Source: Flavobacterium sp. AG291 (GTDB lineage Bacteria > Bacteroidota > Bacteroidia > Flavobacteriales > Flavobacteriaceae). Taken from it: a stretch of DNA of 64,000 bases. Made by a program: the position numbers and the translations under genes. The DNA lies in assembly GCF_003350375.1 (NCBI RefSeq), contig NZ_QQAR01000001.1, positions 124,001-188,000 of the forward strand. Reading direction: 5' to 3'. Within the stretch, counting starts at the first letter, position 1, and every line of letters begins with the position of its first letter. The notes below the pieces were generated by a model that was not told the origin of the DNA, did not search any database, and saw nothing but the letters and a program-made list of their open reading frames with translations. Below, one piece after another: positions 1-64,000 of this stretch.

Positions 1-531
1 TCGGCACCGGTACTTGATAAGGCATGGGCTGCCAAAAGCGGTCTTGGCTGGATTGGTAAAAATAGCAATCTGTTAAGCAAACAGGTGGGGTCTTTCTTTT
101 TTATTGCTGAACTTATTGTTGATCTGGATTTGGAATATGACCATGCCGTAACGGATCATTGTGGGAAATGTACAGCCTGTATCGATGCCTGTCCTACCCA
201 GGCAATCATTCAACCGTATGTGGTAGATGGCAGCAAATGTATTTCTTACTTTACCATTGAGCTTAAAGATAACCTGCCTATGGAAATGAAAGGTAAGTTT
301 GATGAGTGGGCTTTTGGCTGTGACGTGTGCCAGGATGTTTGTCCGTGGAATCGTTTTTCTAAACCGCACAATGAACCATTGTTCAATCCACATCCAGATT
401 TATTATCACTGACTAAAAAAGACTGGGAAGAGATTACCGAAGATACTTTTAGGGCGGTATTTAAAAATTCGGCAGTAAAGCGAACAAAATTTGAGGGGCT
501 TAAAAGAAATATAGATTTCCTGAAATTATAA
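1..531 (+). CDS. queG: Epoxyqueuosine reductase QueG, 3' part (5' end outside window)
   Basis: QueG reduces epoxyqueuosine to queuosine in tRNA, a cobalamin- and iron-sulfur-dependent cytoplasmic reaction. The reading frame is open from base 1 (it begins inside the gene with [10 protein letters not shown]), so the start lies upstream. Two ferredoxin-like clusters are visible: [12 protein letters not shown] at nt 160-195 and [11 protein letters not shown] at nt 319-351, the CxxCxxCxxxCP and CxxCxxxCP pattern of QueG. The segment GLGWIGKN just before them is also typical. The frame ends at a TAA, 11 bases before the next gene, which probably shares the transcript. Family assignment is firm; only the N-terminal cobalamin-binding half is missing. 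Confidence 0.93.
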
Positions 532-542
532 ATAATCACGAA

Positions 543-1007
543 ATGCCATTTAAACATTTATTTAGAGCAAAAGCAATCTGGACTTTAAAAAAGAAAGATG
601 AAAATATAAAGAGCTATAGCCGTAATCATAGCATCACAATTGAAGGTAAATCTAATTTAGAGGTCTCGGCAGCTAAAGCTTTCAAGGGGGATGCGGCATT
701 GTACAATCCTGAAGATATGCTGTTAAGTAGTCTTGTTTCCTGCCATATGATGTCATATTTATATGTGTGTGCTCAGTTTGGCATCGAGGTTTTGTCGTAT
801 TCAGATGATGCTGTGGCAACGTTGGAAGTGAATGATGATGGGTCAGGACGATTTACGGAAGTAACGCTGAACCCGAAAGTACTAATTACAAATGCCAACA
901 GGATAGAGGAAGCCTTGCTGCTTCACAAAAAAGCAAACGAACTTTGTTTTATTGCCAACTCCTGTAATTTTCCAGTTTATCATAATCCTGTTTGTGAGGT
1001 AAAATAA
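543..1007 (+). CDS. OsmC family protein
   Basis: 154-residue OsmC/Ohr-like protein. Members are thiol-dependent peroxidases that reduce organic hydroperoxides, or relatives with unclear substrates. The two conserved cysteines are in place: Cys67 in SLVSCHMMSYL at the start of the central helix, and Cys135 in ANELCFIANS. A third cysteine, Cys141, follows. Start is the ATG 11 bases after queG, and the spacing suggests co-transcription. A strong hairpin terminator follows the stop immediately. The OsmC subfamily, rather than Ohr, is inferred from overall pattern only. Confidence 0.88.
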   Translation: MPFKHLFRAKAIWTLKKKDENIKSYSRNHSITIEGKSNLEVSAAKAFKGDAALYNPEDMLLSSLVSCHMMSYLYVCAQFGIEVLSYSDDAVATLEVNDDGSGRFTEVTLNPKVLITNANRIEEALLLHKKANELCFIANSCNFPVYHNPVCEVK

Positions 1008-1034
1008 AAAGTCCGGTTTCTCACCGGACTTTTT
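1006..1034. terminator. Bidirectional intrinsic terminator
   Basis: Perfect stem GTCCGG/CCGGAC with a 7-base loop, flanked by five A on the left and five T on the right, so it can stop both the OsmC gene (+) and the convergent DUF885 gene (-). It starts inside the OsmC stop codon. Confidence 0.9.
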
Positions 1035-1047
1035 ACTATATAAGAGA

Positions 1048-2820
1048 TTATTTTTTACTCTCTATCCATTTATTGATTTTTCCTTCAAGCACTTTTAGCG
1101 GAAGGCATCCGGCATCCAACACCTGATTGTGGAATTCCTTAATGCTGAATTTAGTGCCAAGTTCTTTTTCGGCTTTAGTGCGTAGCTCACGGATCTTCAG
1201 CTGACCTATTTTGTATGATAGAGCCTGTCCCGGTATTGCCATATAACGTTCTACTTCGGCAATGATGCTTTCTTCCGGTTCGGCTTCATTCTCCATAGAG
1301 TATTTGATAGCCTGTTCCCTTGTCCAGTCTTTCGTATGAAGGCCTGTATCTATAACAAGACGGAGCGCACGGTGCATCTCAGCGCTAAGCATCCCGAAAT
1401 ATTGATAAGGATCGCTATAAAGACCAAGTTCCTTACCTAGTGATTCAGTGTATAAAGCCCATCCTTCGCCATAAGCGTTGAACCAAATTGTTTTTCTGAA
1501 GTCAGGCAGGGTCGTGTTTTCCTGCTGAATGGATATTTGATAGTGATGCCCCGGGATGGCTTCGTGAAGGAAAAGGTCTTCATCGGCATACACATTGTAT
1601 TTTTTAACGTCAGGTATTGGGACATAGAAAATACCCGGGCGTGTACCATCAAGCGAACCCTGGTTGTATTCGGCACTTGCCGATGCTTCACGGAATGCTT
1701 CTGTTCTTCTAACCTCAAAAGGAGTTTTTGGCTTAAGATCAAAAAGTTTTTCAAGATTCGGTTTCATTCTCTCATGAATAGCATTGAAGTTGTCTATTAC
1801 CTGTTGTGGTTCGGTAAAAGGCATCAGTTCTTTTTTATTACGTACATAGTTGAAGAAATCTTTTAGCGGACCTGTAAAACCAACCTGTGTTTTAACTTTT
1901 TCCATTTCTGCCGTAAGGCGGGCTACTTCTTTAAGACCAAGCTGATGGATCTCTTCAGCAGTCATATCGGTAGTTGTATAACGTTTTATCAGGTGATCGT
2001 AATATTTCTTCCCATTAGGAATGGCCGATATACCACTTGTTGAACGACTGGCTTTTAGGTAGTCATTACTCACATAATTGTATAATTTATTGAAAGAGGG
2101 TATTAGCTTCTGTTTAAGTATGGCTGTGTATTTGTCTGTAAGCTCTTTTTTCTTGGCGTCGGTAAATGATGTAGGGAAAGCTTTTACAGGCGAATAGAAA
2201 AGGTGGTTTTGTGTGTCTTCGTTTGCCAGGTCTTTCAATTGAGGGATCATTTTAACCGTAAGTGATCTTGGTAATACGTAGCCCTTGGATACGCCTTCCT
2301 TCATTCGTAGCTGCGCGGTAGCAAGCCATTTGTTAAATTTTTCGAGTCTTTCGAGCCAGTTGGTATAATCTTTATAGGTTTTAAAAGGCTGAGCACTTGA
2401 ACCGCTGGCAAACTGTCCTATGGTAAGAGGTAGTGACGTAAACTGGTTCATCGGTATCAGGTATTCTTTAAAACCCAGTTGTTCGATGTTCATGTCGCAT
2501 TCCCAAAGCAGTAACTCTTTACTTAGCCTGTCATTTTCTGAAAGGTCGTTATCCGCGTACTTTTTTGCCTCCATAACGTACTTCTCAAAGAAAGCTTTTA
2601 CCTCATTGTTGTATTCATCCGTAAGGTTATTTGGTAACAGATTATTGTAAATACTGTCGCCTGAAGTGGTTGATTCTATGGGAAAGAGCTTCATTCGTTC
2701 TTTATAGTAATTGTCAAGAACTTTTTTAAACTCATTATTATCTTCGGCTGTGGTTTCTTTTTTTGCACACGATTGCAATATTGCCGCCACCGCAAATAGT
2801 ATTAAGGATATTTTTTTCAT
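1048..2820 (-). CDS. DUF885 family lipoprotein, putative zinc metallopeptidase
   Basis: 590 residues. The N-terminus is a lipoprotein signal peptide with lipobox LQSC (Cys18), so the protein is probably anchored in the outer or inner membrane. The body matches the DUF885 family: HEAIPGHH at residues 419-426 and GEGWALY at 451-457 form a HExxx-GH plus downstream Glu arrangement that resembles gluzincin zinc sites. Function is therefore inferred as a peptidase; no substrate is known for this family. It stands alone between a bidirectional terminator and the divergent maeB. A near-consensus minus-strand -7 element (TATCTTTA, nt 2843-2850) lies 23 bases upstream. Confidence 0.85.
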   Translation of the reverse strand: MKKISLILFAVAAILQSCAKKETTAEDNNEFKKVLDNYYKERMKLFPIESTTSGDSIYNNLLPNNLTDEYNNEVKAFFEKYVMEAKKYADNDLSENDRLSKELLLWECDMNIEQLGFKEYLIPMNQFTSLPLTIGQFASGSSAQPFKTYKDYTNWLERLEKFNKWLATAQLRMKEGVSKGYVLPRSLTVKMIPQLKDLANEDTQNHLFYSPVKAFPTSFTDAKKKELTDKYTAILKQKLIPSFNKLYNYVSNDYLKASRSTSGISAIPNGKKYYDHLIKRYTTTDMTAEEIHQLGLKEVARLTAEMEKVKTQVGFTGPLKDFFNYVRNKKELMPFTEPQQVIDNFNAIHERMKPNLEKLFDLKPKTPFEVRRTEAFREASASAEYNQGSLDGTRPGIFYVPIPDVKKYNVYADEDLFLHEAIPGHHYQISIQQENTTLPDFRKTIWFNAYGEGWALYTESLGKELGLYSDPYQYFGMLSAEMHRALRLVIDTGLHTKDWTREQAIKYSMENEAEPEESIIAEVERYMAIPGQALSYKIGQLKIRELRTKAEKELGTKFSIKEFHNQVLDAGCLPLKVLEGKINKWIESKK

Positions 2821-2918
2821 AGTTGTGATGCTAAATTTTGTTTAAAGATACATTTTTCACATAAAAAACGATTGCAAAAAGAATCGGCTTAAAAATTTCG
2901 CAGTTTCGCCGATAGGGT

Positions 2919-2926
2919 TACCTTTG
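2919..2926 (+). promoter_or_regulatory. Promoter -7 element for maeB
   Basis: TACCTTTG is a perfect match to the Bacteroidota -7 consensus TAnnTTTG, 25 bases before the maeB ATG. No clear TTG -33 element is seen at the expected distance. Confidence 0.65.
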
Positions 2927-2951
2927 TGGATTCCAGAAAAAAGTATTCATA

Positions 2952-5243
2952 ATGAACCAATACAGTAAGAGAAGAGAAGCACTATTATACCACGCTAAAC
3001 CACATCCTGGTAAAATACAGGTAGTGCCAACAAAACCTTATGCTACACAAAGAGATCTGTCACTGGCCTATTCGCCAGGCGTTGCAGAACCTTGTCTTGA
3101 GATTGCTAAAGATGTAAATAACGTTTATAAATATACTGCCAAGGGTAACCTTGTAGCTGTAATTTCTAATGGTACTGCGGTACTTGGCCTTGGAGATATA
3201 GGCCCGGAAGCTTCTAAGCCGGTAATGGAAGGTAAAGGACTTCTATTTAAGATTTTTGCCGATATCGACGTGTTTGATATCGAAGTTGATGCTAAGAACA
3301 TTGACGCTTTTATCGAAACCGTTAAAAATATTGCTCCAACTTTTGGAGGTATCAACCTTGAAGACATCAAAGCTCCGGAGTCTTTTGAAATTGAAAGAAG
3401 ACTTGTTGAAGAGCTGGATATTCCTGTAATGCACGACGACCAGCACGGTACTGCGATCATTTCATCAGCAGCACTTATTAATGCGGCGGAACTTGCAGGT
3501 AAGAATATCAGCGATATTAAACTGGTAGTTTCGGGTGCAGGATCGGCGGCTTTGGCTTGTGCGGATTTATATATACTTCTTGGTGTAAAAGCTGAAAACA
3601 TCAAAATGTTTGATGTTGACGGCATGTTGGTTACGAGTCGTGAAAACCTGCTTCCTAAGCAGATGAAATATGCTCAGCCGGGTAGCGCTCAAACATTAGC
3701 TGAGGCAATTGTAGGAGCTGATATGTTCCTTGGGCTTTCGGTAGGTAATATACTTACTCCTGAAATGCTACTTAGCATGAACAACGATCCAATTGTATTT
3801 GCTATGGCAAATCCAATTCCGGAGGTTGATTATAATGTGGCAATAGGTACACGCCCTGATATTATTATGGCAACGGGACGTAGCGACCATCCTAATCAGG
3901 TGAATAACGTTTTAGGTTTCCCTTATATATTCAGGGGAGCACTTGATGTTCGTGCTACAAAAATAAATGAAGCTATGAAAATGGCTGCCGTTCATGCACT
4001 AGCGGAGCTTGCAAAAGCACCGGTGCCGGAGCAGGTAAACATTGCTTATGGCGAGACAAAACTTAACTTTGGCCGTGATTATATTATTCCAAAACCATTT
4101 GACCCAAGGCTTATAGCTGTAGTAGCACCTGCTGTTGCTAAAGCTGCGATGGATAGTGGAGTGGCTAAAAATCCTATTCAGGATTGGGATAAATACACAG
4201 AAGAGCTTTTAGAGCGTCTGGGTAATGATAACAAAATGGTAAGATTGCTTACCAACAGGGCAAAAACAGATCCTAAACGAATAGTGTTTGCGGAGGCAGA
4301 TCACCTGGATGTGCTTAAAGCAGCACAGATAGTTATGGAGGAGGGTATTGGTAAACCAATACTTTTAGGGAACCGCGAAACGATAAACGAGCTGAAGGAA
4401 GAAATTGGCTTTGATGCTGAAGTAGCGATTATAGACCCTAAAACAGATGAAGAAGACGAAAGAAGATTGCGTTATGCACAGTCTTACTGGGAAACAAGAC
4501 AACGCCGTGGCGTGAATCTTCTTGATGCTCAGAAATGGATGAGGGAACGTAACTATTTTGCTGCAATGATGGTTAATGAAGGTGAGGCGGATGCAATGGT
4601 TACAGGATATTCAAGAAGTTATCCTTCTACTGTTAAGCCTGTTATGCAGCTTATTGATAGAGCTCCGGGTGTTAGCAGGATCGCAACAACCAATATGATG
4701 CTTACCAAACGCGGTCCGATGTTCCTTTCTGATACTGCAATTAACCCTGATCCAACAGCAGAAGATCTTGCAAGAATTGCTATAATGACGGCAAAAACCG
4801 TACGTATGTTTGGAATTGAGCCGGTTGTAGCTATGGTATCATTCTCAAACTTTGGTTCATCAACGCATTCAAATGCTGTTAAGGTGAGAAAAGCGGTTGA
4901 GATTTTACATAATGAACATCCTGATCTTATTGTTGATGGAGAGATTCAGGCAGATTTTGCACTAAATCCGGATATGCTTAAAGATAAATTCCCGTTCTCT
5001 AAACTTGCGGGTAAAAAAGTAAATACACTTGTATTCCCTAATCTTGATGCTGCAAATATTACTTATAAGCTTTTAAAAGAGCTTGATCATGTGGTGTCGA
5101 TTGGTCCTATTATGATGGGACTTGATAAACCTGCTCACATTTTCCAGCTTGGTGCAAGTGTTGAAGAGATGGTAAATATGGCTGCAGTGGCGGTGGTTGA
5201 TGCTCAGGAAAAAGAATATCGTCTTAAAATGGCAAACAAATAG
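2952..5243 (+). CDS. maeB: NADP-dependent malic enzyme (MaeB type, with phosphotransacetylase-like C-terminus)
   Basis: 763 residues, the full length of the MaeB class. It decarboxylates malate to pyruvate and CO2 with reduction of NADP, feeding gluconeogenic cells with NADPH and pyruvate. The N-terminal half has the malic-enzyme core, including HDDQHGTA near residue 161 and the nucleotide-binding stretch VSGAGSAALACADLY near 195. From about residue 430 on it continues into a phosphate acetyl/butyryl transferase-like domain (for example GYSRSYPSTVKP), which in this class is regulatory rather than known to be catalytic. It has its own promoter and sits upstream of ruvA-sprA, an arrangement I recall from flavobacteria. 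Confidence 0.96.
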   Translation: MNQYSKRREALLYHAKPHPGKIQVVPTKPYATQRDLSLAYSPGVAEPCLEIAKDVNNVYKYTAKGNLVAVISNGTAVLGLGDIGPEASKPVMEGKGLLFKIFADIDVFDIEVDAKNIDAFIETVKNIAPTFGGINLEDIKAPESFEIERRLVEELDIPVMHDDQHGTAIISSAALINAAELAGKNISDIKLVVSGAGSAALACADLYILLGVKAENIKMFDVDGMLVTSRENLLPKQMKYAQPGSAQTLAEAIVGADMFLGLSVGNILTPEMLLSMNNDPIVFAMANPIPEVDYNVAIGTRPDIIMATGRSDHPNQVNNVLGFPYIFRGALDVRATKINEAMKMAAVHALAELAKAPVPEQVNIAYGETKLNFGRDYIIPKPFDPRLIAVVAPAVAKAAMDSGVAKNPIQDWDKYTEELLERLGNDNKMVRLLTNRAKTDPKRIVFAEADHLDVLKAAQIVMEEGIGKPILLGNRETINELKEEIGFDAEVAIIDPKTDEEDERRLRYAQSYWETRQRRGVNLLDAQKWMRERNYFAAMMVNEGEADAMVTGYSRSYPSTVKPVMQLIDRAPGVSRIATTNMMLTKRGPMFLSDTAINPDPTAEDLARIAIMTAKTVRMFGIEPVVAMVSFSNFGSSTHSNAVKVRKAVEILHNEHPDLIVDGEIQADFALNPDMLKDKFPFSKLAGKKVNTLVFPNLDAANITYKLLKELDHVVSIGPIMMGLDKPAHIFQLGASVEEMVNMAAVAVVDAQEKEYRLKMANK

Positions 5244-5246
5244 TTT

Positions 5247-5279
5247 TTGGTGCAGGGTTAAAGAATTTTATTATTTTTG
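5247..5279 (+). promoter_or_regulatory. Promoter for ruvA-sprA
   Basis: TTG at 5247-5249, a 22-base spacer, then TATTTTTG at 5272-5279. This is a full TTG/TAnnTTTG pair, 21 bases before the ruvA ATG. It probably drives both ruvA and sprA. Confidence 0.65.
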
Positions 5280-5300
5280 GGAACGGCTTAAAAAATATTT

Positions 5301-5882
5301 ATGATAGCACACCTTCAGGGGAGATTAGTAGAAAAAACACCTACCGATGTGGTAATAGACTGTAATGGAGTAGGGTATCAGGTTAATATATCGCTGCATA
5401 CATTTTCGTTGCTGCCTGATTCAGAAAATATAAAGCTCTATACTTATCTGCAGGTAAAAGAAGATGCCCACACGCTTTTTGGTTTTGCTGAAAAGGCAGA
5501 AAGAGAACTTTTTAAGCTGCTTATATCAGTTTCCGGTGTTGGAGCCGGCACTGCCCGTACTATGCTGTCGTCGCTGGATCCCAAACATATTATTCATTCC
5601 ATAGGCTCGGGCGATGTAGGTACCATTCAGTCGATTAAGGGGATTGGTGCTAAAACAGCCCAAAGGATAATACTCGATTTAAAGGATAAAGTGTTAAAAC
5701 TATACGATTTAGAGGAAGTTTCCGGTCCGGGTTACAATACAAACAAAGAAGAAGCGTTATCTGCCTTGGAGGTATTGGGCTTTAACAAGAAATTGGCAGA
5801 GAAAGTTATTGAGAAGATTGTTAAAGAGAATCCGTCGGCGAGTGTGGAGACAATTATAAAACAAGCATTAAAAAATTTATAA
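5301..5882 (+). CDS. ruvA: Holliday junction branch migration protein RuvA
   Basis: 193 residues, normal RuvA length. RuvA tetramers bind Holliday junctions and load the RuvB motor. The N-terminal OB-fold is present (MIAHLQGRLVEK, then GVGYQV), followed by two helix-hairpin-helix motifs, ISVSGVGAGTAR and IKGIGAKTAQRI, and a short C-terminal domain that contacts RuvB (EEALSALEVLGF). ruvB is not in the window. The stop codon is three bases from the sprA start, so the two are transcribed and probably translated together. Confidence 0.97.
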   Translation: MIAHLQGRLVEKTPTDVVIDCNGVGYQVNISLHTFSLLPDSENIKLYTYLQVKEDAHTLFGFAEKAERELFKLLISVSGVGAGTARTMLSSLDPKHIIHSIGSGDVGTIQSIKGIGAKTAQRIILDLKDKVLKLYDLEEVSGPGYNTNKEEALSALEVLGFNKKLAEKVIEKIVKENPSASVETIIKQALKNL

Positions 5883-5885
5883 TCC

Positions 5886-8800
5886 TTGAAAACAGATTAC
5901 TCTAAAGATTTTTGCAGGAACTTAAAATACGCCATTTCCGTAGTATTTTTATTTTTTGGCGTTGCGGTGCAGGCACAGGTAACGGAAGAGGAGGAAGAAT
6001 CACGCGATACTATAAAGGGATATAATACCGGAAAAGTTGAAATTCCGAATCCTACCAGTATAGTAGAGGCATATACCTATGACCCTGTTACAAACAAGTA
6101 TATCTTTACTAAGAAGTTTGACGGATTTAATATAAATTATCCCATAATACTAACTCCCGAACAGTATCAGGAATTGGTGTTAAGGGAATCGATGCGTACC
6201 TATTTTCAGGAAAAATCCAATGCGATGGATGGAAAAGGTACTGAAGAACAGCAAAAGAATCTTTTGCCGCGTTATTATGTGAATTCAAGCTTTTTCGAAA
6301 CTATATTTGGTAGTAATACTATTGATATTAAACCTCAGGGATCGGTTGAGCTAGACTTGGGAGTTCGTTATACCAAACAGGATAACCCTGCAATATCACC
6401 GCGAAACCGAAAAACCCTTACCTTCGACTTTGATCAGCGAATTTCCATGAGCCTTCAGGGAAAAGTAGGTACAAGGCTTAATGTAACCGCAAACTATGAT
6501 ACGGAATCTACCTTTGCTTTCCAGAACCTTATAAAGCTTGAATATACTCCTACAGAGGATGATATCATTCAGAAGATCGAGGTGGGTAACGTGAGTTTCC
6601 CACTTTCCAACTCACTGGTTAGAGGGGCGCAAAGCCTTTTTGGTGTTAAGATGGCCCTTCAGTTTGGTAAAACAACTGTAACGGGTATCTTCTCGGAACA
6701 AAAATCGCAAACCAAAACAGTTACCGCACAGGGAGGTGGAACCATTCAGGATTTCCAGATGTTTGCGCTCGACTATGATGCTGATAAACACTTTTTCCTT
6801 TCACAATACTTCAGGAACAATTACGACTATGCGTTAAGACAGTATCCGCAAATTTACAGCAGGGTGCAAATTACCCGTATTGAGGTTTGGGTAACCAACA
6901 GGCAAAACAGGATAAACGCCACAGAAAATAACTCAAGGAATATCATTGCGCTTCAGGATTTGGGTGAAAGCCGAATGAACAGACCTAATACCAATACTGA
7001 AGTTACTGCAGAAACCGTTGGGGTTTTTACGAGTACTACGGATGAATTCTTTAACGCGGTTAATGGTAGCAAGTTTGATTTGTTTCCGGATAACGAAAAT
7101 AATAAGCTGGATCCCGAAAAGATTGGGACCGCTGAAGGCTGGCTTAGGTCTTCGATAAGAGAAATTGTAACAGTGGATGGTAATAGTTTTGATCCTCAGT
7201 TAGGGCCGATTTCTGAAGGAAGGGATTATTCTAAACTTGAGAATGCAAGAAAGCTTACCACAAGTGAATATAAATACCACCCACAATTAGGTTATATTTC
7301 CTTAAATCAAAAACTGAATAACGACGAGGTGCTTGCTGTTGCTTACCAGTATACGGTAGGCGATAAGGTGTATCAGGTGGGTGAATTTGGTACTGATGGT
7401 GTTGCGGCTACCGATGTAACTCCGGGCGCAACTCCGGAAGCATCACCTGTACCAAGCACGAAGAGTTTGATGCTTAAGATGCTTAAAAGTAATCTGGTAA
7501 ATACTTCTGAGCCGGTATGGGATTTGATGATGAAAAACATCTATATGATCCCGGGCGCTTTCCAGCTGGCACAGGAAGATTTCAGGATGAATATCTTGTA
7601 TACCGATCCATCTCCGTTAAACTATATAACACCGGCTGATGATCAGTCGCCATTACCCGAGCAAAACATATCTACTCCTGAAGATGAAGCCGTTGCTAAT
7701 ACCCCACTTTTACGTGTATTTAACGTAGACAGGCTGAACTATACCAATGACCCTCAGGTTGATGGTGATGGTTTCTTTGACTTTGTACCCGGTCTTACGG
7801 TTGATACCGATAACGGGCGCATTATCTTTACGACCGTTGAGCCTTTTGGTGAGCATTTATACTATAAGTTAGACCCAACGGCACCGGATTATAATATCAC
7901 ACCGGAAACCAGTTATGTAAATAACAACCAGAAAAAATACGTATTCCGAAAACTATATAAGAGTACTCAGGCGGATGCATTACAGGATAGTCAAAAGAAT
8001 AAGTTTCAGTTGAGAGGGCGATTCAAATCGACCGGAGGAGACGGTATTCCTATTGGTGCATTTAACGTACCTCAGGGTTCGGTTGTGGTTACAGCCGGAG
8101 GAAGGGTACTTGTAGAAGGTGTTGATTATACGGTGAACTACCAGTTGGGTAGGGTACAGATATTAGATCCTTCACTTCAGGCATCAAATACGCCTATTGA
8201 GGTGTCTGTTGAGAATAACTCTGTATTTGGTCAACAAACAAGGCGTTTTGCCGGATTTAATATCGAGCATAAATTCAACGATAAGTTCTTGATTGGCGGT
8301 ACTTTACTGAATATGTCAGAAAGGCCGTTTACCAATAAAACAAACTACGGTCAGGAGTCTGTAAATAATACCATCTTTGGGTTTAATGTAAATTATGCTA
8401 CAGAGGTGCCATTCTTTACCCGTTTGGTAAATAAACTTCCAAATCTTGATACCGATGTACCTTCTAACTTCTCGTTCAGAGGTGAGGTGGCTTATCTTAA
8501 GCCCGGAGCCTCTAAAGCTGACCGATTTAATGGTGAAGCAACTACTTATGTTGAGGATTTTGAGGGTTCACAAACCAATATAGATATGCGTTCTGCGCTT
8601 GGATGGACGCTTTCGAGTTCTCCGGCGGCTTTTGGAGACGGGCCTGAACAGCCTATTCCGGCTAATGATCTTTCTTACGGTTATAAAAGAGCAAAGCTCG
8701 CATGGTATAGTATCGATCCTGTATTCTATGCTCAGGGAGCGGGAGGAGCAGATGTTCCGCCGGAAGATATTTCGTCAAACCGTACGCGAAGAATTTATTA

Positions 8801-11800
8801 TCAGGAGCTTTATCCGGTTACCGATGTGGCTCCGGGGCAAAGCCTTGTAGTAAATACACTAGACCTTAGCTATTATCCGCAGGAAAGGGGGCCTTATAAC
8901 TTTAATCCAACGCTTCCTGCTAATGGATTCCGATTTACTGAAACGGAAGCAACAGATAACTGGGCAGGTATTATGCGTGCCATTAACTCAACAAACTTTG
9001 AGCAGACCAATGTGGAGTACATCCAGTTTTGGGTAATGGATCCATATTCAGTTGATGGTGGAGACGGAATCGATCCGAACAATACGGGTGTTCTTGAAAT
9101 AAACCTTGGTGAAATTTCGGAGGATATACTGAAAGATAACAGAAAACAATATGAAAATGGACTACCTGAGGCAGGGGGTAACCAGCCGGTATTCTCATCT
9201 GTATGGGGAGATGTCCCGGTATCGCAATCGCTTATCTATGCCTTTGATACCAATACGGCTAATCGTGATGTTCAGGATGTAGGATTTGATGGGCTTACAG
9301 ATAGTGAAGAAGCAGCTAAATATCCGGAATTTGCACAACTGGAAGACCCTTCCGGTGATAATTATCGTTTTTATCTTGCCGCTTCAGGGAATGTATTAGA
9401 AAAATATAAAGATTATAACGGTACTCAGGGTAACTCTCCTGTAGATATAAGCAGTAATAACAGAGGTTCTACGACACTGCCGGATACTGAAGATATCAAC
9501 AGGGATAATACCATGAATACTATTGATTCGTACTATCGTTACCGAATTCCAATTACTCCCGGACAAATGCCGGGTGAAGGCTATCTGGTGGATACAAGAA
9601 ATTTTGATCGCGATACACCTGGAGGTGATAAAGCTAAAGGGCGATGGTTATTGTATAAAATACCTGTTGACGCCGGAGATCCTATTGGTGGTATTGAGAG
9701 TGTGCGTTCTATTCGTTTCATGAGGATGTTAATGACCGGCTTTAGAGACGAGGTTACCCTTCGTTTTGCGGCTCTTGACCTTGTTAGAGGTGAATGGAGG
9801 AGATATACAAGTACATTGCAGGCGGGTGATGCAGATCCTACTGATGACCGTACAGGTTTTGATGTTGTGGCGCTTAACGTTCAGGAAAATGGTTCACGTT
9901 CGCCAATACCTTATGTTTCGCCTCCGGGAGTGAGAAGAGAGCAATTGTATACCAATAATGCTGTAATCAATCAAAATGAACAGGCTCTGTCGTTAAGAGT
10001 GTATCCTGATCCTACAGGAGGTTCAGACGATGGCCTTCAGTCGGGTGATTCACGTGCTGTATTCAAAAACGTGAATATTGATATGCGTCAGTTTAAAAAG
10101 CTAAGAATGTTCCTTCATGCTGAGGCTTTGCCGGCTGATGATGGTACTTCAAGGGCATTGCAGCCATATCAGATGAAAGGTTTTATGCGTTTTGGTAATG
10201 ACTTTACAGATAACTTCTACGAAGTACAAATGGAGTTGGAGGTTACACCACAAACTGCAAGAATTCCGGAAGATATTTGGCCTGAGAATAACGAAATGCT
10301 GGTTACTCTGGATGCGTTGACCAAGCTTAAGGTTCGAAAACTAAATGGGGATGTTCCTCAGCCAGACGCAAATGGCGTAGTATATGTACCAGCTCAGGAA
10401 CTTGACCCTTCATTGAGTCCGCATATGTGGATTGGTATTCGGGGTAATCCTAATTTTGGTAACATTAGAACTTTAATGTTAGGGGTTCGAAACGATACAT
10501 CTCAAAATTTAAGAGGAGAGGTATGGTTTAATGAGCTTCGCCTTTCGGATATGGATAACAAGGGTGGTATGGCTGCTGTGGCAAGTATGGATACCAACTT
10601 TGCAGATTTTGCAACAGTATCTGCAACAGGTCGAATGAGTACTATCGGTTTTGGTACTATTGAGCAAAGTCCTAATGAGCGTAGCAGGGAAGATACTAAG
10701 CAATATGATATCGTAACCAATGTTAACCTTGGTAAGATGCTTCCTAAGAAATGGGGAATTAACCTGCCGTTTAACTATGGAGTAGGCGAAGAGATCATTA
10801 CGCCTGAATACGATCCGTTTCAGCAGGATGTTAAGCTTGAACAGATGATTGATAATACGAATGATCAGGCAGAGAAAGATAACCTGCGTGAGAGGGCTAT
10901 TGATTATACCAAGCGTAAAAGCATCAACTTTATAGGAGTTAAAAAGGATAGGGCCCCTGAACAGAAACAACATGTTTATGATCCGGAAAACTTAACCTTT
11001 AATTATTCGTTTAACCAAACGAATCACCATGATTATGAGATTGAGAACTTGCTCGATCAGCAGCTGAAAACCGGGGTAGATTACAATTTTGCATTTAAGC
11101 CTAAAGCTATAGAACCGCTTAAGAACAATGCTTATATGAAGAAAAGCCAGTACTGGAAAATACTGCAGGATTTTAATTTTAATTACCTTCCTAACAATAT
11201 TACCTTCAGTACTAATATCATGAGGCAGTTTAACAGGCAGGAGTTCAGGAATGTTGATGTTGACGGTATTCCGATTAGTCCATTGTACAGAAGGAATTAT
11301 TTCTTTGAGTACAGATACGGCTTTAATTATAATATAACAAGATCGCTTAAGCTTAATTATACAGTAGCTACGAGTAACATTGTAAGGAATTATCTCGATC
11401 AGCGAGGGGCTCCAATGGAAGGATATAATATCTGGAGTGACTTCTGGGATATGGGTGAAACAAATCAGCACGATCAGAGTTATTTACTGAACTACGATTT
11501 ACCGATTAATAAAATACCTGCATTAAGTTTTGTTAAGGCTACTTATTCGTATGGTGGATCGTATGGGTGGTTGCGTTCTAATGACGCGTTGGCAACAGCT
11601 TATGTTGGTAATTTACAGTATGATTTGGGTAATACTGTCCAGAATAAAAACATGCAAAAGCTGAATACGACACTGAATTTAGATCAGTTATATAAGTATG
11701 TTGGTCTTACCGGTAAAAAGAAACCAGTAAACGGAGCAGCTCCTAAAGTAGCACCAAAACCTGGTGAAAAAATTACTGCTGCACCTAAACCGGCAACAGA

Positions 11801-13226
11801 TGGAAATCCATTTGTTAATGGATTGATCGGGGTACTTACCAGTGTGAAGAATATTCAGGTGAATTATACAGAAACGAATGGAACTGTGCTTCCGGGGTAT
11901 CTTCCGGGTATAGGTTTCTTTGGAACAAGTAAACCTACACTTGATTTTATTTTTGGTAGTCAGGATGATGATGTGCGTATGATTGCTGCCCGAAACGGCT
12001 ATCTGACAATGTATCCGGAATACAATCAGAATTTTACGCAGGTTAATACTAAAGAGCTTGATCTTACTGCAAGGGTAGATTTATTTCCTGATTTTACTAT
12101 TGATCTTACTGCAAACAGGGATTATGCTAATAATTACTCGGAGCAATATGATGTTAGTATTAATAATGATGGGGTGTTAGATTATAACTCAAGGTCTCCA
12201 TATACATTTGGTAATTTCCAGATGTCGACCATACTTATAGGTACAGCATTCAGTAAGAGTGATGTAAATGGTTCGGACGCCTTTAACCAGATGAGGGAGA
12301 ACAGGCTTGTAATTGCTAACAGGCTTGCTACACAACATTATGGTACTACAAGCTTCCCTGTTTATACAGATAACCCAACTGATAGTGATTTCTCTAAGGC
12401 GAATGCAGGTTATCCTGTAGGTTTTGGACGAAACAGCCAGGCGGTGTTGCTTCCTGCATTTATGGCGGCTTACTCTGGTCAGGATGCTTCTAAAGTTTCA
12501 ACGGGTTTCCTTAGGGATGTTCCTCTTCCTAACTGGATTGTTAAATATACCGGCCTGATGCGTTATAAGTTTTTCAAAGATAAGTTTAAGCGTTTTTCAT
12601 TACAGCATGGTTACAAAGCAACATACAGTGTTAATGCTTACCGCTCGAATTTTGATTATGGTGTGGACGAAGCTACTGGAGATATTGCTCGTGATAATAA
12701 CGGAGAGGGTAACTTCTACAACAAGAATATTATTTCGAATATTAACCTTATGGAGCAGTTTAATCCGCTTATCCGTGTTGATTTTGAAATGAAGAATTCA
12801 GTTAAGATCCTTGCTGAAATACGCAAAGACAGATCGCTTAACATGAGCTTTGATAACAACCTTCTTACAGAGGTGAAAGGAAATGAATATATTATAGGTT
12901 TAGGTTATCGTATTAAAGATGTTATAATTAATTCCAGTCTTGCGGATAACCCTACCAATACTATTAAGAGTGATATTAATATCAAGACCGATTTCTCTTT
13001 AAGAAAGAACGAAACTATTGTTCGTTACCTGGATTATGACAACAACCAACTGGGTGGTGGACAAAATATCTGGTCTATTAAGCTTACAGCGGATTATGCA
13101 TTCAGTAAAAACCTGACTGCCATATTCTATTACGATCATTCGTTCTCTAAAGCTGTTATATCAACATCATATCCGTTAACGAATATCCGTACCGGATTTA
13201 CGCTGAGATATAATTTCGGAAATTAA
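5886..13226 (+). CDS. sprA: SprA, giant outer-membrane translocon protein of the type IX secretion/gliding system
   Basis: 2446 residues. SprA forms the very large outer-membrane beta-barrel through which type IX secretion cargo, including gliding adhesins, leaves the cell. A signal peptide ends near residue 31 ([11 protein letters not shown]), followed by the SprA-type sequence throughout and a barrel-like C-terminus ending [11 protein letters not shown]. The start must be TTG at 5886: no ATG lies between the ruvA stop and the signal peptide. Two low-complexity Pro/Ala-rich linkers occur, near residues 512-525 and 1944-1973. Asp/Asn-rich loops (for example [10 protein letters not shown] near 405) suggest metal binding, which is inference. 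No other secretion-system gene or CTD cargo is seen in the window. Confidence 0.96.
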
Positions 13227-13260
13227 TAGAAAAACATTTTACATTTATTTTTATAAAACA

Positions 13261-13268
13261 TACATTTG
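13261..13268 (+). promoter_or_regulatory. Promoter -7 element for gcvH
   Basis: TACATTTG matches TAnnTTTG exactly, 16 bases before the gcvH ATG, giving a very short leader. Confidence 0.6.
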
Positions 13269-13284
13269 CCAAAAACAAACTAAG

Positions 13285-13665
13285 ATGAATATTCCAGCAA
13301 ACTTAAAGTACACTAAAGACCACGAGTGGGTAAAAATTGAAGGTGATATCGCTACTGTAGGAATTACAGATTTCGCTCAGAAAGAGCTTGGTGATATTGT
13401 ATATGTTGAAGTTGATACTCTTGATCAGACTCTTGATAAAGACGAGGTTTTTGGTACAGTAGAGGCTGTTAAAACAGTATCTGACCTTTTCCTTCCACTT
13501 TCTGGTGAGATTATTGAATTCAATGATTCTCTTGAAACTACTCCTGAGAAAGTAAATACTGATCCTTACGGTGACGGATGGATGGTTAAAGTGAAAATCG
13601 CTAACCCGTCTGAGGAGAGCGAACTATTGAGCAGCGAACAATACAAAGAGCTGATAGGTGCCTAA
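13285..13665 (+). CDS. gcvH: Glycine cleavage system H protein
   Basis: 126 residues. GcvH is the lipoylated shuttle that carries the aminomethyl group between the P, T and L proteins of glycine cleavage. The lipoylation site is Lys63 in [12 protein letters not shown], with the expected surrounding ES/EAVK pattern; the protein starts with the typical N-terminal strand [16 protein letters not shown] and L genes are not in the window, which is usual in flavobacteria where gcvH is unlinked. The last 8 bases overlap the VanZ-like gene. Confidence 0.97.
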
Positions 13666-14029
13666 TAGGTTTGTACTGGCCACTATTGTATGGGTTCTGT
13701 TTATAACCTATATGTGTCTGGTCAGTGCTTCTAAAATTCCTACTGCTGCCTGGTTTGTTATACCTCATAAAGATAAGGTTGTACATTTTGTTTTTTATTT
13801 TGTATTAACCTTGTTGCTTTACAAAGACTTTAAATTAAAGTGGGGTGTATTGAAGAAGTCGTTTGCGTTTGCTTTTATCACAGCGGTAAGTTATGGTGTT
13901 TTGATCGAGATATGCCAATGGCTGTTTACATCAGGACGTAATGCTGAGATTTTAGATGTAATTGCCAATACTTCAGGGAGTGCTTTTGGAATTTTAATAT
14001 TATGGCTTCGTCAGAAGTTGAAAAAATAG
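13658..14029 (+). CDS. VanZ-like family membrane protein
   Basis: 123 residues with four predicted membrane helices. The VanZ-like signature is visible: [17 protein letters not shown] and [19 protein letters not shown], ending in the typical NTSGSAFGI. The first VanZ was linked to teicoplanin resistance, but most family members have no known role, so no resistance should be inferred. The start is GTG at 13658, inside the last codons of gcvH. The overlap implies translational coupling to gcvH, and no in-frame ATG exists early enough to keep the first helix. Confidence 0.85.
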
Positions 14030-14035
14030 ATTATG

Positions 14036-14070
14036 ATCCCTTTCCGTTTTTTGGAAAGGGATTTTTATTT
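14036..14070 (+). terminator. Intrinsic terminator after gcvH-VanZ
   Basis: Perfect 10-bp stem ATCCCTTTCC/GGAAAGGGAT, 7-base loop, then TTTTATTTTATT. It ends only about 9 bases before the deoC ATG, so it would block readthrough unless deoC has its own signal, or it may act as an attenuator. Confidence 0.85.
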
Positions 14071-14078
14071 TATTACAA

Positions 14079-14822
14079 ATGGATATAAGACAATATTTAG
14101 ATTCGACCTATTTAAAGACTGCTAATCAGGCAGGATTGACCGAAGTAGAAAATAATGAAGTGGTTAAAAATACCGTGCAGGAAGCTATAACCGAAAAGTA
14201 CAAGTTGGTTATGATTCGACCGGAGGTGGTTGCTATAGCGCGTAAAATGATAGATGCTGCCGGAAGTAAAGTGACGGTTGGAACCGTTATTGACTTTCCT
14301 TCAGGACAAGGTTCGCTGGCAGATAAGTTGGCTGAAGCTGAAAAGGCTATTGAAGATGGTGCTGATGATCTTGATTTTGTGCTGGATTATGAAGGTTTTA
14401 AGGCGGGCAATGTTGCTGCTGTGAAAAATCAGGTGCTTGAATGTACACGTTTGGGATTAGAACATAATAAGATTGTAAAGTGGATTATTGAAATAGCTGC
14501 GTTGAATGACCATGAGATTGTCCAGTTGAGTGTCTTGGTCAAAAACGTCGTGCTTACAAATTTTGAAGAAAGCAGCTATTCGCGGGTATTTGTAAAGTCA
14601 TCTACCGGATTCTATAAGACCAGAGATGGAATTCCTAATGGTGCCACGTTGTCGGGAATTAAGCTAATGCTTGAAAATGCTTATCCGCTTCCGGTTAAAG
14701 CTGCGGGAGGTGTACGTACTCTGGAAGAGGCAAGACAGATGATTGCTATGGGTGTTAAGCGTATTGGCACATCGTCGGCGAAGGCTATCATTGGTGGTGA
14801 AGCTACATCTCAAGGGTATTAA
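14079..14822 (+). CDS. deoC: Deoxyribose-phosphate aldolase
   Basis: 247 residues, class I aldolase that splits 2-deoxyribose 5-phosphate into glyceraldehyde 3-phosphate and acetaldehyde during deoxynucleoside use. The Schiff-base lysine is Lys173 in FVKSSTGFYK; the proton-relay region KIVKWIIE (131-138) and the phosphate-binding GGVRTLEEA near residue 207 are also present. A strong terminator lies just before the start and another just after the stop, so the gene is a single unit; no consensus promoter was found between the upstream hairpin and the ATG. Confidence 0.96.
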   Translation: MDIRQYLDSTYLKTANQAGLTEVENNEVVKNTVQEAITEKYKLVMIRPEVVAIARKMIDAAGSKVTVGTVIDFPSGQGSLADKLAEAEKAIEDGADDLDFVLDYEGFKAGNVAAVKNQVLECTRLGLEHNKIVKWIIEIAALNDHEIVQLSVLVKNVVLTNFEESSYSRVFVKSSTGFYKTRDGIPNGATLSGIKLMLENAYPLPVKAAGGVRTLEEARQMIAMGVKRIGTSSAKAIIGGEATSQGY

Positions 14823-14829
14823 AAAAATA

Positions 14830-14860
14830 AACCTTCCCGTTTGGGAAGGTTTTCCTTTTT
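14830..14860 (+). terminator. Intrinsic terminator after deoC
   Basis: Stem AACCTTCCC/GGGAAGGTT with a 4-base loop (gttt), followed by TTCCTTTTT. It begins 8 bases after the deoC stop. Confidence 0.85.
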
Positions 14861-14940
14861 CATAGCAAATTTCGTAAGCGGATTTTATTTCTTTTTCATA
14901 GCAATGTTTCCCGACGAAATTTATCTTTTCCTGTAGCAAC
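14855..14940. repeat. Three degenerate 36-base tandem units in the deoC-ctaB gap
   Basis: A core reading TTGCTAtgaAAAAG on the minus strand recurs three times: the two right-hand ends at 14855-14868 and 14891-14904 are identical over 14 bases, and a third at 14925-14939 is diverged. Periods are 36 and 35 bases. An AAATTTCG/CGAAATTT inverted pair lies within. The rest of the 290-base gap, 14941-15060, holds only short AT-rich hairpins such as AACCTT/AAGGTT near 14990-15004. Confidence 0.5.
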
Positions 14941-15062
14941 TTAACTTAGTGAAACCATTTATGAGATGGTTACATAGTATAGATGATAAAACCTTGAAAA
15001 GGTTGCGTTATAAATAATGTTTTTTTTAAAATTATTTATAATGTATCTTTTTTGCAGTCCTT

Positions 15063-15094
15063 TTGAGGGATTACTGATTTTTGGACTATCTTTG
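15063..15094 (+). promoter_or_regulatory. Promoter for the ctaB-cox operon
   Basis: TTG at 15063-15065, 21-base spacer, TATCTTTG at 15087-15094: a full Bacteroidota promoter 20 bases before the ctaB ATG. Confidence 0.7.
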
Positions 15095-15113
15095 CCGGAG
15101 TTTTTGAAATACA

Positions 15114-16028
15114 ATGAAAATCATTTTGAACGCTCAGGAAAATCAGATATCTTTTAAATCTCTATTTGCAGATTTTGTTGCAATAACGAAAGCCAGGCTG
15201 GCTATTAGTGTTGTTTTTTCATCTGTAGCCGGATACCTTTTAGGGTTTTCCGAATTCTATCCTTTCAGCTGGGCTACTCTTGTACTTCTTACTATTGGTG
15301 GCTATTGTATGGTTGGGGCTTCAAACGTTTTTAACCAGATCATAGAAAAAGATCTTGATGCTTTAATGGACAGGACTAAGAATCGTCCGGTGCCTTCAGG
15401 TAAAATGTCTGTAAAAACTGCATTTATATTAGGTGCAGTCCTTACGATTATAGGTATTGCAATTTTATATAGCATCAACCCTAAAACAGCTATGTTTGGG
15501 GCTATTTCAATCTTCTTATATACTAGTATTTATACACCGCTTAAAACTAAGACACCTCTTGCGGTTTTTGTTGGTGCATTTCCGGGGGCTATACCTTTCA
15601 TGTTAGGATGGGTTGCTGCTACCGGCGAGTTTGGTGTCGAAGCCGGAACATTGTTTTTAGTTCAGTTCTTTTGGCAATTTCCGCACTTTTGGGCAATAGG
15701 CTGGTTCTTGTATGATGATTATAAGAAGGCGGGATTCTTTATGTTGCCTACTGGCAGGAAAGATAAAAAAACGGCATTACAGACGATATTATATACTGTT
15801 TGGCTTATAATTGCCTCATTGCTCCCTGTGACCGGTTTTACGGGAGAGCTTAAGCTTAGTGTAGTGTCGGCTGTAGTTGTTTTTCTTCTTGGTTTGTGGA
15901 TGTTGGTTTATGCAGTTAAATTGTATAAGAAGATGGACGCGTCGGCGGCAAAAAAACTGATGTTGGTGAGTGTTTCATACATTTCATTGCTTCAGGTTAT
16001 ATATGTGATTGATAAATTTATTCGATAA
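15114..16028 (+). CDS. ctaB: Protoheme IX farnesyltransferase (heme O synthase)
   Basis: 304 residues, UbiA-family membrane prenyltransferase that attaches farnesyl to heme b to make heme O, the precursor of heme A/O in terminal oxidases. The first Asp-rich motif is visible as NVFNQIIEKDLDALMDRT (near residues 66-83) followed by the family-typical KNRPVPSGK; nine or so hydrophobic helices follow. Two bases separate its stop from the first COX subunit III gene, so it heads the oxidase operon. The family assignment is secure. Confidence 0.96.
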   Translation: MKIILNAQENQISFKSLFADFVAITKARLAISVVFSSVAGYLLGFSEFYPFSWATLVLLTIGGYCMVGASNVFNQIIEKDLDALMDRTKNRPVPSGKMSVKTAFILGAVLTIIGIAILYSINPKTAMFGAISIFLYTSIYTPLKTKTPLAVFVGAFPGAIPFMLGWVAATGEFGVEAGTLFLVQFFWQFPHFWAIGWFLYDDYKKAGFFMLPTGRKDKKTALQTILYTVWLIIASLLPVTGFTGELKLSVVSAVVVFLLGLWMLVYAVKLYKKMDASAAKKLMLVSVSYISLLQVIYVIDKFIR

Positions 16029-16030
16029 TT

Positions 16031-16609
16031 ATGGAAATGTCTCTTAAAGAGCATAACGAAAGGAATGCCAGATCTAAAAAAATGATATTATGGTTTGCCA
16101 TGATAAGCATGTTTATGATGTTTGCGGGGTTAACCAGTGCCTATGTTGTAAGTTCGTCAAGACCTGACTGGGTGAAGGATTTTGTCTTACCGTCTGCTTT
16201 TATAATAAGCACGGTTGTGATTGTGGCCAGCAGTATAACATTTCACATGGCGAAGCTTTCGATTAAGAAAAACGATACGAAGGCAACAGGGATGTGGCTT
16301 ATAGCGACACTTGTGTTAGGTGTTGCTTTTGTTTTGGCTCAGTTTAATGGGTTTTCACAGGTAATTAAAGAAGGGTACTATTTTACCGGACCGGAGAGTA
16401 CAGTTACTACTTCTTTTCTTTATATAGTTACAGTTGTGCATATGTTGCACCTGTTTGCAGGGCTTATTGTATTGCTTGTTGTAATTTATAATCATTTTAA
16501 ACAAAAATACAATGCTTCTCAAACCCTTGGATTAGAGTTAGGTGCAATGTTTTGGCACTTTCTCGATATTTTATGGGTATATTTGTTTTTATTTTTCTAT
16601 TTCTATTAA
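16031..16609 (+). CDS. Heme-copper oxidase subunit III (short form)
   Basis: 192 residues with five predicted membrane helices, the length of the subunit III of quinol and caa3-type oxidases. Typical features are FAGLTSAYVVSSSRPDW in helix 1-2, VHMLHLFAGL in the fourth helix and a C-terminal GAMFWHFLDILWVYLFLFFYFY. Subunit III stabilises the oxidase core and has no redox centre. It is followed 47 bases later by a second, longer subunit III gene, so the two probably belong to one complex or to two oxidases sharing an operon. No subunit I or II gene is in the window. Confidence 0.9.
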   Translation: MEMSLKEHNERNARSKKMILWFAMISMFMMFAGLTSAYVVSSSRPDWVKDFVLPSAFIISTVVIVASSITFHMAKLSIKKNDTKATGMWLIATLVLGVAFVLAQFNGFSQVIKEGYYFTGPESTVTTSFLYIVTVVHMLHLFAGLIVLLVVIYNHFKQKYNASQTLGLELGAMFWHFLDILWVYLFLFFYFY

Positions 16610-16623
16610 TAGAAAAAATAGTG

Positions 16624-16631
16624 TAAATTTG
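16624..16631 (+). promoter_or_regulatory. Possible internal promoter -7 element before second subunit III
   Basis: TAAATTTG matches TAnnTTTG, 25 bases before the ATG of the second subunit III gene, in the only sizeable gap of the first part of the operon. No TTG -33 element is evident. Confidence 0.45.
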
Positions 16632-16656
16632 GAAACTTTTTAACCAATAACTTTAT

Positions 16657-17646
16657 ATGGCAGCGACAGTTACTACAACAGCTACTACTACAGGTAAAAC
16701 ATGGGGCGGAGGAAATGAGCCTATGGGAGCAAGTTATGGCAAGATGATGATGTGGTTTTTCATCGTATCGGATGCGCTAACTTTCTCGGGATTCCTTGCA
16801 GCTTACGGTTTTTCTCGATTTAAATTCATTGAAACTTGGCCTATAGCCGATGAGGTGTTTAATCACTTTCCATTTATGCATGGTGTTGATGCACCGATGT
16901 ATTATGTGGCATTCATGACATTTATACTAATTTTCTCTTCAGTAACAATGGTGCTTGCAGTAGATGCAGGTCATCATCTGAAAAAAACCAAAGTTGCAAT
17001 CTATATGTTGCTAACTATCGTTGGTGGTTTTATTTTTCTTGGTTCTCAGGCTTGGGAATGGAAAAACTTCATCAAAGGTGAGTTTGGAGCAGTAGAAACT
17101 AAGGGTGGTTCTATTCTTCAGTTTGTGAAGATGGGAGAGAATGGTAAATACGAAAGGGTTGCTCTTGCAGATTTTGCTGCAACACTGCCTACTGATCGTG
17201 TTAACAAAGTAAGAAGTAACGGTATTTGGTTTGAAGAAACTGCTGCTTTACCAACTTATTCTGTTGAAGAAGTGAAAGAAGGGCTTAAAGCTCATCCTGA
17301 AGTTCTTGTGAGAACAGAAAAGATTGTTAAGAAACATAAAGAAGTATTAAGCAGAGAAGAGTCTCTTAAGAGAATTGAAGATGCTACTATCGTAGTTGAA
17401 GGTGCTAACCTTATAAGAAATGAGTATGGACACAAATTGTTCGCTAACTTCTTCTTCTTTATTACAGGTTTCCACGGATTCCACGTATTCTCAGGTGTAA
17501 TGATTAATGTGCTTATTTTCTTTAACGTATTGCTTGGTACATACGAAAAAAGAAGAAGCTACGAGATGGTTGAGAAAGTTGGTCTTTACTGGCACTTTGT
17601 AGATTTAGTGTGGGTATTTGTGTTCACATTCTTCTACCTTGTTTAA
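16657..17646 (+). CDS. Cytochrome c oxidase subunit III with large hydrophilic insertion
   Basis: 329 residues, far longer than the short subunit III beside it. Start and end match the family (MMMWFFIVSDALTFSGFLAAYGFSRF; HGFHVFSGVMINVL; GLYWHFVDLVWVFVFTFFYLV). Between the third helix (GSQAWEW) and the next one, about residues 142-255 form a charged, lysine/glutamate-rich stretch absent from ordinary subunit III. This insertion would face one side of the membrane as an extra soluble domain. It probably belongs to the oxidase whose core subunits lie elsewhere. The N-terminus is a Thr-rich tail. Confidence 0.9.
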   Translation: MAATVTTTATTTGKTWGGGNEPMGASYGKMMMWFFIVSDALTFSGFLAAYGFSRFKFIETWPIADEVFNHFPFMHGVDAPMYYVAFMTFILIFSSVTMVLAVDAGHHLKKTKVAIYMLLTIVGGFIFLGSQAWEWKNFIKGEFGAVETKGGSILQFVKMGENGKYERVALADFAATLPTDRVNKVRSNGIWFEETAALPTYSVEEVKEGLKAHPEVLVRTEKIVKKHKEVLSREESLKRIEDATIVVEGANLIRNEYGHKLFANFFFFITGFHGFHVFSGVMINVLIFFNVLLGTYEKRRSYEMVEKVGLYWHFVDLVWVFVFTFFYLV

Positions 17647-17667
17647 TTTTATTTAAAAGTATTTATC

Positions 17668-18021
17668 ATGGCACATTCGCACGAATCTAATACAAAAAGA
17701 ATCTGGACAGTTTTCGGATTGTTATCAATAATAACAATTGTAGAGGTGATACTTGGTATTGCTAAACCGGCATCTTTACATGATACTCATCTTGCCCAGA
17801 TGAATTTGCTTAACTGGATATTCATTATTCTTACTATAGTAAAAGCTTACTACATTATGTGGGCGTTTATGCACCTTGAGGGTGAGAAGAGCAGTCTAAG
17901 GTGGTCTATTGTGGCACCGTTAGTATTCCTAATTATCTATTTAGTGTTCATCTTGCTGATAGAAGGTAATTATGTTTTTGAAGTGTTTGGAACAGCTCAC
18001 AATTATAAGTGGATTTTCTAA
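17668..18021 (+). CDS. Cytochrome c oxidase subunit IV (prokaryotic type)
   Basis: 117 residues, three membrane helices, matching the small COX4 subunit of caa3/quinol oxidases. Typical elements: KRIWTVFGLLSIITIVEVILG, then FIILTIVKAYYIMWAFMHLEGE, then a final helix. The N-terminus is His-rich (MAHSHES). It follows subunit III by 21 bases and ends the first oxidase transcription unit, since a strong terminator follows. No catalytic role is expected. Confidence 0.92.
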   Translation: MAHSHESNTKRIWTVFGLLSIITIVEVILGIAKPASLHDTHLAQMNLLNWIFIILTIVKAYYIMWAFMHLEGEKSSLRWSIVAPLVFLIIYLVFILLIEGNYVFEVFGTAHNYKWIF

Positions 18022-18036
18022 TAACACATTAATTAT

Positions 18037-18066
18037 AAAAGGCGGTTTTTAAACCGCCTTTTTTTT
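18037..18066 (+). terminator. Intrinsic terminator after COX subunit IV
   Basis: Stem AAAGGCGGTTT/AAACCGCCTTT followed by eight T. It divides the oxidase block into two transcription units; the downstream unit has its own -7 element starting in the last T. Confidence 0.92.
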
Positions 18067-18073
18067 AATTTTG
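18066..18073 (+). promoter_or_regulatory. Promoter -7 element for the SCO/DUF420 unit
   Basis: TAATTTTG matches TAnnTTTG and sits directly behind the T-run of the terminator. It overlaps the only upstream alternative start of the next gene (TTG at 18071), which argues for the ATG at 18098 instead. Confidence 0.6.
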
Positions 18074-18097
18074 CATACAGATGCTTTCCTTATTACC

Positions 18098-18772
18098 ATG
18101 AAAAAGAAAATTGTTCTGATCATACTTCTTGTTTTGCCTCTTTCGTGTTATATTTATTTTGCACTGGCTAAACATAATGCTCTTAATTTACCTGTCATTA
18201 CTGAAAATGTGAGTGAACTTCCTAAGGGGGCTACACTTGATAATAAACCTGTTTCCCTTCAGGGAAGCATAAGTATCGTTGGTTTTTTGGGTAATGATAT
18301 TACTAAAAAAAAGGAAACGGTTTTTAATATCAATGAAAAAATAAACAATAAGTATAAAGGCTTTACTGATTTTCAGATTGTGATGCTTATGCCTAAAGGT
18401 GAAGAGCAGGAAGTTGAGAAAGTTATGGCTGAACTTAAAGTTATGGCTGATATTTCTAACTGGAGATTTTTGTTTGTAGAGCCTAATCAGATTGCTGAAT
18501 TCCATAGTTCTCTTAAAGTTAAAGAACCTATGGATGCCGATAATGGTACTTATTATCTTTTCATTGTTGATAAGGACCGTAAACTTAGGGGTAGAGACGG
18601 GAAGATGAAAGATAAAAAGACCGGCAAATATGAATTTAAAGATGGATATAATTCTTTTATTGTCGCTGAGCTTCATAATGAAATGACGGATGATATTAAG
18701 ATATTGCTTAGGGAATATCGTTTGGCACTGAAAAAGAATAATAATCTGAAGGGGGTTAAGAGAGAAATATAA
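18098..18772 (+). CDS. SCO/thioredoxin-fold-like membrane protein lacking copper-binding cysteines
   Basis: 224 residues with one N-terminal membrane anchor (KKKIVLIILLVLPLSCYIYF). The rest resembles a thioredoxin/SCO fold: a GSISIVGFLG strand where SCO has its CxxxC strand, and a later LFIVDKDRKLRGRDGK segment that parallels LFALVDKEGNVRSRRDK in the true SCO three bases downstream. The CxxxC and the conserved His are absent, so copper delivery or thiol chemistry is unlikely. It could be a structural partner of oxidase assembly. Start at the ATG 18098 is chosen because the -7 element covers the earlier TTG. Relationship to SCO is my inference from this similarity and the neighbourhood. Confidence 0.75.
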   Translation: MKKKIVLIILLVLPLSCYIYFALAKHNALNLPVITENVSELPKGATLDNKPVSLQGSISIVGFLGNDITKKKETVFNINEKINNKYKGFTDFQIVMLMPKGEEQEVEKVMAELKVMADISNWRFLFVEPNQIAEFHSSLKVKEPMDADNGTYYLFIVDKDRKLRGRDGKMKDKKTGKYEFKDGYNSFIVAELHNEMTDDIKILLREYRLALKKNNNLKGVKREI

Positions 18773-18774
18773 TT

Positions 18775-19404
18775 ATGAAGAATAAATATTCATATGTTGG
18801 GATTTCATTCATAATCCTGATATTCGGTATATGGGCTGTGCCAAAAATTGTTGAAAAATTCCAAAAATCTGATTTAGTTACCATAGGTCGTGTTCCTGAA
18901 TTTAAGTTAACAGACCAGAATAATAAAGTGATAACTGATAAAGATTACCTGGGTAAGGTTTATGTAGTTGAATTTTTCTTTAGCACATGTCCTTCCATTT
19001 GTCCAAAAATGAACCAGAATATGCTACTGCTTCAGCAGGAGTTTTATGGTAACCCTAAATTTGGAATTGCATCGATTACGATCAATCCGGAATATGATAC
19101 TCCAAAAGTTTTAAAAGAACATGCTGAACTTTTAGGGGTTAAACATTATAACTGGCATTTTTTAACGGGTGACAGGGAATATATTTATAATCTGGCGAAG
19201 AAAGGGTTTAACCTGTATGCTGGTGCTGATAAGACTGCACCGGGTGGTTTTGAGCATTCGGGGCTTTTTGCTTTAGTTGATAAAGAGGGAAACGTTCGCA
19301 GCAGAAGGGACAAATACGGTAACCCGATTGCTTTTTATGACGGACTTGATGATAATGGTGTAAAAGATATTAAAGAGGATATTAAAAAATTATTAGAAGA
19401 ATAA
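18775..19404 (+). CDS. SCO1/SenC family copper chaperone
   Basis: 209 residues, membrane-anchored (helix near 8-22) periplasmic thioredoxin fold that inserts copper into the CuA site of cytochrome c oxidase. The copper ligands are all present: Cys72 and Cys76 in STCPSICPKM, and His161 in GGFEHSGLFALVDK. The placement between an oxidase subunit block and DUF420 supports a role in oxidase assembly. Its stop shares one base with the DUF420 start (TAATG), so the two are translationally coupled. Confidence 0.94.
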   Translation: MKNKYSYVGISFIILIFGIWAVPKIVEKFQKSDLVTIGRVPEFKLTDQNNKVITDKDYLGKVYVVEFFFSTCPSICPKMNQNMLLLQQEFYGNPKFGIASITINPEYDTPKVLKEHAELLGVKHYNWHFLTGDREYIYNLAKKGFNLYAGADKTAPGGFEHSGLFALVDKEGNVRSRRDKYGNPIAFYDGLDDNGVKDIKEDIKKLLEE

Positions 19405-19988
19405 TGGATAATACTAACGCTATTGAAAAAAAATACAATATCTGGATAATAATACTATCACTGGCAATCCCGTTGGTAGTAGCCTTACTGATGGTTGTAA
19501 AACTTAAGGATTTTGGTTTTGATGTAAAACCTTTGACTTTTCTTCCTCCCATTTATGCAGCAATAAACGGTATTACTGCGGTAGTGCTTATTGTAGCCGT
19601 ACGTGCCATTAAAAACGGTAAACAGGATTTGCATGAAAAGCTTATGAAATTTGCTATTTGCCTTTCGGTTGCCTTTTTAGGAATGTATGTTGCTTATCAC
19701 ATGACATCGGAATCAACAGCTTTTGGTGATTTGAATCACGATGGTGTTGCCGATGCAATGGAGAAAGCTAAAGTAGGAGGTATACGTTATCTGTATTATT
19801 TTATATTACTGACGCACATTTTACTTTCAGTAATAATCATACCTTTTGTGTTGCTGACGTATGTGCGTGCGCTTTCTAAGAGTTTCCTTAGGCATAAGAA
19901 GCTTGCAAGGATTACATATCCTATGTGGTTATATGTTGCTGTTACAGGAGTGATAGTTTACCTTATGATTTCTCCATATTATAATTAA
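19404..19988 (+). CDS. DUF420 family membrane protein, oxidase-assembly related (CtaM-like)
   Basis: 194 residues with about five membrane helices. DUF420 includes CtaM/YozB, which is needed for heme-copper oxidase activity in Gram-positive bacteria; a similar role is inferred here from family and from SCO and COX neighbours. The helical core is typical (AAINGITAVVLIVAVRAIKNGKQDLHEKLM and RYLYYFILLTHILLSV). Unusually, the loop between helices 3 and 4 carries DLNHDGVADAME (residues 109-120), a complete 12-residue EF-hand-like calcium loop with ligands at positions 1, 3, 5, 9 and 12. Confidence 0.88.
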   Translation: MDNTNAIEKKYNIWIIILSLAIPLVVALLMVVKLKDFGFDVKPLTFLPPIYAAINGITAVVLIVAVRAIKNGKQDLHEKLMKFAICLSVAFLGMYVAYHMTSESTAFGDLNHDGVADAMEKAKVGGIRYLYYFILLTHILLSVIIIPFVLLTYVRALSKSFLRHKKLARITYPMWLYVAVTGVIVYLMISPYYN

Positions 19989-19999
19989 TTCGAATTGTT

Positions 20000-20236
20000 A
20001 TGTTGAGGATGAAATACCTTTTTGCATTATCGCTAATAATGCTTTTTTCAGTAACAACAAATGCGCAATGTGCGATGTGTCGTGCGGCATTAGAAAGCAG
20101 CGATGGTAATGTAAAAGCAGAGGCGGTTAATGATGGTATAGTTTACCTGATGATATTTCCTTATTTACTTGTAGGTCTTGTTGGGTATGCTGTGTACAGA
20201 TTAAGGAACAAGAAAAAAGATGATCTTGCAGAATAG
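20000..20236 (+). CDS. Small CxxC membrane protein of the oxidase cluster
   Basis: 78 residues (75 if the second in-frame ATG at 20009 is used). A signal peptide ends near NAQ and is followed at once by CAMC (Cys24, Cys27), a short polar segment, one membrane helix (YLMIFPYLLVGLVGYAVY) and a basic/acidic tail. The CxxC would face the periplasm, next to the membrane. I recognise no named family. Its place after SCO and DUF420 and before a strong terminator suggests a part in copper or heme handling for the oxidase; that is inference only. Confidence 0.75.
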   Translation: MLRMKYLFALSLIMLFSVTTNAQCAMCRAALESSDGNVKAEAVNDGIVYLMIFPYLLVGLVGYAVYRLRNKKKDDLAE

Positions 20237-20267
20237 TAAAAAAGCCGTGCTTAGCACGGCTTTTTTA
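20237..20267. terminator. Bidirectional intrinsic terminator
   Basis: Perfect stem GCCGTGC/GCACGGC with a TTA loop, flanked by six A and six T. It ends the oxidase unit (+) and can also stop the DUF4403 gene (-). Confidence 0.92.
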
Positions 20268-20283
20268 CTTATGAACTGGTTGG

Positions 20284-21678
20284 TTACTTCATCCCGTCAA
20301 TTTTCAGATCCATTTTTCCGGAACCTTTTATGAATGCAATAATGGCTTTGTCTGTAAGTTCTACCTTGTCGAATTCGAAATCATTCAATGTCCCGTTTAC
20401 AAATATACCTGCCATAGGAGAGTAGTTATTGAGATAAGGAAGCAAGCTCTTTTTTCCCTGGTCCAGATTGTCCTTTATTGAGTAGCGGCAGTTTTCCTGT
20501 ATTTTACGAAGTATCATGCCTTCTGCAAGCCAGTTTGCGGTTTTCATCAATACGCTCTTTGTGCTAAGTACATAATCCATTTGGTCAAAGTATATTTCTT
20601 TGGTTATGGCATTGTAGTTTGGATATCCGGTAAGATAGATAGTACCATTTATGCTGCCGGTCATGTCCAGGGCAACAACCATTTTTCCATCTTTATTCCA
20701 AAGGTCAACTTTCTGGACTGTTACTTTTCTTTTTCCCGATCCAAATTCTTGTCCCTGGAAATTTTTGGTTATAATTTTCGAAGCACTTTCGTAGGTTGAA
20801 ACGGCAGCTACTACAGCACTGATATTATCAGGCATTTTAGTTACCGCTTTAAGTACAATGTCTTCTTTTTTAAAGGTGTTTTTTGGCTTTTGACCTACCA
20901 TGGTAAGCATAGAGCATTTTAGGCCCATTTCCAGAGTTACTTGTTTTTTGCTAAGAATGGCATCGGTAGCATAAAGTTCAATAGGATTTAGCTTAAACCA
21001 TGTTTCGTATTGTTCACTGGTCAGGAAAGGTGTGCTTATTTTTTCGAGTGCATCCAAAACCTGTGGTTTAAAATCCATTGTTTTAGCCATAGCTTCATCG
21101 AGCTTGTTTTCAATTTTTGACTTAAAAAGCTTGATCGAAGGATTGATAGCATAGGTAATCGGGACTTTTTTACCTGCTATGGTAACTGTAGGGCTTTCAT
21201 TCCAGTCAATAGATTCGATTGTAGTATCGGTTTTCATTTTCCAGTTGGATAAACCTACTTTACTTTTTAAGGTTACGATACCGTCAAGGTTTACTTCGCG
21301 AGTGTCATACAGGTTCATACCAAGCGCTGAAGTACCATAGCGCACATTTGCAGTAACTTTTATGGGAACAATTACCTGTAATTTTCCGGTTTGTTCAGAA
21401 AATTTTATAGGAGCCGTTTTCCATACCTGCATAGCGATATTGTCGTCTTCAATGTTCTTGTCTTCATAAACCATTCCGGTAAGCATTTTATTTACCTGTG
21501 TTTCTATATCGGAAATGGTAATAGACACCGGGAGATTAATGAAAGAATTGGTGCTTTGGTAAACCAAAGGTGTATTATTGCTCGGCTCCGGTTTAAGAGC
21601 TTCTATTTTTTTTGTTGATGAGCATCCGCTTAGGAGGACTGAAGCGGTCAACAAACTTGAAAATAATAATGTTTTCAT
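20284..21678 (-). CDS. DUF4403 family lipoprotein
   Basis: 464 residues. Lipobox LLSGC puts the lipidated Cys at 19, so the mature protein is membrane-anchored. The body looks like a DUF4403 protein: an opening SFINLPVSITISDIETQVNKML, repeated beta-rich segments and a C-terminal LNDFEFDKVELTDKAIIAFIKGSGKM. The family is of unknown function; the lipid-binding-like fold sometimes suggested for it cannot be judged here. The gene is monocistronic, between a bidirectional terminator and a minus-strand promoter, and divergent from the efflux operon. Confidence 0.75.
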   Translation of the reverse strand: MKTLLFSSLLTASVLLSGCSSTKKIEALKPEPSNNTPLVYQSTNSFINLPVSITISDIETQVNKMLTGMVYEDKNIEDDNIAMQVWKTAPIKFSEQTGKLQVIVPIKVTANVRYGTSALGMNLYDTREVNLDGIVTLKSKVGLSNWKMKTDTTIESIDWNESPTVTIAGKKVPITYAINPSIKLFKSKIENKLDEAMAKTMDFKPQVLDALEKISTPFLTSEQYETWFKLNPIELYATDAILSKKQVTLEMGLKCSMLTMVGQKPKNTFKKEDIVLKAVTKMPDNISAVVAAVSTYESASKIITKNFQGQEFGSGKRKVTVQKVDLWNKDGKMVVALDMTGSINGTIYLTGYPNYNAITKEIYFDQMDYVLSTKSVLMKTANWLAEGMILRKIQENCRYSIKDNLDQGKKSLLPYLNNYSPMAGIFVNGTLNDFEFDKVELTDKAIIAFIKGSGKMDLKIDGMK

Positions 21679-21700
21679 TTGGGATAGTAAGAATATTAGG

Positions 21701-21708
21701 CAAAATTA
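21701..21708 (-). promoter_or_regulatory. Promoter -7 element for the DUF4403 gene
   Basis: CAAAATTA on the plus strand, that is TAATTTTG on the minus strand, 22 bases before the start codon. Confidence 0.55.
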
Positions 21709-21786
21709 GTTTTTTATTTGTAACATTTTCAGCACAGATTCGTCGAATAAAAATATATTTGGTATAGTAACGTTAGATAATTTGGG

Positions 21787-21794
21787 TAAATTTG
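21787..21794 (+). promoter_or_regulatory. Promoter -7 element for the TolC-HlyD-tsaB unit
   Basis: TAAATTTG matches TAnnTTTG, 19 bases before the TolC-family ATG. Confidence 0.6.
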
Positions 21795-21813
21795 TAAACT
21801 CATCAATCAATCT

Positions 21814-23145
21814 ATGAAAAATAAATTCTGTGTGATATTCTTTCTTGCGATGTCACTTTTTGCATTCCGGCTAAAGGCTCAGGATAAAAGGTGGACATTA
21901 CAGGAATGCGTAGAATATGCTCTAAAAAACAATATTTCAGTAAGGCAGTCAGAACTCGATCTTAATCTTACTGAAGTAGACAAAAGCGATGCAATTGGTC
22001 GTTTTCTTCCTGCAATCAATATGACGGCAAATCATTCGTGGAATGTTGGTCTTAACCAGAACCCAATTACGGGTATCAACCAGGTTCTTACTACTGCCAA
22101 CAGTACTTTTAATGCTTCTGCACAGACTGATGTATATAAGGGATTGCAGAACCAGTTGCGTTTTCAAAGGTCAAAAATGGCTATAGTTGCCTCTCAGTAT
22201 CAATTGCAGAAGATGAAGGATGACATTAGTTTAAATGTGGCTAACGCATATCTTCAGATATTATTTAACAGAGAGAATCTTAAAGTGCAACAGCAACAGC
22301 TGGAGACAGATATAAAACAGTCTGAACGTTCTTCGGAACTTCTTGAGGGAGGTCTGATACCAAGAGGGGACCTGTTAGATATTAACGCTACTGTTGAGCT
22401 TGACAGGCAAAAAGTAATTCAGGCTGAGAACCAGTTGTTGATTTCTAAGTTAAGTCTTGCCCAATTGCTGCAGCTGGATGATTTTAAAACTTTTGATATT
22501 GCAGACGAAGATTATAAGAAAGAGAATAGTGTAGTATTGTCAGAATCTCCTCAGGCAATTTTTGAAAAGGCAAAAACAACGCGATCTGAAATAAAATTGG
22601 CACAGGCCAATTTGGATTTGGCTGAAGCTGATGTAAAAATTGCAAGAAGAGCTTATCAGCCATCATTATCGGCTTTCTATAACTTTAATACAAGGGCTTC
22701 TTCAGCTTTACCGGATCCTTTCTGGAGTCAGGTTGATGATTACAAAGGTCATACCTACGGATTCCAGCTTAGTATTCCTGTTTTCAATGGGTTTAGCACA
22801 CGAAATACTGTTGAGCGTAATAAGATTGCTCTTGAAAGGTCTAAACTCACTTTTGATCAGCAAAATGTAGACCTTGAGCGTGGTGTATATACAGCCTTTA
22901 CAGATGCTCAGGGTGCACTTAAAGCGTATGATGCTGCAGTCTCAGCAGAAGAAGCGAGAGCTCAGGCGCTAGAATATGCAAAAGAGCGATATGAAGTAGG
23001 TCTTATCAATGTTTTTGACCTTAATCAGGCACAAACGCTTGCAGTAAATGCTCAGTCAGAGGTGCTGAGAACCAAATATGATTTTATCTTTAAAGTAAAA
23101 ATACTGGAGTTCTACTTCGGAATACCAATCTACCAAAAACAATAG
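21814..23145 (+). CDS. TolC family outer-membrane efflux protein
   Basis: 443 residues. Signal peptide to about residue 22 (LFAFRLKAQ), then the typical start WTLQECVEYALKNNISVRQSELDLNL and two similar halves of outer-membrane strands plus long coiled-coil helices (residues about 130-200 and 340-410). TolC proteins form trimeric exit ducts of tripartite pumps. The HlyD-type adaptor follows after two bases, but no inner-membrane pump gene is linked, so the substrate cannot be stated. Confidence 0.93.
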   Translation: MKNKFCVIFFLAMSLFAFRLKAQDKRWTLQECVEYALKNNISVRQSELDLNLTEVDKSDAIGRFLPAINMTANHSWNVGLNQNPITGINQVLTTANSTFNASAQTDVYKGLQNQLRFQRSKMAIVASQYQLQKMKDDISLNVANAYLQILFNRENLKVQQQQLETDIKQSERSSELLEGGLIPRGDLLDINATVELDRQKVIQAENQLLISKLSLAQLLQLDDFKTFDIADEDYKKENSVVLSESPQAIFEKAKTTRSEIKLAQANLDLAEADVKIARRAYQPSLSAFYNFNTRASSALPDPFWSQVDDYKGHTYGFQLSIPVFNGFSTRNTVERNKIALERSKLTFDQQNVDLERGVYTAFTDAQGALKAYDAAVSAEEARAQALEYAKERYEVGLINVFDLNQAQTLAVNAQSEVLRTKYDFIFKVKILEFYFGIPIYQKQ

Positions 23146-23147
23146 TC

Positions 23148-24446
23148 ATGTCAAAAAAAACAATTTATCTTTTATTAGGCGGGTTAGTAGCTATTATCGT
23201 TCTGCTGATAGTGCTAAAACAATCGGGTGTTGTGGGTAAGAATGAAGAGGGAAAAGAAGTAGAAACAGCAGTTGTAAAAGAAATCAATCTTATAGAAACT
23301 GTTTCTGCAACAGGTAAGGTACAGCCTGAAGTAGAAGTGAAAATATCATCTGAGGTTTCAGGGGAAATTATAGAATTACCTATTAAAGAAGGTCAGGCGA
23401 TAAAAAAAGGCGATCTCTTAGTGCGTATTAACCCGGATCTATATGAGTCGGGGGTAAGCAGGACTGCAGCGTCATTGTCTACTGCGAAAGCTGGTCTAAG
23501 TCAGTCAGAAGCACAGCTTAAAGAGGCTAAAGCTAATTATGACCGAAACAAACGTCTTTTTGAGAAAGGCGTGATCTCTAAATCAGAATGGGATAAGATC
23601 GTTTCGGCTTATGAAGTTGCAATTGCTTCTAAACAGTCGGCTTATTATAATGTGGCCAGTGCTAATGCAACGGTTACTGAGGCAAAAGATAACCTGAACA
23701 GGACTACGATATATGCTCCTGTCGATGGTACCATTTCAAAACTGGATGCAGAACTTGGAGAAAGAGTAGTGGGAACACAACAAATGACAGGTACTGAAAT
23801 ATTAAGGGTGGCTAACCTGAATAATATGGAGGTAGAAGTTGATGTTAATGAAAATGATATCGTTAAAATAGATATTGGTGATGCTGCTAATATTGAAGTA
23901 GATGCTTACCTGAAAAAACAATTTAAAGGTGTTGTTACCAGTATTTCAAATTCGGCGAGCAGTGACCTTACAGCGGACCAGGTGACTAACTTTAAAGTGA
24001 AAGTAAGGATACTTAAAGAATCATATGAAGATATGACTAAAGGGAAACCGGCTAATTACTCTCCCTTCAGACCCGGAATGACCGCTACAGTGGATATCAT
24101 TACAGAAAACAAAACAAATGTTCTTGCAGTTCCAATTAGTGCGGTAGTGGTGAAATCCGACACTACTGCTGTGAAGAAAGATGTTCTTGCAGAAATGGAA
24201 GAGAAGGAAAAGGAGCTAAAAGAAGGTACTACAACTAAAAAGCACGAATGTGTATTTGTAAAATCGGGTGATAAGGCTGTTCTTAGGCCAATCTCTACGG
24301 GTATTCAGGATGATACTAATATAGAGGTGATAAAAGGACTTAAAAAAGGAGATGAAGTAATTATAGGGCCTTATAATATCGTTTCAAAAGAATTAGCACC
24401 TAACGATAAGGTTAGGGTAAAACCAAAAGATAAAGAAGCAAAATAA
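23148..24446 (+). CDS. HlyD/MacA-type periplasmic adaptor subunit
   Basis: 432 residues, one N-terminal membrane anchor (5-24), a lipoyl-like barrel half (GKVQPEVEVKISSEVSGEI and later IYAPVDGTISKLDAELGERV), an alpha-helical hairpin about residues 100-185, a beta-barrel domain with FRPGMTATVDI, and a charged C-terminal tail with K/E repeats. It bridges an inner-membrane transporter and TolC. The architecture is MacA-like, which predicts a MacB-type ABC partner, but the next gene is tsaB, so the pump must be encoded elsewhere. Confidence 0.92.
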   Translation: MSKKTIYLLLGGLVAIIVLLIVLKQSGVVGKNEEGKEVETAVVKEINLIETVSATGKVQPEVEVKISSEVSGEIIELPIKEGQAIKKGDLLVRINPDLYESGVSRTAASLSTAKAGLSQSEAQLKEAKANYDRNKRLFEKGVISKSEWDKIVSAYEVAIASKQSAYYNVASANATVTEAKDNLNRTTIYAPVDGTISKLDAELGERVVGTQQMTGTEILRVANLNNMEVEVDVNENDIVKIDIGDAANIEVDAYLKKQFKGVVTSISNSASSDLTADQVTNFKVKVRILKESYEDMTKGKPANYSPFRPGMTATVDIITENKTNVLAVPISAVVVKSDTTAVKKDVLAEMEEKEKELKEGTTTKKHECVFVKSGDKAVLRPISTGIQDDTNIEVIKGLKKGDEVIIGPYNIVSKELAPNDKVRVKPKDKEAK

Positions 24447-24449
24447 GCT

Positions 24450-25109
24450 ATGGCTTTTATATTAAATATTGAAACGGCTACTAAAAACTGTTCTGTATGT
24501 CTTGCTAAAGATGGTGTAGCAGTTGCATTAGCCGAATATGCAGGAGAGGGCTATGCCCATGCTGAAAAATTACATGTGTTTATTGAAGAAGTACTTCAAA
24601 AAGGAGGTATTTCTTTTAAAGATCTTACCGCTGTAGCTGTAAGCATGGGGCCTGGGTCATATACAGGCTTACGTATTGGTGTTTCAGCGGCAAAAGGGCT
24701 TTGTTATGCATTAAACATACCTTTGTTTGCTGTAGAAACTCTTGAATTACTTGCGAGAAAAGTTGCTATTGAAGAGGGCGTTGTAATTCCCATGATTGAT
24801 GCCCGTCGTATGGAAGTTTATACGGCTGTTTTTGATGCAAAATGTAATAAGGTAAGGGATACTGAAGCTGAAATAATAACTTCAGATTCTTTTACTCAAT
24901 TTGAGGGAGTAATACATCTTTTGGGTGATGGGGCTTCTAAATGTCGTGAAGTGCTTTCATCGGAACGCTTTGTATATCATGAGGAGATACTTTATCCTTC
25001 CGCTAACGAAATGGCAGCTCTTTCATTTGATAGCTATAAAAAAGGCAACACCGTAGATGTTGCCTATTTTGAACCTTTTTATCTTAAAGATTTTATCGCA
25101 GGGAAATAA
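24450..25109 (+). CDS. tsaB: tRNA t6A37 threonylcarbamoyltransferase subunit TsaB
   Basis: 219 residues, ASKHA-fold protein that pairs with TsaD to make N6-threonylcarbamoyladenosine at position 37 of ANN-decoding tRNAs. The hallmark VSMGPGSYTGLRIGVSAAKG is seen near residues 66-86 (broken here as VSMGPGSYTG and LRIGVSAAKG), after an ILNIETATKNCSV start and before the conserved MIDARRMEVYTA. The C-terminus AYFEPFYLKDF is also typical. It lies three bases after the adaptor gene. The minus-strand gene beyond it uses a terminator inside the last 25 codons of this gene. Confidence 0.95.
   Translation: MAFILNIETATKNCSVCLAKDGVAVALAEYAGEGYAHAEKLHVFIEEVLQKGGISFKDLTAVAVSMGPGSYTGLRIGVSAAKGLCYALNIPLFAVETLELLARKVAIEEGVVIPMIDARRMEVYTAVFDAKCNKVRDTEAEIITSDSFTQFEGVIHLLGDGASKCREVLSSERFVYHEEILYPSANEMAALSFDSYKKGNTVDVAYFEPFYLKDFIAGK
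25036..25064 (-). terminator. Minus-strand intrinsic terminator inside the tsaB 3' coding end
   Basis: Read on the minus strand: GGCAACA, 7-base loop, TGTTGCC, then TTTTTTAT. It lies 46 bases beyond the stop of the unknown secreted protein gene, within codons of tsaB for KKGNTVDVAYF. Confidence 0.75.
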
Positions 25110-25790
25110 TTATAAATTATTGTTGATATAAGCTCCTACCTGCTCTAAATCTGCTGGTTTTTCAACATCCAGTTTGTTCTTTTTTATGAAATCAAGGATT
25201 TCTTTACTTTTTGAAGGAACAAGTTTGGCAAGATCTTTTTTACCCGAGAAAAACTGTAAATTCTGATCTTTTATTTTAATATAAAACTCATCATCAAGTT
25301 TTTTGTAAGCAGCTGCTTTATAAGTTTGGTAGCTGCTTGCAGGGAAAACTTCCGGCTGAAGGAATATTCTCTCTCGTTTGTAGATTTTTACATTTGGGTT
25401 GTCGCTCACCAGGCTTAAATATCCGGTAACTACCTCTCCTTTTTCAGTTTTATATTCCTGAACGGTATAAACATCTGCAGTTCCTGTAAAGGTAATTGTT
25501 ACACCTGCTTCCTGAGGTAATACTCTTTCTGAACCTGCAATAGGGTCTTTTAACTGAAAGTTATCAGCGTAAGCATTATAGCGTACTAACACAGTGTTAT
25601 CCATGTTAGATATTTTTGCAGGCATGTATTTTTCAGTAACGAACATCGAGCCTGTAGCAGGCTGGCTTTCTTCTTTCATTACTGTAATTTGTCTTCCTCC
25701 TGCAGTTACAGGTGTTTGGTTAACCTGTGCATTAGCAACAACTGATGTTATCGCAAATGTCGCAACGTAAAATAGTCTTGAATTTTTCAT
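25110..25790 (-). CDS. Secreted protein of unknown function
   Basis: 226 residues from the ATG at 25790 (MKNSRLFYVATF). A signal peptide ends near VVANAQ. The mature part is soluble, lysine-rich and beta-strand rich (TGSMFVTEKYMPAKIS, EYKTEKGEVVTGYLSLVSDN) with no cysteine. I recognise no family. The longer frame opening at 25832 is rejected because a -7 promoter element sits there. Its stop codon begins at the base after the tsaB stop, and its terminator lies in tsaB. Likely a periplasmic or cell-surface protein; function cannot be said. Confidence 0.75.
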   Translation of the reverse strand: MKNSRLFYVATFAITSVVANAQVNQTPVTAGGRQITVMKEESQPATGSMFVTEKYMPAKISNMDNTVLVRYNAYADNFQLKDPIAGSERVLPQEAGVTITFTGTADVYTVQEYKTEKGEVVTGYLSLVSDNPNVKIYKRERIFLQPEVFPASSYQTYKAAAYKKLDDEFYIKIKDQNLQFFSGKKDLAKLVPSKSKEILDFIKKNKLDVEKPADLEQVGAYINNNL

Positions 25791-25829
25791 TTTTGGAATT
25801 ATAGTTTGTGCAATTTTTTTAATAGGAAG

Positions 25830-25837
25830 CAAATATA
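25830..25837 (-). promoter_or_regulatory. Promoter -7 element for the unknown secreted protein
   Basis: TATATTTG on the minus strand, 39 bases before the chosen ATG at 25790. Confidence 0.6.
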
Positions 25838-25959
25838 GTTTTTAATATAAAAAGTTACTATGTTTTTTTTGCTTAATTGGGGTTCGTATAAAAACCGAAA
25901 AACTACTAACGTGTTATGTTTTAAATTATTGCGAATGCTTTGATGTTTTTTTGCCCTTG

Positions 25960-26781
25960 TTATTTTTCTTTATGAGGCAATTGCATTTCTATTCCTGAAT
26001 TTTCGAAAGCAGTTTTTATATTCTCATAAAAGTCAGATACCATTGACGAATGATTGCTCCTTTCAGACCATAGCAATACTTTCATTATTATCCCATTTTC
26101 TGTTAGATTATTAACCTCTATACCCGGTTTTGGGGTTAATAATATTTTATTGTCACTATTAATTACCGACTGAATTGCCTCTTTAACTATCCTGAGATCG
26201 CTGTTATAGCTTACCGATAGTAATATTTCGGCGCGGCGTAAGGGTTCCTGAGAGAAGTTTTTAATGGTATTGTTTGATAACGTACCATTGGGCAGGTAAA
26301 CTACCTGATTGTTAGAAGTTAGAAGCTGAGTGCTGAAAATTTGTATACTTTGTACAGTTCCACCCTGTCCCTGTGCTTCGATATAATCACCAACACGGAA
26401 AGGCTTAAATAATACAATAAGTAAACCACCTGCAAAATTAGATAATGAGCCTTGTAATGACAATCCTACTGCGATACCAATAGTTCCTAAGAGTGCCATC
26501 AGTGATGTTGTTTGCACTCCAAGTTGATCAATGATTGAAATTATTAGAGTAACTCTAAATATCCAGGTGCATACGTCTAATACAAATTTCAAAAAAGTTG
26601 GATCCATTTCCCTTGACATCATCAATCGGGTTATGATTTTCCTGAAAATTTTGATAAGCATAATTCCTATTACAAGAAAAGCTACAGCTCTTAATAAGTT
26701 TGGAATAAAGTTTATTACAGTTGTGGTAGCCCACTCTATAAAATAACCGGCTTTGTCGGTGTCTATAAATAACGGAATCAT
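25960..26781 (-). CDS. Small-conductance mechanosensitive channel (MscS family)
   Basis: 273 residues, the minimal MscS form: three membrane helices (about 15-40, 60-82, 88-115) and a C-terminal cytoplasmic beta/vestibule domain. TM3 carries the glycine/alanine-rich pore line ALLGTIGIAVGLSLQGSLSNFAGG, and the MscS signature FKPFRVGDYIEAQGQGGTVQ follows. It opens on membrane tension to release solutes during osmotic downshift. Its ATG overlaps the stop of the upstream yyaL-like gene by one base (TAATG), so the two are coupled. Confidence 0.95.
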   Translation of the reverse strand: MIPLFIDTDKAGYFIEWATTTVINFIPNLLRAVAFLVIGIMLIKIFRKIITRLMMSREMDPTFLKFVLDVCTWIFRVTLIISIIDQLGVQTTSLMALLGTIGIAVGLSLQGSLSNFAGGLLIVLFKPFRVGDYIEAQGQGGTVQSIQIFSTQLLTSNNQVVYLPNGTLSNNTIKNFSQEPLRRAEILLSVSYNSDLRIVKEAIQSVINSDNKILLTPKPGIEVNNLTENGIIMKVLLWSERSNHSSMVSDFYENIKTAFENSGIEMQLPHKEK

Positions 26782-28799
26782 TATGGGTTTAATTCTTTTA
26801 AGGTTTCTTCAATAGTGTTTTTTGGAAGCCCGCAGGTTTTATTCTGGCAAATATAAAACAGCTCTTCGTTCTGAACAAAACGATTCGCAAGGAAAGGGAT
26901 TGTGCTTTCGGATGTGCTTCCTGCAACAATAACGTGCGGAATATACTGATTGTTTATCTGCTTAATATTTTCGGAAGCATTAGTTCCGCAAACAGCAAGT
27001 TCTTTGTTTTTATCCGAAAGGTGAAGCCATAAATTCAGCCAGTTTGAAAAAGCTGAAGGATAATCAAGGTTTGGAATGATTATGTACAGCATTTGCAGTG
27101 CTGTTTTTTCATAATAGCTGTTGTCAAACAGAATGCTAAGCTTATACAATACATTTGCTATAACTGAATTTGAAGCTGGGATTACATTATCTTCCGTTTC
27201 AAAATGGGCAGCGATAAGCTGTTCATCCTGTCTTGAGTTATAGGCAAAAAATTGTTGCTGCTCATTGTAAAAATTCTCAAGGCAGTAATCAATAATCTGT
27301 TTTGCATAAAGCAGCCATTTTTCTTCTAATGTAGCTTCATACAGCGATACGAAAGCCTCTGCAGTGAGAGCATAATCCTCATGGAAACCATTTATTTTAG
27401 CCATTCCGTTTTTGTAGGTTCTCCACAAGAATCCGTCAGGATGCCACAGCTTGTCACATATAAACGATGCGGTTCTTCTTGCGGCTGCTAAATACTCTTC
27501 ATTACCTAATGATTTATAGGCATCGGCATAGCCTTTCAGTATAAGAGCATTCCATGACGTGAGTATCTTATCGTCAAGGCGCGGTTTAGAACGTTTTTCG
27601 CGTTCGTTATAGAGTGTTTTTTCCCACGCCTGTTTTTTTGACTCTAATGTCGCTAAAGAAATACCATTTAATTCTGCTATGTTCTCAAGTGAGTCATTTT
27701 GTATTAAAACAAAATTTCCTTCTTCCCAATATCCAAATTCATTTATATTGAAAACCTTAGAGAATAGCTCAAAATCATCTTTCAGCAGATATTTTAATTC
27801 CTGCTTTTGCCATACGTAAAAGGCACCTTCTTCGAGATGGCCTTTGTCGTTCAAACTGTCTGCATCAAGGGCACTGTAAAAACCGCCACTGCTATCAAGA
27901 AGTTCACGGGTAAGGAAACCATGCGTTTTTTCAATTACTTCTTTGTAAAGCGGATTATGTGTTCGTTTATAAGCTTCGGCATAAAGGCTCATCAATTGAC
28001 CGTTATCGTATAGCATTTTTTCGAAATGAGGCACGTGCCATTTCATGTCTACAGAATAGCGCGAGAAGCCTCCATCTACTGTGTCAAAAAGCCCACCCCA
28101 AGCCATGCGGGTAAGAGTAATATCTACAAATTCCAGTATGTCGGCTCTTTTTTCCTGAAAGCCATAGCGCTGCAGGAAAAGATAGTTATTTGGCATCATG
28201 AATTTTGGAGCACGTGCGTTCCCACCAAATTCCCAGTCAAAACTTTTTGCCCATTTTTCAATCAGTAGGGCTATATTGTCAGGATGTGTAATCTGTCCGG
28301 TAGTGTTCTCTGCTACTAAAACTAATGACTGTATACCACCCAGTAATTTTTCGGCGTAGTCAGTCATTTTTTTTGGTTCTGTAACAAATAATAGTTGAAG
28401 TTGCTTTAGAGAATCAATCCATTCTGCTTTGCGAAAATAAGTGCCTCCCCAAACAGGCCTGCCATCAGGTAGTAGTACTACATTCATTGGCCAGCCTCCA
28501 CGTCCGGTCATTATTTGTACGGCCTTCATGTAAGTAGCGTCAACATCTGGACGCTCTTCACGGTCAACTTTTATGGATACAAAGTTCTGGTTCATTATTG
28601 CTGCTACCTCTTCATCTTCAAAGCTCTCATGTTCCATAACGTGGCACCAGTGACAGGCCGAATAACCAACACTGAGAATGATGAGTTTGTTTTCAGTTCG
28701 GGCTTTTTCCAGGGCAGCTTCGTTCCAGGCCATCCAGTGGATAGGGTTATTGGCGTGCTGAAGCAGATAAGGACTGGTTTCTAAATGCAGTTCGTTCAT
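26781..28799 (-). CDS. YyaL-type thioredoxin-domain protein (DUF255, N-acylglucosamine epimerase-like)
   Basis: About 672 residues. The N-terminal thioredoxin-like domain (DUF255) has the family motif ACHWCHVMEHESF, with the CxxC cysteines near residues 49-52. The long rest is an (alpha/alpha)6-barrel region related to glycoside hydrolases/epimerases (GGWPMNVVLLPDGRPVWGGTY; HFEKMLYDNGQL). The human relative is spermatogenesis-associated protein 20; the bacterial role is unknown. Start is set at the second in-frame ATG (28799): the -7 element at 28819-28826 would leave almost no leader for the ATG at 28808. Confidence 0.88.
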   Translation of the reverse strand: MNELHLETSPYLLQHANNPIHWMAWNEAALEKARTENKLIILSVGYSACHWCHVMEHESFEDEEVAAIMNQNFVSIKVDREERPDVDATYMKAVQIMTGRGGWPMNVVLLPDGRPVWGGTYFRKAEWIDSLKQLQLLFVTEPKKMTDYAEKLLGGIQSLVLVAENTTGQITHPDNIALLIEKWAKSFDWEFGGNARAPKFMMPNNYLFLQRYGFQEKRADILEFVDITLTRMAWGGLFDTVDGGFSRYSVDMKWHVPHFEKMLYDNGQLMSLYAEAYKRTHNPLYKEVIEKTHGFLTRELLDSSGGFYSALDADSLNDKGHLEEGAFYVWQKQELKYLLKDDFELFSKVFNINEFGYWEEGNFVLIQNDSLENIAELNGISLATLESKKQAWEKTLYNEREKRSKPRLDDKILTSWNALILKGYADAYKSLGNEEYLAAARRTASFICDKLWHPDGFLWRTYKNGMAKINGFHEDYALTAEAFVSLYEATLEEKWLLYAKQIIDYCLENFYNEQQQFFAYNSRQDEQLIAAHFETEDNVIPASNSVIANVLYKLSILFDNSYYEKTALQMLYIIIPNLDYPSAFSNWLNLWLHLSDKNKELAVCGTNASENIKQINNQYIPHVIVAGSTSESTIPFLANRFVQNEELFYICQNKTCGLPKNTIEETLKELNP

Positions 28800-28818
28800 A
28801 ATTGACATTAAAAGAGAC

Positions 28819-28826
28819 CAAATTTA
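28819..28826 (-). promoter_or_regulatory. Promoter -7 element for yyaL-mscS
   Basis: TAAATTTG on the minus strand. Only 10 bases separate it from the first possible ATG (28808), 19 from the second (28799). Confidence 0.55.
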
Positions 28827-28930
28827 CTAAAACCAAAGAGGGCTTCAAAGGGATTTTAGAAAACAAAAACAAGCTGTCTTCAGAGGTGTTAAAGGAGTAT
28901 TAAAAATCTTAATTTTCAGACGCTTTTAGT

Positions 28931-28938
28931 TAAATTTG
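28931..28938 (+). promoter_or_regulatory. Promoter -7 element for the desaturase gene
   Basis: TAAATTTG matches TAnnTTTG, 28 bases before the desaturase ATG. Confidence 0.55.
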
Positions 28939-28966
28939 ATTGTAACTATAATAGCCAATACACATC

Positions 28967-30067
28967 ATGGAAAAATTAAAAAGACCGGTGTACCTTAAGC
29001 CGGGGGCTGATGATTTTTTTAAGAAGATGCATAAGGAGGTGGAGGAGACGGTTTTAAAAAACAAGTCATTACATCAATACAATATTATTAAATCCCTGGG
29101 GGTTCTCTCACTCTATTTTTTGTTTTACGCAGGGATACTGTTTTTTGGGAACAATACAGCTTTACTGTATCTTTTTTATATTTTGTGCGGAATTACCATG
29201 ATAGTGCTTTTTATCAATGCATTTCATGACGCTGCTCATGGAGCTCTGTTTAAAAAGCCGAAGCACAATGATATGTTTACTTATGTGCTGGAACTTTTTG
29301 GGAGCAACCGCTGGTTATGGATCAGGCGTCATATAAGCCTGCATCACGCTTATCCTAATGTGCAGGATTGGGATGTTGATATGAAGCAAAGTGATATAGT
29401 CAGGATATTTCCTAACAGTCCCTTGTTTAATTATCATAAATATCAGCATATTTATATGTGGCTCATATATCCGTTGTATAGCTTAAACTGGCTCTACATA
29501 AGAGATTTTAAAGATTTTTTTGGCACAAAGAATAATTACGTCAAAAGAATTACAACCATTCCCAAAGTTGAAGTGTACAGGCTTTTTATAACAAAGGCTT
29601 TAAATCTCTTTTATTTGTTATTTGTACCAATGGCGGTACTCAATCAACCGTGGTATGTGGTGCTTGGAGGTTGGTTTGCTATGCATGTTTGCGCAAGTGT
29701 TGTAGGGGTTGTTGCGCTTGTATCAACGCATGTAGACGAGCATGCTCATTTTCCGCAAGCAGATGAGGAAGGAAAGCTTTCTTCTACCTGGGCTATGCAT
29801 CAGATGATTGTTACTAAGGATTTTAGTGCCAATAGTGGACTTGCTAACTTTTTATACGGTGGATTTACGCATCATGTTGCCCACCATCTTTTCCCAGCGG
29901 TTGGTCATACCTATTATCCATATATTACCCCAATCATTAAGCGTTATGCTGAAGAGTATGGTTTGCCCTATACTAATTATCCTTTTTATGCGGCTGTGCG
30001 CTCACACTTCAGGATGCTCAAGAATAAAGGAGTGCAGGAGAATATTATGATGACAGGAGAAATATAG
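28967..30067 (+). CDS. Membrane fatty acid desaturase (acyl-CoA/lipid type)
   Basis: 366 residues. Di-iron membrane desaturase with all three histidine boxes: HDAAH at 87-91, HISLHH at 122-127 and HHVAHH at 302-307. Membrane helices lie at about 42-62, 66-86, 205-225 and 235-255. The family includes linoleoyl-CoA-type desaturases that place double bonds in membrane fatty acids; regiospecificity cannot be read from sequence. No cytochrome b5 domain is fused, so an external electron donor is needed. It is divergent from yyaL and convergent with the porin gene, one base apart. Confidence 0.92.
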   Translation: MEKLKRPVYLKPGADDFFKKMHKEVEETVLKNKSLHQYNIIKSLGVLSLYFLFYAGILFFGNNTALLYLFYILCGITMIVLFINAFHDAAHGALFKKPKHNDMFTYVLELFGSNRWLWIRRHISLHHAYPNVQDWDVDMKQSDIVRIFPNSPLFNYHKYQHIYMWLIYPLYSLNWLYIRDFKDFFGTKNNYVKRITTIPKVEVYRLFITKALNLFYLLFVPMAVLNQPWYVVLGGWFAMHVCASVVGVVALVSTHVDEHAHFPQADEEGKLSSTWAMHQMIVTKDFSANSGLANFLYGGFTHHVAHHLFPAVGHTYYPYITPIIKRYAEEYGLPYTNYPFYAAVRSHFRMLKNKGVQENIMMTGEI

Positions 30068-30068
30068 G

Positions 30069-31295
30069 TTAAAATGAAATGTCGAGCTGCAGGCGGGCTC
30101 TCCATCCGCTTTCCTGTTGCAATGTTTTGTCCTGATAGTCAAAATAGCTTCCTTCGGCGGTAAGTTTGCATTTATGTCCTTTAAAAAACCAGTTTAGGTC
30201 TATTGAAGTTTCACTTTGTGAATTCTCACTTATTTTTACATTGGGCTTGTAGGTGGCATGCCTTGCTGCAATTTCAAGGTTTTTAGGAAACCATTTAAAG
30301 GCGCCATTAAAAAAATAGCCGGCCTGTACATAGTAACCTCTCATTCTGGTGGTGTTATCGCTGTTGAGCTTATCGATAATCTCTTTATGATGCCATTCGC
30401 TTTGCCATGAAAAACCATGATACTTAAATGCCGTTTCAATGTTCGACTGATTAACGCGGTATTGTCCCGGTAACCCGTCTTCAAAGCCTTCCAGATAACC
30501 GCCTCCTGCTTGGGAAAACCGTGTATATGGGCTGCGATTTGTTACGGCTGCAGCGGCTATTCTTGCTACAGGTTTCTGGGTGTGTTCAAGATCGCTGCCT
30601 TCAAATTCCATTTCTCTTCCAAAGGGATTCCATTGCAGTCGCCCGAAATACATCAGATTCCCATCATCATTGGCAGTATTGCCGCGGCCTGTTCCGGTTA
30701 GCAAGGCTGTCCAGTAATTGAAATCTGCAATTCCTTTGCCTTTAAGTCGCCCGTATATGGTGGCTCCCTGCTGCCTGTCGATGGTGAAAGGCCTGTTGAT
30801 TATAGAGCGTTCAACGGTTTGCTGTTCACCGCTGCTGGTAAATCGTTCCTGGGTGAATTCTACTTTCCATTGTCCTGCTTTAAAGTTGAAATACTCCCAT
30901 TTTTCAATCATGAACCTAAAGTCAAGAAGGTTGCTTTGCGATAGCTCGAATTCCCAGTAATACTTTAACCATGTTTCGTAGGCGTGTCCGCCAACTTTTA
31001 ATCGGGCCCTGTTTATTTTAAAGGCGGTTTTATTTTTTGTTTCATAATCGTTATAGGTGAGCGGATCCTGGTCGGTAGGTGTGGAAAGCCTGAATTGTAA
31101 TCGGCTTTGTATCTGCAAAAGAAATTTGTCGTCAGCGGTTTTAAACTCAAACCCTTTCTTGCCATATTTTACGGAGACAAATTTGGTTGTGTCTTTCATA
31201 GTTTGAGCAGATTCCTGACACAAGAGCGCTGTGCTAAAAAAAAGCATTGCTAATAGAAAGGGCAAAGAAAACGCATAGTGGTAATTTTTTGTCAT
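30069..31295 (-). CDS. Outer-membrane porin, phosphate-selective porin O/P type
   Basis: 408 residues. Signal peptide at the N-terminus (LPFLLAMLFFSTALLCQ), then KFLLQIQSRLQFRLSTP and alternating beta-strand pattern with aromatic girdles, ending in a terminal phenylalanine (RARLQLDISF) as expected of a barrel protein. The layout fits the porin O/P family, which in Pseudomonas passes phosphate and polyphosphate; substrate here is not known. No phosphate-uptake genes are adjacent. No clear promoter was found in the 166-base gap shared with the divergent arsR-like gene. Confidence 0.85.
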   Translation of the reverse strand: MTKNYHYAFSLPFLLAMLFFSTALLCQESAQTMKDTTKFVSVKYGKKGFEFKTADDKFLLQIQSRLQFRLSTPTDQDPLTYNDYETKNKTAFKINRARLKVGGHAYETWLKYYWEFELSQSNLLDFRFMIEKWEYFNFKAGQWKVEFTQERFTSSGEQQTVERSIINRPFTIDRQQGATIYGRLKGKGIADFNYWTALLTGTGRGNTANDDGNLMYFGRLQWNPFGREMEFEGSDLEHTQKPVARIAAAAVTNRSPYTRFSQAGGGYLEGFEDGLPGQYRVNQSNIETAFKYHGFSWQSEWHHKEIIDKLNSDNTTRMRGYYVQAGYFFNGAFKWFPKNLEIAARHATYKPNVKISENSQSETSIDLNWFFKGHKCKLTAEGSYFDYQDKTLQQESGWRARLQLDISF

Positions 31296-31420
31296 AATCT
31301 ATTCAGGAATTTACTACTAAAATACAACACTTATGGTGATTGTAATTGTTTGTGAATAAAATATTTAACTAAGATCATTAAATAAAACAAAATAATTACG
31401 AAACTATTCGGTTGCATTTG

Positions 31421-31428
31421 TATATTTG
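31421..31428 (+). promoter_or_regulatory. Promoter -7 element for the arsR-SRPBCC operon
   Basis: TATATTTG matches TAnnTTTG, 33 bases before the arsR-like ATG. Confidence 0.6.
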
Positions 31429-31461
31429 CAACTAATTGTTTTCTTAAAAGTGGTTTGATAA

Positions 31462-31776
31462 ATGAGAAGAGATGTTTTTCAGGCGATTGCCGATCCAACA
31501 CGACGAGCTATAATTGCTTTAATAGCTTTACAGGCAATGACACCAAATGCCCTTGCTGAACATTTTGACATGAGCAGGCAGGCTGTGTCTAAACATTTGA
31601 AGATACTGACTGAATGTGAGCTTATTAAACAGGATCATAAGGGAAGGGAGATTTATTATCAGTTGGAAATTGAAAAAATGAAAGAGGTTGATAAATGGCT
31701 GGAACAGTTCAGGAAAATTTGGGAAGACCGCTTTAGTCAGCTGGATGATTTATTGAATAACCTAAAACAACAATAA
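31462..31776 (+). CDS. ArsR-family winged-helix regulator
   Basis: 104 residues. Start [16 protein letters not shown] and the recognition helix [20 protein letters not shown] are typical of the ArsR branch that regulates SRPBCC genes. There are no metal-binding cysteines in the recognition helix, so metal sensing is unlikely. The neighbours are SRPBCC, DoxX-like and SRPBCC genes; this order suggests it represses the whole operon, with an unknown ligand. The gene is two bases from the next. Confidence 0.92.
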
Positions 31777-31778
31777 AA

Positions 31779-32282
31779 ATGAAAAACAACCTGCTGTTTG
31801 ATTTCATTGTCGATAAGAATAAAAACACGCTTACCATAAAAAGGGAATTTGCAGCGCCAAGACAATTGGTGTGGGATGCTTATACTAAAAGCGATCTGCT
31901 AAATCAGTGGTTTGCGCCAAAACCTATGACAACTAAAACGAAATCTATGGATTTTAGCAAAGGTGGTCACTGGATATATGCAATGATTGATCCGGATGGG
32001 ACGGAGTATTGGGGTCGTATGGATTATGTGAAAATCAATCCGATCGAATATTATTCAGGACTTGATGGTTTTTGTGATGAAAATGGTAATCTTAATCCTG
32101 AGTTACCCCGTGCTGTATGGGATGTTAGTTTTATAGATAAGGGTGAGCACTCTATAGTAGAGAATGTTGTAACTTACAACTCGCTTAATGATATAGAGAC
32201 GGTTATAAATATGGGAATGGAAGAAGGCATGAAGTCTACCCTTGAAAGACTTGATGATTTATTGAACAAACTAAGCAATTAA
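31779..32282 (+). CDS. SRPBCC (AHSA1-like) domain protein
   Basis: 167 residues with the activator-of-Hsp90/START-like fold of SRPBCC proteins: TIKREFAAPRQLVWDAYTKSDLLNQWFAPK at the front, a GGHWIYAMIDPDG strand pair and a C-terminal helix TLERLDDLLNKL. Such proteins carry a deep hydrophobic pocket and often pair with ArsR regulators. Ligand and role are unknown. Second gene in the arsR-led operon. Confidence 0.88.
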   Translation: MKNNLLFDFIVDKNKNTLTIKREFAAPRQLVWDAYTKSDLLNQWFAPKPMTTKTKSMDFSKGGHWIYAMIDPDGTEYWGRMDYVKINPIEYYSGLDGFCDENGNLNPELPRAVWDVSFIDKGEHSIVENVVTYNSLNDIETVINMGMEEGMKSTLERLDDLLNKLSN

Positions 32283-32289
32283 TTATATT

Positions 32290-32670
32290 ATGAAAAACAA
32301 GATCGTTTTTGTAGTCAGCCTTCTTTTTGGGCTTCTGTTTATTGTGTTCGGGATGAACAAATTTCTAAATTTTATGCCGCCACCTCCTGAGATGCCTGAG
32401 CACTTGATGAAGGTTATGGGAGCTTTTATGACGATAGGCTGGCTTATGCCTTTGGTGGGTATCGCAGAAGTTGTTGGCGGGGTATTATTTATTATTCCTA
32501 AAACGCGGGCATTTGCAGCTGTTATGGTATTTCCGGTTATGGTAGGGATCATGCTTACCAATACAGTAACCGATACATCTGGTTTGCCAATAGCATTGGT
32601 TTTCTTTGTTATTAATTTATGGGTGCTGTATGAAAACAGGCATAAGTATGCTCCTATGTTCACAGAATAA
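32290..32670 (+). CDS. DoxX-like membrane protein
   Basis: 126 residues with four membrane helices, matching the DoxX/DoxD-like family: FGLLFIVFGMNKFLNFMP at the front, MTIGWLMPLVGIAEVVGGVLF in helix 2 and AVMVFPVMVGIMLTN in helix 3. DoxX relatives sit in membranes and are linked to thiol redox or quinone-linked steps in some systems, but most are uncharacterised. It lies between two SRPBCC genes. Only 7 bases separate it from the gene upstream. Confidence 0.85.
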   Translation: MKNKIVFVVSLLFGLLFIVFGMNKFLNFMPPPPEMPEHLMKVMGAFMTIGWLMPLVGIAEVVGGVLFIIPKTRAFAAVMVFPVMVGIMLTNTVTDTSGLPIALVFFVINLWVLYENRHKYAPMFTE

Positions 32671-32693
32671 TCATCAATCTTAAATATTTAACA

Positions 32694-33110
32694 ATGAGTG
32701 CAACAAAAATTACTGTTGGAGCAACTATTGCTGCGGGTAAAGATAAAGTGTGGGATTATTATACGAATCCAAAACATATTGTAAACTGGAATTTCGCTTC
32801 AGACGACTGGCATTGCCCGAGTGCTGAGAATGACATGAGGGTAGGAGGTAAGCATTCTTCGAGAATGGAAGCTAAAGATGGAAGTTTTGGTTTTGATTTT
32901 GAAGCCATCTATGATGAAGTGGTTGATAATAATCGTATCATTTACACTATTGCGGATGGACGAAAAGTGATGGTTGGTTTTCAGGAAAAAGATGGTAAAA
33001 CCGATGTTGAAGTAGTATTTGAAGCAGAAAGCCAAAATCCTGTTGAAATGCAGAAAGGTGGCTGGCAGGCTATATTAGATAACTTTAAGAAGTACGCTGA
33101 AAATAATTAA
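32694..33110 (+). CDS. SRPBCC family protein
   Basis: 138 residues, second SRPBCC protein of the operon. The opening ITVGATIAAGKDKVWDYYTNPKHIVNWNFAS and the ending MQKGGWQAILDNFKKYAE are characteristic of this YndB/AHSA1-like branch. It differs from the first SRPBCC gene (138 against 167 residues, low similarity), so they are not a recent duplication. Function unknown. A terminator follows that also serves the tRNA gene on the other strand. Confidence 0.88.
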   Translation: MSATKITVGATIAAGKDKVWDYYTNPKHIVNWNFASDDWHCPSAENDMRVGGKHSSRMEAKDGSFGFDFEAIYDEVVDNNRIIYTIADGRKVMVGFQEKDGKTDVEVVFEAESQNPVEMQKGGWQAILDNFKKYAENN

Positions 33111-33122
33111 CAAAGCGGAATA

Positions 33123-33154
33123 AAAAAAGCCTTTGAAACTTCAAAGGCTTTTTT
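33123..33154. terminator. Bidirectional terminator between SRPBCC operon and tRNA-Phe
   Basis: Stem GCCTTTGAA/TTCAAAGGC, 2-base loop, flanked by A-run and six T. Works for the SRPBCC operon (+) and the downstream tRNA-Phe (-). Confidence 0.9.
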
Positions 33155-33155
33155 G

Positions 33156-33228
33156 TGGTACCTCCAGGAATCGAACCAGGGACACATGGATTTTCAGTCC
33201 ATTGCTCTACCAACTGAGCTAAGGTACC
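33156..33228 (-). tRNA. tRNA-Phe (GAA), second copy in transcription order
   Basis: 73 bases. Minus-strand acceptor arm GGTACCT pairs with AGGTACC, discriminator A; anticodon stem ATGGA/TCCAT encloses the loop CTGAAAA with anticodon GAA, which reads UUC/UUU. The T-arm carries GGTTCGATTCC. CCA is not encoded. Identical to the copy at 33308-33380. Confidence 0.96.
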
Positions 33229-33272
33229 GTTACAATAACTTTTAATTTTAAACCGAAAACGGATTTTCGAAT

Positions 33273-33302
33273 AAAAAAGCCCCTGAGTTTTCAAGGGCTC
33301 TT
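33273..33302 (-). terminator. Minus-strand terminator after first tRNA-Phe
   Basis: On the minus strand: GCCCTTGA, short loop, TCAGGGGC with one mismatch, then TTTTTTAT. It lies between the two tRNA-Phe copies, so the second copy needs readthrough or its own promoter. Confidence 0.7.
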
Positions 33303-33307
33303 TTTTG

Positions 33308-33380
33308 TGGTACCTCCAGGAATCGAACCAGGGACACATGGATTTTCAGTCCATTGCTCTACCAACTGAGCTAAGGTACC
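33308..33380 (-). tRNA. tRNA-Phe (GAA), first copy in transcription order
   Basis: 73 bases, base-for-base the same as the copy at 33156-33228: acceptor GGTACCT/AGGTACC, anticodon loop CTGAAAA, no encoded CCA. Transcribed from a promoter about 60 bases upstream. Confidence 0.96.
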
Positions 33381-33441
33381 ATTGCTTACATTCACTTATT
33401 TCTTGTTTTTTCAAGCTGTTCGGTGAACTTGTTTGCGGGTG

Positions 33442-33471
33442 CAAATATAGAACCATTTTTAAATTATCCAA
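33442..33471 (-). promoter_or_regulatory. Promoter for tRNA-Phe
   Basis: On the minus strand, TTG (33471-33469), 19-base spacer, TATATTTG (33449-33442): a full consensus promoter 61 bases before the first tRNA-Phe. Confidence 0.65.
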
Positions 33472-33524
33472 AGCAAATGATAAAAAAAATCAATCACTAT
33501 CTTTACGGAATAAATAAATGAGAA

Positions 33525-34259
33525 ATGCTTTTAGCAGTTGATATAGGTAATACAAAAATTAAAGCGGCTGTCTTTGAGGATGATGTGCTTTTAGAACGCT
33601 TTGTTTTTGACAAGAATGATACAGAAGTTACGATTGAAAATATTTTTAAGAGTTACACTGAAATTACTGTGAGTGTGATTTCCTCAGTAGGGAAAGATGC
33701 TCCGGAGTTATTGTTAGAACTGGGAAAAAGAGGCAGATTGGTAATGATTGACCGCGATTTAAAATATCCTTTTACCAATAAATATGCGACGCCAGCAACT
33801 TTAGGGGTTGACAGGATGGTACTTTCGGCGGGGGCTGTGTTACTTTATCCAGGCAAAAACAGGCTTGTTATAGATGCCGGAACCTGTGTTACATATGACT
33901 TTATTGACAGTAATGACAACTACCTTGGCGGGGCAATATCTCCAGGATTACAATTAAGGTATAATGCTATGCATAATTTTACAGCAAAACTTCCGTTGTT
34001 ATATCCGGAAATGCCAAAGGAATACATCGGCGATACTACCGCAGGGTCTATGCATTCGGGTGTTGTAAATGGTATGTTGTATGAGTTAGAGGGCTTTGTA
34101 GAGCAGTATAATGAACAGTATCAGGGGCTAACGATAATATTGACCGGTGGCGATGCTGATTTTTTGGCTAAAAGATTAAAAAACACCATATTTGCCAATT
34201 CAAATTTCTTGTTAGAAAGTTTGAATCTTTTATATCTATATACGATCAAAAATGATTAA
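33525..34259 (+). CDS. coaX: Type III pantothenate kinase
   Basis: 244 residues. CoaX phosphorylates pantothenate, the first step to coenzyme A, and needs a monovalent cation. Motifs of the ASKHA fold are all seen: LLAVDIGNTKIKAAVF at the start, VIDAGTCVTYDFID near residue 115, GGAISPGLQLRYNAMHNFTA near 144 and the TTAGSMHSGVVNG segment near 171. It heads an envelope operon; its stop overlaps the next start by 8 bases. A near-consensus -7 element TATCTTTA (33498-33505) precedes it by about 20 bases. Confidence 0.96.
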   Translation: MLLAVDIGNTKIKAAVFEDDVLLERFVFDKNDTEVTIENIFKSYTEITVSVISSVGKDAPELLLELGKRGRLVMIDRDLKYPFTNKYATPATLGVDRMVLSAGAVLLYPGKNRLVIDAGTCVTYDFIDSNDNYLGGAISPGLQLRYNAMHNFTAKLPLLYPEMPKEYIGDTTAGSMHSGVVNGMLYELEGFVEQYNEQYQGLTIILTGGDADFLAKRLKNTIFANSNFLLESLNLLYLYTIKND

Positions 34260-35514
34260 AAAAATTATTGCAGGCGTGTGCCTGATTTTTTCAGCGGCTG
34301 GTTTTGCACAGGAAAATAATGCGTCTCCATATTCATACTATGGTATTGGAGATGTTAAGTTTAAAGGTACCACTGAAAACAGGTCTATGGGTGGTTTGGG
34401 TATATTGCCGGATAGTATACACTTAAACCTTCAAAATCCTGCTACATATAGTGCATTGAAATTTACAACCTATACTATCGGTGCCAGCGATAAAGCCCGA
34501 ACATTAAAAGCGGATGATGGGAAAGAAACGGCTAATCGTGCCACTTTAGATTATCTGGCAGTTGCACTTCCTTTTAATAAAGTTGGTTTTGCTTTCGGAC
34601 TTATGCCATTTACTTCGGTAGGATATAAAATTCAGGATAATAAGGTTGATAGCGAATCGCAAATAGAATATGTAAGACGTTTTAATGGTAGCGGAGGTAT
34701 TAACAGGGTATTTTTTGGAGGGGCTTATAAGGTTACTCCTAAATTAAGTGTTGGTGCTGATTTTCAGTATAATTTCGGACAGATAGAGACAAAGTCTATT
34801 GTTACTTTGCCAAGTAATGCGGTACAGTATCCTACACGTGAGATAAATAAATCTTTCTATAATGGCGTTTCCTTTAATTTAGGTGCTACATACCAAACAA
34901 AACTAAAAAAACTTAACTGGACAAGCAGTGTTACGTATTCGCCAAAGAGTACGCTGAAAAGTACTACTGACAGGGATTTGGCGACAATTACCCTTACAGC
35001 ACGTGATGCTGAAATTGTTCAGGATCAGCTGGCAACAGTTACGGTTAAAGATAACGTTGATATGCCATCGGTATTTACAATTGGTACTGGTTTCGGACAG
35101 TCAAACAAGTGGTTTGCCGGAGTTGAATATACTTCGCAAAGCAGTAATACATTAGGGGCCCGTTTTGATAACATTACTAATGTTGATTTTAAGTCGGTTT
35201 CAAGAATTGCTTTTGGAGGATATTACATTCCTAAGTATAATTCTTACAACAGCTACCTGAGCAGAATTACATACAGAGCAGGTTTACGATTTGAAAATAC
35301 GGGACTTGTAATAAATAATGAAGATATTAATGATACAGCATTTACATTTGGAGCGGGCCTTCCTTTAGGGACGGGTTTTTCAAATCTGAATGTTGGATTT
35401 GAGATTGGCAAGAAGGGTACGACCAAGGCTAATCTTATTCAGGAGAATTATGTAAACATCATGTTGAGCCTTTCTATAAATGATAGATGGTTCGCTAAAA
35501 GAAGATACGATTAA
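34252..35514 (+). CDS. Outer-membrane beta-barrel protein of unknown function
   Basis: 420 residues. Signal peptide to about residue 19 (FSAAGFAQ), then the sequence SPYSYYGIGDVKF, MGGLGILPDSIHLNLQNPATYSAL (given in parts: MGGLGILPDS, NLQNPATYSA) seen in flavobacterial barrel proteins that resemble FadL/OmpP1. The remainder alternates amphipathic strands and ends with LSINDRWFAKRRYD. It is translationally coupled to coaX by an 8-base overlap and followed by TPR and lptC genes, so a role in outer-membrane biogenesis is plausible but not shown. FadL membership is uncertain. Confidence 0.75.
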   Translation: MIKKIIAGVCLIFSAAGFAQENNASPYSYYGIGDVKFKGTTENRSMGGLGILPDSIHLNLQNPATYSALKFTTYTIGASDKARTLKADDGKETANRATLDYLAVALPFNKVGFAFGLMPFTSVGYKIQDNKVDSESQIEYVRRFNGSGGINRVFFGGAYKVTPKLSVGADFQYNFGQIETKSIVTLPSNAVQYPTREINKSFYNGVSFNLGATYQTKLKKLNWTSSVTYSPKSTLKSTTDRDLATITLTARDAEIVQDQLATVTVKDNVDMPSVFTIGTGFGQSNKWFAGVEYTSQSSNTLGARFDNITNVDFKSVSRIAFGGYYIPKYNSYNSYLSRITYRAGLRFENTGLVINNEDINDTAFTFGAGLPLGTGFSNLNVGFEIGKKGTTKANLIQENYVNIMLSLSINDRWFAKRRYD

Positions 35515-35531
35515 TCTAAAAAGTTCGGATT

Positions 35532-36890
35532 ATGAAATTACTTAGGGTCTTTTTAATAAGTATGCTTGGTTTTTCTGCCCTGGCACAGACTGCTCCAAAA
35601 TGTGAGGACAGTTTTAAGGTGTTTGAAGGGAAGTATTTAACCAAAGAGTATAATGATGCATATGATTTGCTTGCAGACTTAAGAAAAAGATGTCCTAAAG
35701 TAAGTGAGAATCTATACAATTATGCTGAGGTAATACTTAAGTATAAGATTGAGGTGGCAACTTTGCCGGAAGAGAAAAAACCTTTTGTTGCAGAGCTTGT
35801 TTCTGTCTATAATGAGCAGTCACTGAATTATCCTGCGAGCAAGGGTGCGGTTAATAAGATTCAACTGCAGTATGATTATAAATTAATTAATGACGCTGAA
35901 GCATATAAAGCGCTCGATGCTGCCTTTGCTAAAAACAGGAAATCGTTTATTGATTATAATGTTCTGCTAACATATTATAACCTGTTTTTTGAAGAGTATA
36001 AAGCGGGAAAGGGTATTACGGATGATCAGTACTTCGATAAGTATGGCGAGATAACTGCTCAGGTGCTTAGTGCTCAGGCTGAAATTGCCAGGGAAAAAGA
36101 AGCACTTTTAAAAAAGGCGGAAAATCAGTCAGTGACAGATATAGAAAGGCAATTTATTGCTGATGCTGATATCAATATTGATGGCCTTGAAAATGTGAAT
36201 GAAGTTATTTTTTCACAAAGTAGAGATTATGTAAGTTGTGATAAGCTGAATGCTTATTATGCTAAGAATTATGATGCTCATAAAGCGGATTATATTTGGG
36301 TGGAGGCAATGGTAAATGCACTTTATGCTAAAAAGTGTTTTAAATCAGAAGTGTTGCAAAAAGGTGCTTTGGCGCTGGATTCAATGAAACATTCAAAGGA
36401 GTCTGTCTATAAGTTGGGTATGCTTGCCTTGAAAAAGGGAGATGTGGATGCCGGCATTAAATATCTGGACCAGTCTGCAAATCTTGAAAAAGATTTTAGT
36501 CAAAAAGCTAAAATTTATTACGAGATAGTTAATGCATCTAAAAATAAAGATAAGGCGCTTGCAAAAAAATATATTTTTAAAACGATAGAGGTAGATCCAA
36601 ACAAAGTTGAGGTATATCTTGTCTTGTCGGAAATGTATGCTAACATGTCTTCGAAAAGTGAGTGTAAACTTACTGACTTTGAAAGAAAAGTGCTTAATTA
36701 TCTGGCAATCGATACTGCGAAAAAGGCTGCTTCTGTAGCGAAGTATAAAGTTGCTTCTGATGAGGCTGTTAAACGATATAGTAAAAATCTGCCAACTAAA
36801 GCAGAGGCTAAAGTTTTAGGTAAGAAAAAAGGGGATGTTATTACTTTTGGCTGTTGGGTCAACGAAAGTGTAACTCTTCCAAATTTATAA
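35532..36890 (+). CDS. Periplasmic TPR-type protein
   Basis: 452 residues. Signal peptide to residue 18 or 19 (LGFSALAQ). The rest is alpha-helical with several tetratricopeptide-like pairs, for example SKGAVNKIQLQYDYKLINDAEAY and KLGMLALKKGDVDAGIKYLDQSA (the latter near residues 296-318). Such proteins usually act as scaffolds. The C-terminus (VITFGCWVNESVTLPNL) recalls proteins of this operon in other flavobacteria. Function unknown; the position just before lptC hints at lipopolysaccharide or outer-membrane assembly, as inference. Confidence 0.75.
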   Translation: MKLLRVFLISMLGFSALAQTAPKCEDSFKVFEGKYLTKEYNDAYDLLADLRKRCPKVSENLYNYAEVILKYKIEVATLPEEKKPFVAELVSVYNEQSLNYPASKGAVNKIQLQYDYKLINDAEAYKALDAAFAKNRKSFIDYNVLLTYYNLFFEEYKAGKGITDDQYFDKYGEITAQVLSAQAEIAREKEALLKKAENQSVTDIERQFIADADINIDGLENVNEVIFSQSRDYVSCDKLNAYYAKNYDAHKADYIWVEAMVNALYAKKCFKSEVLQKGALALDSMKHSKESVYKLGMLALKKGDVDAGIKYLDQSANLEKDFSQKAKIYYEIVNASKNKDKALAKKYIFKTIEVDPNKVEVYLVLSEMYANMSSKSECKLTDFERKVLNYLAIDTAKKAASVAKYKVASDEAVKRYSKNLPTKAEAKVLGKKKGDVITFGCWVNESVTLPNL

Positions 36891-36893
36891 TTC

Positions 36894-37448
36894 ATGAAAT
36901 TGTATAAAGGTATAGCTGTTGTAACTGTGGCTTTTATTGCTTTGCTGTATTCCTGCGAAAGTAATTTTAAAGATGTTCAGCGTATAAACAGTGTTGCGTT
37001 TAGTCCTTCCGGAGAAACGGAAAATATTAATCTTAAATATACCGATTCAGGTAAGGTTAAGGCGGTGCTTGTAAGTCCGTTAATGTATGATTATTCTAAT
37101 CTTGAATACGGATTTAATGAGTTTCCTAAAGGTGTGCATGTAACTCTTTTTGATGATAGCGGTAAGAAAAGCTATATTGAGTCTGATTATGCTATTACAT
37201 ATGAAAAAACATATATCATCGATTTGCAGGGTAACGTAAAGATTACCACTGATGATGGTAACAGGCTTGAAACCGAACAGCTTTTCTATGACAGGAAAAA
37301 TGAATGGTTTTATACCGAGAAAAAGTTTAAATTTACAAATAAGGAGGGTAGTCTCCTTGAGGGTCCCGGGGTAGATTTCAGCAAAGACTTTAAAGTGGTT
37401 AATGCGCAACAAAACCGTGGGCATATAAATAATATCAGCGACAAATAA
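36894..37448 (+). CDS. lptC: LptC, LPS export periplasmic protein
   Basis: 184 residues. The N-terminus is a short lipoprotein-like or anchor segment (FIALLYSCESNF; Cys near 21). The body is the LptC jelly-roll: LKYTDSGKVKAVLVSPLMYDY, FDDSGKKSYIESDYAITYEKT, LQGNVKITTDDGNRLETEQLFYDRKNEWFYT (in pieces). LptC links the LptBFG ABC pump to the LptA bridge in lipopolysaccharide transport. No other lpt gene is in the window. Three bases separate it from the TPR gene and one base is shared with the next start (TAATG). Confidence 0.88.
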   Translation: MKLYKGIAVVTVAFIALLYSCESNFKDVQRINSVAFSPSGETENINLKYTDSGKVKAVLVSPLMYDYSNLEYGFNEFPKGVHVTLFDDSGKKSYIESDYAITYEKTYIIDLQGNVKITTDDGNRLETEQLFYDRKNEWFYTEKKFKFTNKEGSLLEGPGVDFSKDFKVVNAQQNRGHINNISDK

Positions 37449-37642
37449 TGAAGACTTATTTTAAAATTTTTCCATACGTATTCCTGATTCTTGGAGTACT
37501 TTTTCTTTATGATGCTGTAACGAGGCTGAGAAGTGGGGAGGATGCTGTTGTTAGTTTTCTTTTTGTTGGTGCGTTGATTTTTATGTTTTTCTTTCAGAGA
37601 TGGAAATACAGGAAATTTACAGATTCGCATAAAAACGAATAA
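37448..37642 (+). CDS. 64-residue inner-membrane protein of unknown function
   Basis: 64 residues, two hydrophobic helices (about 7-24 and 34-50) with a polar turn LRSGEDAVVS, and a basic tail. Start overlaps the lptC stop by one base, and the next gene follows after two bases, so it is expressed as part of the lptC operon. The tight coupling on both sides supports a real gene. No family is recognised. Confidence 0.75.
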   Translation: MKTYFKIFPYVFLILGVLFLYDAVTRLRSGEDAVVSFLFVGALIFMFFFQRWKYRKFTDSHKNE

Positions 37643-37644
37643 TT

Positions 37645-38907
37645 ATGGAGCTAACGATGATTATTATATGTTTGCTTCTTTCAGCATTCTTTTCGGGGAT
37701 GGAAATAGCATATATCTCATCGAATAAGGTTTATCTTGAAGTTGAAAAGAAACAATCTACGATTATTTCAAAAGTACTTGCGCGACTTATAGAAAAACCG
37801 GCTCAGTTTATTACTTCGATGCTTGTTGGGAATACCATTGTTTTAGTGTTGTATTCTTATTTTATGGGGAGTGTGGTTTTAAGGTGGTTTTCTGCCGGGT
37901 ACGTACTGCATCCTCTGTATAGCCTTTTTCTTCAGATATTTATATCTGCATTTTTACTGCTCATTGCGGCAGAATTTATTCCTAAGATTTTTTTTCAGGT
38001 TTATGCAAATCAGTTGATTAAGATTTTTGCATTACCGGCCTATGCTTTTTATTGCCTGTTTTATTGGGTGTCTCGTTTTGTTATTCAGATGACGGATTTT
38101 ATCCTGGTAAAAGTTTTTAGGACTCAGGGTGATCGTAAAAGGTCTTTTTTTAGCAGGGGTGAATTAGGTAATTATATTACCGAGCAGCTTATTGGTGCTG
38201 ATGAGCAGGAAGAGGTGGATTCTGAAATACAGATTTTTCAGAATGCACTTGAGTTTTCAGGATTAAAGGCACGCGATATCATGACGCCCCGTACTGAGAT
38301 TGCTGCTGTTGAGTTGAACGATTCGGTTTCTGAGCTGAAAGAACTTTTTATAGAAACGGATTATTCTAAGATGGTCGTTTATCAGGATACGCTTGATAAT
38401 ATTGTTGGTTATATACATTCTTTTGAACTGTTCAAAAAGCCTAAAACTGTTAAGGAGGTCACTATATCAATTGAATACGTGCCGGGAACAATTTATATCA
38501 AAGAGCTTTTGAATCTGCTTACAAGAAGGCGCAAAAGTATGGCTGTCATATTGGATGAATATGGCGGAACCGCAGGAATTGTTACTGTCGAGGATATAAT
38601 CGAGGAGCTTTTTGGGGAAATTGAAGACGAACACGATGATGAGGAAGAGCTTACTGAAGAGGTGATTTCGGAAGGAGTATATCTTTTGTCGGCAAGGCTT
38701 GATGTAGAGTATGTTAATGAGGAATATGGGCTTGAAATTCCTGAAAGCGACTCATATCTTACCCTTGGAGGCTTTATTGTGCATAATGTAAAGGAAATAC
38801 CACGAACAGGTGAAAAACTGGAGTTTCAAAGCTTCGAAATTTCGATAGAACAGGCATCTTCTAAAAAGATAGAGCTTATAAAAATCCAGCGATTACAGGG
38901 GAAATAA
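37645..38907 (+). CDS. CNNM/CorC (hemolysin-type) transporter protein
   Basis: 420 residues: N-terminal DUF21 domain with membrane helices to about residue 165, a tandem CBS pair (ARDIMTPRTEIAAVELNDSV and DEYGGTAGIVTVEDIIEEL) around 210-325 and a C-terminal transporter-associated domain (about 335-415). CNNM/CorC proteins take part in Mg2+ and Co2+ transport; a paralogue (GldE) of the same fold is linked to gliding, but that gene has other neighbours, so I do not assign GldE here. Co-transcribed behind lptC. Confidence 0.92.
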   Translation: MELTMIIICLLLSAFFSGMEIAYISSNKVYLEVEKKQSTIISKVLARLIEKPAQFITSMLVGNTIVLVLYSYFMGSVVLRWFSAGYVLHPLYSLFLQIFISAFLLLIAAEFIPKIFFQVYANQLIKIFALPAYAFYCLFYWVSRFVIQMTDFILVKVFRTQGDRKRSFFSRGELGNYITEQLIGADEQEEVDSEIQIFQNALEFSGLKARDIMTPRTEIAAVELNDSVSELKELFIETDYSKMVVYQDTLDNIVGYIHSFELFKKPKTVKEVTISIEYVPGTIYIKELLNLLTRRRKSMAVILDEYGGTAGIVTVEDIIEELFGEIEDEHDDEEELTEEVISEGVYLLSARLDVEYVNEEYGLEIPESDSYLTLGGFIVHNVKEIPRTGEKLEFQSFEISIEQASSKKIELIKIQRLQGK

Positions 38908-39009
38908 AAAAAAATGCAACTTCATGCGAAAATATATCGTCACTACTTTTATTATTAAACAGATAATTGTATTTTCGCCCACTGATATAAAATTTTAACA
39001 AACAAAAAA

Positions 39010-41115
39010 ATGGCGGTTTTATCAAAAATTAGGCAGCGTTCATTAATTCTGATACTGGTTATAGGCTTTTGCTTACTGGCTTTTATAATAGGTGATATTA
39101 TAAATAGCGGTGGTTTTGGCGTTACCAGAAATGTAGGAAGTGTTAATGGTAAAGATATTCCTGTTCAGGATTTTCTGCAAAAAGTAAATGATGTTCAGGC
39201 AAGACAGCAGGGTATAAGCCCTACTCAGGCAGCAAACGCTGTTTGGAGCCAGGAAGTTGATAACATTCTTTTTGAAGAAAGATTTGAAAAAGCCGGTCTT
39301 AGAGTAGGTAAAGATCATATCTTTAATGTATATGCTCAGGATCCTCAGGTTGCTCAAAATCCGCAATTCCAAAATGCATTAGGGAAATTTGATAAGGCTA
39401 AATTCAACGAATTCCTTGTTAATATGAAAACTACAAACCCTGCTCAATGGCAAATGATTGAGAAGAATAAAGGTCTTGTAGAAAATGCAGCAAAAAAACA
39501 ACTTTACCTTACTATGGTAAAAGCAGCTTTCTTTGCTACAGATGTTGATGGTAAAGCTAAATATGCAGCGGAAACTGATAAAGCTTCATTTGATTATGTG
39601 TTTGTTCCTTATAGCAGCATCAATGATGATCAGGTTAAAGTTTCTGATGAGGAGCTTGTAGCTTATATGAAGAAAAACGAAAAGAAATACAAATCAGAGG
39701 CTTCTCGTGACCTTGAGTTTGTATTGATTGAAAATAAGCCTTCTCAGGAAGATGAAGCTGAGATGAAAAAGGAGATCAACTCTTTACTTCTGCCTAAAGT
39801 AGAGTATAACGAAACTACTAAAGCTAATGATACTGTGCCTGGATTTGCAAGTGTTGCAAACAATGAAGAGTTTGTAAACAAATATTCAGACATAAAGTAT
39901 GATACTACTTATGTAACTAAAAAACAACTTCCGGTTGAGTTTGCTGAGCAAATTTATAACTTAGGAAAAGGTCATGTGTTTGGTCCTTACATCGACAACG
40001 GTTACTACAAGCTGACTAAGATGATCAACAAAAAAGGAAATGCTTCTGCTAAAGCTAGCCACATTCTTGTAGCTTTCAAAGGTGGTGCTGCTCCGGATCC
40101 GTCAATAACAAGAACTAAAGAAGAAGCTAAAGCTAAAGCTGATGACCTTTTAAAACAGGTTAACGCTAACCCTGGAAACTTTGCTATGCTTGCTATGACT
40201 AATACTGATGATCCTGGTTCTAAACAAACAGGTGGTGAGTATGATAATATTATGCCAAACCAAATGGTTAAGCCATTCAATGATTTCGTATTCAATAATC
40301 CTGTTGGAACTACTGGTGTTGTTGAGACAGATTTTGGTTACCACGTAATCAAAGTAACCGGTAAAAACGAAGCAGTTCAGCTTGCTACTGTTGCTCAGAA
40401 AATTGAGCCTTCTGAAGCTACAACTGATGCTATCTTTACTAAAGCTTCAAAAATGGAAATGGAAGCTGAAGAGAAACCATTTGCTGATCTTGCAAAAAGC
40501 TTAAGCCTTACAGTAACTCCGGCTAATAAAGTTATGGCTAACGACGAGAACATTCAGGGAATCGGGAGCCAGAGAGGTATTGTTAAATGGGCTTATTCTA
40601 ATGATACTAAAGTGGGTGATGTTAAGAAGTTTGATATCCCTCAGGGACACGTAATCGTTAGACTAAAAACTATCAATGAAAAAGGTGTGCTTCCTATCGA
40701 AGAAGCTAAAATATCAGTTCTTCCAATCGTTCGTAATGAGAAGAAAGCTGAATTGATCAGAAAGAAAATGGAAGGTACAAGTGTTGAAGCTGTAGCTCAA
40801 AAAACAGGTTCTACAGTTGCGAGTGCTGTTGATGTAACTCTTGCTAATCCTACAATTGCTAATGTAGGTTCAGAACCAAAAGTTGTTGGTAAAGCATTTG
40901 GTCTTTCAGCAGGTAAAACATCGGGACTTATTAATGGTCAGCTTGGAGTGTTCATGGTAAGAACAAAAACAATTGCAAAAGCTCCGGCCCTTCCTAATTA
41001 TACTGCTTTCACTTCAAGGCTTAATGGTGAAGCAAGACAACAAGTTCAGGGAAGACTATCTAATGCACTTAAAGATAACGCTGATATCGAAGATAACAGA
41101 TCGGAATTTAACTAG
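39010..41115 (+). CDS. PpiD/SurA-type periplasmic peptidyl-prolyl isomerase
   Basis: 701 residues. A membrane anchor near 12-32 (LILILVIGFCLLAFIIGDII) precedes the SurA_N region and a parvulin domain at about 345-455, marked by KASHILVAFKGG and GGEYDNIMPN and FGYHVIKVTGK. Function: folding helper for exported proteins at the outer face of the inner membrane. The length and layout match PpiD of Bacteroidota. A near-consensus -7 element TATTTTCG (38970-38977) precedes it by 32 bases; a strong terminator ends the operon. Confidence 0.93.
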   Translation: MAVLSKIRQRSLILILVIGFCLLAFIIGDIINSGGFGVTRNVGSVNGKDIPVQDFLQKVNDVQARQQGISPTQAANAVWSQEVDNILFEERFEKAGLRVGKDHIFNVYAQDPQVAQNPQFQNALGKFDKAKFNEFLVNMKTTNPAQWQMIEKNKGLVENAAKKQLYLTMVKAAFFATDVDGKAKYAAETDKASFDYVFVPYSSINDDQVKVSDEELVAYMKKNEKKYKSEASRDLEFVLIENKPSQEDEAEMKKEINSLLLPKVEYNETTKANDTVPGFASVANNEEFVNKYSDIKYDTTYVTKKQLPVEFAEQIYNLGKGHVFGPYIDNGYYKLTKMINKKGNASAKASHILVAFKGGAAPDPSITRTKEEAKAKADDLLKQVNANPGNFAMLAMTNTDDPGSKQTGGEYDNIMPNQMVKPFNDFVFNNPVGTTGVVETDFGYHVIKVTGKNEAVQLATVAQKIEPSEATTDAIFTKASKMEMEAEEKPFADLAKSLSLTVTPANKVMANDENIQGIGSQRGIVKWAYSNDTKVGDVKKFDIPQGHVIVRLKTINEKGVLPIEEAKISVLPIVRNEKKAELIRKKMEGTSVEAVAQKTGSTVASAVDVTLANPTIANVGSEPKVVGKAFGLSAGKTSGLINGQLGVFMVRTKTIAKAPALPNYTAFTSRLNGEARQQVQGRLSNALKDNADIEDNRSEFN

Positions 41116-41135
41116 TCCATCGTTATTTGTCATAT

Positions 41136-41167
41136 AAAAAAAACCGGCTCTAAGCCGGTTTTTTTTA
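41136..41167 (+). terminator. Intrinsic terminator after PpiD gene
   Basis: Stem AACCGGCT/AGCCGGTT, CTA loop, with A-run before and eight T after. It stands 21 bases after the stop. Confidence 0.92.
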
Positions 41168-41258
41168 TATGTTATAATTTTAAGTGTTATATAATATTTT
41201 GCGAGGTTAATTTTTTGTTATTTTTCTTTTTAAGAGTTTTTTTTTAGATCAGTGGGGT

Positions 41259-41266
41259 TAACTTTG
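41259..41266 (+). promoter_or_regulatory. Promoter -7 element for the glycosyltransferase gene
   Basis: TAACTTTG matches TAnnTTTG, 44 bases before the ATG. Confidence 0.6.
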
Positions 41267-41310
41267 CTTAATATGATAATCTCATAATTTAATTATTAAA
41301 AGCACCGGAC

Positions 41311-42369
41311 ATGCTAAAACGTATTAATAAGGTAAGGAAAATTATTATGATAGGGCTTACTAAAAATGTTGGTAAATCCAGTATTAATACGAAATCAGGT
41401 GAGAAGATAAAACGAATACTTATAAGCAGGCCTAATCACAGATTAGGGAATTTGTTGCTTATAACTCCACTTTTACAGGAAATTCATAATGCCGTCCCGG
41501 GATGTAAAGTCGATCTTTTTGTGAAGGGGGGGCTTGCTCCAATTCTTTTTGAAAATTATGAAAATGTATGCAGGATAATCAAGCTGCCTAAAAAGCCTTT
41601 TAAAGAGCTTTTTAAATATATGAATGTATGGGTGAAATTGAGGAAGCATCGTTATGATATGGTGATAAACCTTGATAAGGATTCATCTTCAGGGAGATTG
41701 TCTACACAGTTTGCAAGCGCGTCTAATAAAGTGTTTGGTGAGAACATAGAAGAGCTTCAGATGCAATTCAGGGATTATGTTCATATGGGTAAAAGGCCTG
41801 TGTATTTATTTCGTTATTACATGCAGATGTTGGGTTGTGACAGAATGCAGCAACCCATTCCTAATCTTGATATAAAACTAACGGCTGAAGAACTTTTTGA
41901 GGGTAAAAAAACACTTGAAAAGATTGTATCACCCGAGAAAAAAACTATTTCAATCTTTACTTACGCAACCGGTAGTAAATGTTACGACGAGACCTGGTGG
42001 GATACATACTACAATAAGTTACTTAAAGCATTTCCTGAGTACAATATTGTCGAAGTGTTGCCGGTGGAAAATATTTCTAAAATAGGATTTAAAGCGCCTT
42101 CTTTCTACAGCAAAGATGTAAGGGAGATTGCAGCTGTAATAGCCAACACTGCTATATTTATTGGTGCTGATAGTGGTATTATGCATCTTGCAGCTTCTTC
42201 GCAGGCGCCTGTAGTAGGATTGTTTTCAGTAACCAAACCTGAAAAATATGAACCTTATGGAAACGGTAGTATAGCTATTGATACCAATAAGGTGGATTTC
42301 GATGAGAATATTGCTAAGGTTAAAAAGATACTTAGTGGTCAGCAATCTGAATCATTGCAATACGCTTAA
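41311..42369 (+). CDS. Glycosyltransferase family 9 (heptosyltransferase-like)
   Basis: 352 residues. GT-B fold protein of family 9, the group with ADP-heptose:LPS heptosyltransferases. Signs: KRILISRPNHRLGNLLLITPLLQEIHNAVPG split by polar residues near 33-60, and the C-terminal FIGADSGIMHLAASSQAPVVGLFS (in parts) that binds the nucleotide. It is a single gene with its own promoter, not part of a visible LPS gene cluster. The donor and acceptor sugars cannot be told. The stop codon overlaps the convergent GHMP kinase stop by four bases. Confidence 0.9.
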   Translation: MLKRINKVRKIIMIGLTKNVGKSSINTKSGEKIKRILISRPNHRLGNLLLITPLLQEIHNAVPGCKVDLFVKGGLAPILFENYENVCRIIKLPKKPFKELFKYMNVWVKLRKHRYDMVINLDKDSSSGRLSTQFASASNKVFGENIEELQMQFRDYVHMGKRPVYLFRYYMQMLGCDRMQQPIPNLDIKLTAEELFEGKKTLEKIVSPEKKTISIFTYATGSKCYDETWWDTYYNKLLKAFPEYNIVEVLPVENISKIGFKAPSFYSKDVREIAAVIANTAIFIGADSGIMHLAASSQAPVVGLFSVTKPEKYEPYGNGSIAIDTNKVDFDENIAKVKKILSGQQSESLQYA

Positions 42370-43283
42370 TCTTTGTTTATAATCATGTCTTTATAAGGGA
42401 TTACAGTTTCAAATCCCTTTGATTTAAAATAGGTTTCCGGATTTTCATTGGCTGCGGCCAATATAAAATCACCACCCCATGCGCCAAGACTTTTTAACGT
42501 TCCATTAAAATCAGGGAACCGATCCTCTTTTACGGTTTTAAGTTCTAAAACGTTACTAAGTAACTTAGAGTGCATGTCAAGCAATTCGCAAAAGCGATTA
42601 AAATCTTCTGTTTTGTACGCTTCTTCGATAATGGTGTTCACCTCATTGATTAGTGCCGGGATTTCAACTGTCTTTTCTTTATAACGTATAACTGAAGAGC
42701 GAGTGTTTTCCTTTTTATTAAGGTACACAAAATATAATTTGTCTAAAAAAGCAGGATTGAAACTGATGGTCCTAACCATTGGATTTCCTTCTGTTATCTG
42801 ATAGATGATAGGAGTGTTATGCTGTGCGCAGGCGATGTCGTAACCGCTCCCTCCAAAACTATGCTTTAAAAGTTCGAATGCATCAATCTCAAACCATTGG
42901 GCTATATTATTGATGAGTGTCGAAGAACTGCCAAGTCCCCAGTTTCTTGGAAATGTCAGACGCGATGTTGTTTTGTAGCCCGACCCTAAAGTTAAAACTG
43001 CGGGGTTTGCTTTATGGGCATGGTGCAGTATGTCAATGAGTGTGTCGGTTAAGGTACTACCGGTTCTTCTGTTTTCGTGAATGGTCTGATAGCTTAATGA
43101 TACTTTAAACCATGACTTTCCATTGGCGTCGAAACTTTCCCATTTCAATATATTGGCATCATAGTCTTCAATGTCCAGATACTGTCCGTAAACTGTTGGT
43201 ACGGCAAAAGCTTCAGAGCCATCAATGACAGTGTATTCCCCTATAAGGAACAGTTTTCCGTTACTGTAAAAAGTCTTCTTCAA
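42366..43283 (-). CDS. GHMP kinase of the GYDIA family (mevalonate pathway)
   Basis: 305 residues. The GHMP ATP-binding motif is NWGLGSSSTLINN near residue 115-127, and GYDIACAQHN near 145 gives the family its GYDIA name; FYSNGKLFLIGEYTV at the start is also family-typical. Such proteins are thought to be mevalonate or phosphomevalonate kinases, supported by linkage to HMG-CoA reductase; the substrate is not shown. The start is TTG at 43283, 23 bases inside the HMG-CoA reductase gene, with no early ATG as an alternative, so translation is coupled. Confidence 0.88.
   Translation of the reverse strand: MKKTFYSNGKLFLIGEYTVIDGSEAFAVPTVYGQYLDIEDYDANILKWESFDANGKSWFKVSLSYQTIHENRRTGSTLTDTLIDILHHAHKANPAVLTLGSGYKTTSRLTFPRNWGLGSSSTLINNIAQWFEIDAFELLKHSFGGSGYDIACAQHNTPIIYQITEGNPMVRTISFNPAFLDKLYFVYLNKKENTRSSVIRYKEKTVEIPALINEVNTIIEEAYKTEDFNRFCELLDMHSKLLSNVLELKTVKEDRFPDFNGTLKSLGAWGGDFILAAANENPETYFKSKGFETVIPYKDMIINKD
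42395..42425 (+). terminator. Weak plus-strand terminator-like hairpin in the GHMP kinase 3' end
   Basis: AAGGGATT, 9-base loop, AATCCCTT, then TGATTT. It is 26 bases after the glycosyltransferase stop and inside the last codons of the opposing gene; the T-run is broken. Confidence 0.4.
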
Positions 43284-44613
43284 TTCGATCAGGATTTGTT
43301 GCGCGTAATTCGGTTATGTAATCGGCTACAGCAGAATGGCTTACTGTGTTTTTTTCAAAATGTTTTACAGCCTTCTTTTTTTCATGGTCATTGGCGCCAA
43401 GCTGATTCAGTATGTTCATCAGGTGCATTTTCATGTGTCCCTGCTGTATTCCGGTGGTGGTGAGTGAACGTAATGCTGCAAAGTTTTGTGCCAAACCGGC
43501 AACAGCAACGATTTGCATAAGTTCGGCTGCCGAAGGCTTGCCGAGAAGTTCGTGGCAGAATTTTACAAGCGGATGTAAAGTGGTAAGTCCACCAACGGTA
43601 CCTAATGCCAATGGGATCTCAAGCCAGAACGTAAATATTCCGTTTTCAATTTTTGCATGAGAAAGGCTGCTGTATTGTCCGTTTTTAGAGGCATAGGCGT
43701 GTACTCCCGCTTCTACGGCTCTGAAGTCGTTTCCTGTCGCTACAATTACGGCATCAATGCCGTTCATAATGCCTTTATTATGGGTAACCGCACGGAAAGG
43801 TTCAATTTCTGCAATCTTAACGGCCGTAAGGAACTTTTCTGCAAATTCTTTTGAGCTAACGCTGGCGTCTTCATGCAGTTCTTCTATAGGGCATGAAACT
43901 TCAGCTCTGACAATACAATCAGGAACATAATTGGAGAGTATGCTCATAATTACCTGTATGTGTTTTTCCTCTTCGGAAAATGCTTCATAATTAAATGCTT
44001 CTTCTTTTACTATTTTAGAGAAACGTTCCAGGCATGAATTGATGAAGTTAGCTCCCATGCTGTCTTTGGTTTCAAAAGTCGCATGAAGCTGATAATAATT
44101 GGCAAGTTCACTGGTTTTATCTCTTAATTCGATATCGAGAATACCGCCGCCACGAGCCTGCATATTTTTAGTAAGGTCTTGTGAGCCTTCAAAGAATTTA
44201 GGTTTTATGTCATTGAAAAAAGCTGAAAGCTTTTCAAAACTTCCGTTGAAAAGAAAGTGTACCTGACCGATTTTTTCGGTGTTGAGTACAGTAGCTTTAA
44301 ATCCGCCGCGTTTTGCCCAGAATTTAGCAGCTTTAGAAGCGGCAGCAACAACCGAACTTTCTTCAACTGCCATCGGGATTGTGTAATTTTTGCCGTTAAT
44401 GACAAAATTTGGTGCAATTCCGAGAGGCAGGTAAAAATTGGTTATGGTGTTTTCAATAAACTCATCGTGTAATTTCTGGAGTGATTCGTTTGAGTTCCAG
44501 TAATTTTTTAGCAGTGAAATGGCTTCTTCCGGTTTAGAAAAATATTCTTCAGCGATCCATTCAATTTTTTTTTCTTTGGTCATTTTTGAGAAACCTGCAA
44601 TTGCTTTGCTCAT
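43261..44613 (-). CDS. Hydroxymethylglutaryl-CoA reductase (class II type)
   Basis: 450 residues. It reduces HMG-CoA to mevalonate, the committed step to isoprenoids in bacteria that use the mevalonate route. Signatures: MAVEESSVVAAASKAAKFW (catalytic Glu region, near residue 85), THNKGIMNGIDAVIVATGND near 275 and GIQQGHMKMHLMNIL near 388. The family order and length fit class II reductases. It is first of a two-gene unit with the GHMP kinase, behind a -7 promoter element. Confidence 0.94.
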   Translation of the reverse strand: MSKAIAGFSKMTKEKKIEWIAEEYFSKPEEAISLLKNYWNSNESLQKLHDEFIENTITNFYLPLGIAPNFVINGKNYTIPMAVEESSVVAAASKAAKFWAKRGGFKATVLNTEKIGQVHFLFNGSFEKLSAFFNDIKPKFFEGSQDLTKNMQARGGGILDIELRDKTSELANYYQLHATFETKDSMGANFINSCLERFSKIVKEEAFNYEAFSEEEKHIQVIMSILSNYVPDCIVRAEVSCPIEELHEDASVSSKEFAEKFLTAVKIAEIEPFRAVTHNKGIMNGIDAVIVATGNDFRAVEAGVHAYASKNGQYSSLSHAKIENGIFTFWLEIPLALGTVGGLTTLHPLVKFCHELLGKPSAAELMQIVAVAGLAQNFAALRSLTTTGIQQGHMKMHLMNILNQLGANDHEKKKAVKHFEKNTVSHSAVADYITELRATNPDRIEEDFLQ

Positions 44614-44642
44614 TTTCAGTTGCTTATAATAATAGTGTAGTG

Positions 44643-44650
44643 CAAAGATA
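44643..44650 (-). promoter_or_regulatory. Promoter -7 element for the HMG-CoA reductase gene
   Basis: TATCTTTG on the minus strand, 29 bases before the ATG at 44613. Confidence 0.6.
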
Positions 44651-44778
44651 CACTTTACTAAACGGATTTGCTAAAATTATTCTTTTAACAAAAATGCAAT
44701 AAAAATGCATTTAACAAAAAAAAGGACTCATTATTCATAAAAAATTACTAAAATTGGAAGTTTTTTACCGTACGCGAA

Positions 44779-46953
44779 ATGAAATATATTAAAAGGTCAC
44801 TTTTCTTATTTATACTGGCAGTTATGCCGGTTGCTGCACAGCAAAAATTAACTCTCGAACAAATATGGGGAGGCGCTTTCAGGGCGCAGTATATGGATGA
44901 TCTTCAGGCTATGAAGAAAGCCAATCAGTATACTGTGCTGAATTTGAACAGGGCTACGCAAAGCAACGCTGTTGATCTGTATGATTTTGCTACACTGGAT
45001 AAGGTTAATACCCTTATTGACTCTAAAAATTTCACTCAGTTAGAAAACGGAATTGACAGTTATACTTTTAGTGCCGATGAGAAGAAATTGCTCATTGCTA
45101 CAAATTCGGAACAGATATTCAGACATTCATTTGTGGCCGACTTCTATATTTTTGATATTGTTTCGAAAACGTTATCTAAAGTAGCTGAAGGTAAAATCCA
45201 GGAGCCAACATTCTCAGCTGATAATTCTAAAGTAGCTTATGCTTTCCAGAATAATCTTTATGTTTATGATGTTGCTTCAAAAAAGGCTTCTCAGGTCACT
45301 ACTGATGGAAAAAAGAACGCGATCATTAATGGTATAACCGACTGGGTATATGAAGAGGAGTTTGCTTTTGTTAGGGCTTATGACTGGAATGCGTCAGGGG
45401 ATAAGATCGCTTATATCCGTTTTGATGAGACTGATGTTCCGGAATTTTCAATGGATGTTTATGGAGCAAGCCTTTATCCTACACAGGATGTTTTCAAATA
45501 TCCAAAAGCAGGCGAGAAGAATGCAATAGTGTCATTACATATATATGATGTTAACGCAGGTACAACTAAAAAGATAAACCTTGGTAATTATAATGATTTC
45601 TATATTCCGCGTATAAAGTGGACAAACGATGCCCAAACTCTAAGTGTTCAGGTAATCAACAGACATCAGAATAATCTTGACCTGATTTTTGTTGATGCTA
45701 ACAGCGGAACTCCTAAAGTTGTACTTAACGAAAAAGACAAAGCTTATGTAGATATTACAGATAACCTGACTTTCCTTAACGATAACAGCTTTATCTGGAC
45801 AAGCGAAAAGGATGGTTACAACCATATTTATCATTATGCAAAAACAGGTAAGCTTATCACCCAAATCACCAAGGGAGCATGGGAAATGACAGCCTACTAT
45901 GGTTTTGATGATAAAACAGGAAACATTTTCTACCAGTCTACTGAAAATGGATCAATTAACCGTGATGTGTACAGGATAAATCTGAACGGTAAAAATAAAG
46001 TAAGGCTTACACCTAATACAGGTACTAATTCGGCAACCTTCAGTCCGAATTTCGAATACTTCATAAATACTTTTTCAAGTTCATCAGTTCCAACAACATT
46101 TACGCTTCACAGCGCAAAAGATGGTAAAAAGGTAAAAGATATCCTTAATAATGATGCGCTTAAAAGCAAACTTGCCGATTTCAACCTTCCGGTAAAAGAA
46201 TTCATGGTGCTTAAAACTGAAAAAGGGCAGGAGCTGAATGCATGGATGATAAAACCGAAAGATTTTGATCCGAACAAAAAATACCCTGTGTTTATGTATC
46301 AGTACAGCGGCCCGGGTTCTCAGCAGGTGAACAACGACTGGAACGGTTATGACGATTACTGGTTTATGATGCTGGCACAGCAAGGCTACATTGTTGCGTG
46401 TGTTGATGGCCGAGGCACAGGATTTAAAGGTGCTGAATTCAAAAAAGTAACCTATAAAGAACTTGGTAAATATGAAGTGGAAGACCAGATTGATGCTGCA
46501 AGAACTATAGGTAAATATAGTTATGTTGATGCATCACGTATCGGTATCTTTGGATGGAGCTATGGAGGTTTTATGTCTTCTAACTGTATCTTAAAAGGAA
46601 ACGATGTATTTAAAATGGCTATCGCTGTAGCTCCGGTAACCAACTGGAGATTCTACGATTCGGTTTATACCGAAAGATATATGCAAACGCCACAGGAGAA
46701 TGCGTCGGGTTATGACGATAATTCACCAATTAACCATGTAAGCAAGCTAAAAGGTTCTTATTTATTGATACATGGTTCGGCTGATGACAATGTCCATGTG
46801 CAAAATACCATGAGAATGGTTGAGGCACTTGTTCAGGCTAACAAGCAGTTTGACTGGGCTATTTACCCAGATAAAAACCACGGTATTTATGGTGGTAAGA
46901 CGAGGCTTCAGCTGTATACTAAAATGACCAATTTTATCAAAGAAAAACTATAA
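44779..46953 (+). CDS. Dipeptidyl peptidase IV-type S9 peptidase
   Basis: 724 residues. Signal peptide to about residue 21 (VMPVAAQQ). The N-terminal part is the eight-blade propeller of S9B peptidases (to about 490), with the substrate-recognition pair in YEEEF (near 194). The C-terminal hydrolase has Ser594 in GWSYGGF, Asp669 in GSADDNVH and His701 in KNHGIYGG, a complete triad. DPP IV removes X-Pro or X-Ala dipeptides from peptide N-termini in the periplasm. It leads the peptide-use cluster with two POT transporters 12 bases downstream. Confidence 0.95.
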   Translation: MKYIKRSLFLFILAVMPVAAQQKLTLEQIWGGAFRAQYMDDLQAMKKANQYTVLNLNRATQSNAVDLYDFATLDKVNTLIDSKNFTQLENGIDSYTFSADEKKLLIATNSEQIFRHSFVADFYIFDIVSKTLSKVAEGKIQEPTFSADNSKVAYAFQNNLYVYDVASKKASQVTTDGKKNAIINGITDWVYEEEFAFVRAYDWNASGDKIAYIRFDETDVPEFSMDVYGASLYPTQDVFKYPKAGEKNAIVSLHIYDVNAGTTKKINLGNYNDFYIPRIKWTNDAQTLSVQVINRHQNNLDLIFVDANSGTPKVVLNEKDKAYVDITDNLTFLNDNSFIWTSEKDGYNHIYHYAKTGKLITQITKGAWEMTAYYGFDDKTGNIFYQSTENGSINRDVYRINLNGKNKVRLTPNTGTNSATFSPNFEYFINTFSSSSVPTTFTLHSAKDGKKVKDILNNDALKSKLADFNLPVKEFMVLKTEKGQELNAWMIKPKDFDPNKKYPVFMYQYSGPGSQQVNNDWNGYDDYWFMMLAQQGYIVACVDGRGTGFKGAEFKKVTYKELGKYEVEDQIDAARTIGKYSYVDASRIGIFGWSYGGFMSSNCILKGNDVFKMAIAVAPVTNWRFYDSVYTERYMQTPQENASGYDDNSPINHVSKLKGSYLLIHGSADDNVHVQNTMRMVEALVQANKQFDWAIYPDKNHGIYGGKTRLQLYTKMTNFIKEKL

Positions 46954-46965
46954 AACAAGCATATT

Positions 46966-48684
46966 ATGAGTGAAACTACTACACAAAAAGGGCATCCTAA
47001 AGGACTCTGGTTTTTATTCGGCACAGAAATGTGGGAACGTTTTGGCTATTACCTTATGTTGGGGATTTTTGCCCTGTATATGCTTGATGGCTGGAACAAT
47101 GGAGGTATGGGCTTTGATGCACACACCAAATCCGATATTTACGGAACATATTTAGGACTTGTATATCTTACCCCTTTTATTGGTGGTTTGCTTGCTGACA
47201 GGGTACTGGGCTACAGAAGATCGATCATTATGGGAGGTCTTATGATGGCTGCAGGATATTTCCTTTTGTCAATTCATGATATCACGACTTTCTTTGCCGG
47301 TTTAGGCCTTATCATTTTAGGTAATGGTTTCTTTAAACCAAACATCTCTACATTGGTAGGTAACCTTTATAGCAGCGATGAACTTAAGCATAAAAAAGAT
47401 TCAGGTTATAACATCTTTTATATGGGTATTAACGTAGGTGCATTCGTGTGTAACTTCGTTGCTGCTTATATGAGAATTAACTTCGGTTGGAACTTTGCTT
47501 TCATTGCAGCAGGTGTAGGTATGTTAATTGGGGTTGTTATTTTCCTTAGCGGAACAAAACATATCAAACATGTTGATGTTATTAAGCCACTTCAGGAAGG
47601 TGATATGCCTACGGGAAAAATATTAGGTTCTACGATTTTACCAATGTTTGTATTTGGTATTCTTGGGTATCTGATTCCTGATAATTTATTAGGTTCAGAT
47701 ACTAATGATGCTTTCATACTTGGTTGTGTACCTGTAATTGCTTTCTTCATTTACCTTTGGTTTAAATCTTCAGGATTAGAAAAAAGAGCTATTGCTGCAC
47801 TTCTTGCAGTGTTCTCTTGTGTAATATTATTCTTTGCGATTTTCCATCAGAATGGTGACGCACTTACCGTTTGGGCTGAAGATTATACAGACAGGGAAAT
47901 GCCTGAAAGTGTAGCTACAGTATTTAATAAAGTAGATATGGCGCAAACTGTTGAGAATAATGATATTGTTGCTCTTGATGAGCCTGCGTTTAAAGCTAAG
48001 ATTGAAGAGTTAAGAGCTGCAAACAACGCTATGCCTGAAGCTACTGAAACTGAAATGGCTGCTAAAAAAGCCAGTGCTAAAGAAATTGCTAAACTGGAAT
48101 CATCGAGAAAATATTTTAGCAATCTTGCGGCAGAAAAAGTGCCTGCTAAAGGAAAAGACCTGAAATTATATTCGACTGAGCTTTATCAGTCAATCAATCC
48201 TTTTTGGGTAATTGTGCTTACACCTGTACTTGTGGGTATTTGGACTGCGCTTAGAAAAAAAGGAAAAGAGCCAAGCACGCCTACAAAAATTGCATTAGGT
48301 CTTTTAATCACTGCATTATCGGCTTTGGTAATGGTAGGCGCGGTATATGCTACTAACGACCTTACTATGAAAGCGGGAAGCTGGTGGTTATTGGCTTCTT
48401 ACGGTGTTATCACTTTAGGAGAACTTTGCCTTTCGCCAATGGGGCTTTCATTGGTTTCTAAACTAAGCCCGCCAAGGATTACTGCGCTTATGATGGGCGG
48501 TTTCTTCCTTGCTATATCAGTAGGTAATAAACTGGCAGGTATGCTTTCTAGCCTTTGGGAAGATATGGAACAGAAAGAAAACTTCTTCTTCCTTAACTTT
48601 GCGCTGGTGCTTGTTGCCGCATTATTATTATTCCTGATGCTGAAGTGGCTTAACAGGGTAATGAAAGAAAACAATGTATTTTAA
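46966..48684 (+). CDS. POT family peptide transporter, copy 1, with long central loop
   Basis: 572 residues. Proton-dependent oligopeptide transporter: ADRVLGYRRS (near 72) and NGFFKPNISTLVGNLY (near 119) are POT signatures, and the start GLWFLFGTEMWERFGYY carries the E-x-x-E-R-F motif. About 14 membrane helices are predicted. Between two central helices lies a charged loop, about residues 305-405, full of Lys, Glu and Ala, not seen in the second copy. It imports di- and tripeptides, matching the upstream DPP IV. Confidence 0.94.
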   Translation: MSETTTQKGHPKGLWFLFGTEMWERFGYYLMLGIFALYMLDGWNNGGMGFDAHTKSDIYGTYLGLVYLTPFIGGLLADRVLGYRRSIIMGGLMMAAGYFLLSIHDITTFFAGLGLIILGNGFFKPNISTLVGNLYSSDELKHKKDSGYNIFYMGINVGAFVCNFVAAYMRINFGWNFAFIAAGVGMLIGVVIFLSGTKHIKHVDVIKPLQEGDMPTGKILGSTILPMFVFGILGYLIPDNLLGSDTNDAFILGCVPVIAFFIYLWFKSSGLEKRAIAALLAVFSCVILFFAIFHQNGDALTVWAEDYTDREMPESVATVFNKVDMAQTVENNDIVALDEPAFKAKIEELRAANNAMPEATETEMAAKKASAKEIAKLESSRKYFSNLAAEKVPAKGKDLKLYSTELYQSINPFWVIVLTPVLVGIWTALRKKGKEPSTPTKIALGLLITALSALVMVGAVYATNDLTMKAGSWWLLASYGVITLGELCLSPMGLSLVSKLSPPRITALMMGGFFLAISVGNKLAGMLSSLWEDMEQKENFFFLNFALVLVAALLLFLMLKWLNRVMKENNVF

Positions 48685-48712
48685 TTAAATTCTACATAAC
48701 TATATTTTTAAA

Positions 48713-50437
48713 ATGGCAGAAAACACTGTAAATAACGGACACCCAAAAGGATTATACGTTTTGTTTGTCACTGAAATGTGGGAACGCTTCAGTTATTACG
48801 GGATGAGAGCATTATTCATCCTTTTCATGACCAAAGCATTATTATTTGACAAGGCATTAGGCTCACAGATATACGGTAGCTATACAGGTCTTGTTTATCT
48901 TACTCCGCTTATTGGAGGATACGTTGCTGACAGGTATTGGGGTAACAGAAAGTCCATTATTGTTGGGGGTATCATTATGGCTATTGGTCAGTTCTTTATG
49001 TTCCTTTCGGGCAGCTTTTATGAAGAAGTTGGTTTTGCCAGCATTATGATGTATACAGGTTTAGGATTCCTTATTTTTGGTAACGGATTCTTTAAGCCGA
49101 ATATTTCTACGATGGTAGGTCAGTTATATCCGGTAGGAGACAAGAGAGTGGATTCTGCTTTCACGATTTTCTATATGGGTATTAACCTTGGGGCATTCAT
49201 AGCACCACTTTTATGTGGTTTCTTTGGAGATACAGGAAATCCTGCTGATTTTAAATGGGGATTCCTTTTAGCTTGTATGGGTATGATACTGAGTGTTATA
49301 CTTTTCGTGCTTCTAAAAAATAAATATATTGTTACTCCTGACGGACAGCAGATTGGTGCAGCGCCAAATAAATCGAGAGAAGAGAAAACAGATGAGCCTG
49401 CAGCTCCTGTATCTATGAAAACTCTTGTAATATGGGCAGCTATTTGGGTAGTACTTTTAGGAGCATTTTATTTTGCTCTTGATAAAGACGTTATTGGAGC
49501 CTTCATTTTCTCGCTTACTATTGCCGCTCCGGGGTATATTATTTCTGATCCAGGACTAACAAAAGTTGAGAAACAAAGAATTTGGGTTATCTATATCGTG
49601 GCATTCTTTGTTATTTTCTTCTGGTCTGCATTTGAACAGGCTGGTGCATCACTTACTTATTTTGCAGAAGAGCAAACAAACAGAGAAGCTTTTGGAACTA
49701 CTATTCCTGCATCATACTTCCAGTCGGTTAATGCCATCGCAATTGTAGTTTTTGCTCCAATTTTCGTTTGGTTGTGGGGTGTTCTTGGTAAAAAGAACAT
49801 GGAGCCTGCTTCACCATACAAACAGGCGATTGGATTATTTCTTCTTGCTTTAGGATACCTTGTAATTGCTTTTGGAGTAAAAGGTCTTGAGCCTGGAGTC
49901 AAAGTGAGCATGATGTGGTTATTAAGCTTATATACAATCCATACACTTGGGGAACTTTGTCTTTCGCCTATTGGACTTTCAATGGTTAATAAGCTTGCTC
50001 CGGTTAAGTTTGCTTCACTTCTAATGGGAGTTTGGTTTTTAAGTACTGCGGCAGCAAATAAATTTGCAGGTACTTTAAGTGGTCTTTATCCTGAGGCAGT
50101 AGTTGCGGTTTCTGATGTTGAGACTATAGAAAAAGATAAAACACTTCAGCTTTTCCCTGAAGGATTTAACAAAGCGGGTGCTCCTGAAGTAAGCGGACAA
50201 AAAGTTATTCCGTTTGAAAGAGTTAATCTTGCATCAATTACTGATCAGACTGTAAAAGAAGATGTTATCAAACAACTTTATTCTAAACAGGTTGAGAATG
50301 TTAAGAAGTTTATGGGCTTCTCTATAGCTAACCTATACGACTTTTTCATGTTGTTTGTGGTTATGGCGGGAGTTGCTTCTGTTATCCTGTTTGTGCTAAG
50401 TAAAAAACTCATGGATATGATGCACGGTGTTCGATAA
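48713..50437 (+). CDS. POT family peptide transporter, copy 2
   Basis: 574 residues. Same family as the gene before it: EMWERFSYYGMRALF at the start, ADRYWGNRKS near 71, NGFFKPNISTMVGQLY near 123. The central region lacks the long loop of copy 1, but residues near 455-535 form an extra polar segment (KDKTLQLFPEGFNKAG). The two genes are paralogues with clear but not high identity, so this is an old tandem duplication. Probably the same operon as DPP IV; the gap is 28 bases. Confidence 0.94.
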   Translation: MAENTVNNGHPKGLYVLFVTEMWERFSYYGMRALFILFMTKALLFDKALGSQIYGSYTGLVYLTPLIGGYVADRYWGNRKSIIVGGIIMAIGQFFMFLSGSFYEEVGFASIMMYTGLGFLIFGNGFFKPNISTMVGQLYPVGDKRVDSAFTIFYMGINLGAFIAPLLCGFFGDTGNPADFKWGFLLACMGMILSVILFVLLKNKYIVTPDGQQIGAAPNKSREEKTDEPAAPVSMKTLVIWAAIWVVLLGAFYFALDKDVIGAFIFSLTIAAPGYIISDPGLTKVEKQRIWVIYIVAFFVIFFWSAFEQAGASLTYFAEEQTNREAFGTTIPASYFQSVNAIAIVVFAPIFVWLWGVLGKKNMEPASPYKQAIGLFLLALGYLVIAFGVKGLEPGVKVSMMWLLSLYTIHTLGELCLSPIGLSMVNKLAPVKFASLLMGVWFLSTAAANKFAGTLSGLYPEAVVAVSDVETIEKDKTLQLFPEGFNKAGAPEVSGQKVIPFERVNLASITDQTVKEDVIKQLYSKQVENVKKFMGFSIANLYDFFMLFVVMAGVASVILFVLSKKLMDMMHGVR

Positions 50438-50481
50438 TTTCGGCACTGTTTTTGAAATCTGACGTTTAAACCTTATACAAT

Positions 50482-50943
50482 ATGAAAAGAATACTTTTAG
50501 CGCTGTTTATTACGCTTGGAACTTTTGCGGTACAGGCACAGGAAATAAAATGGATGAGCATTGACGAGGCGCTTGCGGCCCAGAAGAAAAAGGCAAAGCC
50601 TATTTTTATGGACGTGTATACCGACTGGTGCGGACCTTGTAAAATGCTTGATAAGAATACTTTCCATGATCCGGAAGTAGTAAAATTTATCAGTGAGAAT
50701 TATTATGCTGTAAAGTTTAATGCTGAAAGTAATACTGAGGTTAACTTTAAAGGAAAAAAATACACTAACCCACAGTATAACCCTGATCGTAAAGGCAGGA
50801 ATGCCCAGCATCAATTTGCAGCTACGCTAAATCTTGAAGGCTACCCTTCCATGGTGGTTTTTGACAAGAAAGGCGAAATTAATAATACGATTGTAGGTTA
50901 TCATACGCCGGCGCAGTTGCTTGAAGCACTTAAAGCGAACTAA
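50482..50943 (+). CDS. Exported thioredoxin-family protein (CGPC)
   Basis: 153 residues. Signal peptide to residue 20 (GTFAVQAQ). Thioredoxin fold with the classic active site YTDWCGPCKML (Cys50, Cys53) and a cis-Pro region GYPSMVVFDKKGE. An N-terminal segment EIKWMSIDEALAAQKKKAKP is typical for the DUF255-like/thioredoxin_7 branch. Periplasmic oxidoreductase; the partner is unknown. It follows the POT transporters by 44 bases and is closed by a terminator, so it may be in the same transcript. Confidence 0.92.
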   Translation: MKRILLALFITLGTFAVQAQEIKWMSIDEALAAQKKKAKPIFMDVYTDWCGPCKMLDKNTFHDPEVVKFISENYYAVKFNAESNTEVNFKGKKYTNPQYNPDRKGRNAQHQFAATLNLEGYPSMVVFDKKGEINNTIVGYHTPAQLLEALKAN

Positions 50944-50961
50944 GTTTTTTTAATACTATAA

Positions 50962-50992
50962 AAATCCTTTCCGTTTTCGGGAAGGATTTTTT
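50962..50992 (+). terminator. Intrinsic terminator between the thioredoxin genes
   Basis: Stem AATCCTTTCC/GGGAAGGATT (one G-U pair), loop of about 5 bases, then six T. It separates the two thioredoxin genes transcriptionally. Confidence 0.85.
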
Positions 50993-51046
50993 ATTTCCGT
51001 ATTGTTTCTTTTGTTATTTTAGTTCCTCTATTATTACGACTTAATT

Positions 51047-51514
51047 ATGAAAAAAATATTCCTTACCCTTCTGGTAACTTTTAGCATGATGGCTGTTCAG
51101 GCTCAGGAAGCAGAATGGCATACCGATCTTAATAAAGCAATGGCTGTTTCGCAAAAATCAAAGAAACCCCTGTTTTTGTTTTTTACAGGCAGTGACTGGT
51201 GTGGCTGGTGCATGAAGCTGCAGAAAGAAGTTTTTAAAACACCTGAGTTTACTAAATGGGCGAAAGAAAATGTGGTTCTGGTAGAACTGGACTTCCCGAA
51301 AAGAACCCCTCAGGATGATGCTATCAAACAGCAAAATGCACAGCTTGGAAGTTTCTTTCAGGTAAGGGGATATCCAACTGTATGGATTACGGATATATCG
51401 AAAACCAAAGAGGGCAAGATACAATTTGCTCCACGTGGCAGCAGCGGTTATGTGGCCGGCGGTCCATCGGCATGGATAGAAGGAGCCAATAAAATTATGG
51501 CTAACAAAACCTAA
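51047..51514 (+). CDS. Exported thioredoxin-family protein (CGWC)
   Basis: 155 residues, signal peptide to residue 20 (MMAVQAQ). Active site GSDWCGWCMKLQ (Cys52, Cys55), with the bulky WCGWC form common in thioredoxin_7 proteins of Bacteroidota; the cis-Pro is in VRGYPTVWITD. It is similar in size to the preceding gene but with different active-site flanks, so an old duplication. Its stop lies two bases before the comEC stop on the other strand; a plus-strand terminator is inside comEC. Confidence 0.92.
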   Translation: MKKIFLTLLVTFSMMAVQAQEAEWHTDLNKAMAVSQKSKKPLFLFFTGSDWCGWCMKLQKEVFKTPEFTKWAKENVVLVELDFPKRTPQDDAIKQQNAQLGSFFQVRGYPTVWITDISKTKEGKIQFAPRGSSGYVAGGPSAWIEGANKIMANKT

Positions 51515-51516
51515 GA

Positions 51517-53571
51517 TTATTTTAAACTATAGTATCCCTTTTCGGCAGTTGCATGAAAAGGGATTTTTTGTTTTATGCAGGTTTGTTTCCAACGTTTAAT
51601 GTAGCTTTTGTAATTAGTAGCATCTGCAATAATTTCTTTTGGTTGCAAATCATTTATGGCTCTTTCCAGATTGATTTTTGGTGAGCCCGAAAGGATTATA
51701 ATCTCAGGCTTCAGGTTCGGAAGATACGTGTTGAAACTATCGATAATTAGTATTTTCTTTTGGTTGAACCATACTACATTTTGCAATGGCTTTTGCTCAA
51801 TTTTAGTAGTGAAGCCTGCTCGTGAATACGCTTTTATAGCAGCATTGCTCAAAGCTGTACTGTCATTGCTCAGTACTGTTAGTTGTTTACTGCTTTTAAG
51901 GGTTATGGTTGTGCTTTTACGATTGTTGAATACGATGAATTCTTCATCTTGTTTATGTTTCCATAGCGTAATACTGTAAGTGCCCTGGAATATTAAAATT
52001 GTAAACAGCAAAGCAATAGTGTTTCGGTAATTTTTTTTGTAAAGCCAGAAGCAAAAAAAAGCGATTACTATATATAAGAGTAATGTCAGCAACAGAGTAA
52101 AGGAGATTTCTTTTATGACAAAGCTTTCGAAAGAAGCAATCCAATTTATAAAGCTATTCATTGCTATTACAAGAAGTTCTAAGGCTTTTCCCGCTATAAG
52201 AGCAGCATCTGTCCATATAAAGTTCAATAGTACTACAAAAAGCCCTAAAATCAGGATTATGTTAGAGAGGGGAATGACGATTATGTTAGCAACAAGAAAT
52301 AACAAAGGGAATTGGTTGAAGTAATACAGGCTGAGTGGAAATACTCCAATTTGGGCTGCTAAAGAGACCGAGATAATATCGGTAATATAACTAATGGGTT
52401 TATGTTTTGATAGACTAAACTTTCTATAATAGGGCTCGAGCCATATAATAGCAAACACTGCAAGGTAGCTTAACTGAAAACCGGCATCGAAAATAAAGTA
52501 AGGATTTGCTACCAGTAAAATGAGCATCGAAATGAATACTGAATTGTAAATGTTTGTATCCCTGTTAAGGTATTGCCCAAGGCTTATTATGGTAAACATT
52601 ACAACCGAACGCATAACTGAGGCCGATAAACCTGTAATAAAGGCAAAGCCCCAGATGATTATTATAATAGATAAGAATCGCAAGATTCTACCATGTTTTT
52701 TAAACCGGTTAAAAGGTTTAAAAAATATAGTGAGCAAATAAAACAGGACTGAAAAATGCAATCCCGATATGGCAAGTATATGGAGTACACCTGCATTTTT
52801 ATAGGCATTGTTGGTTGTGCTATCCATGTCCTGCCTTTGACCGAGTAATAAGGCATTCAGTGTGTTTTGTACTTGAGGGCTGTAATGATGGATTTTAAAG
52901 CTGTTGATGAGCCTTTCCCTGAAATTACCCAGGTGGTAGTTAAAGTTTTTAATGGTTCCCGTACTGATAAAGTTGTCCTTAAGTTTTAACTGATGAAAGA
53001 CACCCTGCTTTTCCATGTAGGATGCATAGTTAAACTGATCTGGATTCAGAGGCTTCGAAAGGGGAGGGGGGTTATCGGCAATTATAAAACTGTCCCCGGG
53101 ATGTGGGTAATTGTTTTGAGTGCTGTCTCTCACAACTGTAAGGAGTATTTTTCCGTTTACGGGATTTTGATTGACCGAGGTGATTTCAAAATAATAACGC
53201 TCCTGATAATCATTAGGTTTTAGGCGTTCAGAAACATATCCTCTTATTATCGGATTGTCTGAATGTATAAAATGCGTGTAATGTAGTTTATGATTTGGTG
53301 GAAAGTGAACAGACTGTATTGAAACGCCAAAACAAAAGGAAAAAAATAGAACAGCAACGCTGAAATGAATTGTAGGTATAAATGTTCTTTTTGAAAGCAA
53401 AAAAGACACAATCAATAACGTTAGGGCTGCAATGACAATTAAAAAAGCAATATTTTGAGCTAAGCCAAAGTAATGTCCGGCAATAATGCCTAGCGCTAAA
53501 AAAATGGTGATGATGCCAATGGGGTATTTCAATACAGCGGGCAATTTCTGCCTATTGAAACCGGAATACAT
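51517..53571 (-). CDS. ComEC/Rec2 DNA-uptake channel protein, with decayed C-terminal domain
   Basis: 684 residues. ComEC moves single-stranded DNA across the inner membrane in natural transformation. Seen are an N-terminal DUF4131-like region with soluble OB-like part (about 30-190), then the competence core with many helices and the SGLHFSVLFYLL motif near residue 268. The last 150 or so residues correspond to the metallo-beta-lactamase-like domain of long ComEC proteins, but no HxHxDH metal site is seen, so nuclease activity there is unlikely. Downstream of the NlpC/P60 gene by 8 bases. Confidence 0.92.
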   Translation of the reverse strand: MYSGFNRQKLPAVLKYPIGIITIFLALGIIAGHYFGLAQNIAFLIVIAALTLLIVSFLLSKRTFIPTIHFSVAVLFFSFCFGVSIQSVHFPPNHKLHYTHFIHSDNPIIRGYVSERLKPNDYQERYYFEITSVNQNPVNGKILLTVVRDSTQNNYPHPGDSFIIADNPPPLSKPLNPDQFNYASYMEKQGVFHQLKLKDNFISTGTIKNFNYHLGNFRERLINSFKIHHYSPQVQNTLNALLLGQRQDMDSTTNNAYKNAGVLHILAISGLHFSVLFYLLTIFFKPFNRFKKHGRILRFLSIIIIIWGFAFITGLSASVMRSVVMFTIISLGQYLNRDTNIYNSVFISMLILLVANPYFIFDAGFQLSYLAVFAIIWLEPYYRKFSLSKHKPISYITDIISVSLAAQIGVFPLSLYYFNQFPLLFLVANIIVIPLSNIILILGLFVVLLNFIWTDAALIAGKALELLVIAMNSFINWIASFESFVIKEISFTLLLTLLLYIVIAFFCFWLYKKNYRNTIALLFTILIFQGTYSITLWKHKQDEEFIVFNNRKSTTITLKSSKQLTVLSNDSTALSNAAIKAYSRAGFTTKIEQKPLQNVVWFNQKKILIIDSFNTYLPNLKPEIIILSGSPKINLERAINDLQPKEIIADATNYKSYIKRWKQTCIKQKIPFHATAEKGYYSLK
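51534..51569 (+). terminator. Plus-strand terminator for the CGWC thioredoxin gene, inside comEC
   Basis: ATCCCTTTTC, 11-base loop, GAAAAGGGAT, then TTTTTG. It lies 19 bases after the thioredoxin stop and inside the last codons of comEC on the other strand. Confidence 0.75.
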
Positions 53572-53579
53572 TATAAATG

Positions 53580-54335
53580 CTATTCTTCGATATACCTTCC
53601 GGCCTTAACAAAAGTTCTTGAATGGTAATTCTCATTCATTGATGAGATGATAACTCCTGAACTTGTAGAAGAGTGGATAAACAATACTTCGCCTTCAGGC
53701 GTAACTTCTGTTACGATACCTACATGATTGATTGTTTTTCTGTTATGGTTGTTTCTGAAGAAAAGCAGGTCGCCTTTCTTAACTTCTGAAAGTTTTACTT
53801 CATTTGTAGCCTTTACCATTTCATTAGAGCTTCTTGGTAAGGTGATATCAAATATCTTAAATGTAGCATATACCATACCTGAACAATCCATACCTGCTTT
53901 AGTGGTTCCTCCGCCTCTGTAGCGAACACCTTTAAATTCTGCAATGGCATTTGTAGCTATTTGTTGGCCAAGGTAGCTGTCAACATCAGGTTCTATATAG
54001 TCAGTATCTTCGTCTGTATCGTTTATAACGATTGTTTTCTTTGAGGCAGGATTTTTTTTGATAGCCGGTGCTTCCATTTTGCCCGGATTCATAACCATAT
54101 CCTTTTTTGCTACAGGCTCATAAGCAATTACATCACTGTTTTTTAGTGTCGCAACTTCTTTCACAACAGCCTGTTTGTCTATTGCAGGCTTAGAAGCTTC
54201 AGCTGCTTTTTGTTTTTCGGTATACGAATAAACGCCTTTCTTTTGAGCTTCTTTTTTTGTGGTGATTATTTGCGCTGTTGATGTAGTAGTTATCAACAGG
54301 AACAAAAACAGGGATATGGATAGGATGTTTTTCAA
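53580..54335 (-). CDS. NlpC/P60 (C40) cell-wall hydrolase
   Basis: 251 residues. Signal peptide to about residue 21 (ITTTSTAQ), a Lys/Ala-rich linker to about 110, then the C40 domain with the triad Cys151 (GMDCSGMVYA), His204 (NHVGIVTE) and His221 (FIHSS). C40 peptidases cut peptidoglycan stem peptides, usually between D-Glu and the third residue. Behind a clear promoter, and just ahead of comEC. Confidence 0.93.
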   Translation of the reverse strand: MKNILSISLFLFLLITTTSTAQIITTKKEAQKKGVYSYTEKQKAAEASKPAIDKQAVVKEVATLKNSDVIAYEPVAKKDMVMNPGKMEAPAIKKNPASKKTIVINDTDEDTDYIEPDVDSYLGQQIATNAIAEFKGVRYRGGGTTKAGMDCSGMVYATFKIFDITLPRSSNEMVKATNEVKLSEVKKGDLLFFRNNHNRKTINHVGIVTEVTPEGEVLFIHSSTSSGVIISSMNENYHSRTFVKAGRYIEE

Positions 54336-54369
54336 ATCTTTTATTTTATCAAATTTCAGTCGGTTTTGA

Positions 54370-54397
54370 CAAATATAGAAAAATAATTTTAAACCAA
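54370..54397 (-). promoter_or_regulatory. Promoter for the NlpC/P60-comEC unit
   Basis: On the minus strand: TTG (54397-54395), 17-base spacer, TATATTTG (54377-54370), 34 bases before the start codon. Confidence 0.65.
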
Positions 54398-54407
54398 TTT
54401 TTAGAGT

Positions 54408-55520
54408 TTATGTTAAAGATTTTATAATAAGCGCCGCTGTTTTATTGCTGGCTCCTTCGCCTCCTAATTTTTCTTCCAGTAAATCGTACTGTTTCAGAAG
54501 GTTTTCGCGATGTTCGGGTGTTAAAATCTTTTGTAGTTCGGTTCTGATGTTTTTAGTGTTAAAATCTCCTTGAATTAATTCCTTAACAATTTCTTTATCT
54601 AAGATCAGGTTGACAAGCGAGATGTATTTAAGGGTAATGATGCGTTTCGCAATTTGGTACGATATCCAGTTTCCTTTATAGCATACAACTTCAGGAACTT
54701 TAAATAGGGCCGTTTCCAGAGTAGCTGTTCCCGACGTTACCAAAGCTGCATGAGCTATGCTAAGTAGGTCGTATGTTCTGTTTGAAATAAATTTAATATT
54801 GCTTTTTCCTAAGAACTGCTGATAAAATGAATATTCCTGAGATGGTGCGCCAGCAATTACAAATTGGTAATCCGGGAAGTCATTTACTACCGACAGCATT
54901 CCTTCGAGCATTTTTGAAATTTCCTGCTTACGACTACCGGGTAACAGGGCGATTACAGGTCTGTCATCAAGGTCGAATTCTTTTCTAAAGGCTAAGGCAT
55001 CAGTTTGTGGGCGGTTATGAATCGCATCAATAAGCGGATGGCCAACAAAATCTACAGCGAAATTGTGTTTCTTTTCGTAGAAATCCTTCTCAAAAGGCAG
55101 TATGATATACATATGGTCTACATCACGCTTAATAGCTTTGATACGGCTTTCTTTCCACGCCCATATTTGCGGAGAAATATAATAGTGGGTTTTGAAACCT
55201 TCTTTTTTAGCCCAGTCGGCAATACGCATATTAAATCCGGGATAATCAATAAATATGATAGCATCGGGACTAAAATCTTTAATGTCCTGTTTGCAGAATT
55301 TTATATTGTTAAGGATGGTTTTCAGGTTCTGAACCACTTCGGCAAATCCCATAAAAGCAAGATCGCGATAGTGTTTAACTAATGTGCCGCCAACTTTCTG
55401 CATCAGGTCACCGCCCCAAAAATGTATTTCTGCATTAGGATCCTGCTTAAAAAGTTCTTTCATCAGGTTAGATCCATGTAGGTCGCCCGATGCTTCTCCT
55501 GCTATTATGTAGTATTTCAT
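54408..55520 (-). CDS. lpxB: Lipid-A-disaccharide synthase
   Basis: 370 residues, GT19 family. LpxB joins UDP-2,3-diacylglucosamine and lipid X into the lipid A disaccharide at the inner membrane. Typical parts: MKYYIIAGEASGDLHGSNLM at the start, IDYPGFNMRIADWAK near 92, and VALLPGSRKQEISKML-like ALLPGSRKQEISKMLEG near 195; the C-terminal half has VTSGTATLETALFKVPEVV near 261. Likely member of the surE-GNAT-lpxB unit, with an extra -7 element in the 30-base gap ahead of it. Confidence 0.96.
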   Translation of the reverse strand: MKYYIIAGEASGDLHGSNLMKELFKQDPNAEIHFWGGDLMQKVGGTLVKHYRDLAFMGFAEVVQNLKTILNNIKFCKQDIKDFSPDAIIFIDYPGFNMRIADWAKKEGFKTHYYISPQIWAWKESRIKAIKRDVDHMYIILPFEKDFYEKKHNFAVDFVGHPLIDAIHNRPQTDALAFRKEFDLDDRPVIALLPGSRKQEISKMLEGMLSVVNDFPDYQFVIAGAPSQEYSFYQQFLGKSNIKFISNRTYDLLSIAHAALVTSGTATLETALFKVPEVVCYKGNWISYQIAKRIITLKYISLVNLILDKEIVKELIQGDFNTKNIRTELQKILTPEHRENLLKQYDLLEEKLGGEGASNKTAALIIKSLT

Positions 55521-55540
55521 GCCTGTTATTTGTTTGGCAA

Positions 55541-55548
55541 CAAAGGTA
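55541..55548 (-). promoter_or_regulatory. Possible internal promoter -7 element before lpxB
   Basis: TACCTTTG on the minus strand, 20 bases before the lpxB ATG, in the gap after the GNAT gene. Confidence 0.45.
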
Positions 55549-55550
55549 AA

Positions 55551-56096
55551 TTATTTTGATACATTTAAAGTCTCCCACTTTTCTTTAGGGATCTCGTATA
55601 TGAAATTCAAGCGATCCGGTTCACCAAAATAGGCAACTTCCTGTTCTCTAATTTTCTCAGCACCTATACGGCTAATCGCTATCTGCGAACGCACATTGTT
55701 TGCACCAATATGAAAATAAACTTTTGATACAAATTGGAAGATATAATCCAGCATCAGTGCTTTTACTGCTTTGTTGATTCCGGTGCCCCAGCTTGAGGTT
55801 GCGTAAAATGTATATCCGATAAGTATGGAATCATTTTCTTTATCGTAATCATAAAAGCGGGTGCTACCTATAGTTTTGCCTGAGGCTTTGTTTGTAATTT
55901 TAAAAGCTCCTTTACTTTGCATCGCGCCTTCAAAAAATGTTTGAAACACTTCTTTTTGCCAACGGTCTTTATTAGGATGCTGTTCCCATATTTGAGGGTC
56001 GGATGCTACCGCATACAAATCTTCAAAATCATTTTCCTTCAGAGGGTATAAAATAACCTGTTCGTTTTCTAATACAGGCTGAAGTTTTATGCTCAT
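55551..56096 (-). CDS. GNAT family N-acetyltransferase (RimJ/RimL-like)
   Basis: 181 residues. GNAT fold of the acetyltransferase type 3 branch: VILYPLKENDFEDLYAVASDP at the start, IGYTFYATSSWGTGINKAVKALML for the acetyl-CoA-binding beta-bulge and helix (split by the family R/Q-x-x-G-x-G/A pattern reading WGTGIN), and GANNVRSQIAISRIGAEKI. The substrate cannot be told. It lies between surE (2 bases away) and lpxB, so it shares their transcript. Confidence 0.9.
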   Translation of the reverse strand: MSIKLQPVLENEQVILYPLKENDFEDLYAVASDPQIWEQHPNKDRWQKEVFQTFFEGAMQSKGAFKITNKASGKTIGSTRFYDYDKENDSILIGYTFYATSSWGTGINKAVKALMLDYIFQFVSKVYFHIGANNVRSQIAISRIGAEKIREQEVAYFGEPDRLNFIYEIPKEKWETLNVSK

Positions 56097-56098
56097 TA

Positions 56099-56875
56099 TT
56101 AATCGTTCAGGTTCCAGCTGTTAAGCGATTGCATTGCATGGTGAGCGGTAAGGTCAAACTGTACCGGAACTATAGAGATGTAGCCGTGTGCCAGTGCCCA
56201 TTCATCGGTATCTTCGCCATGGTCAAGGTTAACAAATTTTCCGGTAAGCCAGTAATAATCTTTGCCCATTGGAGTCTGGCGTTTATCAAAACGTTCCTGC
56301 CACATGGCTTTGGCCTGGCGGCATATTTTTATGCCTTTTATCTCGTCTTCTTTTAATTTAGGAAAGTTAACATTAAGGATAACGCCTTCAGGAAGTCCGT
56401 TTTCCAGTACTTCTTCAGTGATTTTTTTAATAGATGCTTTTATGGGTTCAAAATCGGCATCCCAATTGTAATCCAGTAGAGAGAATCCAATAGCAGGAAT
56501 GCCTTCGATACCTGCTTCAACCGCCGCACTCATGGTTCCGGAATAAATTACGTTTATAGAAGAGTTGGAGCCGTGATTTACACCTGATACGCACAGGTCG
56601 GGTTTGCGTTTAAGTATTTCGCTAACGGCAAATTTAACGCAGTCTACCGGAGTGCCACTGCAACTGTATTCGAGTTCTACATCCGGATCAATATCGATTT
56701 TATTAATGGACAAGGTGTTGTTAATTGTTATTGCATGTCCTGTTGCCGACTGAGGACTGTCAGGTGCGACAACTACCACATCGCCAAGCTCTTTCATTAC
56801 ACTGATTAATGCCCTTATTCCCGGGGCGGTAATGCCATCGTCATTGGTAACGAGTATTAGTGGTTTTTTCTTCAT
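56099..56875 (-). CDS. surE: 5'/3'-nucleotidase SurE
   Basis: 258 residues, phosphatase that removes phosphate from nucleoside monophosphates, linked to stationary-phase survival. Metal-binding motifs are complete: ILVTNDDGITAPGIRAL at the start (Asp-Asp), SGVNHGSNSSINVIYSGTMSAA near 93 and GFSLLDY near 130. The gene leads a minus-strand unit with GNAT and lpxB, an order I recall in Bacteroidota. No consensus promoter was found in the 159-base gap upstream. Confidence 0.96.
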   Translation of the reverse strand: MKKKPLILVTNDDGITAPGIRALISVMKELGDVVVVAPDSPQSATGHAITINNTLSINKIDIDPDVELEYSCSGTPVDCVKFAVSEILKRKPDLCVSGVNHGSNSSINVIYSGTMSAAVEAGIEGIPAIGFSLLDYNWDADFEPIKASIKKITEEVLENGLPEGVILNVNFPKLKEDEIKGIKICRQAKAMWQERFDKRQTPMGKDYYWLTGKFVNLDHGEDTDEWALAHGYISIVPVQFDLTAHHAMQSLNSWNLND

Positions 56876-57034
56876 GGGTGTAGAAAAATCAAAATAAGTA
56901 TTGTACTTTTACGTTTAGCTAAAGTACATAATTTTTTAGGAGCTGTTGTTAACTGCGCAGATTGATAAGAAAAAATTAGGTAAGATGTATTTTGGCACAC
57001 TTTTTAATGTGTTTGATAATACTATGAAATTTAA

Positions 57035-59254
57035 ATGAATGCCATTTTAAGCTATATGAAGAGAAATTATAAGATTTTAGCGTTTGTTGCTATACTTGCA
57101 GTTGCGCTATGGAGTTTTATGCCGAAGCAAAAGGCAGTAAGTGATCCTGAAAAAGACAAACTGCTTCTGGAACTTATAACTTTTGTGATTGAAAAAGGAC
57201 ATTATGACCCCGCAAAAATTGACGACACGTTTTCGAAAGGAGTTTATAAAAGTTACTTAGAATCGCTGGATCCTTCTAAGCGTTTCTTTATACAGTCCGA
57301 TATTGACGAGTTCTCTAAATATGAAGATAAGATTGACGATATGATATTAAGTAAAGATCTTTCGTTCTTTGATCTTACTTATAACAGACTTCAACAGAGA
57401 ATAAAAGAGTCTGAAGGTTTTTATAAAGATATTTTAGCTAAGCCATTTGATTTTACCACTAACGAAGAGTTTAGCGTGGATTATGAAAAAATGCCTTATC
57501 CTAAAAATGATGCTGACCTGAAAAAGCGTTGGGAAAAGCAACTTAAGTTATCGGTGCTTTCTACTATAACTGATAAACAAAAGATTCAGGAAACACCTGC
57601 TGATAAAGATGCCAAGATGGCTAACGATCCTGCTGCAAATAAAGCATTTGAAGATAAAAAGGGTGACGATACTAAGCCTAAATCTTTCGAAGAACTGGAA
57701 AAAGAGGCACGTGAATCTTCTCTTAAATCATTAAATGATTATTTTGATGTAATTGACGATCTTGAGCGTGATGAGTGGTTTAGTGTTTACCTAAATGCTA
57801 TTGCTGAGCGTTTCGATCCGCATACGTTCTATTTTGCTCCGGATGATAAAGAGAAATTCGACACCAGTATGAGAGGATCTCTTGAAGGTATTGGTGCAAG
57901 ACTTCAAAAGAAAGGCGATTATGTTGAAATATCGGAGCTTATTCCGGGCGGGCCTGCATGGAGAGGTAAAGAACTTGAGCAGGGTGACCTGATCATGAAA
58001 GTTGCTCAGGGTAAAGATGCTCCGGTTGATATTGCAGGTATGCGTCTTGATGATACTGTGAAGAAAATTAAAGGGCCTAAGGGAACTGAGGTTAGGCTTA
58101 CAGTTAAAAAAGTAGACGGTTCTATAAAAGTTATCGCTATAGTTAGGGAAGTGGTTGAGCTTGAGGAAACCTATGCTAAGTCGAGCGTTGTTAAAAAAGA
58201 TGGTAAGACGTATGGTGTGATATACCTGCCTAAATTCTATATTGACTTTGAAGATAAAAATAGTCGTGATGCCGCTAAGGACGTTGCGCTTGAAGTAAAA
58301 AGACTTAAAGAGCAAAAAGTAGATGGTATCATCATGGATCTTAGAGATAATGGTGGAGGATCACTTAAAACGGTTGTGGATATTACTGGATTATTCGTTC
58401 CGCAAGGGCCTGTTGTTCAGGTAAAATCTGCGGGTAAGCAAAAAGAGGTGCTTAACGATACTGATTCATCAGTACTTTATGATGGTCCGCTTGTAGTGCT
58501 TGTAAATAACTTCTCGGCTTCGGCTTCTGAAATATTTGCTGCAGCCATCCAAGATTACCACAGAGGTATCATTATGGGTAGCAAGCATACTTACGGAAAA
58601 GGTACGGTTCAGAATCTTATCGATCTTAACCAGTTCGTACGCAACAACTCAATGGGTGACCTTGGTGCATTAAAAACAACAACTCAGAAATTCTATAGAA
58701 TTAATGGTGGTTCTACTCAAAGAGAAGGAGTTATGAGCGACATCGTTATGCCGGACAGATATTCTTACATTGACATGGGCGAGCGTGATGTTGATAATGC
58801 CATGCCGTGGGATAAAATTGACCCTGCTAATTATAAACCACTTGCAGCTAACTTCTCAGGGGTTATTGCAAGCAGCAAGCAAAGGATGGCTAACAATGCC
58901 CAGTTCAAACTTATGGACGAGAATGCTAAATGGGTATTTGAGAAAAAAGATGAAAATACTTTTAGCCTGAATATTGATAAATTCAAAGCAGATGTAGCGA
59001 AGAGTGAAGCTACAGCTAAAAAATTCAAGGTGTTAAACGATTACAAAAACAACCTTACTTTTGAAGCGCTGCCTTATGAAAAAGCTTTGTTTGCAAAAGA
59101 GCCTTTGCTGGCAGAAAAGAAACAAAGATGGTATGAAAGCCTTTCTAAAGATATTTATGTGGAAGAAGCGCTTAACGTACTTGGCGATATGCAGCCTGCT
59201 GCCAAAAGCAATGCTGTAGCCGTAAAGAAGGATAAAATGGTTAAAACGAGATAA
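57035..59254 (+). CDS. C-terminal processing (tail-specific) protease, S41 family
   Basis: 739 residues. Periplasmic serine protease that clips C-termini of exported proteins. A membrane or signal segment lies at 14-26 (ILAFVAILAVALW), followed by a helical N-terminal domain, a PDZ domain (GSLEGIGARLQKKGDYVEIS and PAWRGKELEQGDLIMKV near 285-330), and the protease core with the catalytic dyad Ser496 (FSASASEIFA) and Lys522 (TYGKGTVQN). The long form with a C-terminal helical domain fits E. coli Prc. An alternative ATG lies 7 codons in (57056). The ABC permease gene follows after 8 bases. Confidence 0.94.
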   Translation: MNAILSYMKRNYKILAFVAILAVALWSFMPKQKAVSDPEKDKLLLELITFVIEKGHYDPAKIDDTFSKGVYKSYLESLDPSKRFFIQSDIDEFSKYEDKIDDMILSKDLSFFDLTYNRLQQRIKESEGFYKDILAKPFDFTTNEEFSVDYEKMPYPKNDADLKKRWEKQLKLSVLSTITDKQKIQETPADKDAKMANDPAANKAFEDKKGDDTKPKSFEELEKEARESSLKSLNDYFDVIDDLERDEWFSVYLNAIAERFDPHTFYFAPDDKEKFDTSMRGSLEGIGARLQKKGDYVEISELIPGGPAWRGKELEQGDLIMKVAQGKDAPVDIAGMRLDDTVKKIKGPKGTEVRLTVKKVDGSIKVIAIVREVVELEETYAKSSVVKKDGKTYGVIYLPKFYIDFEDKNSRDAAKDVALEVKRLKEQKVDGIIMDLRDNGGGSLKTVVDITGLFVPQGPVVQVKSAGKQKEVLNDTDSSVLYDGPLVVLVNNFSASASEIFAAAIQDYHRGIIMGSKHTYGKGTVQNLIDLNQFVRNNSMGDLGALKTTTQKFYRINGGSTQREGVMSDIVMPDRYSYIDMGERDVDNAMPWDKIDPANYKPLAANFSGVIASSKQRMANNAQFKLMDENAKWVFEKKDENTFSLNIDKFKADVAKSEATAKKFKVLNDYKNNLTFEALPYEKALFAKEPLLAEKKQRWYESLSKDIYVEEALNVLGDMQPAAKSNAVAVKKDKMVKTR

Positions 59255-59262
59255 AAGCCCTG

Positions 59263-60369
59263 ATGGATAAAACCAATCATTCGCTTACAGGCTTAGCGCT
59301 CCAAAAATTCAAAAAGAATTTTTGGAGCGTTTTAAGTTTTGTATTTATTGTAATTCTATTATTCATTTCCATTTTTGCCTATGTGCTGGCACCCGATAAA
59401 ACCGTTAATGCAAACTGGGGTGATCTGTCAATACACTCTAAATCCCCCGGGTTCACAGTAACGATGCTTACTATTCCTTCAAAGGAGGATGAGGGTAGTA
59501 TTTCAGATTATTTTATCGGTAAACATACGGCTTCTGAAAAAATACCAATCCTTAAATATTCGGTCACTAAAGACAGTCTTACCTATTATGAATATACTGA
59601 TGAGTCTTCTTTTGCAGTTGCCAAAACAATTCCGTTGTCTGTTTTTGGTAAAGATGTAAAGGCAGAAAAAGTAGGTGATGAATTCGTAAAAGAACAAAAA
59701 TTCATACTGGGTACCGATAGTCAGGGGCGTGACCTTCTTAGTCGCTTGATTGTTGGCTCAAGGGTGTCCATTGCTATTGGTTTTGTCGCAGTATTTATTT
59801 CGTTAGTGGTCGGGATATTCTTTGGTGCTATAGCCGGTTACTATGGCGGTAAAGTTGACGCCTTTGTAATGTGGCTGGTAAATATCATTTGGAGTATTCC
59901 TACGCTGCTTTTGGTAATCGCTATAACACTTGCTTTAGGTAAAGGTTTCTGGCAGGTTTTTGTTGCTGTAGGTCTTACGATGTGGGTTGAGGTTGCAAGA
60001 GTTGTGAGAGGGCAGGTAATGAGCCTTAAACAAACACAGTTTGTAACGGCAGCGAGGGCTTTAGGTTACAAAAACAGCAGAATAATCTTTAATCATATAT
60101 TGCCTAACAGTATGGCACCGGTTATCGTAATCTCAGCGGCTAATTTTGCTTCTGCGATATTAGTGGAGAGCGGTTTGAGCTTTCTTGGCCTTGGTGCGCA
60201 GCCACCTGTACCAAGCTGGGGAGGAATGATAAAAGACCACTATAACTATATCATTCTGGGTAAGCCTTATCTTGCCATGGCACCGGGTATAGCTATGCTT
60301 TTATTGGTTCTTGCTTTTATGATGGTTGGTAATGCCCTTAGGGATGCGCTGGATGTAAAGAGTGAGTAA
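59263..60369 (+). CDS. ABC transporter permease, DppC/OppC type
   Basis: 368 residues. Binding-protein-dependent permease with an N-terminal helix (SFVFIVILLFISIFAYVLA), a large periplasmic loop (about 45-145), and five to six further helices. The EAA loop is seen as VTAARALGYKNSRIIFNHILPN near residues 264-284. The dipeptide/oligopeptide or nickel permease class is likely, but the partner permease (DppB-like), ATPase and binding protein are not in the window. It is probably co-expressed with the protease gene. Confidence 0.9.
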   Translation: MDKTNHSLTGLALQKFKKNFWSVLSFVFIVILLFISIFAYVLAPDKTVNANWGDLSIHSKSPGFTVTMLTIPSKEDEGSISDYFIGKHTASEKIPILKYSVTKDSLTYYEYTDESSFAVAKTIPLSVFGKDVKAEKVGDEFVKEQKFILGTDSQGRDLLSRLIVGSRVSIAIGFVAVFISLVVGIFFGAIAGYYGGKVDAFVMWLVNIIWSIPTLLLVIAITLALGKGFWQVFVAVGLTMWVEVARVVRGQVMSLKQTQFVTAARALGYKNSRIIFNHILPNSMAPVIVISAANFASAILVESGLSFLGLGAQPPVPSWGGMIKDHYNYIILGKPYLAMAPGIAMLLLVLAFMMVGNALRDALDVKSE

Positions 60370-60401
60370 ATATACTAAAAGAGACTGTGCCTGTTAAATG
60401 G

Positions 60402-60548
60402 TATTAAGTCCCAGAGGGACGATATATTTATAGAAAATATAATTTAAAAGATTATAGGAACTCCGGAGGAGCGGCATTTAAAGATATGTCGCTCCTCCGG
60501 AGCTTTTAGACACTATAAATACCGCTTCTCCGAAGCTCTTTATAGGTT
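60402..60548. repeat. Cluster of GC-rich palindromic repeats between permease and rodA
   Basis: The 231-base gap 60370-60600 contains four related units. Unit 1 at about 60406-60432 (AGTCCCAGAGGGACGATAT) is a small palindrome. Units 2 and 3 form an inverted pair, 60460-60477 and 60486-60503, with arms reading ACTCCGGAGGAGCGGCAT and its near-complement, one wobble and one end mismatch, with an 8-base loop TTAAAGAT. Unit 4 (60522-60536, CCGCTTCTCCGAAGC) is a decayed copy of the same arm. Units 1 and 4 carry the TTTATAG tail. Such GC-rich elements in AT-rich gaps look like dispersed repeats. Confidence 0.7.
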
Positions 60549-60600
60549 GAATTTAAACACTATTGGGAGTGACTGCAAACTGCCACTGCCTACTTGTAAT

Positions 60601-61857
60601 TTACCACTCATTAACCTTATTGGCATCCATTTTTACGAAAATGAACAGCAATATGGTAAATGCCCATAAACTCGAACCACCATATGAAAAGAATGGTAGC
60701 GGCACTCCAATAGTTGGGAACAGCTTAATAAGCATTGTGATATTTACGAAGAAGTGCATGAATAATATTGATGCGACACAATAGCCGTATGTCCGGCTGA
60801 ATTTAGATTTTTGACGCTCTGCGAGATATATGATGCGCAATAATAGGGTTACGAATAGTCCTATTACAACTAATGCTCCAACGAATCCCCATTCTTCACC
60901 TACGGTGGTAAAAATATAGTCTGTGTGTTGTTCCGGAACGAAACCACCTTTAGTTTGTGTGCCTTCAAGATATCCTTTTCCAAACCAGCCTCCCGAACCG
61001 ATAGCAATCATCGATTGATTAAGGTTGTAGCCTTCTGCTTGCTGGTTTACATCTTTGTCAAATAATACATTTATACGGTCTTTCTGGTGATCTTCCAGTA
61101 CGTTTTCGTATACAAAGTCAACAGAATAGACAAATCCGGCTATAGCTACAAATACGATTGCCGAGAGTATTGGATTTCTATGTGCTCTCCTCGTCAAGAA
61201 GAATTGCAGAATAATAATTATTAACGCAAGGGATACCACAAATAACGGTTTCACTAATAAAGCCAAAAGGAAAAGGATGATGGCAATGGCACCTGTTGCA
61301 AGATACCAGCCGGGCAGTCCTTCGCGATACAGTACAAGGGTAAGTGAAGCAAATATCATGGCGCTACCGGCATCGGGTTGCATCATGATCAGTGCTACAG
61401 GAAAGCCAATTATGGCAAAAGCGATTAGTTGATGATTAATGTTTTTAAGATTGATCTGTACGTCGCTCAGGTATTTAGAAAGCACGAGTGCGGTAGCAAT
61501 CTTGGCAAACTCCGATGGCTGTAAACTGAAGCCCCCAAAAGAGTACCAGTTGGTTTGTCCTTTAATTGTTTTTCCGGCCACAAAAAGCCCTGCAAGCAAT
61601 ACAATACCCAGGCCGTAGAAGATAAAGGCGTACTTGTCATAAATCTTGGCATCAACTGTAAGGATAACCATGATAAGCGGGATACTAAATATGATAAAAA
61701 GTATCTGCTTTCCATATATCTGCCCAATATCAAATATAGAAGTCTCTTCATTAGGCAGGGAGGCCGAATAAATAGTCATCCATCCTGCAATAACCATAAG
61801 ACAGTAAAGTAATATGGTTATCCAGTCGATATTGTTGGTTACACTTTGGTTTTTCAT
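60601..61857 (-). CDS. rodA: RodA, SEDS-family peptidoglycan glycosyltransferase
   Basis: 418 residues, about ten membrane helices. RodA polymerises glycan strands during cell elongation with its partner PBP2. SEDS signatures: FGGFSLQPSEFAKIATALVLSKYL near 105-128, MMQPDAGSAMIFASLTLVL near 160-178, and NITMLIKLFPTIGVPLPFFSYGGSSLW (in parts) near the C-terminus. The neighbouring gene, 12 bases upstream, is mrdA, its partner; both follow mreD. The downstream end abuts the repeat cluster and no terminator is seen. Confidence 0.96.
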   Translation of the reverse strand: MKNQSVTNNIDWITILLYCLMVIAGWMTIYSASLPNEETSIFDIGQIYGKQILFIIFSIPLIMVILTVDAKIYDKYAFIFYGLGIVLLAGLFVAGKTIKGQTNWYSFGGFSLQPSEFAKIATALVLSKYLSDVQINLKNINHQLIAFAIIGFPVALIMMQPDAGSAMIFASLTLVLYREGLPGWYLATGAIAIILFLLALLVKPLFVVSLALIIIILQFFLTRRAHRNPILSAIVFVAIAGFVYSVDFVYENVLEDHQKDRINVLFDKDVNQQAEGYNLNQSMIAIGSGGWFGKGYLEGTQTKGGFVPEQHTDYIFTTVGEEWGFVGALVVIGLFVTLLLRIIYLAERQKSKFSRTYGYCVASILFMHFFVNITMLIKLFPTIGVPLPFFSYGGSSLWAFTILLFIFVKMDANKVNEW

Positions 61858-61869
61858 TCCTTTTGCCTG

Positions 61870-63747
61870 TTAAGGCTTATAGCTTTGATTAATCTTAAAT
61901 GGTTGTCCGCTCGTTACTTTGTCGTATTCTGATCTAAGACCATGAGTAGTGATCCATTCCTCACGGGCTTTTTGAGTTACTTCGCCTTTAAGATACTTTT
62001 CTATCATAAGGCTTGTTATCGGTCCGGCCCAACGTGATCCCCAATAACCATTTTCTACAAATACCGCAATAGCAATTTTAGGATCGTGTCTTGGTGCAAA
62101 GGCTACGAAAATAGAGTGGTCGGTAAGCTGTGTTCTTACGCCGCCTATCTTGGTAAAGTTCTCGGCAGTACCTGTTTTACCGCAAATTTCAATACCCTCT
62201 ACTTTTAGATGGCTTGCAGTACCATAGTTATACACGTCAAACAATCCGTCTATAACGGGTTGGAAATGCTGTTTGTCTATGGTAGTGTAATGTTTAGTTC
62301 TGAATTTTTTGTCTATGTTTTTACCACTCTTCCCAATTTTTTTAATTACGTGAGGGGTATAATACCAACCCTGATTGGCTACAGTTGCCATCATGTTGGC
62401 GAGTTGTATAGGGGTCATCGATACTTCACCCTGTCCAATTGAGTTTGAAATTATAGTGGAGCTTCTCCATCCGCCGTTTGGATACCAACGGTTGTAATAT
62501 TTTGCAGTTGGGATATGTCCCTTTCGTCCCGGAGGAAGATCGTAACCAAGAAAATCGCCAAGTCCAAAGCTTTTAAGGTGATTGCTCCATGCATCTACAC
62601 CATATTGAGGTTTGGGATATTTATCTATGGTAAGCTTGAATACGTTTCCAAAATAGGCATTACAAGAATTATAAATACCATTATTTAATTGATGAGGCCC
62701 AAAACCATGGCATTTCATAAACGCACCACGTCCGTAGGAGAAACCATGGTGACACATGAAAGTTGTGTTTACATCAATAACTTCTTCCTGAAGCCCGACA
62801 AGCCCGGTAAGTATCTTAAAGGGTGATCCGGGAGGATACTCGGCTAAAAGACCTCTGTCAAACAGTGGCATTTCAATAGTATCTTTGTACATTCTGGTGT
62901 AGTTCTTAGAACGTTCACGTCCAACTAGTATGGATGGGTCATAAGAAGGAGCAGTAACCAAAGCCAGAATTTCACCTGTTTTGGGTTCGATTGCAACAAT
63001 ACCACCACGTTTTTCAAACATCAGTCGTTCACCATATTCCTGTAATTCTTTGTCGATGCTTAATGTTATATCAGTGCCTTGTACAGCTATAGTGTCATAG
63101 ATTCCTTCTTTAAAAGAGCCTATTTCTCTGTTGAAACGGTCTTTCTGAATGTATTTTACACCTTTTACACCTCGAAGGATCTCTTCATACATTTCTTCCA
63201 CACCTTGTTTTCCGATGAGGTCACCACTTTTGTAATAAGGGTTTTTTTTGATGATAGGGTCATTAACCTGGGCGATATAACCAAATACGTTAGCTCCCGA
63301 AGGGGTTTGATAGTCACGAAGTGAACGCTTAACAATATCAAAGCCTTTAAAACGGCGTATCTTTTCCTGAAATGCGGCAAATTCCCGTTTGTTAAGCTGA
63401 GGTAAGAATACTGAAGGAAGCCTTGGGCTGTATACCCTGGCTTTTTCTACCCTTTGGATAAAATATTCTTTAGTTATGTTCAGTAATGAGCAAATTTCAA
63501 GTGTGTCAAGGTCTTTCGCCATTTCATTTGGCGTAACCATGATGTCATAAGATGGTTGATTTGCTACCAATAATTTACCGTTACGGTCGTATATATATCC
63601 TCTTTCAGGATAGTCATACTGTATCTTGATAGCGTTGTTGTCAGATTTCTTGATGTAAGAGTCATCAAGTATCTGCAAATAAAAAAGCCTTGCCACAATA
63701 ATAACTGTTGCGGCAACTATAATTATTGGCAATAAACTCTTTCTCAT
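61870..63747 (-). CDS. mrdA: Penicillin-binding protein 2 (elongasome transpeptidase)
   Basis: 625 residues. Class B PBP that cross-links peptidoglycan for elongation. A membrane anchor is near 5-25, a dimerisation domain follows, and the transpeptidase motifs are S308-P-F-K311 (GSPFK), S361-C-N363 (YNSCNAYFGN) and K524-T-G526 (CGKTGTAENF). All three active-site motifs are intact. The start ATG overlaps the mreD stop by four bases, and rodA follows, so the three are translated as an operon. Confidence 0.96.
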   Translation of the reverse strand: MRKSLLPIIIVAATVIIVARLFYLQILDDSYIKKSDNNAIKIQYDYPERGYIYDRNGKLLVANQPSYDIMVTPNEMAKDLDTLEICSLLNITKEYFIQRVEKARVYSPRLPSVFLPQLNKREFAAFQEKIRRFKGFDIVKRSLRDYQTPSGANVFGYIAQVNDPIIKKNPYYKSGDLIGKQGVEEMYEEILRGVKGVKYIQKDRFNREIGSFKEGIYDTIAVQGTDITLSIDKELQEYGERLMFEKRGGIVAIEPKTGEILALVTAPSYDPSILVGRERSKNYTRMYKDTIEMPLFDRGLLAEYPPGSPFKILTGLVGLQEEVIDVNTTFMCHHGFSYGRGAFMKCHGFGPHQLNNGIYNSCNAYFGNVFKLTIDKYPKPQYGVDAWSNHLKSFGLGDFLGYDLPPGRKGHIPTAKYYNRWYPNGGWRSSTIISNSIGQGEVSMTPIQLANMMATVANQGWYYTPHVIKKIGKSGKNIDKKFRTKHYTTIDKQHFQPVIDGLFDVYNYGTASHLKVEGIEICGKTGTAENFTKIGGVRTQLTDHSIFVAFAPRHDPKIAIAVFVENGYWGSRWAGPITSLMIEKYLKGEVTQKAREEWITTHGLRSEYDKVTSGQPFKINQSYKP

Positions 63748-64000
63748 TGTTTGCCCGGCTTAATTAGGTAAATTATGATTATACTAAGTATCAGCGTAAA
63801 TATTGTTGTAAATAATGTTCTTGTCAAAACCAAAAGAATACCACTAAACTTAAATACCTCTAAAAGGTATAAAATTAAATGATGCGTTACAATAGAAATA
63901 AGGATAAATGAAAAACGCTCGGGCGATAATCGTTCATTTATTTTTACAGTTTGATATTCGTAACTAAGTCCAAATGAAAACTTGAAGAATGTTGGCCTCA
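63744..64000 (-). CDS. mreD: Rod-shape-determining protein MreD, C-terminal part (5' end outside window)
   Basis: 84 residues of an open frame reaching the window edge, ending at a TGA that overlaps the mrdA ATG (ATGA). It starts inside the gene with R-P-T-F-F-K-F-S-F-G-L-S-Y-E-Y and ends with two hydrophobic stretches (LTRTLFTTIFTLILSIIIIY) and KPGKQ. The membrane character and the mreD-mrdA-rodA order fit MreD, an integral membrane part of the elongasome. The identification rests mainly on context because the conserved N-terminal part is outside the window. Confidence 0.85.
   Translation of the reverse strand, partial: RPTFFKFSFGLSYEYQTVKINERLSPERFSFILISIVTHHLILYLLEVFKFSGILLVLTRTLFTTIFTLILSIIIIYLIKPGKQ

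Follow-up and report, generated by a model that had tools for sequence, protein, structure and literature searches.

A putative structural calcium clamp in DUF420 (CtaM-type) proteins of the Bacteroidia: an EF-hand-like loop with two length states

The DUF420 (CtaM-type) protein encoded in the window, a stretch of 64,000 nucleotides from Flavobacterium sp. AG291 (contig NZ_QQAR01000001.1), carries an EF-hand-like loop, DLNHDGVADAME, whose ligand positions are constrained across ten bacterial families. As far as sequence comparison can tell, this is very likely a real Ca2+-type loop. Our preferred reading, with a probability of roughly 0.6, is that the loop serves a CtaM-type assembly factor as a structural Ca2+ clamp next to a conserved pair of histidines, existing as two alleles and repeatedly lost or exchanged. 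The function of CtaM is disputed, and natural alleles differing by a 14-residue loop beside the outer histidine pair offer a clean handle on it, as the allele pair could show which face of CtaM matters and whether calcium does.

The DUF420 gene, its neighbors and its loop

The DUF420 gene and the genes around it are listed here in genome order, with locus counts that refer to the 254 DUF420 loci described below.

15114-18021, + strand, UbiA/CtaB-type, COX3, COX3 and COX4 genes of the oxidase cluster (PF01040, PF00510 twice, PF03626)
18071-18772, + strand, hypothetical protein preceding SCO (homologues at 165 of the 254 loci)
18775-19404, + strand, SCO1/SenC, directly upstream of DUF420, with a one-base overlap with its start (PF02630, E 1.2e-26)
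19404-19988, + strand, DUF420 (CtaM-type) integral membrane protein, 194 aa (PF04238, E 4.6e-44)
20000-20236, + strand, small CAMC-motif protein with a single hydrophobic stretch (homologues at 180 of the 254 loci)

The 194-aa protein scores 150.3 bits with PF04238 against a curated cut-off of 30.5. The Pfam matches and the gene order thus bear out the first-pass annotation, which had named a CtaM-like DUF420 protein close to SCO and COX genes. An SCO homologue is found on the same strand at 222 of the 254 loci, and the CAMC protein directly downstream of DUF420 may be its partner in copper or redox chemistry. COX1 is best matched in this genome about 24 kb upstream on the same contig, of which the window starts at base 124001, and a COX15-CtaA match lies on another contig. 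In total, the genome contains both heme-copper oxidase and heme A genes (SCO, COX3, COX4, CtaB-type, COX1 and COX15-CtaA), in keeping with a CtaM-type protein. By analogy with its family, the window protein would have a role in oxidase assembly. A strong terminator-like hairpin was also observed at 18037-18062, between COX4 and the group of hypothetical, SCO, DUF420 and CAMC genes, which suggests two transcription units.

The features within the DUF420 gene that the following sections refer to are given here, with histidine counts taken over the aligned rows.

19632-19634, + strand, H77, inner end of TM3 (H in 253/255 rows, 2 gaps)
19698-19700, + strand, H99, outer end of TM3, flanking the loop (H in 244/255 rows)
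19728-19763, + strand, residues 109-120, EF-hand-like loop DLNHDGVADAME, a putative Ca2+ loop (ligand conservation, loop profile against the PDB)
19728-19775, + strand, residues 109-124, segment that replaces two residues (usually GE) of short-loop homologues (alignment)
19815-19817, + strand, H138, outer half of TM4, flanking the loop (H in 255/255 rows)
19893-19895, + strand, H164, inner end of TM5 (H in 254/255 rows, 1 X)

The loop stands at residues 109-120, 19728-19763, exactly where it had first been reported. Its positions 1, 3, 5, 9 and 12 are D, N, D, D and E, which are the side-chain ligands expected of an EF-hand, and DLNHDG followed by D9 and E12 gives the linear motif Dx[DN]xDG with a later acidic ligand. 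The initial description of a full EF-hand loop pattern holds for these side-chain positions and is overstated otherwise, as position 8 is Ala, which falls outside the hydrophobic set of the EF-hand pattern, and position 13 is Lys. Because of these two residues, PROSITE pattern PS00018 does not match the window loop. There is one such motif in the protein, leaving no second EF-hand in the chain with which it could pair.

Two matches to the strict pattern D.[DNS].[DNS]G..[DNSE]..[DE] were counted among the 52 window ORFs (20,421 aa), compared to a mean of 0.087 and a maximum of 2 in 300 residue shuffles of the same ORFs, an estimate that covers the window. It arose in 1 of 20,000 shuffles of the DUF420 open frame. 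A chance origin of the motif is unlikely, and the comparative evidence for the loop is stronger than this chance estimate. A second EF-hand-like motif in the window, DINIDGLENVNE, is located in a 456-residue open frame at 35520-36887.

An AlphaFold2 model computed on 54 sequences (mean pLDDT 87.8, pTM 0.82) predicts helices at residues 3-31, 34-37, 47-70, 74-101, 118-124, 127-157 and 161-192. Five of these are long, in agreement with hydropathy, and CtaM proteins have four or five transmembrane helices. A second model headed by the long-loop protein L041 (40 sequences, largely the same as in the first) shows the same layout. In both models the short helix that follows (118-124 in the first) is predicted to start at loop position 10, the same point at which the exiting helix begins in an EF-hand. 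For the first model, block pLDDT values are 79 for residues 101-110 and 85 for 111-120. TM3 is predicted to end at residue 101, seven residues short of D109, so in the model no entering helix abuts the loop and the helix-loop-helix arrangement of an EF-hand is incomplete.

The claim that the loop lies between two membrane helices agrees with this model, and charge places it on the outer side. Lys and Arg number 5 in residues 67-82 (with 2 acidic residues), 6 in 153-172 (no acidic residues) and 3 in 100-128 (5 acidic residues). The positive-inside rule relates such a bias to membrane topology, and by this rule the loop is probably on the outer, periplasmic face. The four near-invariant histidines would then be distributed two per membrane face in the model, with the loop joining the helices of the outer pair, H99/H138.

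The DUF420 protein (19404-19988) may also be distantly related to COX subunit III (16031-16609). In a Foldseek search of the DUF420 model against the PDB, the first 18 matches were cytochrome oxidase chains, with a best E of 0.017 and none below 0.001; from the chain letters, we take these 18 to be subunit III. Compared with the first COX3 of the operon, the DUF420 profile scored 38.1 (146 columns, probability 72.8). None of 60 block-shuffled controls exceeded 30.2 and none of five other neighbor profiles exceeded 24.1, and the second COX3 scored only 21.1. The VIA-align Z for this likeness, 11.3, is tied with that of de novo four-helix bundles. The titles and abstracts listed contain no claim of kinship between CtaM and subunit III, and one paper doubts an earlier proposal that made DUF420 the ancestor of CtaA (PMC12808453; PMC8239418).

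Constraint and distribution of the long loop

A DUF420 protein was obtained from 254 of 254 loci, comprising the window's own, those from genus, family, phylum and class searches, 80 stretches chosen by place and the best 80 of 346 named loci, with some genomes present twice. Because the stretches were partly chosen by hit length, the set is enriched in long loops, and frequencies were therefore taken from the searches and not from the set.

The spacing from H99 to H138 is 24 residues in 198 of the 254 rows (195 with His99, two with Trp and one truncated before residue 99). It is 38 residues in 42 rows, all of which carry the loop, including the window gene, and 22, 25, 27, 30 or 32 residues in 14 rows. 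The eight rows with a spacing of 30 and the three with 32 have their extra residues before the turn and do not contain the motif; no EF-hand remnant was seen in any of the 14. The short TM3-TM4 turn reads FG-GE-G in most relatives read, and the long form has sixteen residues where the short form has two, a net addition of 14 residues or 42 nt.

Among the 41 distinct loops (window included), D1 and E12 are present in all 41, as are N or D at position 3 and D, S or E at position 9, with D or N at position 5 in 40. Gly6 is found in 32, His at position 4 in 31, and L, V, M or I at position 8 in 40, the window's Ala being the sole exception. By comparison, positions 2, 10 and 11 each accept eight kinds of residue, and pairwise identity over the 12-mers averages 0.51 with a minimum of 0.17. 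PS00018 matches 9 of the 41 in full and 29 when position 13 is ignored. The first-pass annotation had pointed to a homologue alignment as the check on the loop, and the outcome is divided: of the 41 distinct loops, 40 fit at every one of the five side-chain ligand positions, the exception being DTDGIKGLSEAE (L214, the only one of the 42 long rows to deviate at such a position), and the motif D.[DNS].[DNS]G is absent between H99 and H138 from all 212 rows outside the 42 long ones.

A profile built from a hand-picked 35 of the 41 loops was searched against the PDB to E 10 and matched 39 sequences. The best was 6fgo, "Z-Ca" (E 0.0033, the sole match below E 0.05), an engineered protein; further matches included EF-hand proteins, lanmodulin, Eps15, polcalcin, aequorin, calmodulin and dockerins. 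Going by our reading of the molecule names, EF-hand, dockerin, lanmodulin or Z-Ca proteins account for 34 of the 39. The remaining five comprise two glucosidase II beta entries and one each named as an invariant surface glycoprotein, a hyaluronoglucosaminidase and a carbohydrate-binding protein. The window loop on its own matched one chain, a cellulosomal protein, at E 1.5. Pfam EF-hand models gave no match to the window at E up to 1 and were absent from the 25 commonest of the 70 families matched by the 54 members of a DUF420 alignment. When 10 other long-loop proteins were compared with Pfam, EF-hand_5 fell on the loop in three of them, below threshold (best E 0.0061). A PDB sequence search with the same alignment up to E 10 returned no solved DUF420 relative.

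In the searches, loop state was called by match length (429 or 426 nt compared to about 387), and long calls were confirmed by reading. Long loops were found in 14 of 61 genomes in the genus search (window included), in 2 of the 147 genomes with a match in the family search (the window and G175, the latter being the one long loop among 145 outside the genus), and in 15 of the 129 genomes with a match in the class search (window included). The phylum search added long loops in five of 18 Bacteroidia outside the family, two of them beyond the class sample; none was present among the 28 read of 43 matches from other classes of the phylum. Among the best 80 of 346 named loci, 11 are long, all labelled Flavobacterium, and named long-loop species include F. 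aurantiibacter, F. cyanobacteriorum, F. subsaxonicum, F. zepuense and F. saliperosum. An earlier suggestion was that oxidase assembly might respond to calcium "in this lineage", and the distribution does not sustain that wording, as the loop is patchy within the genus, occurs in one of the 145 other genera of the family and recurs in ten families of the class (codes f1, f3, f4, f6, f38, f46, f63, f64, f66 and f80). Close relatives of the window either have no loop or have one with its ligands intact. Since most of the homologues searched are without it, any Ca2+ role would be dispensable for the family.

Two groups of loci in this collection deserve comment. MAG contigs L047 (labelled Limnohabitans) and L096 (Massilibacillus) bear Flavobacterium- or Sphingobacterium-like DUF420 genes, and these labels are probably binning errors. 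Four loci, three of Pedobacter and one of Sphingobacterium (L036, L042, L046 and L049), encode DUF420 proteins 67-71% identical to the window's, with L036 and L049 falling among Flavobacterium in the DUF420 tree, and between-family transfer of DUF420 genes is possible at these loci.

History of the two length states

A DUF420 tree of 133 proteins, with loop columns removed and 15 partial or odd rows plus near-copies dropped, requires 20 changes of loop state, of which 7 are forced by well-supported branches. A tree of the neighboring SCO, hypothetical and CAMC proteins (149 rows, 23 of them long, from 160 loci minus near-copies; 521 columns) requires 14 changes, 10 of them forced. Long and short forms stand side by side in the neighbor tree (L143/L009 and L048/L160), and the window's clade of seven rows includes one short form, F. 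akiainvivens (L037), adjoining the long L041. A two-rate model fitted to this tree gave lnL -49.29 without restriction, against -52.15 when gains were forbidden and -64.15 when losses were, and a single gain without loss is rejected. From these values the long loop looks old and often lost in the Flavobacterium clade, on a quick tree with a midpoint root, where exchange with short alleles would mimic loss.

Twelve long/short pairs were aligned as DNA, and 10 of them differ in the gene by one clean 42-nt gap; in L048/L160 and L242/L251 the gap also totals 42 nt and is split in two. Six further aligned pairs represent one loop state only. Replacement of the whole gene was considered as a general account and rejected, as pairs of the L143/L009 type differ by a clean 42-nt gap with comparable identity in gene and flank. 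It would be odd for repeated loss to land on GGEG each time, and exchange with short alleles would explain this.

In a set of 29 species, the 3' segment of DUF420 groups the long-loop L143, L144 and L149 at 100/98. A single clade of the five long-loop species is not favored by the 3' segment (p-AU 0.067), and it is rejected by the 5' segment (p-AU 0.0017) and by the SCO and hypothetical genes (log-likelihood 148.6 lower), which place L143 with three short species at 99/98. In a hand-picked comparison of these three long-loop species with four short ones, fixed differences make up 13 of the 191 sites that vary in DUF420, three of them synonymous. The corresponding figures for the same species are 3 of 224 for SCO and 2 of 175 for the hypothetical gene. 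Sites joining L143 to the short species instead number 7, 6 and 6 in DUF420, SCO and the hypothetical gene, respectively. A linkage test on fourfold sites showed no clear linkage and has little power at a mean fourfold distance of 0.68. SCO fourfold sites show a small excess with loop state (0.013, p 0.01, the label shuffles behind this and the other loop-state p values ignoring relatedness). Amino-acid excess with loop state also occurs away from the loop, at residues 46-75 and 166-210. The pattern is suggestive of a local mosaic in one subclade, with exchange of the loop and 3' end within the gene. In the Flavobacterium clade as a whole, the long loop looks to have been lost repeatedly, perhaps in part by within-gene exchange of the loop.

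Proposed role and comparison with known systems

The mechanism we infer, in its Ca2+ binding, outer location, effect on the histidine pair and link to copper alike, would run as follows. The DUF420 protein would be a CtaM-type assembly factor for heme-copper oxidase with five transmembrane helices and four near-invariant histidines. In the window's allele the short TM3-TM4 turn is replaced by a 12-residue EF-hand-like loop, which would bind one Ca2+ in the periplasm. Bound Ca2+ would order the loop and cap the helix that follows, and the ordered loop would fix the outer ends of TM3 and TM4 and hence the H99/H138 pair, which may deal with the copper (or heme) that goes on to Sco or subunit I. 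Across the Bacteroidia there are two loop alleles, one short and one with 14 additional residues and its ligands intact. The loop would work as a structural clamp and not as a sensor, which is the likelier arrangement given that it is unpaired and that many relatives are without it. Counting against a clamp, the window loop departs furthest from the EF-hand pattern at position 8 among the 41, no Pfam EF-hand model matches it at E up to 1, its single PDB match stands at E 1.5, and just one of the 39 profile matches falls below E 0.05.

According to the CtaM literature, the heme-copper oxidases of Staphylococcus and Bacillus depend on CtaM for their function, and its proposed roles are in heme insertion, a late CuB step or copper export (PMC4958251, PMC9145763, PMC13344008), with export proposed in B. 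subtilis (PMC13344008, PMC9145763). One of these papers also describes Sco-DUF420 fusions (PMC13344008), which is in line with the SCO gene adjoining DUF420 in the window. For the ordering step, the engineered protein C2Ca provides a precedent: an EF-hand-type loop replaces a short loop before a helix and becomes ordered only when Ca2+ is present (PMC11532951), which makes Ca2+-dependent ordering of a loop before a helix feasible.

That same graft can serve as an order/disorder switch (PMC11532951), and the DUF420 loop could by extension sense periplasmic Ca2+ and tune oxidase assembly or copper delivery. The amino-acid changes linked to loop state are in fact largest beside the loop (residues 106-150, excess 0.045-0.067, p 0.003 by the same shuffles) and include residues 125, 128 and 132 in the seven-species comparison. 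A regulatory switch is nevertheless unlikely, as the loop is single and unpaired, most relatives do without it, and the SCO proteins show no loop-state difference beyond baseline (amino-acid excess -0.008, p 0.88 by these shuffles). In addition, free periplasmic Ca2+ is usually thought to be high enough to keep such a site filled. More ambitiously, the whole loop could be an exchangeable periplasmic calcium module, swapped into and out of DUF420/CtaM factors that handle copper and are orthologous in all other respects, in which case calcium would gate the metallation of the oxidase in some species but have no such hold on their sister species; we regard this as quite improbable.

Two further readings dispense with calcium. 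The acidic loop might instead serve docking or metal delivery (Sco, CuA, Cu+) or hold another ion, being EF-hand-like in sequence only. His4, found in 31 of 41 distinct loops, could bind copper, and the B. subtilis case suggests by analogy that the family works in copper handling (PMC13344008). What makes such a role doubtful is that His4 varies and constraint falls on EF-hand positions 1, 3, 5, 9 and 12, along with Gly6 (32 of 41) and a hydrophobic position 8 (40 of 41), and the profile matches in the PDB are mainly Ca2+ or lanthanide loops. Alternatively, the insert could be a functionless length variant tolerated in a surface loop. The absence of the loop from most relatives and its frequent loss, with the no-gain lnL (-52.15) far nearer the free value (-49.29) than the no-loss one (-64.15), are as such an account would have it. 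It is very unlikely all the same, since D1 and E12 are invariant in 41 loops that share a mean identity of just 0.51, L214 alone among the 42 long rows departs at a ligand position, and the 14 odd-length rows hold no decayed motif. A structural Ca2+ clamp is the reading we retain.

The titles and abstracts listed, which leave most subscription journals outside their coverage, contain no report of a calcium-type loop in CtaM/DUF420. The word "calcium" is likewise absent from the main texts of the CtaM/YozB papers (PMC4958251, PMC9145763, PMC13344008). As those texts describe them, CtaM and YozB of Bacillus and Staphylococcus share with the window protein the DUF420 domain, four to five transmembrane helices and an association with oxidase genes. 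The long-loop proteins of the Bacteroidia are a variant of this family, in a comparison that covers Bacteroidia loops.

With EF-hand domains such as those of calmodulin, polcalcin and lanmodulin, the window loop shares the side-chain ligand positions and, in the models, a helix start at loop position 10. Unlike them, it is single and unpaired, has no N-side helix abutting it, carries Ala at position 8 and remains below the cut-offs of the Pfam EF-hand models; the feature is an EF-hand-like loop and not an EF-hand domain. C2Ca (PMC11532951) is similar in having an EF-hand-type loop in place of a short loop adjoining a helix. C2Ca and Z-Ca (6fgo) are designed and soluble, however, whereas the DUF420 loop is natural and belongs to a membrane-bound protein.

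A further parallel is the Dx[DN]xDG motif class, which is described as occurring in only part of a homologous family in other proteins as well (PMC3123361). The window loop resembles this class in DLNHDG, in lying between regular elements with a helix after it, and in its acidic positions 9 and 12. The paper on this class mentions neither "DUF420" nor "cytochrome", and the loop differs from the class it describes in joining two transmembrane helices of a polytopic oxidase-assembly protein (PMC3123361). A Dx[DN]xDG loop placed between two such helices would thus be a new setting for the motif, and one with a two-state history.
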